NCBI GenBank assembly: GCA_017883385.1
Contig: JADGNQ010000042.1
Coordinates: 1 to 38,402, forward strand
DNA: 38,402 nt
Direction: 5' to 3'
Source: Candidatus Sulfotelmatobacter sp.
Lineage (GTDB): Bacteria > Acidobacteriota > Terriglobia > Terriglobales > Acidobacteriaceae
The notes beneath the pieces were generated by a model. The model did not search any database and had not been told where the DNA came from. It was given only the letters and a program-made list of their open reading frames with translations. Positions 1-38,402 of this stretch are shown here, one piece after another. The position numbers and the translations under genes were made by a program. Within the stretch, counting starts at the first letter, position 1. Each line of letters opens with the position of its first letter.

Positions 1-10
1 AGAGCGAAAT

Positions 11-69
11 GGCGCTTCTGAAAAAACAAAGCGCCACCAGGAGACGTGTCGCTCAAAACGCTTGACACG
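11..69. repeat. two short inverted repeats at the window edge
   Basis: Seen directly: GGCGCTT (11-17) pairs with AAGCGCC (29-35), and CGTGTC (45-50) pairs with GACACG (64-69). They lie in 155 bases with no convincing gene, downstream of the leftward VOC gene's stop. The first hairpin could be a weak terminator for that gene or belong to a gene outside the window. No U-tract makes the case strong. Confidence 0.35.
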
Positions 70-155
70 CGGCATCGTCGTTAGAGACAGGATGACAACG
101 AGGAGGGAATGTCCAGGGACAGGGACAACGACCAGCGCCGACGCCTGGGCTCCCC

Positions 156-548
156 TTACCTCGCCACTTCACTCATCAGCCCCAGCAAGTTCCCCTCCGA
201 ATCGCGGAAGAATACCATCCACAGGTCGTGATCGGGCATTCTCGCGATCAAATGCGGTTCGTCCTCGAACTTTACCCCACTCGTTTTCATCCTGACGTGC
301 GCGGCCTGAATATCGGGCACGGCAAAGTAGAGAATGGAGCTGGGATGGTCGAACTCGGGCTTCTCCGGACGCGTCAGCATCAGGCGCACCCCGCCGCATT
401 CGAAGAATGCGAGACCCGGGCCGGCCTTGAACAGCAACTTCAGGCCCAACGCGTCCTGATAGAAAGCGGCGGCGCGCTCGACATCGTGCGCGTTGATGGC
501 AATTTGCCCGATGCGCGTAATTCCGGTTCCAGCACCCGTGACATTCAT
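156..548 (-). CDS. VOC-fold (glyoxalase/bleomycin-resistance-like) protein
   Basis: 130 aa, one vicinal-oxygen-chelate domain filling the protein. It opens with a typical first beta strand and helix (IGQIAINAHDVERAAAFYQ, about residues 13-31) and ends with the FFRDSEGNLLGLMSE strand that closes the family fold. His21 and the C-terminal Glu of LMSE are candidate metal ligands. The family includes glyoxalase I, dioxygenases and antibiotic-sequestering proteins, and the substrate cannot be read here. The ATG at 548 has an AAGG about 7 nt upstream. It is transcribed divergently from a MarR regulator with a palindrome in the shared promoter, so it is probably that regulator's target. An overlapping ORF in another frame is a shadow. 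Confidence 0.88.
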   Translation of the reverse strand: MNVTGAGTGITRIGQIAINAHDVERAAAFYQDALGLKLLFKAGPGLAFFECGGVRLMLTRPEKPEFDHPSSILYFAVPDIQAAHVRMKTSGVKFEDEPHLIARMPDHDLWMVFFRDSEGNLLGLMSEVAR

Positions 549-568
549 CAGCCTTGACCTCTCGAATG

Positions 569-597
569 ATATTAGTTAGCATAGCTAACTATAGTCA
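569..597. promoter_or_regulatory. MarR-type operator in the divergent promoter
   Basis: A perfect 8-bp inverted repeat, TAGTTAGC (573-580) and GCTAACTA (584-591), separated by 3 bases. On the minus strand it fills the spacer between a TGACTA-like -35 (592-597) and a TAATAT -10 (569-574) for the VOC gene. On the plus strand TATAGT (590-595) could be the -10 for the MarR gene. AT-rich 16-20 bp palindromes between divergent genes are the usual MarR-family operators, so autorepression plus control of the VOC gene is the natural inference. Confidence 0.7.
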
Positions 598-619
598 CTC
601 ACTCAAAGTCAACGGAAAA

Positions 620-1087
620 ATGAATCCGGAAGAATCCGAGTCCCCCAGCATCGAGCCGCGCGCCGAGGCGACGGTCATCGCTGACCGCCTGCATTCTGCC
701 ACCATTCATTTACTGCGCCGCATGCGCAAGCAAGACGTCGCCACTGGCGAGGGCCCGGCGCGCCTCTCCGCGCTCTCTGTGCTGGTTTTCGGTGGACCGA
801 AGACGCTGGGCGAACTGGCCGCCGCCGAGCAGGTAAAACCACCCACCATGAGCCGCATCGTGGCCGGCCTCGTCCGCAGCCGCCTGGTCAAAGTGACCGC
901 CGATCCCCACGACGCCCGCCGCCTGCACGTTCGCGCCACTGCCAAAGGCACGCGCCTGCTCCAGAAAGGACGCCAGTTGCGCATCTCCTACCTCGCCTCC
1001 CATCTTGAAGCTCTCGCTCCCGAAGAACTCGTGAAGCTCGGCGAGGCTGTGGAAATCCTCAAAAGGCTGCTCGAACACTGGTCCTGA
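620..1087 (+). CDS. MarR-family transcriptional regulator
   Basis: 155 aa from the ATG at 620. It shows the MarR winged-helix layout: an N-terminal dimerisation helix (AEATVIADRLHSATIHLLRRMR), a helix-turn-helix (LGELAAAEQVKPPTMSRIVAGLVRSRLV), the basic wing DPHDARRLHVRATAKGTRLL with the family's D-x-R-D/A-x-R pattern, and a C-terminal helix. A longer reading from a TTG at 554 would run through the operator palindrome, so 620 is preferred. The ligand is unknown. The neighbouring VOC gene suggests sensing of a small reactive or phenolic compound, but that is inference. Confidence 0.9.
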   Translation: MNPEESESPSIEPRAEATVIADRLHSATIHLLRRMRKQDVATGEGPARLSALSVLVFGGPKTLGELAAAEQVKPPTMSRIVAGLVRSRLVKVTADPHDARRLHVRATAKGTRLLQKGRQLRISYLASHLEALAPEELVKLGEAVEILKRLLEHWS

Positions 1088-1113
1088 TTTCCGTTCGTTG
1101 GTAATTAGAACCG

Positions 1114-1140
1114 GGGTACTATGGTCAGGTGAAAGTACCC
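1114..1140. repeat. 7-bp inverted repeat between MarR and diguanylate cyclase genes
   Basis: GGGTACT (1114-1120) and AGTACCC (1134-1140) with a 13-nt loop, 26 bases after the MarR stop. It could be a weak terminator (no T-run) or an operator for the next gene. The rest of 1088-1273 shows no recognisable element; in particular no GEMM-type c-di-GMP riboswitch core was seen ahead of the GGDEF gene. Confidence 0.4.
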
Positions 1141-1273
1141 TCGCAATACTGCATACTAGTGGGTCTTGGGGTTCTCAGTCGAAGTGTGCCGCCAAGAGGT
1201 TGGCGGTAGCCACGACCAGCAGCATTCCGGCTAAACCTTCCCTACGACGATCTGTAAAACCGCTCGCCCAAAG

Positions 1274-2794
1274 GTGAATACACTGCCACGTACGCGCATC
1301 GCGATGACGGCTGCCGGCCTGCTCTTGCTGGCCCACATCACTGTTGTCGCCTTGCTGGGGACGAAGGCGCCGTGGGGCCCGGTCCTGTCCGATTTCATTC
1401 AGTTCAGCCTGGGCACGGTGCTGATCTGGTCGGTCGTCGAGGCCAGTCGCCGCTCGGAGGGTTTGGCGCGCTCTTTCTGGCGTCTGACGGCCGCGGCCTA
1501 CGCCGTGTGGCTCGTCGCGCAGGGACTTGCCGTTTACAACGACGCCGCTGGATCGGCCCCCGTAGCCTGGATCGGCAATCTGTTGTTCTGCTTCTGGTTC
1601 GTTCCCTTGGCCATGGCCATGTTTCTCGACCCGGAGCACGAAGCTGGCCGCCTCGACGCGCTCATCGCCCTCGACTTTGTGCAGGCCGTGCTGGTTTGCG
1701 TCGCTGCATATTTGTATTTCTTTTATCTGCCCAAGGCAGGACTGGCCTCAGAACTGCCGCACTCCGTTTGGACTCCGTACTTCGCTGGGTACGCGTTTGT
1801 CGCTGGATCTTTTATCGTGCGCGCCGCTGTCACCCAGTCCCGCGACGCCCGCGCCCTGTTCGGGCGCATGGGAATCTTCCTCACACTCTCTGGATGCGTC
1901 GATACCCTCTACTTCTACGGACCCGGACGCGGCCTGAAGACAGGAGCCTGGTTCGACATTCTGTGGAGCATTCTGCTGGTGGTGCCCATGATGATTGCGA
2001 TCACCTGGAAGCAGGCAGAGTCGCCCACACTCTCGCTCGATCCCCCCAAACGCGAGAAGCGCATTTACACCGAGATCTTCTTCTTGCTCTACCCGTTGCT
2101 CGTCCTGTTCATGTCGTTGCGTATTGCGCGCGAGCGCCTGGGATTGGCTGCCACAGTGGTGTTTCTGTCGTTCGTATGTTCCAGCACACGCCTGCTCGTC
2201 ACCCAGAACCGACTGGTGCAACTCAAGGACGCGCTGCGCCGCGAAGCTTCGCGCGATGGCCTGACCAGCCTGTGGAACCGCAAAGCCATCTTCGAGATCC
2301 TCGATCGCGAATTGCTGCGCGCGGAGCGGGATCAGGAACCGGTCGGGCTGATCATGATCGACGTCGATCACTTCAAAGCCATCAACGACAGCCGCGGACA
2401 CGCTGCCGGAGATGCGGTCTTGCGCATCATTGCCAGCGGCATCGCCTCCGTGGTCCGGCCTTACGACTCGGTCGGACGCTACGGAGGAGAGGAATTTCTG
2501 ATCGTCGCTCCCGGCTGCAGCCTCGTCGAGACCGCGGAACTAGCCGAGCGCGTGCGCAGCCACATCGCCGGATGCAGCATCGTGGTCGGAGGATCGAGCG
2601 TGAAAGTCAGCCTGAGCCTCGGCGTAGCTACAGGCCAGACTGCTGCCGACAGCGAAAAACTGCTGCACGACGCCGACACCGCGCTTTACCAGGCCAAGAA
2701 CGCCGGCCGTAACCGTGTCGAGCCCAGCGTGACCCGCGCTGCCGGCGCCAGCCAAAGTTCTTCGCCCACGTCCGGCCGCGGGTTCTGGCTGTAG
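1274..2794 (+). CDS. membrane-anchored diguanylate cyclase (GGDEF)
   Basis: 506 aa. Residues about 10-310 are mostly hydrophobic, with eight to ten likely transmembrane helices, forming a membrane sensor module. A C-terminal GGDEF domain follows (about 320-485), starting at DGLTSLWNRKA. The active-site motif is GGEEF at 404-408, a catalytically competent variant, and the allosteric I-site RxxD is intact (R395-D398, five residues before the signature). The protein should therefore make c-di-GMP from two GTP at the inner membrane and be product-inhibited. The signal sensed is unknown. The start is GTG 1274; ATG 1304, nearer the first helix, is an alternative. It appears monocistronic. Confidence 0.93.
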   Translation: MNTLPRTRIAMTAAGLLLLAHITVVALLGTKAPWGPVLSDFIQFSLGTVLIWSVVEASRRSEGLARSFWRLTAAAYAVWLVAQGLAVYNDAAGSAPVAWIGNLLFCFWFVPLAMAMFLDPEHEAGRLDALIALDFVQAVLVCVAAYLYFFYLPKAGLASELPHSVWTPYFAGYAFVAGSFIVRAAVTQSRDARALFGRMGIFLTLSGCVDTLYFYGPGRGLKTGAWFDILWSILLVVPMMIAITWKQAESPTLSLDPPKREKRIYTEIFFLLYPLLVLFMSLRIARERLGLAATVVFLSFVCSSTRLLVTQNRLVQLKDALRREASRDGLTSLWNRKAIFEILDRELLRAERDQEPVGLIMIDVDHFKAINDSRGHAAGDAVLRIIASGIASVVRPYDSVGRYGGEEFLIVAPGCSLVETAELAERVRSHIAGCSIVVGGSSVKVSLSLGVATGQTAADSEKLLHDADTALYQAKNAGRNRVEPSVTRAAGASQSSSPTSGRGFWL

Positions 2795-2958
2795 TTCGCT
2801 GGCGTGGCCACTGCGCGCACATCGCTGCGTGATGACCATCACACTCGTCGCCAATTCTTTGTTTGTGCAGCAACGTTATGTTGGCTTCCTGGTGAGCCAT
2901 GCGCGAAAACGACCCCCTCGACTTTGGTTGCATGATGTAAGGAATCTGTTTTCCCTGC

Positions 2959-2988
2959 TGGACTCCTAGTGTTAAATCGGTTTAATAT
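2959..2988 (+). promoter_or_regulatory. LacI-type palindrome overlapping a putative promoter of the Oar-like receptor
   Basis: TTAAATCGGTTTAA (2972-2985) is an inverted repeat (TTAAA/TTTAA) with a central CG, the form of LacI-family operators. It overlaps a TAATAT -10 (2983-2988); a TGGACT at 2959-2964 could be the -35 with an 18-bp spacer. The position suggests repression of the downstream receptor by a LacI-type regulator encoded elsewhere. No such regulator is in the window. Confidence 0.5.
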
Positions 2989-3001
2989 TCCCGCGGATCG
3001 T

Positions 3002-3039
3002 TCGCGGAGGCTCCTGGGGTTAAGTCTGACCCTCCGCGA
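3002..3039 (+). promoter_or_regulatory. 5'-leader hairpin just upstream of the receptor's ribosome site
   Basis: TCGCGGAGG (3002-3010) and CCTCCGCGA (3031-3039) form a perfect 9-bp GC-rich stem with a 20-nt loop. It ends four bases before the AAGGGGGA Shine-Dalgarno (about 3043-3050) of the ATG at 3054. The left arm itself contains GGAGG, so the right arm carries an anti-SD sequence. It could stabilise the mRNA or tune translation. Confidence 0.4.
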
Positions 3040-3053
3040 CCAAGGGGGACACG

Positions 3054-6000
3054 ATGTATTCTTCCGCTTCGGCATTCCAGTCCAACTACCAACGCCTTCT
3101 GGCCGGCACTTTGATCATCGCAACCCTGATTGCGGTGCCTACCATGCTTTTCGCCCAAGGCTACTTCGGCACCGTAAGCGGCGTGCTGACGGACGCCACC
3201 GGCGCAGTAGTCGCGGGCGCCAGGGTCGTGCTGACCGATCAGCAGAAGGGGTTCACCTTCAGCGCCACCTCCGATGACTCCGGCCGCTATCTATTCCGCT
3301 CGATCCCACCGGGCTTGTATTCCGTCGCGGCGGAATCGAAGGGCTTCCAGAAGACTCAGAGCGCCAAGTTCAAGATTGATATCAACGAGAACGCCACCAC
3401 CAACCTCACGCTCAAAGTAACGGGCGACACACAGACCGTTCAGGTGGAAGCCCAGGGCGAAGTCATCCAGACCCAGGACGCCGAAACCGGACAAGTCGTC
3501 AACCGCCGGTTCATCAATAACCTTCCGCTGATCGACCGCAACGTGGTCGACCTCACCAAGCTCGCCCCTGGAGTTACAGAAATGGACGACCAGTGCGGCG
3601 CTGGCTGTACGGGGACGAATTTCGTCTCGAACGGCAGCCGCGGATCGACTGCGGACATCCTGACCGACGGCGCTTCAGTCACCAACTCCGAACCCAATGG
3701 AGGCATCACGGCGGCAACGTATCTTCCTTCGCCCGAAGCGGTGGAAGAATTCAAAGTCGAGCAGACAAACTTCAGCGCGGAGTACGGATTTTCCGGCGGC
3801 TCGGTGGTGAACATGCTCACCCGCTCCGGCACCAACAAGTTCCACGGCAGCGTGTACGACTTCGTTCGCGATCAGTCTCTCGATGCCAATAGCTGGTTCA
3901 ACGACTACTACGCTGCCACCACTGGCGTACCTCAGCCCAAAGGGGCTTTACGTCGCAATAATTACGGCGGCACGATCGGCGGTCCGATCATCAAGGGCAA
4001 GACTTTCTTCTTCTTCGACTACGACGCTACGCGCCAAACTGGCCAGTCTTCGTCGGCCGCGGGAGTTCCCACCGACGCCATGCGGTCGGGCGACTTTGGC
4101 CAGCTATGTTCGGAATGGCAGGGAACGTTCGACAGCAATGGCCTGTGCAGCGTGCCGCAGGGGCAGATCTGGGACCCTTACCTGCGCTATTTCGACCCCA
4201 ATGCCGAAGGGGCGGTGGCGAACAACCCCAGTTCCTACATCCCGTTTAACAACCTCGGCACCTACATCAGTCCCGGCTGCGATGCTGCGTTCTTATTCGC
4301 CCAGAACGGGAATCCATGTCCTCCAGCGGCGAATCAGCCGGTTCCGGGAGTTCCGGGAAACTTGATCGATCCTGTGGCGCTAAAGATGTTCAGCTATTTC
4401 CCCGAGCCGAACATTCCAGGCGGATCGATTTACAAGAACTGGTTCGGGTCGGGTCCCAACCAGAACTCCAATCGCCAGTTCGACATCAAGATCGATCATC
4501 GATTCAGCCAGAGTGATCTACTCAGCGGAAAATTTTCGTACCAGTACAGCACGGGCCACGGCATCAATTGCTTTAAGAATTTCACCGATCCTTGCCAGGG
4601 CGGACCGGGCTGGAGCAATGCGCACCTGTTTGCCGTCACCGAGACGCACACTTTTACTCCCACCTTGCTGATGAACGTAACGTTGGGCTTTACCCGCGGG
4701 GTATGGCACTACAGCGCATACAACCCGCAGGGAGTCGATGATCCTTTGAGCGCACTCGGGTTCCCGTCGTATCTCGACAGCAACGGCTTCAAGGGTGTGC
4801 CGACGATCTATTTGGATCTGCATCAATCCGCGGGATCGCAGTATATCGGCAGCGATACCTACGGCAACATGCGGCTGGGGCAGGATACGGGAACGCTGAC
4901 GGCAACGCTCGACAAGGTACATGGATCGCATGAGGTGAAGTTCGGATTTGACGGACGCGTACACCAGATCAACTACATCCAGACAAACGCGGCGAACGGC
5001 ATCTTCAGCTTCGACGAGAACGGCTCGTCGTCCTGTCCGAACAACCTCGAGGGCTGTGGGGGTGACGATCTGGCCAGCTTCCTGATGGGCAACATGAGCG
5101 GGAACTCGTATTACGAGATTCAATACCGCCCTGCCACGACGAACTATCAATATGGCGTTTTCGCGCAGGACAACTGGAAGGCGACTCCGAAACTGACGTT
5201 GAACCTGGGATTGCGCTATGACGTCACCCTGCCGCGCACGGATCGGTATAACCGGCAGAACTATTTTGATCCGAACGTGGCCAGCCCACTGAACAATGGA
5301 AGCTTCACCTACACCGATCCGGTGAGCGCCCAAGACGTCACCAGGAACCTGGTCGGCGGTGAAGTGTTCGCCACTCCCAGCCAGCGCAAGAACTACATCA
5401 CCGATTGGCATGACATTCAGCCGCGTTTCGGCTTTGCCTACCAGTTCGCTCCAAAGATGGTTGTCCGCGGCGGTTATGGAATTTACTACGGACAATCGCG
5501 TTCAGGAGTCACGGGAGTCGTGCCTTATGGATCCGCGGGCTTCAACCAGGGTACAAACGTGATTCCCACCTATCTGAACCACGGCGACACTCCCTGGCTG
5601 CGTCTGAGCAACCCGTATCCCAACGGGTTGATCCAGCCGGCGGGGAATACGCTCGGCTTGTTGAACGATGTGGGGCTTGGCGCGAACGGCCCGCTGTACA
5701 CAGCTGGCGCGAACCAGACGCCCTACGAGCAGAGCTGGAGCCTGGGCTTCGAGCGGGAACTGCCGGGGAACATGTTGATCAATGCCGAGTACATCGGGAA
5801 GAAAGGAACGCATCTTCCGTTCAGCGGCACCAGCTATGTCTACAACCACCTCGGCTCGTGGATTGAGAGCCTGCCGGTGACCGAGGCAGATCCGGATAAC
5901 ACTCCGGTCTGCACGACGCTGACGATCGCCTGCCTCAACAATCAGGTACCCAATCCCTTCTTTGGGGTGATCACGGACCCCAACAGCGGACTGTCGAGCG

Positions 6001-6827
6001 ACACGACGTCGTACGCTCAGTTGCGGCTCCCCTTTCCGCAATTCACAGGTGTCAGCACGGATTCGCTGTTGATAGCGAGCTCCATTTATCACGCGCTGCA
6101 AGTGTCGGCCGAGAAGCGCTATTCCAATGGATTGCAGTTCCTGGCGACATTCACCTGGTCGAAGTCGATTGACGATTCGTCGAACGCAGACGACAACGTT
6201 ACCTGGCTGGGAAGCTTCAGCAGCCTGCAGGATCCGAACAAGCCGTGGCTTGAACGGAGCCTGTCGACCTTCGACATTCCCTACGTGGCGCAATTCAGCT
6301 ACAGCTACGATCTACCGTTTGGCCGCGGGCGGGCATTCCTCGGAAATCTGCCACGCTGGGCGAACGGGATCCTGGGCGGATGGAAGACGAACGGCATCTG
6401 GCGCATCGCCGACGGAAGGCCGCTGACGTTTGGTCTGGCTGACGGAACCTCGTTGCCAACCTATGGCGCGCAGCGGCCCGAGCTGGTAGGAAAGCCACAG
6501 CGTAATCACGGGTCGGATTGGATGTTCAACTACTTTAAAGACAACAGTGTGTTGCAACAACCGGCCCCCTTCACCCTGGGGAACGCGCCGCGAGCCTTCG
6601 GCGGCGTGCGGAGTCCCTGGACGTTTACCAGCGACTTGTCCATCGGGAAGCAATTCCAGGTTCGAGAGGAGATGAACTTCGAATTCCGCATCGAGGCGCA
6701 GAACGCGTTTAACCATCCTGTGTTCGGGACACCGAACACGACCGTCGACGATCCCAGCTTTGGGCAGATCGGATACACATCGGTGGGCGCGCGACAGGTG
6801 CAGTTAGCAATCAAGTTCAACTTCTAA
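3054..6827 (+). CDS. Oar-like TonB-dependent outer-membrane receptor
   Basis: 1257 aa. A signal peptide (hydrophobic LLAGTLIIATLIAVPTMLFA, cleavage near A35) is followed by a carboxypeptidase-regulatory-like beta-sandwich (about 37-125, GYFGTVSGVLTDATGAVV... to LTLKVTG). Next come a plug domain (about 135-265, with SNGSRGSTADILTDG) and a long beta barrel ending in an aromatic C-terminal strand, LAIKFNF, the signal for outer-membrane insertion. This is the Oar/CarboxypepD-TonB type common in Acidobacteriota, thought to import large glycans, peptides or siderophores; the substrate cannot be read. The ATG at 3054 has a strong SD. A LacI-like palindrome upstream hints at carbohydrate control. It is followed by a terminator, so it is probably transcribed alone. 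Confidence 0.95.
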   Translation: MYSSASAFQSNYQRLLAGTLIIATLIAVPTMLFAQGYFGTVSGVLTDATGAVVAGARVVLTDQQKGFTFSATSDDSGRYLFRSIPPGLYSVAAESKGFQKTQSAKFKIDINENATTNLTLKVTGDTQTVQVEAQGEVIQTQDAETGQVVNRRFINNLPLIDRNVVDLTKLAPGVTEMDDQCGAGCTGTNFVSNGSRGSTADILTDGASVTNSEPNGGITAATYLPSPEAVEEFKVEQTNFSAEYGFSGGSVVNMLTRSGTNKFHGSVYDFVRDQSLDANSWFNDYYAATTGVPQPKGALRRNNYGGTIGGPIIKGKTFFFFDYDATRQTGQSSSAAGVPTDAMRSGDFGQLCSEWQGTFDSNGLCSVPQGQIWDPYLRYFDPNAEGAVANNPSSYIPFNNLGTYISPGCDAAFLFAQNGNPCPPAANQPVPGVPGNLIDPVALKMFSYFPEPNIPGGSIYKNWFGSGPNQNSNRQFDIKIDHRFSQSDLLSGKFSYQYSTGHGINCFKNFTDPCQGGPGWSNAHLFAVTETHTFTPTLLMNVTLGFTRGVWHYSAYNPQGVDDPLSALGFPSYLDSNGFKGVPTIYLDLHQSAGSQYIGSDTYGNMRLGQDTGTLTATLDKVHGSHEVKFGFDGRVHQINYIQTNAANGIFSFDENGSSSCPNNLEGCGGDDLASFLMGNMSGNSYYEIQYRPATTNYQYGVFAQDNWKATPKLTLNLGLRYDVTLPRTDRYNRQNYFDPNVASPLNNGSFTYTDPVSAQDVTRNLVGGEVFATPSQRKNYITDWHDIQPRFGFAYQFAPKMVVRGGYGIYYGQSRSGVTGVVPYGSAGFNQGTNVIPTYLNHGDTPWLRLSNPYPNGLIQPAGNTLGLLNDVGLGANGPLYTAGANQTPYEQSWSLGFERELPGNMLINAEYIGKKGTHLPFSGTSYVYNHLGSWIESLPVTEADPDNTPVCTTLTIACLNNQVPNPFFGVITDPNSGLSSDTTSYAQLRLPFPQFTGVSTDSLLIASSIYHALQVSAEKRYSNGLQFLATFTWSKSIDDSSNADDNVTWLGSFSSLQDPNKPWLERSLSTFDIPYVAQFSYSYDLPFGRGRAFLGNLPRWANGILGGWKTNGIWRIADGRPLTFGLADGTSLPTYGAQRPELVGKPQRNHGSDWMFNYFKDNSVLQQPAPFTLGNAPRAFGGVRSPWTFTSDLSIGKQFQVREEMNFEFRIEAQNAFNHPVFGTPNTTVDDPSFGQIGYTSVGARQVQLAIKFNF

Positions 6828-6857
6828 CCTAAAGCGAGAGCAGAGCAAAGCAAGAAG

Positions 6858-6890
6858 AGGCCAGCCGCGAGGTTGGCCTTGTTCGTTTTT
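6858..6890 (+). terminator. Rho-independent terminator of the receptor gene
   Basis: A 9-bp stem, AGGCCAGCC (6858-6866) with GGTTGGCCT (6871-6879, one G:U pair), closes a GCGA tetraloop and is followed by a T-rich tail ending in TTTTT (6886-6890). It lies 31 bases after the receptor stop. Confidence 0.85.
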
Positions 6891-7056
6891 CGTAACAAGT
6901 CGCAAACGCGCTTGACCTCAAGCCGGTCCCGTTTTAACATTCGCCCAACTTCTTCCCCCCAAGCGACATCCGTTCGCGGAGGTATGTGTGTCTGCGGGCG
7001 GCCGGCCCTTTGCCAGTTTTTCTGAATTCTGCACTCTCGTCAAAGGAGACTCTCAC

Positions 7057-7893
7057 ATGGCTTTGAAGAAACTTGATATGCCGGAGGCGCGGAAGAGCGT
7101 AACCCTGCAATCCGATCCTACGCGGATCGATACCCGCAAACTCAAACTCGGCAAGCAGGTGGCGCGGCACGATCCGCGTACCCTGCTGCTCGCTTCGTAC
7201 ACGACGGCCGCACTTCCCACGCCGCCCGCCAGCTTCGATCTCACGTCGAAGGTGCACACCTGGGGCATGATGGACAACGACCAGCTCGGCGATTGCACCT
7301 GCGCCGCCGCCGGACACCTGATCATGGAATGGACGGCGAATGCCAAGAAGAAGATGGTCACGCCTTCCGATAAGGCGATTGTCGCCGCCTACTCGGCCAT
7401 CACCGGCTACAATCCCACAACCGGAGCCAATGACAACGGCGCAGTCGAGATCGATGTACTCAACTTCTGGCGGCAGAGCGGGATCGCCGGACACAAGATC
7501 GGCGCCTACATGGCTCTGGAACCCTCGAACCACACCCACATCATGGACTCGGTGTACATCTTCGAAGGCTGCTACATTGGGGTGCAATTGCCCGTCAGCG
7601 CGCAGGCGCAGATACAGAATCACCAGCCGTGGTCGGTGCCGCCGGGAGGTCCGACTGGCGATGGCAAGCCCGGCTCCTGGGGAGGCCACGCGGTTCCTGT
7701 CGTGGCTTACGATGCTCGCGGCGTCACGGTCGTGACCTGGGGAGCACTGCAGATGATGACGTGGTCGTTTTGGGAAGCGTATTGCGAAGAAGCGTATGCG
7801 ATTCTCAGCAGCGACTATCTGACCGGAAAGAAAACGACGGCCCAGGGCTTCAACATGCAACAGTTGCAGGCGGACCTGGCGGATTTGAAGTAG
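7057..7893 (+). CDS. papain-like (C1-type) cysteine peptidase-like protein
   Basis: 278 aa from ATG 7057, chosen for its AAAGGAG Shine-Dalgarno at 7042-7048; an upstream in-frame start is less likely. The segment DQLGDCTCAAAGH (75-87) resembles the QLGSCTANA nucleophile motif of bacterial C1 peptidases, which makes C80 the likely nucleophile. GSWGGHAVPVVAY (206-218) gives the catalytic His (H211). VTWG (226-229) stands where NSWG usually is, so the Asn is replaced by Thr, and N74 stands where the oxyanion-hole Gln is expected. It may therefore be an altered or inactive peptidase. No signal peptide is evident. It converges with the S24 repressor gene. Confidence 0.75.
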   Translation: MALKKLDMPEARKSVTLQSDPTRIDTRKLKLGKQVARHDPRTLLLASYTTAALPTPPASFDLTSKVHTWGMMDNDQLGDCTCAAAGHLIMEWTANAKKKMVTPSDKAIVAAYSAITGYNPTTGANDNGAVEIDVLNFWRQSGIAGHKIGAYMALEPSNHTHIMDSVYIFEGCYIGVQLPVSAQAQIQNHQPWSVPPGGPTGDGKPGSWGGHAVPVVAYDARGVTVVTWGALQMMTWSFWEAYCEEAYAILSSDYLTGKKTTAQGFNMQQLQADLADLK

Positions 7894-7905
7894 CTGACGA
7901 TCGAG

Positions 7906-7975
7906 TCGTAGAGACGTTGCTGGCAAGATCCGCGTCACACGCGCAAGCAAGACGCAGCGAGCTGCGTCTCTACGA
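7906..7975. repeat. nested inverted repeat between convergent genes
   Basis: Outer arms TCGTAGAGACG (7906-7916) and CGTCTCTACGA (7965-7975) are perfect complements. Inside the right half a smaller hairpin, GACGCAG-CGAG-CTGCGTC (7951-7968), competes for pairing. Elements built on GTAGAGACG/CGTCTCTAC are a known kind of dispersed bacterial palindrome. Lying between convergent stops at 7893 and 8006, it could also act as a bidirectional terminator. Confidence 0.7.
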
Positions 7976-8005
7976 TTCAAGCAGACGATTCAACCAGCGG
8001 CGCCG

Positions 8006-8722
8006 CTAAGCTTCCAATCCCACCTGGCAGACACGGCCGACCAGATAATCGGCGGCCGTCTTACCTTCGTCCATGGTCACCACTTCGATGGGAGAGGACT
8101 GGTTGTGGGGGCGCAAGATGAGGTGGCTCCCGGCCACTTCGACGTATTTCACCGTGCAAGTATCGTTTTTCAGAACAGCGTACATATTGAACTCACCTTT
8201 GCGATAAGGCGTAAGTGAGTTGTAATGACGGTCGATCAAGAGCGTTGCCCCGGGCATGAGCCGTGGATACATGCTCATGGCTTCCTTGGCATCGACCTTG
8301 ATGAGCACGAAGCGCTGCCAGCCGGAGCGGTCGCCTTCGCTTTCGGCTTTCAGTTTGCGCAGAAAGCTCTTTTTGAATTTGAGGATTTCTTTGACGTGCA
8401 TGCTGGTGATGAGGGGCTCGGTGGCTGCTGTTGAGGCGTCGGTGAGCAGAACGTTTTCGAATTCGTCGCCGCTGGGAGGCAGAATGGAAGCGCGCTTGTT
8501 GACCTCGGAGGGATCAAGGAGGTCGAGCACCGAGAGGTGTTGCACCGCGAGCACTTTGTCCATGCCTTCCAGGCTTAAGCCGCGCTTTTTGTTCAGGAAG
8601 TTGGAGATGTGCGCCTGCTTGAATCCGGTCTGCTGCGCGAGCCGGAGGCCGGTCAGTTCGCCTGCTTCGATGCGCTCCCAGAGGACCTTGCGAAGATTAT
8701 CCTGCAGGATTTTGAACTTCAT
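8006..8722 (-). CDS. XRE/S24 phage-type repressor (cI/LexA-like)
   Basis: 238 aa. The N-terminal helix-turn-helix (about 22-60: GLRLAQQTGFKQAHISNFLNKKRGLS) is of the Cro/cI type. The C-terminal half is an S24/LexA-like peptidase domain: S150 in the SMYP motif and K192 in TVKYV fit the Ser-Lys dyad, so RecA-stimulated self-cleavage is possible. No clear Ala-Gly cleavage site was identified, so this is unproven. The ATG at 8722 (MKFKILQ) is preferred over upstream starts because the promoter's -10 lies only 7 nt before it. It heads the accessory cassette and is divergent from its first rightward gene, the arrangement of a phage immunity region. Confidence 0.88.
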   Translation of the reverse strand: MKFKILQDNLRKVLWERIEAGELTGLRLAQQTGFKQAHISNFLNKKRGLSLEGMDKVLAVQHLSVLDLLDPSEVNKRASILPPSGDEFENVLLTDASTAATEPLITSMHVKEILKFKKSFLRKLKAESEGDRSGWQRFVLIKVDAKEAMSMYPRLMPGATLLIDRHYNSLTPYRKGEFNMYAVLKNDTCTVKYVEVAGSHLILRPHNQSSPIEVVTMDEGKTAADYLVGRVCQVGLEA

Positions 8723-8729
8723 GGGCCGG

Positions 8730-8751
8730 AGTATAGCACCGCCGTATAGCA
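8730..8751 (-). promoter_or_regulatory. repressor promoter with tandem TGCTATAC boxes
   Basis: On the minus strand two direct copies of TGCTATAC (plus-strand 8744-8751 and 8731-8738) are separated by 5 bases. The second forms a perfect extended -10, TG-C-TATACT (8730-8738). Only 7 bases separate TATACT from the ATG at 8722, so the mRNA should start at or next to the start codon (leaderless), as lambda cI does from PRM. The -35 region is poor. The boxes probably double as operator half-sites. Confidence 0.65.
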
Positions 8752-8784
8752 TGGCGCTAAGCCGGAAAGTTTTCCACAGGCTGC

Positions 8785-8829
8785 GTTGGTATATCCAACC
8801 TTGACTGAGAAAATTCACAGCTATACCAT
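8785..8829 (+). promoter_or_regulatory. rightward promoter of the cassette with operator-like elements
   Basis: TTGACT (8801-8806), a 17-bp spacer and TACCAT (8824-8829) make a plausible sigma-70 promoter. A third GCTATAC box (8820-8826, opposite orientation to the two at 8731-8751) overlaps the -10. Just upstream is a perfect palindrome, GTTGG-TATAT-CCAAC (8785-8799). The arrangement suggests that the S24 repressor controls both directions from shared sites. Confidence 0.6.
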
Positions 8830-8836
8830 CGCCGCA

Positions 8837-8863
8837 ATGTACAGCCACAATGCTCCAGGGTAG
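8837..8863 (+). CDS. 8-codon leader ORF ahead of the 70-aa gene
   Basis: ATG at 8837 reads M-Y-S-H-N-A-P-G then TAG. It begins exactly 7 bases after the putative -10 (8824-8829), the same geometry as the repressor gene, so it could be the first codon of a leaderless transcript. Its stop lies 6 bases before the next ATG at 8870, permitting reinitiation. It may be chance; no amino-acid bias typical of attenuators is present. Confidence 0.3.
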   Translation: MYSHNAPG

Positions 8864-8869
8864 AAAGCA

Positions 8870-9082
8870 ATGACCAGTAATCCAGATAACTCGAGCGAGG
8901 AAAAGGACTTCGGAGAATTCCGCAGGAAAGTGCGGGCGGCCGAAGTGCTATCGGCATCCATGGAGCACCTGCTATTGTCGCTCCGCTTTACAGGACGGTT
9001 AAGCGTGGTGATGCAAAACGGACGCGTACTCAAGTCGGGCTACGAGGAAGGCTATTTCCGCCAGCGGGAGGGTGCGGGGTAG
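8870..9082 (+). CDS. small protein of unknown function, first rightward cassette gene
   Basis: 70 aa, not recognised. The sequence is acidic at the N terminus (NPDNSSEEKDFGEFRRK), has a central amphipathic or hydrophobic helix (VLSASMEHLLLSLRF) and ends in a short basic tail. A weak AGGG lies about 9 bases before the ATG. In a phage immunity region the gene opposite the repressor is often a Cro-like or early regulator, but no helix-turn-helix is visible here. A hairpin with a T-run follows at 9219-9272, so it may form its own transcription unit. Confidence 0.6.
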   Translation: MTSNPDNSSEEKDFGEFRRKVRAAEVLSASMEHLLLSLRFTGRLSVVMQNGRVLKSGYEEGYFRQREGAG

Positions 9083-9218
9083 ACGGCGGGAGCGCGCAAA
9101 AACTGTAAAAGCGGAGGAAGTTAACGGCAAAACACCGGCGGGTCAGGCAAGCGATGCGACGATTTTCCTAGAACTCACCAGAACTAAATAGCACAAGCAG
9201 GCCATCGTAAGAGAAACG

Positions 9219-9272
9219 AGCCCTGCGTTCGGTTCCCGCAAACTCGCGGAAATCCGGCGCAGGGCTTTTTTT
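9219..9272 (+). terminator. Rho-independent terminator or structured RNA end
   Basis: AGCCCTGCG (9219-9227) pairs perfectly with CGCAGGGCT (9258-9266), followed by a run of T (9266-9272). The 30-nt loop holds an inner hairpin (CCGC...GCGG). The 136 bases between the 70-aa gene's stop and this stem contain no ORF; a small RNA ending here is conceivable. Confidence 0.75.
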
Positions 9273-9340
9273 GTCCTCTGCGATTTAGCGACGGCACAGT
9301 GAACACGGTCAGAGATTCGAATTCAAGAATTGGAGGAGTG

Positions 9341-9613
9341 ATGAACAGCAATCATGACGAGAACGAGAACGAACCGGTACGCGTGGAATTGAAATACTGC
9401 GAGCACTGCGGAGGATTGTGGGTGCGGCAACGTGGCGCGGGAGTGGTGTACTGCGACAACTGCCAGCCCAAAGTGGCGGACTTGCCTGTTCCAAAGAAGC
9501 AACCGAGCAAGGTCATCCTGCCGGTACGGCCGCACACAGCAGTCGAGGACTATGAGTTCGAAATCGAAATCGAGGACGAGACAGACTTTGAAGCGGCGGG
9601 AGGTGTGGCATGA
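9341..9613 (+). CDS. zinc-ribbon protein
   Basis: 90 aa from ATG 9341, with a strong GGAGGAG just upstream. YCEHC (CxxC, about 18-21) and YCDNC (CxxC, about 37-40), some 16 residues apart, form a treble-clef or zinc-ribbon pair. The rest is a proline/lysine linker and a very acidic C-terminal tail (about 65-85, EFEIEIEDETDFE). Such proteins usually bind nucleic acid or RNA polymerase; the specific role is unknown. The stop overlaps the next gene's start (ATGA at 9610), so the two are translationally coupled and probably work together. Confidence 0.75.
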   Translation: MNSNHDENENEPVRVELKYCEHCGGLWVRQRGAGVVYCDNCQPKVADLPVPKKQPSKVILPVRPHTAVEDYEFEIEIEDETDFEAAGGVA

Positions 9614-10290
9614 GCGACACGATTGCATGGATCGCAGCAGAGGCGGAGCGCCCGGAAAGCGGGGCAGGTAACGGATTTCCAAGGCGGCGCCGGGAGAATG
9701 ATTCAGCCGAGGAAAAGCAATTGGTGCGTGGTCTACCCCCGCATCAGTTTCCGGCGAAGGAAGCGGAGGCCGTGCCGGAAGCGGTCCCTCAGAGTCCGGA
9801 GGAACAGCGGCAGGCGCTCGATGAGTTTTGCGAGCGCGACCGGGTGCGGCGAGTGTATCGGGAACGAACGGTTGCGATGTTGCGGCGCTACATGCGTTAT
9901 TCGATAGAGACAGGGCGGTTACCTTCGTTGCTGGGACGCGAGTTCTTTCGCGCGAAAGTGACCTCGTACACGGTCGTCACCTTTGAAGACCGCGTCATCT
10001 TTGTCCATGACATGGAGAAATGCTTGGAACGGCTGGATGAATTCTCGCGGCAGCTGATTGCGCGGCACATTCTGCAGGAGCACGACCGTTGGGCAACCGC
10101 CAAACTGCTGCACTGTAACGAGAAGACAGTGCGGCGGTACACCCCGCTGATTTTGGATCTGTTGAGTGAGATTCTGCTCGATGTGGGGCTGATGGAACGA
10201 CTCGACTCGGTCAGGGAAAATTCTTGTCAAGAGGGAGAAAGCGGACAAATCGACGCAAGTGATTGCGAAGATGGGAAATATAAAGTTTGA
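9610..10290 (+). CDS. sigma-70 region 4-like / late-transcription-activator-like HTH protein
   Basis: 226 aa. Residues 1-70 are charged and disordered-looking. A helical core follows (about 75-130, DRVRRVYRERTVAMLRRYMRY...), and residues about 140-195 resemble a sigma region 4: CLERLDEFSRQLIARHILQEHDRWATAKLLHCNEKTVRRY, with the HTH WATAKLLHCNEKTVRRYTPLI. Sigma regions 2 and 3 are not evident, so it is more like phage late-gene activators (ArpU type) than a full sigma factor. The start overlaps the zinc-ribbon gene's stop by 4 nt. A strong terminator follows at 10363. Function is inferred from the HTH and context only. Confidence 0.65.
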   Translation: MSDTIAWIAAEAERPESGAGNGFPRRRRENDSAEEKQLVRGLPPHQFPAKEAEAVPEAVPQSPEEQRQALDEFCERDRVRRVYRERTVAMLRRYMRYSIETGRLPSLLGREFFRAKVTSYTVVTFEDRVIFVHDMEKCLERLDEFSRQLIARHILQEHDRWATAKLLHCNEKTVRRYTPLILDLLSEILLDVGLMERLDSVRENSCQEGESGQIDASDCEDGKYKV

Positions 10291-10362
10291 AAAATGTCCA
10301 CTTTACCCTTAGCAATTTGATATTCTAGATTTAGAGAGTAAGAGAAAATAGAATCTTTTGAC

Positions 10363-10396
10363 GAGGGCGCGCTCCAGAGCGCGCCCTCCGCTTTTT
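10363..10396 (+). terminator. strong Rho-independent terminator
   Basis: A perfect 11-bp stem, GAGGGCGCGCT (10363-10373) and AGCGCGCCCTC (10378-10388), with a CCAG loop and a CGCTTTTT tail (10389-10396). It lies between the sigma-like gene and the Lys-rich gene and separates two transcription units. Confidence 0.9.
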
Positions 10397-10438
10397 GGGG
10401 AGAGGGTGAAAAATCCAAGGGAATCCGAGTGCGGGGCG

Positions 10439-10894
10439 ATGATCAAGAAAAAGGCAAAGAGCAAGACGACGACAAGGAAAGCGGCGAAGAAGAGGGGCTC
10501 ACCTAAGAGCAAGAAAGAACTTAATCCCGCAGAAGTGCGGAAGGACATTGCAATTCTGGTGGAATCAGAAGCGACGAACATGGTGCAAGCTGTGATTGAA
10601 GAGGGGAAGAAAGGGCAACTTGCGCCGACGAAGTACCTGCTCGAGATGGCGGCGATCTATCCTGCGGCGACGGACGGAAATCAGGCTACGGCAGATGAAG
10701 ACTGCCTGGCGAAAACCTTGTTGCACCGGCTGAACTTGCCCGAGGAACCGATCACGCACGATGAGGACGACAAACCGAAAGCGGAGACTTCCGCCGCCAA
10801 GCCCGCAGTAACGCCCGCTGAGGACGAGTCTGAGAAGGATTCCGGTGCGGAACAGAAGGTCGGCGAAGAGAGCGAAGATTCAGTGCTGGTGTAA
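10439..10894 (+). CDS. basic-N-terminus protein, possibly DNA-binding
   Basis: 151 aa from ATG 10439; an in-frame start further up would run through the terminator. Residues 1-26 are extremely Lys/Arg-rich (KKKAKSKTTTRKAAKKRG), like histone H1-type tails. Residues 27-75 form a helical block (LNPAEVRKDIAILVESEATNMVQAVIEEG...LAPTKYLLEMAAIYP), and the C terminus is acidic and low-complexity. The middle block vaguely recalls small phage packaging or regulatory proteins, but I cannot name a family. No strong SD is visible. Its place between the sigma-like protein and the phosphatase gives no direct functional clue. Confidence 0.55.
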   Translation: MIKKKAKSKTTTRKAAKKRGSPKSKKELNPAEVRKDIAILVESEATNMVQAVIEEGKKGQLAPTKYLLEMAAIYPAATDGNQATADEDCLAKTLLHRLNLPEEPITHDEDDKPKAETSAAKPAVTPAEDESEKDSGAEQKVGEESEDSVLV

Positions 10895-11235
10895 GGACGC
10901 AACCTTTAACCGCAAAGATCGCCAAGGATTCGCGAAGAGCGCGAAGAAAGGCGAAGGCCCCACCCCTCGGCTTCGCTCAGGGCTTTCTCGCAATGAACGC
11001 GAGAAATGAGCATGCGGAGTTCTTCTCCGGGCGGTCCTTCTCACAGGATAGGACGAGAAATCAGAAACCCGGCGATACCGTAGAATGAGGCGGAGCAGTG
11101 CGACGAGAGCAAGCGGTGGCGGTTTGGGTGGGAATGCAGGCGAAGCTCTCAACCCAGGAAAAGCCGCTGACTGCGATCGCCGCACTCAGGCGGGCAAGAG
11201 TGCCCGCTCCACACAGAACTTCGGACAGGACGGGG
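10895..11235. other. 341-bp intergenic stretch built of repeat fragments
   Basis: No convincing gene. It holds a degenerate purine-rich element (10905-10950: ACCGCAAAG, then GCCAAGG, GCGAAGAGCGCGAAG), a fragment of the CTTCGCTCAG repeat family (10966-10980) and a small hairpin, CGGGCA-AGAG-TGCCCG (11191-11206). An open frame across 11098-11235 precedes the phosphatase but looks like non-coding sequence. A promoter for the phosphatase was not identified. Confidence 0.5.
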
Positions 11236-11679
11236 ATGGATATTACATGGTTGACCGACCAGATTGCGGTCGGCGGCGGGATCTGGACGCCGGACAACAT
11301 GGCGAAGGTGGCGAGGGCGGGGATCACGCACATCATCGACATGCAGATTGAGTTCGATGACACACCTTTGGCTGCGGATCACGGCATCGAAGTATTGTGG
11401 AATCCGACGGATGACGATTTCGAGCCGAAGCCTGCGGCGCTGCTACGGCGCGGGGTGGAGTTCGCGGAGGCAGCGCTGGAAGGTGCGGAAGCGAAGGTGT
11501 TCATTCATTGCGCGGCTGGAGTTCACCGGGCGCCGATGATGGCGTTGGCGGTTTTGGGTTCGATGGGATGGAAACTGGAGGACGCGATGCAACTGATAGA
11601 GGGGCGGCGTCCGGTGGCGGATTTTGCCGAAGTGTATGTGCTGAGCGTAGAGGAGTTTCTGGAGGGGCGGTCGCAATAG
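11236..11679 (+). CDS. dual-specificity / tyrosine phosphatase-like protein
   Basis: 147 aa from ATG 11236, close to the usual size of a minimal DSP domain. The P-loop HCAAGVHRAP (91-100) matches HCxxGxxR, giving nucleophile C92 and R98. Acidic residues in PTDDDFEP (57-64) offer the general acid. The N terminus (WLTDQIAVGGGIWTPDNMAKVARAGITHIIDM) matches the start of cyclin-type DSP domains. It should remove phosphate from Tyr/Ser/Thr or a small phosphorylated ligand. It is cytoplasmic, with no signal peptide. A phosphatase here is unusual for a phage remnant and may serve regulation or inactivation of the cassette. Confidence 0.85.
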   Translation: MDITWLTDQIAVGGGIWTPDNMAKVARAGITHIIDMQIEFDDTPLAADHGIEVLWNPTDDDFEPKPAALLRRGVEFAEAALEGAEAKVFIHCAAGVHRAPMMALAVLGSMGWKLEDAMQLIEGRRPVADFAEVYVLSVEEFLEGRSQ

Positions 11680-11687
11680 AGGGTTTA

Positions 11688-11715
11688 ACCACAGAGGACG
11701 CAGAGGGCACGGAGG
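11688..11715. repeat. CACAGAGGA/CACGGAGG dispersed repeat
   Basis: A purine-rich run of the form ACCACAGAGGACGC followed by AGAGGGCACGGAGG, nine bases after the phosphatase stop. The same element occurs at 20909-20936 and, inverted, at 20987-21009. It belongs to intergenic repeats built on CACAGAGG/CACGGAGG units. Confidence 0.65.
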
Positions 11716-11757
11716 AAGTCAACTCCCACCTCGCACAGGATTTCGATGGAGGATACG

Positions 11758-13849
11758 ATGCTTGACGCGGGCCGCCGCCCTTTGGGGCGGCTTTGTTATT
11801 GGATGCTGGCGGTGGTTGCGGCTTACGGCTTTCGGCTTGGGGAGCGCCTGTGCCGCAGAGTGGGCCGGCTACGACTACGGTGGCGGACACGGTTTATCTG
11901 GCGGATGGAACCAAGGCAAAGGGGAGCTTGATCATCACGTGGCCGGCGTTTGTGACTGCTTCTGGGGCGGCGGTGGCGGGAGGGACGACCAACACGACGC
12001 TGGGAGCGAGCGGCGCACTCAGTGTGGCACTGGTACCGAACGCAGGGGCGACTCCAGCGGGCGTCTACTACACGGTCGTACACCAACTGGGGCCTGGACA
12101 AGTAAAGACGGAGTATTGGGTGGTTCCGACGACGTCGCCGACGAGCCTTGCGATAGTGCGCACGACACCTGGAACTGGTGTGGCAGACCAGCCAGTCTCG
12201 ATGCAATACGTGAATTCTGAATTCGCGACGAAGGCGTACGTTGATCAATCGGTTGCGAATGTGGGAGCGGGTAGTTTCCTGCCGACGGCAGGAGGAACGA
12301 TGTCGGGGCCGATCACATTGCCGGGAAGTCCGGCGGCGCCTATGCAGGCAACGACGAAACAATATGTGGACACCGGATTGGCATCGAAGGGAGACTTGAT
12401 TTCCGGACTGGTTCCCGTCAGCGAACTTGGAACCGGTCAAGCGAGCGCGGGCAGTTGCCTGCAAGGGAATGGGACTAGTTCCGGCACCTGGGGCGCGTGT
12501 GGAAGCGGGACGGGAAATCTCTCAACGACTCCGACCGCGAATCAGACCATTGCGCAGCCGGCGGGAACGCAGTTCTCCACCAACAATCTGGCGAACATTC
12601 GTTACGTCACGTCGAGTTGGAACTGGTCGCAGACGCCTACGGACAATCTTGTCGCTCCAGGAAATCTAACGATCCATCTGAGCCCATGCCCTCTGGGGCT
12701 GGACACCACGTCAAGTTCGAACTACTACTCCTACAAGATCTACATTTCGGTAAAAGGGACGCCGGAAGCAGTGCCGGTGACAGGCGGTAGTTGCACTCCG
12801 GGGACCAGCAGCGGAACGATCACGGTGACGACGGCGTATGCGCACAGCACGGGATACACGGTCGGTTCGGCGAGCACGGGGATTCAGGAAGCGTGGAACG
12901 ACGCATGGGTCAATGACATTCCCATCGGCGTATCGGCGCAGACAGGGCCGTATGTGAAGCTGGCTTCGAACCAGCAATACAACGTCTACGCTTCTATCTA
13001 CTTGCGAGGCCGGGGCGGAGTTCTGGATGGAGCGGGAGCGGTGATCGTGTGTTCTACCCGCGATCGCTGCATCTACATCGGAACCACGCAGGGACATCCG
13101 TACGTCCATCATCACAAGATCTACAACCTTTCGGGCAGTTCGACGGTGAACGTGGACGGTGTGCAAGTCTCCAGCGTGTCGGCCGCCAGCGGAATCTATA
13201 TCTTGACGACGGCGAGCGCGCATCCTTTCGTCGTGGGAGATACGGTGGATTGCGAGTATCACTCGCAGAATGCCGAGCAGCACTGGAGTACCACGGTTGC
13301 CAGTGTTCCAACCTCTGCCAGTTTCACCGTGAGTCTGGGAACGGCCTCTTTCGGGACGAGCAGCAATACCTTCCGGTTCTGCAACATCCTGAACACTTTC
13401 ATAGAAGACAACTCGGATCACGTGGCGCTACAGGACATCAACATTTTTCAGAGCAACCCTGGAGGGCTTGGGTATTTCACCTACGGCATCGTGAACGACA
13501 ACGACCAGCAGTTCATCGTGGAACGAGCGGCGAATCGCTCGAGCGTAGTGCTGAACGCAACCGCAAACTGGCCGATCGGAGCCTTCTTCTACCAGCGCAC
13601 CGACCAAGGGTTCGCGGGCATCACGTACATCCACAATTCTGAACTGAGGTCAGAGCACACGACTTTGGTTGGGGGGTCGCGAACGACAGGACCCTCCTGG
13701 GACGATTCACCACTCAGACCTTCAGCCTACCCCGTCTGTCTCGCACGCAGAATTACTTCTTGCGCTTGTACGACAACTCATCGCCGACACGATATTCTCG
13801 GTACGCCGCGGGACTGCACATCGACTTTGCCCTGGGCTATCTCTTATGA
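11758..13849 (+). CDS. secreted tail-fibre/beta-helix-like protein with two apparent frameshifts
   Basis: About 697 aa if two single-base frameshifts are healed. ATG 11758 follows a good GGAGGA (11748-11753) and starts a signal-peptide-like stretch (RRPLGRLCYWMLAVVAAYGF). The frame must then shift near the G4 run at 11839-11842 to enter the main reading frame (APVPQSGPATTT...). That frame holds two phage-tail-fibre-type repeats (LPTAGGTMSGPITLPG, then ATTKQYVDTGL, about 12280-12380) and a Ser/Thr/Gly-rich, probably beta-helical body. A second shift at the G6 run 13671-13676 restores a sensible C terminus (LYDNSSPTRYSRYAAG) ending at the TGA 13847-13849, overlapping the next ATG. Unhealed, the main frame runs from a TTG at 11793 to 13928 with a garbled tail. 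Pseudogene, sequence error or programmed slippage are all possible. Confidence 0.7.
11774..11800 (+). terminator. terminator-like hairpin inside the signal-peptide region
   Basis: GCCGCCC (11774-11780) and GGGCGGC (11785-11791) with a TTTG loop, followed by TTTGTTATT. It lies just inside the start of the tail-fibre-like gene, so it could attenuate that gene or terminate read-through from the phosphatase. The tail is not a pure T-run. Confidence 0.4.
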
Positions 13850-14319
13850 ACGAAGACGATGTGGTGGGAAAGCAGAAACTGGCGGGCGGCGGAGTCAAGC
13901 AGGCGAGAACGGTACCTTACACGGCTAAGGACTTTCAACTTGAGGTACTCGGCCAACTTGGGGAAGTCCAGGCATTGGCCGAGGCGTTGCAGGAGACTGT
14001 GAAGAACGAACTGAGGACAGCGCACGACCAGAACAAACTCTTACGGTTCGACGGACGCACGATCATTGCGATTGGAGCGATAGCTCTCTCCCTTACAGGA
14101 TACGTTTTGCAGGATGCGCGCAACACATCGAGACGCGATGCGGAGATCGAGACGACTAAATCGAGAGTGACCCGACTCGAAGAGATCGCAGCAACCAACA
14201 CAGAAGGACGGGTGCGCACGGAGGTGGAACTCGGAGAACTACGCGAGGGTCAGGCGGAGATAAAGCGCATGATCGAGGCGCACGACAACCAGAGCAAGAA
14301 GGTCGCTCCTCGAAATTAG
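13846..14319 (+). CDS. single-pass membrane protein with coiled coil
   Basis: 157 aa from ATG 13846, which overlaps the restored TGA of the upstream gene (ATGA). An N-terminal helical segment (28-60, AKDFQLEVLGQLGEVQALAEAL...) is followed by one transmembrane helix (71-88, TIIAIGAIALSLTGYVLQ) and a charged coiled coil (97-145, TKSRVTRLEEIA...ELREGQAEIKRMIEAH). Not recognised as a named family. The layout resembles phage lysis accessory proteins or an envelope anchor. It is followed 2 nt later by another coiled-coil/TM protein of opposite order, so the pair may interact. Confidence 0.75.
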   Translation: MNEDDVVGKQKLAGGGVKQARTVPYTAKDFQLEVLGQLGEVQALAEALQETVKNELRTAHDQNKLLRFDGRTIIAIGAIALSLTGYVLQDARNTSRRDAEIETTKSRVTRLEEIAATNTEGRVRTEVELGELREGQAEIKRMIEAHDNQSKKVAPRN

Positions 14320-14321
14320 TT

Positions 14322-14615
14322 GTGGACGGGGAAAGTCTGGTGGGGGTGAGCTTGAGCGAGAGAGAGCTTTCAGTATTGCGGATGATTGACCGGGATTTTC
14401 AGTATGACGTGTTGGAGAAGTTGAGCCGACTCGAGGCCAAGATGGACATGCTGGTGGGCAACGGACAGCCGGGACGAATGACACTGGCCGAGGGCAGGAT
14501 CGTCGAACTCGAGCGGAACGACGTGCGGCGGACGGTGATCGAACGATTCGTAAACGCGGGGATTGCTGTTCTCATCAGCGTGGCGGTTGCATTGCACGGA
14601 CATTGGTGGAAGTAG
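14322..14615 (+). CDS. small coiled-coil, C-terminally membrane-anchored protein (XhlA-like topology)
   Basis: 97 aa from GTG 14322; ATG 14382 is a shorter alternative. Helical, heptad-like residues (28-70, FQYDVLEKLSRLEAKMDMLV...GRIVELERNDVRR) precede one C-terminal transmembrane helix (73-93, FVNAGIAVLISVAVALHGHWW). This is the topology of XhlA-type holin accessory proteins, but sequence identity to that family is not established. It sits two bases after the upstream membrane protein's stop and is surely co-transcribed. Confidence 0.65.
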   Translation: MDGESLVGVSLSERELSVLRMIDRDFQYDVLEKLSRLEAKMDMLVGNGQPGRMTLAEGRIVELERNDVRRTVIERFVNAGIAVLISVAVALHGHWWK

Positions 14616-14742
14616 CTGGGGGCATTTCTCATCCAGCAGTCGAGACTCGACAAGAGTTAGGAGCGCGAACCTCTCCTGTTCATGCTGAAAGGGGAAGGCG
14701 TGGCATTGCGTTCGATTCACTTCGAATTCCAAGGAGAACACT

Positions 14743-15033
14743 ATGAATTTTCTAAATCAGCTACTGAGAGGAATCGCTTTCATCCCCGCTTTGGTCAACG
14801 GAATTGAAGGGCTGTTCGGCGGCAAGTCCGGTGTAGAGAAAAAAGATGCGGCGATGTCCTTCCTGGAGAGTGCGCTGGCTACAGTTGACGCTGTGGCAGC
14901 ACGAGAGATTGTCGACCCTGACAAATTCAAGAATGGTGTATCTAAGATCATCGACGGCACTGTCGAATGCCTTAACGCGTCAACCTGGTCGAAAGGCAGC
15001 CCACAGTCGGCGACTGTCACCCCCCAGCAATGA
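14743..15033 (+). CDS. small protein of unknown function, last gene of the cassette
   Basis: 96 aa with a strong AAGGAG (14731-14736) before ATG 14743. The N terminus is amphipathic to hydrophobic (MNFLNQLLRGIAFIPALVNGIEGLFGGKSG) and could touch a membrane. A helical middle (KKDAAMSFLESALATVDAVAAREIVDPDKFKNGVSKIIDGTVECLNAS) resembles small proteins found late in phage modules. No family can be named. It converges with the E2 gene; an ACCCCCC/GGGGGGT inverted repeat (15019-15025, 15047-15053) lies at the junction. Confidence 0.7.
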   Translation: MNFLNQLLRGIAFIPALVNGIEGLFGGKSGVEKKDAAMSFLESALATVDAVAAREIVDPDKFKNGVSKIIDGTVECLNASTWSKGSPQSATVTPQQ

Positions 15034-15056
15034 TGCGTGAAGATCCGGGGGGTCAC

Positions 15057-16367
15057 TCAGCCAACCTCTTCGGTCCACGTTTCGAGATTCTTCTTCACTA
15101 GCGCCATGAACTGGTCGGCAACGGCGCCGTCGATGAGGCGGTGGTCGTAGCCAAGCGTGAGGTGAACGACAGAGCGGATAGCAATGGAGTCGGTGCCGTC
15201 TTTGTCGGTAATCACCATGGGCTGCTTGGTAATGCCGCCGACGCCCATGATGGCGGAGTTCGGCTGATTGATGATGGGTAAGCCGAAGACGGCGCCGAAC
15301 TGGCCGGGGTTGGTGACAGTGAACGTAGAGCCCTCAACGTCTTCGGGCTTGAGTTTCTTGGTGCGGGCGCGCTCGCCGAGGTCGGTGATGCCGCGTTGCA
15401 AGCCGAGAAAATTCAGGTCTCCGGCATTCTTAAGGACAGGAACGATGAGTCCCCAGTCCAGTGCGACGGCGATGCCCATGTTGATCTGGCGGTGATAGTG
15501 GATATTGTCGCCTTCGAGAGTGGCGTTGATGATCGGCCACTGCTGCAGGGCGATGACCGCAGCGCGGACGAAGAATGGCATGAAGGTGAGGCGGGCGCCG
15601 TGGCGCTGCTCGAATCCGCCTTTGTGCTTGGCGCGCAGGTTGACGATGCGGGTGAAATCCACTTCGTACATGCAGTGGACGTGAGCGCTGGTGCGGCGGG
15701 ACTCGATCATGCGCTGAGCGATGATCCTGCGCATGTTCGTCAGGGGAACGAGGTCGCCGGGATATGGGGCGGGAGTGGCCGGGCGCGGAAGCGGAGCGGC
15801 GGCTGCGGGAGGCGCCTCGCTTCGCTCAGCGGGACGGACGAATGCGTCCGTCCCCACATGAGATCCCTGGTTTTCGATGAAGGACATGATGTCCTGCTTG
15901 GTGATGCGGCCGCCGAGTCCGGTACCGGGGACTTGCGAGAGGCTAACGCCGTGCTCGCGGGCGATCTTGCGGACCAGCGGGGAGGAGCGGGCTTCTTCGT
16001 CTTCTTCGTGAGCGGCGGGCACGGCGGCGGGCGGTGGAACTGGGGCGGCTTTCTTCTCTTCCTTTGGTGACGCGGGCACAGGCGCGGGCGCGGGCTTTGC
16101 CGGCGCGGCGGCAGGCTTGGCGGCTTCGCCATCCACGGCGATCGTGCCGACGACGGTGTTCACGCCGACGGTCGTTCCTTCGGTAACTTTGATTTCCTGC
16201 AAAATGCCAGAGGCCGGGGCGGGAATTTCGGCGTCGACCTTGTCGGTGGAGATTTCGAAAAGAGGTTCATCTCGCTGGACTTTATCGCCGGGCTTCTTCA
16301 GCCACTTGGTAATAGTGCCCTCAACGATGGATTCGCCCATCTGGGGCATGATGATGTCAGTTGGCAT
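15057..16367 (-). CDS. 2-oxoacid dehydrogenase E2 (dihydrolipoamide acyltransferase)
   Basis: 436 aa. An N-terminal lipoyl domain (1-78, lipoylated K43 in STDKVDAE) is followed by an Ala/Pro linker (79-128), a peripheral-subunit-binding domain (about 130-168, RSSPLVRKIAREHGVSLSQVPGTGLGGRITKQDI), a second linker and the acyltransferase domain (about 200-436) with the catalytic DHRLIDG motif (H409, D413). It transfers the acyl group from lipoate to CoA. It is the last gene of the leftward complex operon (lpdA, lipB, E1-alpha, E1-beta), and an AAGGA precedes the ATG. Oddity: residues 170-184 (HVGTDAFVRPAERSE) are encoded by a copy of the dispersed palindromic repeat, inserted in frame in the second linker. 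Whether the substrate is pyruvate or a branched-chain oxoacid cannot be settled. Confidence 0.95.
   Translation of the reverse strand: MPTDIIMPQMGESIVEGTITKWLKKPGDKVQRDEPLFEISTDKVDAEIPAPASGILQEIKVTEGTTVGVNTVVGTIAVDGEAAKPAAAPAKPAPAPVPASPKEEKKAAPVPPPAAVPAAHEEDEEARSSPLVRKIAREHGVSLSQVPGTGLGGRITKQDIMSFIENQGSHVGTDAFVRPAERSEAPPAAAAPLPRPATPAPYPGDLVPLTNMRRIIAQRMIESRRTSAHVHCMYEVDFTRIVNLRAKHKGGFEQRHGARLTFMPFFVRAAVIALQQWPIINATLEGDNIHYHRQINMGIAVALDWGLIVPVLKNAGDLNFLGLQRGITDLGERARTKKLKPEDVEGSTFTVTNPGQFGAVFGLPIINQPNSAIMGVGGITKQPMVITDKDGTDSIAIRSVVHLTLGYDHRLIDGAVADQFMALVKKNLETWTEEVG
15816..15860 (-). repeat. CATGTGGGGAC palindromic repeat, in-frame copy inside E2
   Basis: On the minus strand it reads CATGTGGGGAC, then the palindrome GGACGGACG/CGTCCGTCC, then a CGCTGAGCGAAGCGAG tail. 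It is the same family as the copies at 17171, 20367, 34371, 35114, 36202 and 37806, but lies within the coding sequence and preserves the frame. Confidence 0.9.
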
Positions 16368-16453
16368 GATTTCCTTCCACGCGCGCCCACAGTTCAGATC
16401 AAAGGGACCTTAGCGCAAACGCATATTATAGCGTTTGGGAGAGTTGATGCGAG

Positions 16454-16475
16454 CGGCGCGGCTAAAGCCGTGCCG
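16454..16475. repeat. GGCGCGGCT-NNAGCCGTGCCG repeat
   Basis: GGCGCGGCTAAAGCCGTGCCG is an imperfect palindrome between the E2 start and the cytochrome c stop. A close relative, with TTTC in place of TAAA, lies at 30324-30346, so it is a second dispersed family. Confidence 0.6.
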
Positions 16476-16500
16476 TCCTTTGTTTCGGCGAGAGTCGGCC

Positions 16501-17067
16501 CTAGTGGTGCTCGTGCTTCTCTCCGCCTTCCTTCTTTTCGTCACCTGTGCTGGGAGCAACGCCGAAGCTTGTTTTCCAGTATTCCTGCACAGCGGGCGGG
16601 AGTTTATCGAGGTGGGAGAGCAGCATCGTAATCTTCCACATGTCCTGTTCGCTAAGGGTCTTGTCCCAGGAGGGCATGCCGGTGTAACGGACGCCGGTGC
16701 GGATGGTGTAGAAGATGTGCCACTCCGGGTCGTCCGGCGGATCGGAGATCAGGTTCGGGGGCGGCGGATAAAAAGAAGCGACCAGCGATGAGGGCTTGCG
16801 GTCGAGGCCTCCGTGGCAGAGGGCACAGTTCATGGTATAGACCTTCATGCCGTCTTCCAGATTCTGATCGGTGGGCGTCAGCGGGTTGGTTACACGTGGA
16901 GCGTGGCGCTCCATGGAAGCATCGACGGCGCCCATGGCGATGCGGCGCTCAAGGTGCGGGGGCGCAACGTTGGCAGCCGTGGGGAAGAAACCGAGCGTGG
17001 CGAAGCCAAGCCCGCCCAACAGCAGAACCAGAAGCGTGACGATAACACCGAGAGTGAACTTGCCCAT
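16501..17067 (-). CDS. membrane-anchored mono-haem cytochrome c
   Basis: 188 aa. An uncleaved-looking N-terminal helix (5-29, TLGVIVTLLVLLLGGLGFATLGFF) anchors it to the membrane with the domain outside. The haem motif is CALCH (C81, C84, H85), and M131 in TGMPSWDKTLSEQDMW is the likely sixth ligand, a class I cytochrome c signature. The C terminus is Lys/Glu/His-rich (EHH end). The start is supported by GGAGG 4-5 bases upstream. It should shuttle electrons at the periplasmic face. Its position between E1-beta and E2 genes, on the same strand, is odd because the enzyme complex is cytoplasmic and delivers electrons to NAD. Confidence 0.92.
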   Translation of the reverse strand: MGKFTLGVIVTLLVLLLGGLGFATLGFFPTAANVAPPHLERRIAMGAVDASMERHAPRVTNPLTPTDQNLEDGMKVYTMNCALCHGGLDRKPSSLVASFYPPPPNLISDPPDDPEWHIFYTIRTGVRYTGMPSWDKTLSEQDMWKITMLLSHLDKLPPAVQEYWKTSFGVAPSTGDEKKEGGEKHEHH

Positions 17068-17170
17068 GAGGCCTCCGGAATGGACTATTGTTGCAGATGG
17101 AGCGAGGCGCGCGCCAATTTCGGGACCAGCGACTGGTCGGGAGTGTACAAGAAATTGACAAGGTGACGCA

Positions 17171-17215
17171 GTCGAGCTTCACTCGGCGGACAGCCGAGGG
17201 CGGCTGTCCCCACAT
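17171..17215 (-). repeat. CATGTGGGGAC palindromic repeat, intergenic copy
   Basis: On the minus strand: CATGTGGGGACAGCCG, CCCT, CGGCTGTCC, then a GAGTGAAGCTC tail. It lies 16 bases after the E1-beta stop, before the cytochrome c gene. Its strong stem could attenuate or process the operon transcript. Confidence 0.9.
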
Positions 17216-17231
17216 GATGTTTGCTGTTACT

Positions 17232-18203
17232 TCAATACGCTTTCAAGCGGCGGGCTTCGCGGACCACGTCTTCCACCTTGGGCAGATAGTGGTGTTCCTG
17301 GGGCGGCGAGAACGGGACCGGCGAGTCTAATCCTGCAATGCGGACGACGGGACCATCGAGATCATCGAAGGCCTCTTCGTTAATGATGGCGGCGATTTCG
17401 CCGGCGAGGCCTCCAGTGCGGGAGTGCTCGTGGAGGATGATGACTTTGTTTGTTTTCTTTACCGTTTGCGCGATGGCTTCGCGATCGAGCGGGGAGACGG
17501 TGCGCAGGTCGAGGATTTCGAGATCGATTCCATCGTTCTTCAAAATCTCTGCAGCTTCCAACGCGGTGTGGACCATCGCGGCGTAAGTGATGATGCTCAG
17601 GTCGCGTCCTTCGCGGGCAATGTTAGCTTTTCCGATAGGGACGACATAGTCTTCCGCTGGGACCTCTCCCTTGATGCGACGGTAGAGATACTTGTGCTCA
17701 AAGAAGATGCAAGGGTTGTTGTCGCGGATGGCAGCCTTGATCAGGCCCTTGGCGTCGTAAGGCGTGGCCGGACAGATGACCTTGAGGCCGGGATTGTGGA
17801 CGAACCACATCTCCGGATTCTGCGAGTGGAAGGGGCCGCCGTGGACGTATCCGCCGCTGGGCCCGCGCAGGACGAGCGGGGCGGGCGCGCCCCACAGGTA
17901 GTGCGTCTTCGCGACCATGTTAGAGATCTGGTTGAAGGCACAGCCAATGAAGTCCATAAACTGAAATTCGGCGACGGGGCGCATGCCGGTGAGCGACGCT
18001 CCGAAGGCCGCGCCTACAATGGCGGACTCGGCGATGGGCGTGTCGATAACACGCTCGGCGCCAAAACGGTCGATGAAACCATCCGTGACTTTGAAGGCGC
18101 CGCCGTAAATGCCGATGTCTTCACCAAGGCAGAAGACGGTTGGGTCGCGGTCCATTTCTTCCCAGATTCCCTGGCGGATGGCTTCGAGGTAAGTGAGTTG
18201 CAT
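17232..18203 (-). CDS. 2-oxoacid dehydrogenase E1 component, beta subunit
   Basis: 323 aa from ATG 18203; a TTG at 18215 would add four residues. It has the transketolase-like pyrimidine-binding domain (about 1-175: LGEDIGIYGGAFKVTDG, DTPIAESAIVGAAFGASLTGMRPVAE) and the C-terminal domain (about 190-323: RDLSIITYAAMVHTALEAAE...LDLRTVSPLD...EHSRTGGLAGEIAAII). Length and motifs fit the PdhB/BkdAB/AcoB family. With the alpha subunit it forms the thiamin-diphosphate heterotetramer that decarboxylates the oxoacid and acylates lipoyl-E2. It is separated from E1-alpha by a 126-aa unknown gene. Confidence 0.95.
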   Translation of the reverse strand: MQLTYLEAIRQGIWEEMDRDPTVFCLGEDIGIYGGAFKVTDGFIDRFGAERVIDTPIAESAIVGAAFGASLTGMRPVAEFQFMDFIGCAFNQISNMVAKTHYLWGAPAPLVLRGPSGGYVHGGPFHSQNPEMWFVHNPGLKVICPATPYDAKGLIKAAIRDNNPCIFFEHKYLYRRIKGEVPAEDYVVPIGKANIAREGRDLSIITYAAMVHTALEAAEILKNDGIDLEILDLRTVSPLDREAIAQTVKKTNKVIILHEHSRTGGLAGEIAAIINEEAFDDLDGPVVRIAGLDSPVPFSPPQEHHYLPKVEDVVREARRLKAY

Positions 18204-18219
18204 AGTCGGTCTCAAGGTT

Positions 18220-18600
18220 TCAAAGTTTCGCCACTTTGACGTCTATCTCTTCAACACACGTTTGCACAGTCGAGTAATTTGAAGCTGTGTGCCATTCTCC
18301 CGCCGAAGCCTGAATAGAAACCTCAGAGAGTTCGTCAACCCGGAGGCATCGCCAATTGCTCGGCGATCCATCAGGCTTCAAACCTCCGCTGCTACCTCCC
18401 GCAAACTGATAGAGCAAAGCCTGCGCCCGACCATTTTTCTTACCTATGACATGAGGGCACATCTCGCGCACATGTCCCCGATAGCTGGCGACAACTATTT
18501 CTCTGTCGATGATCGCCTGACGAATCACAGCGTAGACCTCGTCGATCGACCGAAATGCGGCGGCCATTGTGGACTCAACTTCCATCACCGCGTTTGCCAT
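18220..18600 (-). CDS. conserved-looking protein of unknown function between E1-alpha and E1-beta
   Basis: 126 aa from ATG 18600, which overlaps the last base of the E1-alpha stop (TGATG), so translation is coupled; a GTG at 18603 is possible. The sequence has an N-terminal helix (DEVYAVIRQAIIDREIVVASYRGHVREM) and then REMCPHVIGKKNGRAQALLYQFAGGSSGG, with NWRCLRVDELSEVSI further on. The layout vaguely recalls WYL-type ligand modules. Cys and His residues (CPH, WRC, HTA, QTC) could bind metal. Role in the dehydrogenase complex unknown. Confidence 0.75.
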   Translation of the reverse strand: MANAVMEVESTMAAAFRSIDEVYAVIRQAIIDREIVVASYRGHVREMCPHVIGKKNGRAQALLYQFAGGSSGGLKPDGSPSNWRCLRVDELSEVSIQASAGEWHTASNYSTVQTCVEEIDVKVAKL

Positions 18601-19910
18601 CACCGGAGATGCACGGCGGCTTCGGTTTGCTTGAAGGTGCTGGTTCCCTTCTTGACCTTTGGCGCCCCGTACTTCGGCTTGATCTCATGGCAGCCGTCTT
18701 CACAGTAAACTCCGCCTTCGGCGGATTCTGGCGTCGGCATGGGGGAGTTCACAGCAGTCTCGCGCTCGGCCTCTATTTCAGTTTCCACGGACGCGATGAG
18801 TTCTTCATTCTCTTTTGCGGTCAGCCACTTCTTTTCTCTTACCAAGTAATTCTCAAAGCGCGCGATGGGATCGCGCTTCTTCCAGAACTCGAACATTGGC
18901 TTCGGCACATAGCTGGCGGCGTCGTGGATGGCGTGGCCTTTCATGCGCATCATTTTGGCTTCGATCAGGGTGGGGCCCTCGCCGCGGTGGGCGCGATCGA
19001 CGGCCTCGTGGGCTGCGTCGTAGACCTGACAGGCGTCGGTGCCGTCGACGATGACGCCGGGGATGCCGTATCCGATGGCGCGTTCGGCGAGGTCTTTGCA
19101 GCGGTACTGCAATTCCGACGGCGTCGAGTAGGCCCAGAGATTGCTTTCAACGAAGAGCACGAGGCCGAGATTCTGCACGGCAGCGAAGTTGATGCCTTCG
19201 TAGGTGACGCCGGTGGATTGGCCTCCATCACCGATGTAGGTCATGACGGCGAGGTTGCGTCCCTGCAGGCGCGCGCCGAGGGCCACGCCAGCCATCACGG
19301 GGATGAGATCGCCGAGCATGGAGATGGGCGAGACCATGTTGCGCCTTTCAATGTCGCCGAAATGTGAGGTGCCGTCGCGGCCCTTGGTGGGCGAGTCGGC
19401 TTTGGCCATGTACTGCATCATGGTGTCGCTGGCAGCGAAGCCGCGCACAAGCAGCGAACCCTGATTGCGGATCATCGGTGCGAACCAGTCATCTTCATCG
19501 AGCGCGTAGGCGGAGGCGCAGGAGCAGGCTTCCTGGCCGAGTCCGAAGTAGACTCCGCCGACGACCTTGCCCTGTTTGTACAGATTCTCGAGCGCGACCT
19601 CCATTTTGCGGTTCAGCAACATCCAGCGGTAGATCTCGATGCATTGCTTCTTGTCGAGATACTTGGAGTCGCGGATGGGCGGGACGGGGGCGTTCAGGTC
19701 GCCTTCGACTTCGTAGCGGACGTGCTCGTGGCCCAGGCGGTCTTTTTCGATGCGCTGGCGGACGGTGAAGTTGGGGTGCTCCAGTCGGTAATCAGGAATG
19801 GAGTAGGTGCGGAGGTTGGTTGCGTTGGGCTTGGCCTTCGACGAAGAAGCCCCGTTGCGCGGACGGTTCCCGTTAGAGGTCGGCTTGGACTTCGCTTTCC
19901 TGATCCCCAT
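18600..19910 (-). CDS. 2-oxoacid dehydrogenase E1 component, alpha subunit
   Basis: 436 aa. After a basic, low-complexity N terminus (1-35) comes the thiamin-diphosphate domain: GGVYFGLGQEACSCASAYAL (118-137), RGFAASDTMMQYMAKADSPTKGRDGTSHFG and the TPP/Mg motif GDGGQSTGVTYEGINFAAV (227-245) ending in VESN. The phosphorylation-loop-like segment RMKGHAIHDAASY is present. The C terminus extends beyond the usual end with a CEDGC pair and a Lys-rich tail. It catalyses oxoacid decarboxylation with E1-beta. The operon order suggests a branched-chain or pyruvate complex; substrate specificity cannot be decided by eye. Confidence 0.94.
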   Translation of the reverse strand: MGIRKAKSKPTSNGNRPRNGASSSKAKPNATNLRTYSIPDYRLEHPNFTVRQRIEKDRLGHEHVRYEVEGDLNAPVPPIRDSKYLDKKQCIEIYRWMLLNRKMEVALENLYKQGKVVGGVYFGLGQEACSCASAYALDEDDWFAPMIRNQGSLLVRGFAASDTMMQYMAKADSPTKGRDGTSHFGDIERRNMVSPISMLGDLIPVMAGVALGARLQGRNLAVMTYIGDGGQSTGVTYEGINFAAVQNLGLVLFVESNLWAYSTPSELQYRCKDLAERAIGYGIPGVIVDGTDACQVYDAAHEAVDRAHRGEGPTLIEAKMMRMKGHAIHDAASYVPKPMFEFWKKRDPIARFENYLVREKKWLTAKENEELIASVETEIEAERETAVNSPMPTPESAEGGVYCEDGCHEIKPKYGAPKVKKGTSTFKQTEAAVHLR

Positions 19911-20008
19911 GTGACGACGGCGCGAGAGCGCGATGTATTGATGGTATCGCGAGAGTGGGGGAGACGGCTAGGGCCGCGCGGGCAGGGACACCAGCGCCAC
20001 ACAACCGG

Positions 20009-20872
20009 TCACGCCCTGGTGGTCTCGTCTTCTTTGTGGAGTTGGCGGAGTTCGGTGGGCGGTTTCAAAGGCACGCCGACTGCACGGCCAAGCAGATCGT
20101 CTAGAGTTTCAATCCAGAGCATCTGACTTTGGAAGACCACCCCGAAATTGCGGGAGATGGATTCGGCGACGGCACTCAGGCTGAGGCCCTTGCCAAGTTC
20201 CTGCTGCATCGACGTGACGGGCTTCGACGTGATGCCGCAGGGGACGATGAGGTTGAAGAAACTGAGGTCGGTGTTCACGTTGAGGGCGAAGCCGTGCGAG
20301 GTGACGAAGCGGGAGATGTGGACACCGATGGCGGCGAGTTTTGACTCGGGCCCGGTCTCGGGCGGCCTCGCTTCGCTTCGGCGGACAGCCGAGGCGGCTG
20401 TCCCCACATGGGCATTGGTGACTTCAGCATCCGTCCAGACTCCGGTGAGACCCGGAACGCGCTTGGTCGGGATCGCAAAGTCGGCACAGGTTCGGATGAG
20501 GATTTCTTCCAGGCGGCGGACGAAATCTACTGCGCCTAGCGTTTTGCGCAAGGCGGACGAGGCGTCCGCCCCGACACGGGCGTAGCCGCGCAGATCGAAG
20601 ATAGGATAGCCGACGATCTGGCCGGGGCCGTGAAAGGTCACGTCTCCGCCGCGATCGCATTCGAACAGCTCAACGCCGCGCTGGGCCAGGATTTCGGGCG
20701 AGGCCACTACGTTCGCTGCTTTTGCGTTGCGGCCCAGCGTGATGACTGGGGAGTGCTCTAGCAGGAGGAGGACGTCACCGATGTTTTCTTCTTTGCGCAG
20801 CGCGACCAGTTTCTGCTGCAGGCGGAGGCCGGTGGCGTAGTCGACGGTGCCGAGTTGGATGACCGAGATCAA
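20009..20872 (-). CDS. lipB: octanoyl-[ACP]:protein octanoyltransferase LipB
   Basis: 287 aa from a TTG at 20872 preceded by GAGGGA; no ATG exists nearby, and a longer reading would pass through repeat DNA. The signature RGGDVTFHGPGQ (74-85) and catalytic pair K178 (KLAAIG) and C212 (PCGITS) are intact. It moves octanoate from acyl carrier protein to the lipoyl domains of E2, fitting its place between lpdA and E1-alpha; no lipA is in the window. Oddity: residues 155-169 (HVGTAASAVRRSEAR) come from an in-frame copy of the dispersed palindromic repeat, inserted just before the catalytic Lys strand. Homologues normally pass almost directly from the GVWTD region to KLAAIG. Confidence 0.93.
   Translation of the reverse strand: MISVIQLGTVDYATGLRLQQKLVALRKEENIGDVLLLLEHSPVITLGRNAKAANVVASPEILAQRGVELFECDRGGDVTFHGPGQIVGYPIFDLRGYARVGADASSALRKTLGAVDFVRRLEEILIRTCADFAIPTKRVPGLTGVWTDAEVTNAHVGTAASAVRRSEARPPETGPESKLAAIGVHISRFVTSHGFALNVNTDLSFFNLIVPCGITSKPVTSMQQELGKGLSLSAVAESISRNFGVVFQSQMLWIETLDDLLGRAVGVPLKPPTELRQLHKEDETTRA
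20367..20410 (-). repeat. CATGTGGGGAC palindromic repeat, in-frame copy inside lipB
   Basis: On the minus strand it reads CATGTGGGGACAGCCG, CCT, CGGCTGTCC, then GCCGAAGCGAAGCGAG. It is read in the same frame as the copy in E2 (CAT GTG GGG AC. = HVGT). Confidence 0.9.
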
Positions 20873-20908
20873 GGTCCCTCGCCGCTGATTTCTTAGCAAA
20901 ACCTCAAA

Positions 20909-21009
20909 ACCACAGAGGACACGGAGGACACAGAGGAATTGAATGGGTCCTTCGCTTCGCTCAGGATGACAAGAACTACTTCTTCCCTGTGTCTCCGTGC
21001 CTCCGTGGT
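20909..21009. repeat. composite repeat: CACAGAGG arms around a CTTCGCTCAGGATGAC core
   Basis: The left arm (20909-20936, ACCACAGAGGACACGGAGGA...) is roughly inverted at 20987-21009 (CTGTGTCTCCGTGCCTCCGTGGT). Between them sits GGTCCTTCGCTTCGCTCAGGATGAC (20946-20970), a member of the family also seen at 22533 and 25229. The block fills the gap between lpdA and lipB. Confidence 0.8.
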
Positions 21010-21012
21010 GAA

Positions 21013-22443
21013 TTACGCATTGATTGCAATTCCGTACACGCTGTTCGATGCATCCAGCATGGCTTCGGCCAACGTTGGATGCGCATGAATCGTCCACATC
21101 AAATCTTCTACTGTTGCTTCGAGTTCCATGGCCGCGACAGCTTCGGCGATCAGCTCCGTGGCCTGCGGGCCGATGATGTGCACTCCCAAGATCTCGCCGT
21201 AGTCGGCGTCGGAAACGATCTTAATGAAGCCTTCGTGCTGGCCGACGATGGAAGCGCGTGAGTTCGCGGTGAAGGGGAACTTGCCGACCTTTACGTTGTA
21301 TCCGGCTTCGCGGGCTTTGGTTTCCGTGAGGCCTACGCTGCCGATTTCGGGATGACAATACGTGGCGCCTGGAATGTGTTCGGGGTTGATCGGCTTGCCG
21401 GGCTTGCCCGCGATCTTGGCCACGGCAACGAGCGCTTCCATGGCTCCGACGTGCGCCAGTTGTGGCGTTCCGAGCACGATGTCGCCGACGGCGTAGACAC
21501 CGGGTTCGGCGGTCTGCATCCAGGAATCGGTTTTGATGAAGCCGCGGTCGGGCTTGATCTTAGTGCGTTCCAGGCCGATATTTTCCGTGCGCGGCTTGCG
21601 GCCGACTGCGATCAGAATCTTCTCGGCTTCGATTTTCTGCTGCTTGCCGTCAACGGTAATTGTGACGGCTATTCCTGCCTTAGTCTTTTCGACCTTATCG
21701 ACCTTTGCACTGGTGTGGAAGTTGATACCGCGCTTACGGAAGACGCGGGCGAGTTCCTTCGAAACTTCTTCATCTTCGACCGGAACAAGCCGCGGCAGCA
21801 TTTCGATGATCGTCACCTCGCAGTCAAACGACCGGTAGATCGAGGCGAACTCCACGCCCACAGCTCCTGCTCCAACGATCACCAGTGATTTCGGAATCTC
21901 CTTCAAGCTGAGGATCTCGATGTTCGTTAAGACGCGGTCGTTGGCTTCGAGACCCGGCAGCATGCGGGCTTCGGAGCCCGTCGCAAGAATGACGTTCTTT
22001 GCTTTGAGGTGGCTGGCCTTGCTGTCGTTTGTTACTTCAACGGTGAGCACACCGTTTTGCGCGGGACCGGTTAATCTGCCATAGCCATTCACGGTCTCAA
22101 CTTTGTTCTTCTTCATCAGGAACTCCAGGCCTTTGGCGTGTTTGGCGACGATCTTGCTCTTCCGATCCTGGATCGCGGCCCAGTTCAACTTCCGAGCATC
22201 GATGCCTTCGATGCCGAATTCCTTGGCGTCTTTCAGGTGATCCCAGAGTTCAGCGTTGAACAGGAGCGCCTTGGTTGGGATGCAGCCGACGTGCAGGCAG
22301 GTGCCGCCGAGAAATCCATCTTTCTCGATGAGTGCGGTTTTCAGGCCGTATTGGCCGGCGCGAATCGCGGCCGTGTATCCGGCGGGGCCGCTGCCGATGA
22401 TGGCTACGTCGTAAATGGTTTCGGGCAAAGTGGTGATCCTCAA
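21013..22443 (-). CDS. lpdA: dihydrolipoamide dehydrogenase (E3)
   Basis: 476 aa. FAD-binding GSGPAGYTAA (17-26); redox disulfide GGTCLHVGCIPTK (C49, C54); an NAD-binding GAGAVGVEFASIY segment in the middle; the FAD motif YAVGDIV; and the interface-domain catalytic HAHPTLAEA (453-461). It reoxidises E2-bound dihydrolipoate and makes NADH, completing the complex encoded downstream. No ATG is available: TTG 22443 opens the frame, and TTG 22428 with GAGG about 8 bases upstream may be the true start. It lies between rpsA and lipB on the same strand, with a 14-bp-stem repeat upstream at 22533-22592. Confidence 0.96.
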   Translation of the reverse strand: MRITTLPETIYDVAIIGSGPAGYTAAIRAGQYGLKTALIEKDGFLGGTCLHVGCIPTKALLFNAELWDHLKDAKEFGIEGIDARKLNWAAIQDRKSKIVAKHAKGLEFLMKKNKVETVNGYGRLTGPAQNGVLTVEVTNDSKASHLKAKNVILATGSEARMLPGLEANDRVLTNIEILSLKEIPKSLVIVGAGAVGVEFASIYRSFDCEVTIIEMLPRLVPVEDEEVSKELARVFRKRGINFHTSAKVDKVEKTKAGIAVTITVDGKQQKIEAEKILIAVGRKPRTENIGLERTKIKPDRGFIKTDSWMQTAEPGVYAVGDIVLGTPQLAHVGAMEALVAVAKIAGKPGKPINPEHIPGATYCHPEIGSVGLTETKAREAGYNVKVGKFPFTANSRASIVGQHEGFIKIVSDADYGEILGVHIIGPQATELIAEAVAAMELEATVEDLMWTIHAHPTLAEAMLDASNSVYGIAINA

Positions 22444-22532
22444 TAAGAAGAGATGACAAAAGGCAAACGAATGATTCTAGAACAGGGCGAAGGAAGGGAC
22501 CAAACGCCGAACGTCGCGGACTTAGAAGGTAG

Positions 22533-22592
22533 GGATCCTTCGACTGCGTAGCAGCTTCGCGTTCGCGAAGCTGCTACTCCGCTCAGGATGAC
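22533..22592. repeat. GGATCCTTCG...CGCTCAGGATGAC repeat with long internal hairpin
   Basis: Outer elements GGATCCTTCG and GCTCAGGATGAC (22581-22592) enclose a near-perfect palindrome. GTAGCAGCTTCGCG (22548-22561) and CGCGAAGCTGCTAC (22564-22577) give a 14-bp stem with almost no loop. It lies between rpsA and lpdA, which read through in the same direction, so it may end or process the rpsA transcript. Confidence 0.8.
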
Positions 22593-22602
22593 AGAAGAGT
22601 GG

Positions 22603-24462
22603 TTAATTGTTCTCGTTGCTGGCGCGCTTCCAGGAAATCAGCTCGCCGATTGTCGAACTCGTGCTCGAAACCGGCTGCTTGTAGGCTTCCACTTCCGAGC
22701 GCGAGGCCTCTTCGCCCACGGCGCGGATGCTGAGTCCGACTTTCTTCTCTTCCGGGCTCATCTTGATGATCTTGAACTCATGCTCAACACCGGGCTCAAG
22801 ATGCAGAGGCTGGCCGTTGCCGTCCACCGCCTCGGACTTGTGGCACAGACCTTCCACGCCCTCGGCGATCTCTACGAACGCGCCGAACGCAGCCACACGC
22901 AGCACTTTGCCGTGAACCACGTCGCCGATGTGATGCGTCTGGAAAAACGATTCCCATACATCCGGCTGCAGCTGCTTCATGCCTAGAGACAGGCGGCGCT
23001 TGTCGGGTTCGATGGCCAGAACAATCGCCTTCACGCGGTCGCCCTTCTTCAGAACTTCCGAAGGATGCTTCACGCGTTTGGTCCAGCTCAGGTTGCTCAC
23101 ATGGACGAGGCCGTCGATGCCATCTTCGATCTCGATAAAAGCGCCGAAGTCGGTCAGATTGCGCACGCGTCCTTCGACAGTCATACCGACGGGGAACTTC
23201 TCATGCAACGAGTCCCACGGATTGGCCGCCAGTTGCCGCATTCCGAGCGAAATGCGCCGCTCAGTCGGGTTCACGTTGAGCACAACGCACTCCACATGAT
23301 CGCCGACGTTCACCAGCTTCGACGGATGCTTCATCCGCTTCGACCACGTCATCTCGCTGACGTGGACCAGGCCTTCGATTCCCTGCTCCAACTCCACGAA
23401 CGCTCCGTAGTCGGTCACGCTGATCACGCGTCCGCCTACGTGCGCGCCCTCGGGATAACGATGCTCGGCATCGAGCCACGGATCAGGCGTGAGCTGCTTG
23501 AATCCCAGCGAAACACGCTGCTTCTCTTTGTCGTACTTGAGCACCTTGACCTGAATCTGATCGCCAACGTTGACCAGATCCTTCGGGTGAGTCAGCCGTC
23601 CCCAGGACATGTCGGTGATGTGGAGCAACCCATCGAGCCCACCCAAGTCGACGAACGCGCCGTATTCGGTCAGGTTCTTGACCACACCCGTGAGCACGGA
23701 ACCTTCTTCCAGGTGCTCGAGCGTCTTGGAGCGCTTTTCGTTCTGTTCGCCTTCGAGCAGATCCTTGCGCGAGACTACGATGTTGCCGCGCTTCTTGTTG
23801 AGCTTGATGACGGCGACTTCGACGATCTGTCCCTTCATCCCGTCCAGATTACGGATGGGCCGCAGGTCGACCTGCGAACCGGGCAGGAAGGCGTGCGCAC
23901 CCAGGATGTCGACCGTAAGACCGCCTTTGATGCGGTCGATCACAACCGCCTTGATCGGCTTCTTTTCGTTGTACGCTTTCTCGATTTCTTCCCACGCATG
24001 AATGCGCTGCGCCTTCTGGTGCGAGAGGTTGATGTAGCCCTCTTCCGCCTCGCCCTTGTCGCGCATCACGTCGATTTCGTCGCCGGGCTTGAACTTCGGC
24101 TTGCCCTCGTGATCGAGCACCTCGGCCAGCGGAAGCATGCCTTCCGACTTGGCGCCGATATCGACGACCACGTGCGTCCCGGTCAGCTTCAGCACCGTGC
24201 CCTTGATGACGCGATCTTCACTCACGGCCTCTTCGGCTTCGGTGGTGAAGTTCTCCAGCACCGAGGCGAAGTCCTCGCCAGGGGCGGGCTTGTCGTCGGA
24301 AGCAGAGGCCGCATGCGGCGTCTCGGTCGATACAGCGGTTTCGGCGGCAGCCTGATGCTGTTCGGGCTGGTGCTGCTCGACCTGCTGTTCTGGCGCCGTC
24401 GGTTCTTCAGTTACGACAGCGGAATTGGATTCGGAGTTGTGGGCGGTGGTCTCGTCGAACAA
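22603..24462 (-). CDS. rpsA: 30S ribosomal protein S1
   Basis: 619 aa with six S1/OB-fold repeats after an acidic, Gln/Ala/Glu-rich N-terminal extension (1-80). Domains begin near residues 85, 165, 255, 340, 425 and 515; domains 3-5 show the canonical GxVxNLTxYGAFVDLGGLDGLLHITDMSW pattern. It binds mRNA on the 30S subunit and helps initiation on weak or structured leaders, relevant in a region with several leaderless or SD-poor genes. The start is TTG 24462 with AGAGAGG 7 bases upstream; no ATG is available. A strong promoter lies about 150 bases upstream. Confidence 0.95.
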   Translation of the reverse strand: MFDETTAHNSESNSAVVTEEPTAPEQQVEQHQPEQHQAAAETAVSTETPHAASASDDKPAPGEDFASVLENFTTEAEEAVSEDRVIKGTVLKLTGTHVVVDIGAKSEGMLPLAEVLDHEGKPKFKPGDEIDVMRDKGEAEEGYINLSHQKAQRIHAWEEIEKAYNEKKPIKAVVIDRIKGGLTVDILGAHAFLPGSQVDLRPIRNLDGMKGQIVEVAVIKLNKKRGNIVVSRKDLLEGEQNEKRSKTLEHLEEGSVLTGVVKNLTEYGAFVDLGGLDGLLHITDMSWGRLTHPKDLVNVGDQIQVKVLKYDKEKQRVSLGFKQLTPDPWLDAEHRYPEGAHVGGRVISVTDYGAFVELEQGIEGLVHVSEMTWSKRMKHPSKLVNVGDHVECVVLNVNPTERRISLGMRQLAANPWDSLHEKFPVGMTVEGRVRNLTDFGAFIEIEDGIDGLVHVSNLSWTKRVKHPSEVLKKGDRVKAIVLAIEPDKRRLSLGMKQLQPDVWESFFQTHHIGDVVHGKVLRVAAFGAFVEIAEGVEGLCHKSEAVDGNGQPLHLEPGVEHEFKIIKMSPEEKKVGLSIRAVGEEASRSEVEAYKQPVSSTSSTIGELISWKRASNENN

Positions 24463-24530
24463 GGTTATGCCTCTCTGATGACGGGATGCGGGGCCTGCTC
24501 TGCGGACTGCTGGATGAGCCGTTTGGTTGT

Positions 24531-24556
24531 GGTGGGCCCACCCTGGCGGGTGAGCT
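24531..24556 (-). promoter_or_regulatory. structured 5' leader of rpsA
   Basis: The rpsA leader (about 148 nt, 24463-24610) contains the perfect palindrome GGTGGGCCCACC (24531-24542), which runs into a second pairing, CACCC-TGG-CGGGTG (24539-24552). S1 commonly represses its own translation through leader structure, so this could be its target; that is inference. Confidence 0.35.
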
Positions 24557-24616
24557 TGGACAATCCCAGCTGTCGGACGTTTTTACAGAGAACCCGCGTC
24601 CAATGGGAACTCTTCG

Positions 24617-24646
24617 ACTATAGCAATGGCTTGCGAACAGTGTCAA
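24617..24646 (-). promoter_or_regulatory. sigma-70 promoter of rpsA
   Basis: On the minus strand TTGACA (24641-24646), an 18-bp spacer and TATAGT (24617-24622). The near-consensus boxes predict a start near 24610. No better promoter lies closer to the gene. Confidence 0.8.
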
Positions 24647-24726
24647 ACGCAAATCTTGCGTATGTTACAGGAAGGTTTCAGCGTTACGGTTTCGGAACAG
24701 GCTTCAATCTGCTACCCTGCCCTGCT

Positions 24727-25221
24727 ATGGATTACCTCTGGACCCCGTGGCGCTACGCCTACGTCTCTTCCACGGAAAAGGCCGCCGGGTGCGTGTTCTG
24801 CGAAGCCCCAAAAGAGGACGACGCCAAAGTGCACATCGTGCACCGCGGCCAACACTGCTACGTCATCCTGAATGCGTATCCCTACACGCCCGGGCACGTG
24901 ATGATCGTCCCCTACGCGCATTTGGACGAGTTGCAGAAGTTGCCGCTCGAAGCCGCCAACGAAATGATGGCGCTTTCGCAGCGCATGGAAACGGTGCTGC
25001 GCGAGCTCTATCATCCCGATGGGATCAACCTGGGGATGAATATCGGCAAGGCTGCGGGCGCGGGCATTGCCGGACATATTCATATGCACGTCCTGCCGCG
25101 GTGGGTGGCGGATGCGAATTTTGTGTCGGTCGTGGGGGAGACGCGGGTGCTGCCGGAGACGCTGGAAGTAACTTGGGGCCGGATGACTGCGGCTTTGAAG
25201 GCGGTTATTTCTGCTCCCTAA
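24727..25221 (+). CDS. HIT-family nucleotide hydrolase/phosphorylase
   Basis: 164 aa. The histidine triad is GHIHMHVLPRW (H117, H119, H121, with H121 catalytic). C22 and C25 (CVFC) near the N terminus and a downstream His may bind zinc, as in the Ap4A-phosphorylase-like HIT branch common in Gram-positives and Acidobacteriota. It should act on dinucleoside polyphosphates or nucleotidyl conjugates in the cytoplasm. The ATG at 24727 is the natural start (MDYLWTPWRYAYV); a very long upstream reading is antisense to rpsA and is rejected. A TGCTACCCT (24710-24718) 8 bases before the ATG may be an extended -10, making a short or absent leader possible. Confidence 0.93.
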   Translation: MDYLWTPWRYAYVSSTEKAAGCVFCEAPKEDDAKVHIVHRGQHCYVILNAYPYTPGHVMIVPYAHLDELQKLPLEAANEMMALSQRMETVLRELYHPDGINLGMNIGKAAGAGIAGHIHMHVLPRWVADANFVSVVGETRVLPETLEVTWGRMTAALKAVISAP

Positions 25222-25228
25222 ACGCGGT

Positions 25229-27372
<2,144 letters not shown>

Positions 27373-27403
27373 TCAGGTAGCACTTGGGAAGAAATAGAAC
27401 GCA

Positions 27404-27922
27404 ATGCAAATCCTTGAGACATCGCGGCTGATCCTGCGGGAGCTCGGTCCAGACGACACGGATGCTATCGCGCGCGTGCTCTCCGATCCCGAGACCATGC
27501 GCTTCTACCCGGCTCCCTATGACCGGGCAGGGGTCGAGGATTGGATCGCCAGAAATCTCGGCCGCTATGCGCACGACGGCCACGGACGCTGGGCCATGAT
27601 CCTCAAAGCGGGCGGCGAGCTGATCGGCGACTGCGGCCTCACCGTGCAAAATGTGGATGGTACAGATGAGATCGAAATCGGCTACCACGTGCGGCGCGAT
27701 TTGTGGGGACACGGCCTGGCCACCGAGGCGGCTCGCGCCTGCCGCGATTACGGGTTCGCCCACTTGTCCGTGGGGCGGGTCATTTCGCTCATCCGTCCGG
27801 CAAATCTCCCATCCCGCCGCGTAGCGGAGAAAAATGGTATGGCCGCCTGGAAAGAGGTGATGTGGCACAACCTGCCGCACCTTTTGTACGCCATTCGTCG
27901 AGAAGAAGCAGGCAACAAATAA
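27404..27922 (+). CDS. GNAT-family N-acetyltransferase (RimJ/RimL-like)
   Basis: 172 aa. The opening MQILETSRLILRELGPDD is typical of RimJ/RimL-type GNATs, and the acetyl-CoA pocket motif is in IEIGYHVRRDLWGHGLATEAARACRDYGF (91-120, R/Q-x-x-G-x-G/A as RRDLWGHGLA). The C-terminal NLPSRRVAEKNGM matches the family's N-x-x-S-x-x-V-x-x-K-x-G motif. It acetylates an amine: ribosomal protein N terminus, amino acid or drug. The target is unknown. It diverges from ligA and is followed by a hairpin at 27924. Confidence 0.92.
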   Translation: MQILETSRLILRELGPDDTDAIARVLSDPETMRFYPAPYDRAGVEDWIARNLGRYAHDGHGRWAMILKAGGELIGDCGLTVQNVDGTDEIEIGYHVRRDLWGHGLATEAARACRDYGFAHLSVGRVISLIRPANLPSRRVAEKNGMAAWKEVMWHNLPHLLYAIRREEAGNK

Positions 27923-27923
27923 C

Positions 27924-27947
27924 GGGGGCTGGCGAGCGCCAGCCCCC
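27924..27947. terminator. hairpin between convergent genes
   Basis: GGGGGCTGGC and GCCAGCCCCC form a 10-11 bp perfect stem with a minimal loop, between stops at 27922 and 27964. Reading leftward, it is followed by GTTATTTGTT, a modest T-rich tail; reading rightward, no T-run follows. It most likely ends the leftward TPR gene and may slow both polymerases. Confidence 0.7.
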
Positions 27948-27963
27948 GAAAACCAAATCGCAG

Positions 27964-29610
27964 CTACACCAAGTCATCCAGCTTCAGCGTCTGGGCCCCG
28001 CCCTTCCACGACGATTCAAACTGCTTCTGAACAAAGCCCGCATCGTAGTCGCGCTTCTGCTGCAGCAGAGTCTGGCGCAATCCCCACAGCGAGCGCGGGT
28101 TCCGCGGATTGCGGTCCAAATCTTCGCGGAATACTTTCTCCGCGCCCGCCACATCCCCACTCATCAGCAAGGCACCGCCAAGATTTTCGCGCACCGGGTA
28201 GAACCAGTCGGGCGGCTCGCCATAGTTCAGCTTGTCTTGAATCGCAACCGCTTCGCGTAGCATGGCGATCGCGCCGTTGTTGTCCTTCTTCGCCATGGCA
28301 ATCTTTGCGCCCACGACATCCTTCGCGATTTTCATGATGTCTTTGGCTTTGTTATTAATCGGCATCTGAAAGATGACGTCGGGCGGCGTCGCCTCCTCGG
28401 CATCGGAAACAATCTTGTACTCCGCCTCGGCTTCCGCCATTTTGCCCGTCCCGGCAAGAGCCAGACCGCGGCCGAAATGCCAGAAAACGGTGGCGGTCTT
28501 CATCGCGGGGTCCGGCGCCGCCATCTTCAAAATCTCGTTCCAGTGATGGAAGCGAATCTCCACCGCCACCGGGATCGTCATAAACCCCTCCAGCGGCGGC
28601 ATGTCTTTAACATGTGGACCCACATTCGCCACTAGCAAGTCGGCGTTCTTCCGCGCCTCGGCGTAACGGCCGTTCATCGCCCCGCACATGGCGACGAAAT
28701 GCAGGTTGTGGCTGTAGTACATCATCGGGTAGATGCCCTGCGCGCCGGTTGCCTTGATGTAGGCGCGGTCCACGATGGCCGCCTGCTCGTTCGTCTTGAC
28801 CGCGGCGTCGTAGTCTCCGGTGCGGATGTAGACGTGCGCGGGCATATGCACGATGTGCCCCGCCCCGGGCGCCAGTGCCGCTAGCTTGTTCGCTCCGGCC
28901 AACGCGCGCTCGGGATTGTTCGAGGCCTCCACTGCATGGATGTAATAGTGGATGGCTCCCAGATGGTTGGGATCGCGCTTCATGACAGATTCCAGCGTCG
29001 CCACGATTTCGTCGGTGCCCGCCTCGGGCGTGCCATCCTGATGCCAAAGCCCCCACGGATGCAAGTTCATTCCTGACTCGGCAAACAGCGTGGCTACGTC
29101 CAGATCGTCGGGAAATTCGGCAGAAACTTGGCGCATGGCGTTGTGATATTCCTCGGCGGCCTTCTTCAAATCTGAATTCGGGTCCGCCGGAAACCGCTTC
29201 GCCATCGCCTGGATGTAAGCCTGTTCGCTGGGCGAGGCTCCTGCCGATAAGTCGACGGCCTTCTGCACTGCGTCATGCGCGTGCTTGTAGCGGTCGGGAT
29301 CGGCAGGATCGTTGTAGTTCGGTCCCACCGCCTCGGCAACGCCCCAGTAGGCCATCGCCAGCTTAGGATCGAGTTCCGCGGCGTGCTGGAACGATCGTGC
29401 AGCCTCGTCATGGTTAAAGGCGTAAATAAAGCGCAGTCCCTGGTCAAAGAACTGCTGCGCCTGCGGGTTATGGGTGGAAACAGGATGATGGAGATTTCCC
29501 AACCCTGTCACCAGCGTGACCGGGTGGGTCTGCATGTGGGAGGCATGATCTTGCGCCGGCGCGCCCAGGCAGAGCAAAGCACCGCACAGCACTTGCGCCA
29601 GAATTTTCAT
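27964..29610 (-). CDS. exported TPR-repeat protein
   Basis: 548 aa from ATG 29610 with AGGAGG 9 bases upstream; longer readings are spurious. A signal peptide (MKILAQVLCGALLCLGAPAQ) sends it to the periplasm. Tetratricopeptide-type helix pairs run through the protein, for example PQAQQFFDQGLRFIYAFNHDEAARSFQHAAELDPKLAMAYWGVAEAVG, and again toward the C terminus (SGDVAGAEKVFREDLDRNPRNPRSLWGL). The N terminus is His-rich. TPRs mediate protein contacts; the partner is unknown. It diverges from the DinB-like gene over a 135-bp intergenic region. Confidence 0.9.
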   Translation of the reverse strand: MKILAQVLCGALLCLGAPAQDHASHMQTHPVTLVTGLGNLHHPVSTHNPQAQQFFDQGLRFIYAFNHDEAARSFQHAAELDPKLAMAYWGVAEAVGPNYNDPADPDRYKHAHDAVQKAVDLSAGASPSEQAYIQAMAKRFPADPNSDLKKAAEEYHNAMRQVSAEFPDDLDVATLFAESGMNLHPWGLWHQDGTPEAGTDEIVATLESVMKRDPNHLGAIHYYIHAVEASNNPERALAGANKLAALAPGAGHIVHMPAHVYIRTGDYDAAVKTNEQAAIVDRAYIKATGAQGIYPMMYYSHNLHFVAMCGAMNGRYAEARKNADLLVANVGPHVKDMPPLEGFMTIPVAVEIRFHHWNEILKMAAPDPAMKTATVFWHFGRGLALAGTGKMAEAEAEYKIVSDAEEATPPDVIFQMPINNKAKDIMKIAKDVVGAKIAMAKKDNNGAIAMLREAVAIQDKLNYGEPPDWFYPVRENLGGALLMSGDVAGAEKVFREDLDRNPRNPRSLWGLRQTLLQQKRDYDAGFVQKQFESSWKGGAQTLKLDDLV

Positions 29611-29745
29611 CTGGTCAATCCTCCTGAGTTCAATTGGAATTCGAGCCCCTAACAAACTGAGAAACAGCTGTGGAAAAACGCCCCTTGTAAGTGCGCCCAG
29701 CTTATGCCAAATTGAACCCCTTGCCAAGTCGTTTGCAAGCGAACC

Positions 29746-30264
29746 ATGCCGAAGGCCCCCTGCCCAATCGATGCGGTCGCCGTTGAGAATCCATACATCC
29801 GCCAGCTTCCCGGCGCCCTGCTCAACGCCTTCAACACCAACAACCGCATCAATCATTACCTGATCGATAACCTGCCGCCCGCAGCCTGGAAAGCCAAGGC
29901 GCCGGACGGCAAGGGCCGTACCATTGGCGCGATAGTAGCGCACATGCACAACGTGCGCGTGATGTGGCTGAAGGCCGCCGAGTCCGAGGAGATTCCCGCG
30001 CTGTTGGATCGCACCACGGTGACTCCCTCGCAAGCCTTGCGCGCCCTGGAAAACAGCCGCCACGCTCTCAGCGTGATCATCAGCCGCGCCATAGCGGGTG
30101 ATGGCCGCATCAAGAGCTTTCGCCCCGATGTGGCTGGGTTTCTCGGGTACCTGATCGCGCATGACGCCCACCACCGCGGGCAGATCGCCATGCTCGCCCG
30201 CCAGCTCGGCCATCCCCTGCCCCAGAAAGCCATGTTCGGCATGTGGGAGTGGGGCTCCCGCTGA
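29746..30264 (+). CDS. DinB-like metal-binding four-helix protein
   Basis: 172 aa. The expected DinB/YfiT metal ligands are H68 (IVAHMHN) and the HxxxH pair H139/H143 in AHDAHHRGQI. A DinB four-helix bundle spans most of the protein. Members include bacillithiol/mycothiol-type S-transferases and damage-induced proteins of unknown chemistry. The C-terminal GMWEWGSR is a common ending in the family. The first part (1-20) is an extension without clear homology. It is expressed away from the TPR gene. Confidence 0.88.
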   Translation: MPKAPCPIDAVAVENPYIRQLPGALLNAFNTNNRINHYLIDNLPPAAWKAKAPDGKGRTIGAIVAHMHNVRVMWLKAAESEEIPALLDRTTVTPSQALRALENSRHALSVIISRAIAGDGRIKSFRPDVAGFLGYLIAHDAHHRGQIAMLARQLGHPLPQKAMFGMWEWGSR

Positions 30265-30323
30265 TGTTGCTCGCGGATTACAGGCATTTCAAAGCACGCC
30301 TACGGAAAGTCCGATTCGTATCA

Positions 30324-30346
30324 GGGCGCGGCTTTCAGCCGTGCCG
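30324..30346. repeat. GGCGCGGCT-TTCAGCCGTGCCG repeat
   Basis: Imperfect palindrome closely matching 16454-16475. The surrounding 30265-30544 gap (280 bases) also holds CGGCTTCAGCCG-like segments (30366-30420) and a TACAAT (about 30521) that may serve as a -10 for the next gene. Confidence 0.6.
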
Positions 30347-30544
30347 ATTCGGTGAACAAAAGAACCTCGGCTTCAGCCGCTGCTGCTCCGCGAACGCGGC
30401 AGCATCGCTGAAGCGAAGCCCTCATACAAAGCGTGACTTTTCAGCAAACTGTTTCGCAGCTGTTTGGAACCGCTCTCCCATCCTGAGATCTGCTCTAGCG
30501 CTCCGCTGATCTTCCCTCAGGTACAATCCAGCTTCGATCACGCT

Positions 30545-31501
30545 ATGCGCAAGGCGGCGTTGCTCTACAACCCGGATTCCGGTGGCAGTAAGCAACGCCA
30601 GCGGGAATTGGAAGCCCCACTCGCGGTGCTCAGAGGCGGGGGCGTCGAGGCGAATCTCATTCCCACACGGTCCCAGGATCATGCGGGCGACGAAACACGG
30701 CGCGCTGTCGCCTCCGGCTGTGACACGATCTTCGCCTGTGGCGGCGACGGCACCATCCACAACATCGCTCAAGTCCTCGCAACATCGCCGGTCGCCTTGG
30801 CGATCTTGCCCATGGGAACCGCCAACGCTCTGGCGCACGACCTTGGCCTTCCTTTCAATGTAATCGCCGCGGCCAAGTCTGCCCTGCGCGCAACCCCTCG
30901 CCGCGTTGCGCTCGGCTGCGTAAAATACGCGGACATCCAGGAAAAACGCGCTTCGCGCTATTTTGTCGTCGCTGCCGGGGTCGGCGTCGATGCCCACCTT
31001 TTCTACAAACTCCATAGCGGAGCCAAGCAGCGCATAGGCATGGCCGCCTATTACGCCAAAGCCTGGAACCTGTGGTTTACCTATCCCATGACAAGATTTG
31101 CTGCCGAGTACGCTGAAACGGGGTCGGACGCGCTCAAGCGTGCTGACGTTACCGAGCTGATGGCGGTCCGTATTCGCAATTTCGGCGGAGTGGTGCAGGA
31201 ACTGGCTCCGGGGGCATCGCTCGATCGCGACGACATGCGACTGGTCTGCTGCCGCACCGCCAGCCGCCTCGCGTACCTCGCCTACGTAACCCGCGGCCTG
31301 CTGCGGCTCCGCTGGCGGATTCCCGGCATTGACCTTGCGTATAGCAAGAAAGTGTCGTGCGACTACCGGACGTCCTCTTTTGCCGCATCACAACAGCAGC
31401 CGAGGATCTATGTCGAAGCAGACGGTGAACTCCTCGGCACGCTTCCGGCAGAAATCACTGTTGTGCCGGACGCCCTGACCTTGTTGGCGCCCTCACGCTG
31501 A
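30545..31501 (+). CDS. diacylglycerol/lipid kinase-like protein (DAGK catalytic domain)
   Basis: 318 aa from ATG 30545. The start KAALLYNPDSGGSKQ holds the first nucleotide-binding motif; FACGGDGTIHNIAQ is the catalytic GGDGT motif; LPMGTANALAHDLGLP is the GTxNxxA motif. The C terminus ends in a family-typical YVEADGELLGTLPAEITVVPDAL. It phosphorylates a lipid such as diacylglycerol or an undecaprenol-type or sphingoid substrate (YegS/BmrU/DgkB branch). No strong SD is visible. An internal segment (about 155-175) resembles the usual YYAKAWN region. Confidence 0.93.
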   Translation: MRKAALLYNPDSGGSKQRQRELEAPLAVLRGGGVEANLIPTRSQDHAGDETRRAVASGCDTIFACGGDGTIHNIAQVLATSPVALAILPMGTANALAHDLGLPFNVIAAAKSALRATPRRVALGCVKYADIQEKRASRYFVVAAGVGVDAHLFYKLHSGAKQRIGMAAYYAKAWNLWFTYPMTRFAAEYAETGSDALKRADVTELMAVRIRNFGGVVQELAPGASLDRDDMRLVCCRTASRLAYLAYVTRGLLRLRWRIPGIDLAYSKKVSCDYRTSSFAASQQQPRIYVEADGELLGTLPAEITVVPDALTLLAPSR

Positions 31502-31640
31502 GCCTCATTTCGCCGCCACCTCGTTCCGCCGAATTACTTTGCGTCTTCACCGGGATTCCCGCGTCAAATTGACTTCGCTGAGTCTTCCGATTCGTCGGAG
31601 GTGGCACATCTCGGCACAGTGAAATAGAATTCCTCGAGCC

Positions 31641-32720
31641 TTGGAACCTATCACCCATTTCCTGACCGGCGCGTGCATGGGCCGTGCTGGGCTTAACCGC
31701 AAGACGGCACTGGCCACCCTTACGCTCACGCTCGCAGCGGAAGCTCCTGACCTGGACGTTCTCGCAGGCTTCCGGGGTCGGGCCTTCGGTTTCGCCCACC
31801 ATCGCGGCTTCACCCACTCCTTCGTCGGGATCCTGCTCGATGCCGCACTCGTCGTCGGCTTCGTCTATCTGGTCTGGCGGATACGTGGGCGCAGGACAAA
31901 AGATCCCAACCTGCCACCGCGTTTTGGCTTGCTCTTCTTCTATGCCTGTCTCGCGGGGCTGAGCCACATCCTGCTCGATTTCACCAACAACTATGGTGTC
32001 CGCCCGTTCTGGCCGTTTTCGGAGAAATGGTATTCCTGGGATATCGTCTTTATTGTCGAACCGGTTATGCTCGCGTTCCTGTTTCTCGGACTAGTGGTGC
32101 CAGGCTTGTTCGCCTTGATCGACAAGGAAATCGGCGCTCGCCACCGTGGCCCTCGCGGCCGCCTTGCCGCTATCCTCGCGCTCGCCGGTGTCGTCCTGAT
32201 GTGGGGACTGCGCGACTACGAACACCGCCGTGCCATCAACGCGCTCGAAGCTCGCACCTACGATGGCGCTGATCCTCTGCGAGTCTCGGCCTATCCCCAG
32301 TGGATCGATCCTTTCCACTGGTACGGCGTAGTGGAGACTCCGGCCTTCTTCGCCCTCGCCCCGGTAAATTCTCTCGGACCGGAGGTCGATCCCGAAGGCC
32401 GCCTCGACATCCGCTATAAACCCGAAGAAACTACCGTCACTCTGGCGGCGAAAAAGTCCTACACGGGGCGGGTGTTTCTGGATTGGGCGCAATACCCCAT
32501 CACCGAAACCGAAGCGCTCGAACCCCCGCAGGAAGGCTACATCGTCTATTTCCAGGACCTGCGCTTCGTTGGGATCCCGAGTCCGATCGCCCCGCGCGGG
32601 GATCGCGGCCCTCTGGGCAGGGCCGTCCGACTGGACAACAACCTGCACGTTGTCGGGGACGTCTTCGGCTCGGGAATGGATCGGGTAGTCGTGCCCGAAC
32701 CCGGCCAGCACAGAGATTAG
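31641..32720 (+). CDS. YdjM-like membrane-bound metal-dependent hydrolase
   Basis: 359 aa from TTG 31641. The N-terminal motifs ITHFLTGACMGR, AAEAPDLDVL and FAHHRGFTHSFVG give the conserved His/Asp/His-His-His ligand set of the YdjM/DUF457 family (COG1988). Several transmembrane helices follow (about 55-75, 90-110, 130-160, 180-195). The C-terminal half is a soluble domain, likely on the periplasmic side. The true substrate of this family is unknown. A TAGAAT (31624-31629) lies close to the start, so the leader is short. Confidence 0.85.
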   Translation: MEPITHFLTGACMGRAGLNRKTALATLTLTLAAEAPDLDVLAGFRGRAFGFAHHRGFTHSFVGILLDAALVVGFVYLVWRIRGRRTKDPNLPPRFGLLFFYACLAGLSHILLDFTNNYGVRPFWPFSEKWYSWDIVFIVEPVMLAFLFLGLVVPGLFALIDKEIGARHRGPRGRLAAILALAGVVLMWGLRDYEHRRAINALEARTYDGADPLRVSAYPQWIDPFHWYGVVETPAFFALAPVNSLGPEVDPEGRLDIRYKPEETTVTLAAKKSYTGRVFLDWAQYPITETEALEPPQEGYIVYFQDLRFVGIPSPIAPRGDRGPLGRAVRLDNNLHVVGDVFGSGMDRVVVPEPGQHRD

Positions 32721-32762
32721 CGGGCAGCTCGAATAGTTCGCAGGTCACTTTGCGGAGTACCT

Positions 32763-34370
32763 ATGCAACCTGACAACCGCGCTCGACGCAAATTCCTCAC
32801 GACCGCGACCGCTGGTCTCGCAGGCGGCGCGCTCGTGGCGCTGCCGGGAAATGGCTTCGCCTCAGAAACCGCAACCCCTGCCCGTAGCCCCCTGTACAAC
32901 GTCACCGCCTTCGGAGCACAAGGCGACGGCAAAGCCCTCGACAGCCCCGCGATCGACAAAGCCATCGCAGTGGCCGCTGCGGCCGGCGGAGGAACCGTTT
33001 ACTTTCCGGCGGGGACTTACCGCTGTTATTCCATCCATCTTCAGAGCAACATCGCCCTCTACCTTGGCCCCGGATGCGTCCTGCTGGCCTCCGACCCCCC
33101 AGAAGAAGGCAGTGCTGGATTCGACGTCCCTGAATCCAACCAGCCTTGGGAACCCTACCAGGACTTCGGCCACAATCACTGGCACAACAGCTTGATCTGG
33201 GGAGAGGGCCTGACCGGCGTGTCGATTTCTGGCCCTGGACTCATCTGGGGCAAAGGACTAAGCCGTGGATGGGGCGCCGGACCCAAGGCCGAGCAACCCG
33301 GCGTCGCCAACAAGGCAATCGCTCTCAAGAACTGCCGCAACGTCCTACTGCGTGATTTTTCCATTCTTCATGGAGGCCACTTCGGCATTCTGGCCACCGG
33401 AGTCGACAATCTCACCATCGACAATCTGACGATCGACACCAACCGCGACGGCATGGATATCGATTGTTGCCGCAACGTGCGCGTCTCCAACTGCAGCGTC
33501 AACTCCCCCTGGGATGACGGCATCTGCCTCAAGAGTTCCTTCGCCCTCGGCTACGCGCGCTCCACGGAAATGGTCACTATCAGCGATTGCCTCGTCACTG
33601 GCGGCTATCAGGAAGGCACCCTGCTCGACGCCACCTGCAAGCCATTTGCTTCAGACGAAAAAGTCTGGCGCACGGGCCGCATCAAGTTTGGAACCGAGTC
33701 GAACGGCGGATTCAAGAACATCACCATCTCAAACTGCGTCTTCGAAGGCTGCCACGGCTTCGCCATCGAGAGTGTTGATGGCGCCGTGATTGAAGATGTC
33801 TCCATCTCCAACATCACCATGCGCGACATTCTCGCCGCGCCCATCTTCGTGCGTCTCGGTTCCCGCATGCGCGGACCCGCCGGCGTTCCCGTAGGTGTGA
33901 TTCGCCGCCTGCTCATCAGCAACGTCACTTGCCTGAACGCTGCCGCGCCGGCGATCTGCTCGATCATCACGGGAATTCCAGGTCATCCCATCGAAGATCT
34001 AAAACTGAGCGACATCACCATCCTTCACCAGGGCGGAGGCACCCACGCCGACGCCACGCTCCAACTTCCTGAGAGAGAAAGCGAGTACCCCGAACCCACC
34101 ATGTTCGGTACAACGCCGTCATACGGCTTCTTCCTTCGACACGTGAAGGGGATCGAAGTAAGCGGCATCAAGATTGACTGCGCCAACCCGGACGCCCGCC
34201 CCGCATTCGCCCTCCACGATATCCACGACGCCGACTTTCGCCACATAAAGATGCCGGCCACTCCGGGCGTGCCCAGCTTCGTTCTGAACGACGTGACCAA
34301 TTTCAGCGTTTTCCGAAGCAATCCCGTCCCGGACACGGACTTGAAAACTGCCCAGCGCCAGGAACTCTGA
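32763..34370 (+). CDS. Tat-exported GH28 (polygalacturonase-like) glycosidase
   Basis: 535 aa. The Tat signal has the twin Arg in RARRKFLTTATAGLAGGALVAL (R8, R9). A right-handed beta-helix (YNVTAFGAQGDGKALDSPAIDKAI... pectate-lyase/GH28 start) carries GH28 motifs: NRDGMDIDCCRNV (for NTDGID), SPWDDGICLKS (for DD), and RIKFGTES (for RIK). The usual GHG stretch after DD reads GGYQEGT, so the conserved His is not obvious. GGAG precedes the ATG. It probably attacks plant or microbial polyuronides at the cell surface and could work with the Oar-like receptor. The rest of the pathway is not in the window. Confidence 0.88.
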   Translation: MQPDNRARRKFLTTATAGLAGGALVALPGNGFASETATPARSPLYNVTAFGAQGDGKALDSPAIDKAIAVAAAAGGGTVYFPAGTYRCYSIHLQSNIALYLGPGCVLLASDPPEEGSAGFDVPESNQPWEPYQDFGHNHWHNSLIWGEGLTGVSISGPGLIWGKGLSRGWGAGPKAEQPGVANKAIALKNCRNVLLRDFSILHGGHFGILATGVDNLTIDNLTIDTNRDGMDIDCCRNVRVSNCSVNSPWDDGICLKSSFALGYARSTEMVTISDCLVTGGYQEGTLLDATCKPFASDEKVWRTGRIKFGTESNGGFKNITISNCVFEGCHGFAIESVDGAVIEDVSISNITMRDILAAPIFVRLGSRMRGPAGVPVGVIRRLLISNVTCLNAAAPAICSIITGIPGHPIEDLKLSDITILHQGGGTHADATLQLPERESEYPEPTMFGTTPSYGFFLRHVKGIEVSGIKIDCANPDARPAFALHDIHDADFRHIKMPATPGVPSFVLNDVTNFSVFRSNPVPDTDLKTAQRQEL

Positions 34371-34415
34371 ATGTGGGGACAGCCGCCCTCGGCTGTCCGT
34401 CGAGCGAAGCTCGAC
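34371..34415 (+). repeat. CATGTGGGGAC-family palindromic repeat
   Basis: ATGTGGGGACAGCCG, CCCT, CGGCTGTCC, then a second hairpin, GTCGAG-CGAAG-CTCGAC. It starts at the first base after the GH28 stop and may serve as its terminator. Confidence 0.85.
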
Positions 34416-34521
34416 ACCTTTGCTGGTCAGGATCCTGCAACCTAATCCGTTGCTGCAACCCTCTTCTCTTGACGGCTACCTGTCCGAGCGCTGAAAATAG
34501 CATTTCGTCTCCGAGGTGATC

Positions 34522-35082
34522 ATGCTGCCTTATCTATTCGTCCTGCTGGCTATTGCCGTGCGCTTTTTGCCGTTTGCCGGTCCCCTGAATGTTCTACCGC
34601 ACGCATGGCACTTCACACCTCTGGCAGCATCGCTGCTATTTTTCGGTGCGCGCGGCTCGCGCCGCCAGATCTGGGTGCCGCTGCTATTGCTGGCAGCAAC
34701 CGATGTAATCCTGACCAAGTACATTTATCACTACCCGTTCTCGGCGGAGCAATTGATCATCTGGGCCTGGTATGCGGCGATTCTGTGGCTGGGCACTAAT
34801 TTGCGCGAGAAATCAGGCTTCTGGCGCGTCGTGGGCGCTGCGGCAACCAGTTCAGTGTCGTTTTTCCTGATCAGCAACTTCGCGTCGTGGCTAGCACAGC
34901 CGGGAATGTATCCCAGGACCTTCAGCGGCCTGATGGTGTGCCTCACCGCAGGAATCCCGTTCTATCGCAACACTGCAGAGAGCGATCTGTTCTTCTCTTT
35001 GGCCATGTTCGGCACGCCGGTATTCCTGCACGCCCTCTCCGGATGGTTGAATAAATCCGGCGACCACACCGCAGCCGCGTAA
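34522..35082 (+). CDS. DUF6580-like integral membrane protein
   Basis: 186 aa from ATG 34522, with CCGAGG just upstream; GTG 34516 is possible. About five transmembrane helices: LPYLFVLLAIAVRFLPF, HFTPLAASLLFFGARG, IWVPLLLLAATDVIL, IIWAWYAAILWLGTN and VVGAAATSSVSFFLISNFASWL. The pattern FTPLAASLLFFGA and the polar TDVILTKY/ISNFASW segments resemble the DUF6580 family of unknown function. A transport-component-like role is possible but not demonstrated. It is flanked by two palindromic repeat copies. Confidence 0.75.
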   Translation: MLPYLFVLLAIAVRFLPFAGPLNVLPHAWHFTPLAASLLFFGARGSRRQIWVPLLLLAATDVILTKYIYHYPFSAEQLIIWAWYAAILWLGTNLREKSGFWRVVGAAATSSVSFFLISNFASWLAQPGMYPRTFSGLMVCLTAGIPFYRNTAESDLFFSLAMFGTPVFLHALSGWLNKSGDHTAAA

Positions 35083-35113
35083 GAGAACCGGGAATGGAGA
35101 AGCCCGCGATGCC

Positions 35114-35170
35114 CATGTGGGGACAGCGCCCTTCGGCTGTCCAGGCCGCTACGCCTTCGCGGCTGCCGGG
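35114..35170 (+). repeat. CATGTGGGGAC-family palindromic repeat
   Basis: CATGTGGGGACAGC, GCCCTTC, GGCTGTCC, then AGGCCGC-TACGCCTTC-GCGGCTGCC, the second type of tail (GGCCGC/GCGGC). Confidence 0.85.
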
Positions 35171-35235
35171 AGCACGAAACTGGAGAGCCTCACACAGCCA
35201 CTGATTGGCGAAGAAGCGCCGCGATTTGTTAGCAG

Positions 35236-35472
35236 CTATCTATCGCGAGCGGTTGGTGGGACCCCGTACGATTCCAAGTATCCACACTTCGGGCACCGGA
35301 ACGTCGTGACTGGAACCAACTGATCCGCCTTAAGCTTGAGACCCATCCAGAAGCTCGGTTTGGGTTCGCCCGGAAACCAACTTTGTCGCTGAAATCCGGA
35401 ATGTGTGCCATCCGGCACATAGCCGACTTCCATTCGCGTGTGACACCGAATGCACTCAACCGGTTCATTCAT
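35236..35472 (-). CDS. small zinc-ribbon protein (DUF6487-like)
   Basis: 78 aa with two CxxC pairs, CIRC (7-10) and CPKC (60-63), separated by a Trp/Pro-rich linker (QSWFPGEPKPSFWMGLK). This matches small DUF6487-type zinc ribbons with a W-x-x-G/E-P middle. Function unknown. The stop and start are clear; an overlapping ORF in another frame on the same strand is a shadow. Confidence 0.8.
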   Translation of the reverse strand: MNEPVECIRCHTRMEVGYVPDGTHSGFQRQSWFPGEPKPSFWMGLKLKADQLVPVTTFRCPKCGYLESYGVPPTARDR

Positions 35473-35509
35473 GTTTCATCTCTCCCAGGAAATGTTGGCC
35501 GAGCCACGC

Positions 35510-36136
35510 TTAAGTCCCGCGCTCCGTATCCCCAGTTCGCCCCCGCCACCGCAGCACCACCCCCACGCAAACTCCTGCCACGATCACTCCTAAAACCCAG
35601 ATCCAATGCCGCTTGAACACGCCGCCGAAGAGTCCCACGATCTGCGGCCCGAACCACAGCACGAGCACCGACAACACTCCAAACCGTACGAACCTTCCAA
35701 GGAAAATCGCCACCATGAAGTCGCGGAACCGCATTTCAAATACCGCCGCGGCCAGCACGAAGATCTTGAATGGCATGGGCGGCGGCAGCATCCCCGGAAA
35801 CATCAACGCCCAGAATTCATGCTGCTCAAACGAACGATGAATCTTCAGGAAGCGCTCTTCCGAGATCCGCTTGCGCAGCACTTTTTCCCCGCCGAGATAC
35901 CCAATGATATATAGCGGAATACTGCCGAGCGCGGACCCCAGCGACGCCATCGCAATGTAGAGCAGAAGCCGTCTGCGATCCTGATACACATACGTTGCGA
36001 CGACAAAATCCACGGGCATGCCCAGCAACGCGCTGTCAGCAAACGCGATTACAAACACGCCCCAGACCCCGAGCACCTTCATCAAGCCCAGGACCCACGC
36101 CGTATAGCGCCCCAAAATGTGTCCAATGGTTTTCAA
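35510..36136 (-). CDS. YqaA/DedA-like membrane protein (SNARE-associated/VTT domain)
   Basis: About 208 aa from the first likely start. The conserved region begins near LKTIGHILGRYTAWVLGLM. Transmembrane helices include GVWGVFVIAFADSALLGMP, LLLYIAMASLGSALGSIPLYIIG and FVRFGVLSVLVLWFGPQIV. The VTT-type motif is visible: EFWALMFPGMLPPPMPFKIFVLAAAVFEM (F-x-x-G-x-x-P-x-x). The family has suspected lipid-scramblase/transport roles. No good SD or ATG is near; a TTG at 36136 is used. The frame stays open to 36232 into repeat DNA, which is spurious. Confidence 0.8.
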   Translation of the reverse strand: MKTIGHILGRYTAWVLGLMKVLGVWGVFVIAFADSALLGMPVDFVVATYVYQDRRRLLLYIAMASLGSALGSIPLYIIGYLGGEKVLRKRISEERFLKIHRSFEQHEFWALMFPGMLPPPMPFKIFVLAAAVFEMRFRDFMVAIFLGRFVRFGVLSVLVLWFGPQIVGLFGGVFKRHWIWVLGVIVAGVCVGVVLRWRGRTGDTERGT

Positions 36137-36201
36137 GGAGACCAGTAAGTGTACGTGATCGAAAAGGCACGCGTCAGTCAGGTCTGGCACAACCCGATGT
36201 T

Positions 36202-36263
36202 CATGTGGGGACGGGCGCCCTCGCCCGTCCAAGGCCGCAACGGTTTCTGTCGCGGCTGCCGCC
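36202..36263 (+). repeat. CATGTGGGGAC-family palindromic repeat
   Basis: CATGTGGGGACGGGCG, CCCT, CGCCCGTCC, then AAGGCCGCAACG and CGCGGCTGCCGCC. It lies in the divergent gap between the YqaA-like and amidohydrolase genes. Confidence 0.85.
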
Positions 36264-36320
36264 TTCGCTCACGCTGAGCCCAACGCTACTCCTGCTATCA
36301 TCGCTTGCTTTGGAGCCCCC

Positions 36321-37796
36321 ATGCGCAAGCTGACTCTCTTCCTTTTCCTGCTAACAACCACAATCCTCTCCGCCCAACAATACGACATCGTTCTCGAAGG
36401 CGGTCGTGTGATGGACCCCGAGACCGCTCTCGACGCCGTGCGCAACGTCGGCATCCGCGACGGGAAGATCGCACGCATCTCCGCCAAGCCGCTGGCCGCA
36501 CGCCGCGTCATCCACGCCGCTGGCCTCGTGGTCGCTCCCGGCTTCATCGACCTGCACCAGCACGGCCAGGAATCCGACAGCCAACGAGTGAAGGCCTTCG
36601 ACGGCGTGACCACTGCGCTGGAAATGGAAATTGGCGTCCCCGACGTCACCCAGTTTCTGAAGACCAAAGAGGGACACTCGCTGATCCACTATGGCACCAC
36701 CGCCAGTCACGTGGCGGCGCGAGCGCTGGTATTCGGCGCGCCCTTGAACCCCGTCGTCATTGACCCCCACGCTGGCATCCCCGAGATCCTGCCCAAGAGT
36801 GGCCCGGCTACGAACCAGCCCGCTAGCTCCGGGCAGATCGAGAAGATTCAGCAGCGTCTGCGCGACGAACTCGACGCTGGCGCGCTCGGCGTGGGCATGG
36901 GCATTCAATACACTCCTGGAGCGACCCGCCTCGAGATCATTGACATGTTCCGTGTGGCCGCCGAGCGCAAGCTGCCGGTCTACACTCACATTCGCAGCTT
37001 TGGCCGTCTGGAGCCCGGCTCTGCCATCGAGTCTGTCGAGGAAGTCATCGGCGCGGCCGCCATCACCGGCGCGCCTCTCCATATTGTTCACATCAACAGC
37101 ACCTGCCTGCTCGACTCCCTCGCATGTCTGTCGCTGGTCGAAGGAGCCCGCGCCCGCGGCCTCGACGTAACCACCGAGGCCTATCCCTACATCGCCGGCA
37201 TGACCGCTGTGAATTCCGCCCTGTTCAATCCCGGTTGGCGTGAGAAGCTGGGCATCGACTACAGCAATCTAGTTCTTCCCGACACGGGCGAACACCTCAC
37301 CAAAGAGCGTTTCGAAGAACTGCACAATTCCAGCGCACAACAGTCGGTACTGGTGTTCGCCAACACGCAGGAAACAGTGGACGCCGTCATCCCCAACCCT
37401 CTGATCATGATCGCCAGCGACGGAGCCTTAGGTCACCCGCGCAACGCCGGCACTTACTCGCGCGTCCTGGCACAATACGTCCGTGAGAAAAAGACGCTCA
37501 CCCTGATGGAAGCCCTCCGCAAAATGACGCTCATGCCCGCGCAAGTGCTCGAGCGATCCACTCCCGCCGGCCGCCACAAAGGGCGCCTGCAGGAAGGCGC
37601 CGACGCCGACGTGGCGATCTTCGATCCCCAAACCATCACCGACCATTCCACCTTCGAAAAGCCCATGGAACCCAGCGTCGGAGTTCACTATCTGTTGGTG
37701 GGAGGGACGATGCTCATCGACGAAGGCAAGATCGTTCCAGATGTGTATCCCGGCCGCGCGCTGCTGGGGCCTGGAAAAATCGGAAAATTCAGATGA
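36321..37796 (+). CDS. secreted amidohydrolase (D-aminoacylase/dihydroorotase-like)
   Basis: 491 aa. A signal peptide (MRKLTLFLFLLTTTILSAQQ) precedes an amidohydrolase-superfamily barrel. The first metal pair is FIDLHQHGQ (H79, H81); ALEMEIG (100-106) offers a bridging Glu; YTHIRS and HIVHINS supply further His; ASDGALGHPR holds the catalytic Asp. The C terminus returns to the beta sandwich (EGADADVAIFDP...GGTMLIDEGKIV). It is close in layout to N-acyl-D-amino-acid deacylases. GGAG lies before the ATG. It acts outside the inner membrane on an amide or acyl-amino-acid; substrate unknown. Confidence 0.9.
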   Translation: MRKLTLFLFLLTTTILSAQQYDIVLEGGRVMDPETALDAVRNVGIRDGKIARISAKPLAARRVIHAAGLVVAPGFIDLHQHGQESDSQRVKAFDGVTTALEMEIGVPDVTQFLKTKEGHSLIHYGTTASHVAARALVFGAPLNPVVIDPHAGIPEILPKSGPATNQPASSGQIEKIQQRLRDELDAGALGVGMGIQYTPGATRLEIIDMFRVAAERKLPVYTHIRSFGRLEPGSAIESVEEVIGAAAITGAPLHIVHINSTCLLDSLACLSLVEGARARGLDVTTEAYPYIAGMTAVNSALFNPGWREKLGIDYSNLVLPDTGEHLTKERFEELHNSSAQQSVLVFANTQETVDAVIPNPLIMIASDGALGHPRNAGTYSRVLAQYVREKKTLTLMEALRKMTLMPAQVLERSTPAGRHKGRLQEGADADVAIFDPQTITDHSTFEKPMEPSVGVHYLLVGGTMLIDEGKIVPDVYPGRALLGPGKIGKFR

Positions 37797-37805
37797 TTAG
37801 GTACT

Positions 37806-37865
37806 CATGTGGGGACGGGCGCCTTCGCCCGTCCAGGCCGCGACGGGGTTTGTCGCGGCAGCGCC
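37806..37865 (+). repeat. CATGTGGGGAC-family palindromic repeat
   Basis: CATGTGGGGACGGGCG, CCTT, CGCCCGTCC, then AGGCCGCGACG and TGTCGCGGCAGCGCC. It sits between the convergent amidohydrolase and MogA/MoaB genes. Confidence 0.85.
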
Positions 37866-37876
37866 TTTTGCCGACG

Positions 37877-38380
37877 CTACTTGTGCTCCGTCTTCCCACT
37901 CAATAGTTCAATCGCATGAGGAAGCAATCCCGCCACGGCCTCCAGCGATTCCACCGCGCCCGCCGGACTCCCCGGCAAATTGAGAATCAATGCCCGCCCC
38001 CGCACCCCACACACACCGCGGCTCAGAGCGGCAAACGGAGTCTTCTTGATCCCTTCACTCCTCATCCGCTCCGCCACACCGTCCAGCAGTCGCTCGCACA
38101 CAGCCACTGTCGCTTCCGGAGTAACATCGCGCGCAGCAATCCCAGTCCCGCCGGTAGTCACAACGAATCGCACCTCGCGTGCCAGCCGAATCAGCAAGTT
38201 CTGAATCTGTATGGAATCGTCAGGAACAACTTCGCGCGCCGCAACCGAGAACTGAAGGTTCTCCAGGAACTGGACGACCGCCGGCCCCGATCGGTCCTCG
38301 CGCTCCCCGCGAGCGCAGGAATCGCTCACCGTGACCACCGCCGCCGTGAGTCCCCGCGATTCAGCCATCGAGGAGGACAT
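37877..38380 (-). CDS. MogA/MoaB-family molybdopterin biosynthesis protein
   Basis: 167 aa. The MoCF-binding signature FVVTTGGTGIAARDVTPEAT (73-92) is complete, with the preceding VTVSDSCARGEREDRSGP start and the RGVCGVRGRALILNLPGSPAGAVESLEA end typical of MogA/MoaB. It adenylates molybdopterin before molybdenum insertion. No other Moco gene is in the window, and MogA versus MoaB cannot be told apart by eye. ATG 38380 has AAGAGG nearby and is preferred over ATG 38368. The upstream region runs off the window. Confidence 0.92.
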   Translation of the reverse strand: MSSSMAESRGLTAAVVTVSDSCARGEREDRSGPAVVQFLENLQFSVAAREVVPDDSIQIQNLLIRLAREVRFVVTTGGTGIAARDVTPEATVAVCERLLDGVAERMRSEGIKKTPFAALSRGVCGVRGRALILNLPGSPAGAVESLEAVAGLLPHAIELLSGKTEHK

Positions 38381-38402
38381 CGTCCTCTTCTTCCCTTCGG
38401 CC

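What the first reader, a model, noticed from the sequence alone, without database searches (positions are those of the whole stretch)
15816..20410. Same palindromic repeat inserted in frame in two enzymes of one pathway
Copies of the CATGTGGGGAC palindrome lie inside E2 (residues 170-184) and LipB (residues 155-169). Both are read in the same frame, adding HVGT-x-A peptides rich in Arg/Ser/Glu. In E2 it sits in a flexible linker; in LipB just before the catalytic Lys segment. This resembles the in-gene palindromic elements (RPE) of Rickettsia, a phenomenon I do not know to be described for Acidobacteriota.
Basis: partly seen in the sequence, partly recalled or inferred. Interest (0 to 1): 0.8.

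Follow-up and report, generated by a model that had tools for sequence, protein, structure and literature searches.

The report
Mobile DNA hairpins inside intact genes
In one genus of Acidobacteriota, short mobile DNA hairpins sit inside conserved genes without breaking the reading frame, and the same loops of several enzymes carry different hairpin families in different species.

Summary
CATGTGGGGAC elements lie in frame in E2 (residues 170-185) and LipB (from 155). LipB also carries a second, diverged element.

The pathway link is coincidental. The repeat is a genome-wide REP-like family (175 pattern hits). Of 120 copies examined, 14 read in frame inside 13 genes of unrelated function, in all six frames. 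Of these 13 genes, 7 were compared with solved homologues, and all 7 homologues lack the inserted residues wholly or in part.

The likely mover was found: a REP-associated tyrosine transposase (RAYT). The element flanks both gene ends in 9 of 9 close full-length relatives. In 21 other RAYT loci it never lies within 500 bp.

The new part is site re-use. Among 35 readable genus LipBs, one loop has 17-92 residues in 32 and 5-8 in 3. Unrelated repeat families fill it, even in well-supported sister species. RecG carries the element in both orientations; Tgt carries some inverted pairs. E2 is weaker: its linker length varies anyway.

It works like Rickettsia palindromic elements; membership was not tested. 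In-gene REPs are known elsewhere. My searches showed none in Acidobacteriota and no such multi-family loops. Mobility, translation and neutrality are inferred; repeated insertion versus exchange of lipB segments is not settled.

The parts
15816..15860 (-). REP-like element (CATGTGGGGAC head, stem GGACGGACG/CGTCCGTCC, degenerate second hairpin) in frame inside E2; peptide HVGTDAFVRPAERSEA, residues 170-185
15057..16367 (-). E2, dihydrolipoyl acyltransferase of a 2-oxoacid dehydrogenase, with the element in its linker
   Evidence: TIGR02927
20369..20410 (-). REP-like element (stem GGACAGCCG/CGGCTGTCC, 3-nt loop) in frame inside lipB at site 2; peptide HVGTAASAVRRSEAR, ending about 9 residues before the conserved Lys (catalytic by recall)
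20009..20872 (-). lipB, octanoyltransferase, likely TTG start at 20872; the open frame further upstream reads through intergenic repeats
17172..17216 (-). full intergenic copy, between a cytochrome-like gene and the E1 beta gene (both names by eye)
34371..34414 (+). full copy, apparently intergenic
35115..35146 (+). partial copy, apparently intergenic
36203..36231 (+). partial copy, apparently intergenic
37807..37837 (+). partial copy, apparently intergenic

Best explanation
The repeat is a REP-like, non-autonomous mobile element of about 45 nt: an unpaired head ATGTGGGGAC (ATGTAGGGAC in some copies) and two adjacent DNA hairpins. It is most likely moved as a single-stranded hairpin by a dedicated REP-associated tyrosine transposase, whose own gene is bracketed by the element (inferred from anatomy, not shown biochemically). 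Most copies sit between genes. A minority lie in genes and are kept when the insert preserves the reading frame and falls in an exposed loop or linker; the element is nearly always stop-free in all six frames, so either orientation can be read through. E2 and LipB in this window are two such cases. In this genus a few loops (LipB sites 1 and 2, Tgt, RecG) hold different repeat families, or the same family in both orientations, in different species, so they are insertion-tolerant slots and not relics of one old insertion. The peptides are most likely passengers without function. Shown by sequence: anatomy, dispersal, transposase association, in-frame position, extra residues relative to homologues, different families in sister species. 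Inferred: single-strand transposition, translation, neutrality.
For: Dispersed: 175 hits (82 + 93, up to 2 mismatches), 0 for the reversed pattern. Genus-bound: 45 of 45 same-genus genomes (5-224 copies), 9 of 16 other genera of the family (1-9 copies), 2 of 40 further genomes (1 each); the reversed control gives single hits in 12 of 101 genomes, so single hits are noise level. Transposase: RAYT on G000 C275, NF047646 85.1 bits, cut-off 80, element at both ends in direct orientation. Of 30 RAYT loci, the 9 full-length matches at 63% identity or more all have the element 6-52 bp upstream and 17-34 bp downstream (93 bp in L253); two flank hits are weak (E 0.007 and 0.012). The other 21 have none within 500 bp, three of them with little sequence on one side. 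In genes: 14 of 120 copies show coding signal in one open frame on both sides. Extra residues against solved homologues in 7 of 7 genes searched out of 13: LipB 27 against 3, Tgt 54 against 4, MnmE 46 against 0, RecG 30 against 4, 4-hydroxybenzoyl-CoA reductase alpha 68 against 10, smaller gaps in agmatine deiminase and HypF. LipB site 2, 35 of 45 genus genomes readable: 32 hold 17-92 residues, 3 hold 5-8; A/C-type recognised in 15, B in 12, D in 4, overlaps counted. Sister pairs G017 (A)/G004 (B) and G023 (A)/G035 (C), SH-aLRT 97, keep similar DNA on both sides of an unrelated block. RecG: antisense in 8, sense in 3, bare 17 residues in 2, of 29. LipB model: most core blocks 93-98 pLDDT, insert blocks 54-71; TM 0.95 on 2qhs.
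Against: No transposition was observed, and no empty/filled pair in near-identical strains. Site-2 family identity follows the LipB-core+E2 tree little better than chance (16 changes, shuffled mean 18.5, 27 of 300 shuffles as low), on a weak tree (4 of 44 inner branches starred). The long hairpin of family B lies in lipB in 14 of its 18 hits, so much of B there is inherited, or was exchanged between species, and not freshly inserted. Codon positions in 12 A-type LipB inserts vary 7/26/20, no sign of amino-acid selection; an unbroken frame is the only sign of translation. For one shared sequence, six stop-free frames have a chance of about 0.75^6 = 0.18. In 2 of the 14 in-gene calls (L095 and one L105 copy) the frame was not the best-scoring one on both sides. 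All relatives used for the loops are unnamed draft assemblies. In L253 the nearest downstream copy has the other orientation.
Confidence: 0.8

Rival explanations
1. Inherited alleles moved by homologous recombination: each repeat entered lipB once or a few times, and the mosaic across species arose by exchange or gene conversion of lipB segments, or by differential loss from an older composite array, not by repeated insertion.
For: The LipB hairpin of family B lies in lipB in 14 of 18 hits, two of these by position at site 1 (G005, G025); A-type LipB inserts share a 3-nt loop and tail; family identity is scattered over the core tree; composite arrays exist (L063, L064, L069, L076).
Against: C-type, D-type and nested inserts also occur; in RecG the element is sense in G020 but antisense in the five other members of its six-row clade (SH-aLRT 94); Tgt holds single copies, inverted pairs and loops without a recognised element. 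Several separate insertions are needed in any case.
Confidence: 0.35
2. Domesticated peptides: the inserts are kept because the Arg/Ser/Glu-rich loops serve a function, such as docking between E2 and LipB or solubility.
For: E2 and LipB are partners in lipoylation (recalled) and both carry HVGT peptides; 32 of 35 readable genus LipBs have a long loop.
Against: Families with unrelated peptides occupy the same loop; bare LipBs exist; the E2 peptide is in 8 of 30 E2s; codon positions show no amino-acid constraint.
Confidence: 0.08
3. Chance or misannotation: GC-rich hairpins that merely fall in open frames, with no real insertion.
For: Spurious open frames are common in this DNA; 106 of 120 copies fail the in-gene test.
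Against: 0 reversed-pattern hits; in 7 of 7 genes searched the solved homologues lack most of the inserted residues; coding signal continues on both sides in one frame.
Confidence: 0.02

Closest known systems
Rickettsia palindromic elements (RPE); passages of PMC3767692, PMC2229807 and PMC10969869 seen, Ogata et al. 2000 not seen
   Same: Palindromic repeats kept in frame inside many unrelated genes, in solvent-exposed areas; orthologues may carry different groups near one place
   Different: RPEs are 100-150 bp in those passages, which name no transposase; here about 45 nt, a linked RAYT, and families of unrelated sequence at one loop
Intragenic GTAG/CGTC REPs (Di Nocera et al. 2013, PMC3733652; sections 15 and 16 and passages read)
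   Same: Short REPs translated within genes (Opitutus terrae, R. conorii and others), often DNA repair genes; here RecG, PcrA and a Y-family-polymerase-like gene. Different REPs at about one site in recB of two Xanthomonas species. Some copies here have GTAG at the foot of the first stem
   Different: The common form here has GTGG; no in-gene REPs of Acidobacteriota in the parts read; re-use of a loop here spans unrelated families and dozens of species
TIR repeats of TIRYT transposases with GGGGWSAS motif in Acidobacteria, incl. Koribacter versatilis (same paper, section 16)
   Same: GGGGACAG fits GGGGWSAS; tyrosine transposase flanked by a repeat that is also dispersed
   Different: In-gene copies not described in the parts read; the copies next to the RAYT here are direct, not inverted; homology to ORF1552 was not tested
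REPIN/RAYT systems of Pseudomonas and E. coli (recalled)
   Same: RAYT flanked by REPs; inverted element pairs, as in the Tgt insert
   Different: Largely extragenic (recalled)

Membership tests
REP family with cognate RAYT | Short palindrome dispersed in many copies | tested here: met
   175 hits, 0 reversed control; DNA hairpins
REP family with cognate RAYT | Transposase of the REP-associated tyrosine type in the genome | tested here: met
   NF047646 85.1 bits, cut-off 80; 5 Y1_Tnp matches in the genome
REP family with cognate RAYT | RAYT gene flanked by the REP | tested here: met
   9 of 9 close full-length RAYTs at both ends; 0 of 21 others within 500 bp
REP family with cognate RAYT | RAYT binds or cleaves the element | not testable with these tools
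   needs biochemistry
GTAG REPs | GTAG tetranucleotide at the foot of the stem | tested here: inconclusive
   common form is GTGG; GTAG in 5 of the 100 copies listed, in many G001 copies and at one flank of the G000 RAYT
Rickettsia palindromic elements | Sequence relation to the RPE families | not tested
   no RPE sequence was compared; the size differs from that in PMC3767692
Rickettsia palindromic elements | In-frame residence in many unrelated genes | tested here: met
   14 of 120 copies, 13 genes
TIR/TIRYT (GGGGWSAS) repeats of Acidobacteria | GGGGWSAS motif in the transposase-flanking repeat | tested here: inconclusive
   GGGGACAG at one flank of the G000 RAYT, AGGGACAG at the other
TIR/TIRYT (GGGGWSAS) repeats of Acidobacteria | Flanking repeats are terminal inverted repeats | tested here: inconclusive
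   nearest copies on the two sides are direct in 8 of 9 (L253 differs), but 7 of 9 also have an outer inverted copy upstream; the other 2 end too soon to tell

The most novel reading that the evidence does not exclude
A few protein loops in this genus are true recurrent landing slots: independent mobile hairpin families keep entering, nesting in and replacing one another at the same codons (LipB site 2, Tgt, RecG). Either the local DNA is a preferred single-strand target or the loop is a permanently tolerated window, making short mobile hairpins a standing generator of loop diversity in conserved enzymes.
Probability: 0.35. Interest if true: 0.8.

Novelty: new variant of a known kind. Interest (0 to 1): 0.62.

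Why it matters
For some Rickettsia elements it was left open whether different groups at one gene site mean a hotspot for insertions of different origin or one old insertion that diverged (PMC3767692, passage seen). Here unrelated families occupy one loop, and two of them (A and B) are dispersed elsewhere in the same genus, so the hotspot answer becomes directly testable, with bare orthologues and sister species as controls and a candidate transposase in hand. It would also extend translated REPs to Acidobacteriota, and it warns annotators that such odd loops in draft-genome proteins can be real.

Tried and rejected
Pathway targeting of lipoate enzymes: rejected, because 11 other genes with the element are unrelated. 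A fixed HVGT frame: rejected (5 of 14). A clean insertion in E2: not shown (linker lengths overlap). Family B as a fresh insertion in every LipB: weakened (14 of 18 long-hairpin hits lie in lipB), although its arms are dispersed in 41 of 45 genus genomes. A 'family F' (QYSVPSTQYS peptides in Tgt): 0 matches in the G000 sample, so not claimed as a repeat. Rfam: no match at gathering scores in 6 sources. Selection on the peptide by codon position: no signal. Stop-free frames as a special design: not claimed.

Limits of the counts. One search listed 100 of 175 places; I fetched regions for 98 of these (not C205 and C218), 80 regions, chosen because they hold the element, so the 120 copies per 378 kb are not a density. 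NCBIfam put 4 of 10 host proteins over the curated cut-off (Tgt, HypF, MnmE, 4-hydroxybenzoyl-CoA reductase alpha); L095 had no hit and its thioredoxin-domain name is recalled; the other five have weaker matches; RecG was named from PDB matches. LipB was readable at both sites in 35 of 45 genus genomes; 5 had no match and 5 were fragments or not fetched. E2 loops: 30 genomes. Tgt 27 and RecG 29 of 30 fetched loci each. Tree labels for L013, L017, L022 and L028 were set by eye, L018 (27 unassigned residues) was labelled 'none', and composite sites were given one label; five long site-2 loops stay unassigned.

Full report
1. The observation. CATGTGGGGAC occurs six times exactly in the window and eight times with one mismatch, against 0.63 expected. 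Copies in E2 and LipB read HVGTDAFVRPAERSEA and HVGTAASAVRRSEA in the same frame, at residues 170-185 and from 155. LipB also holds a second, diverged element of sub-type GGGGCGGACG at 20550-20579. The 11-mer is the head of a larger element: a typical copy folds as DNA into two adjacent hairpins behind the unpaired head (-18.5 kcal/mol, z = -6.3); the E2 and LipB copies keep hairpin 1 and have a degenerate hairpin 2.

2. A dispersed family with a candidate mover. The window's genome (6.8 Mb, 446 contigs) has 175 hits to the head-plus-stem pattern at up to 2 mismatches and none to the reversed pattern. A related, looser pattern is found in 45 of 45 same-genus genomes (5-224 copies), in 9 of 16 other genera of the family (1-9 copies) and in 2 of 40 further genomes (1 each); its reversed control gives single hits in 12 of 101 genomes, so single hits mean nothing. 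The genome has 5 Y1_Tnp matches. One, on C275, is a REP-associated tyrosine transposase by NCBIfam (NF047646, 85.1 bits, cut-off 80), and the element stands at both its ends in direct orientation. Among 30 RAYT loci fetched, the 9 full-length matches at 63% identity or more carry the element 6-52 bp upstream and 17-34 bp downstream, in L253 93 bp. The copies nearest the gene are direct to each other in 8 of 9; in L253 the nearest downstream copy is turned round and a direct one follows at 216 bp. Two of these flank hits are weak (E 0.007 and 0.012). Seven of 9 also have an outer inverted copy upstream. The 21 other loci, among them one short match at 63% (L271), have no copy within 500 bp; three of them have little sequence on one side. 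Di Nocera et al. 2013 (PMC3733652, sections 15 and 16 and passages read) describe acidobacterial tyrosine transposases with GGGGWSAS repeats; GGGGACAG fits that motif, and some copies have GTAG at the stem foot.

3. In-gene copies. I fetched 80 regions around 98 of the 100 places listed. With the window this is 377,730 bases, in which nhmmer finds 120 elements. A codon model, requiring coding signal in one open frame on both sides, accepts 14 of 120; in 2 of the 14 the frame is not the best-scoring one on both sides. They lie in 13 genes: E2, LipB, Tgt (two inverted copies), an aminotransferase, a Y-family-polymerase-like protein, HypF, a thioredoxin-domain protein (name recalled, no NCBIfam hit), agmatine deiminase, a Dpp5-like peptidase, MnmE, 4-hydroxybenzoyl-CoA reductase alpha, PcrA and RecG. 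Seven copies are sense and seven antisense; five of the seven sense copies use the HVGT frame; all six frames occur. Open frames of 1000 nt or more alone cover 217,815 of the 377,730 bases, so copies are strongly depleted from genes. Near-full copies are stop-free in 95-100% per frame against about 75% for shuffles, but for one shared sequence this has a chance of about 0.18.

4. They are insertions. In 7 of 7 genes searched (of 13) solved homologues have fewer residues at the place: LipB 27 against 3 (1w66), Tgt 54 against 4, MnmE 46 against 0, RecG 30 against 4, 4-hydroxybenzoyl-CoA reductase 68 against 10, with smaller gaps in agmatine deiminase and HypF. Not all inserted residues come from this element; MnmE also holds another repeat-like stretch. 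The LipB model (39 aligned sequences) has mean pLDDT 87.5; most core blocks are 93-98, the site-1 block 63, the site-2 blocks 54-71 and the C-terminal tail 51-66. It matches 2qhs with TM 0.95 on the target. The inserts are therefore predicted as flexible loops on an intact fold. E2 is weaker: linkers with the peptide run 39-52 residues (8 of 30), without it 29-44 (22 of 30).

5. Loops used again and again. In 35 readable genus LipBs, site 2 is bare (5-8 residues) in 3 and 17-92 residues long in 32; A/C-type elements are recognised by profile in 15, family B (GTCATCC-GAGCG arms) in 12, D in 4, overlaps counted, one more by the C motif alone, and 5 long loops stay unassigned. L009 and L010 carry a further in-frame 24-nt insert inside the A hairpin loop. 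Site 1 is 8-9 residues in 23 and 14-36 in 12. Outside the genus, 6 of 14 LipBs have 6-10 residues at site 2 and 8 have 16-33, so loop tolerance is not confined to the genus. Family B is itself dispersed, in 41 of 45 genus genomes, but the long LipB hairpin of B lies in lipB in 14 of 18 hits, so B in LipB is largely inherited or exchanged. In a tree of LipB core plus E2 without the inserts (quick method, 4 of 44 inner branches starred), sister pairs G017/G004 and G023/G035 (SH-aLRT 97) differ in family, and their DNA is closely alike up to both edges of an unrelated block. Family identity needs 16 changes in 35 genus rows; the shuffled mean is 18.5 and 27 of 300 shuffles are as low. RecG (29 of 30 loci) has the element antisense in 8, sense in 3 and a bare 17 residues in 2; the rest are unassigned. 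Tgt (27 of 30 loci) has 35-73 residues throughout, with the A element recognised in 10, four of them inverted pairs.

6. Mechanism. Best reading: single-stranded hairpins moved by the flanked RAYT, random or loosely targeted landing, loss of most in-gene insertions, survival where the frame is kept and a surface loop tolerates it. Anatomy, association and in-frame position are shown; mobility, translation and neutrality are inferred. The strongest rival for the mosaic is exchange of lipB segments between species, which may act alongside. I see no sign of selection on the peptides (7/26/20 minority letters by codon position in 12 LipB inserts).

7. Known context. RPEs (passages of PMC3767692, PMC2229807 and PMC10969869) and in-gene GTAG/CGTC REPs (PMC3733652) are the precedents; the latter paper notes repair genes and one shared site in Xanthomonas recB. 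Searches for Acidobacteria with REP terms (7 papers listed, 2 opened), RAYT and REPIN with Acidobacteria (the same 2), Acidobacteriota with palindromic insertions (none), in-gene REPs (listing only apart from PMC3733652) and shared-site insertion (none) showed no report of in-gene elements in this phylum; most subscription papers are not held. Phylum: the best named LipB relatives are Acidobacteriota assemblies, the top one 64% identical; the genus is unnamed here.

Noticed in passing
genus genomes, places listed: Family B repeats keep constant arms (GTCATCC-GAGCG / GTCGA-GGA-C), but in the listed copies the central hairpin mostly differs in sequence from copy to copy while staying self-complementary. 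Unexplained.
   Followed up: partly
L009 and L010, lipB site 2: A 24-nt repeat-like piece sits in frame inside the loop of the A hairpin: an insertion within an insertion.
   Followed up: partly
L077 lipB site 1; G025 C230 227-500: The family B hairpin typical of lipB site 2 also occurs at site 1 (G005) or apparently at both sites (G025), as if it had moved within the gene.
   Followed up: no
L153:782-2281 (MnmE): Besides the element, a second repeat-like peptide RTDPALSLSKG lies in the same insertion.
   Followed up: no
L180 (Granulicella sp.) lipB site 2: A different insert with a tandem LHPILTDE duplication at the same loop in a named other genus.
   Followed up: no
window:20873-21012: The spacer upstream of lipB carries two other repeat types (CACAGAGGACACGGAGG and CTTCGCTTCGCTCAGGATGACA), each seen again elsewhere in the window.
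   Followed up: no
L099, L101, L111, L131, L134, L135, L142, L154 element flanks: Several copies seem to lie in a longer unit with flanks like CAGTTCGCGGAA before and GGCAAACTGAG after the element, perhaps a larger MITE.
   Followed up: no
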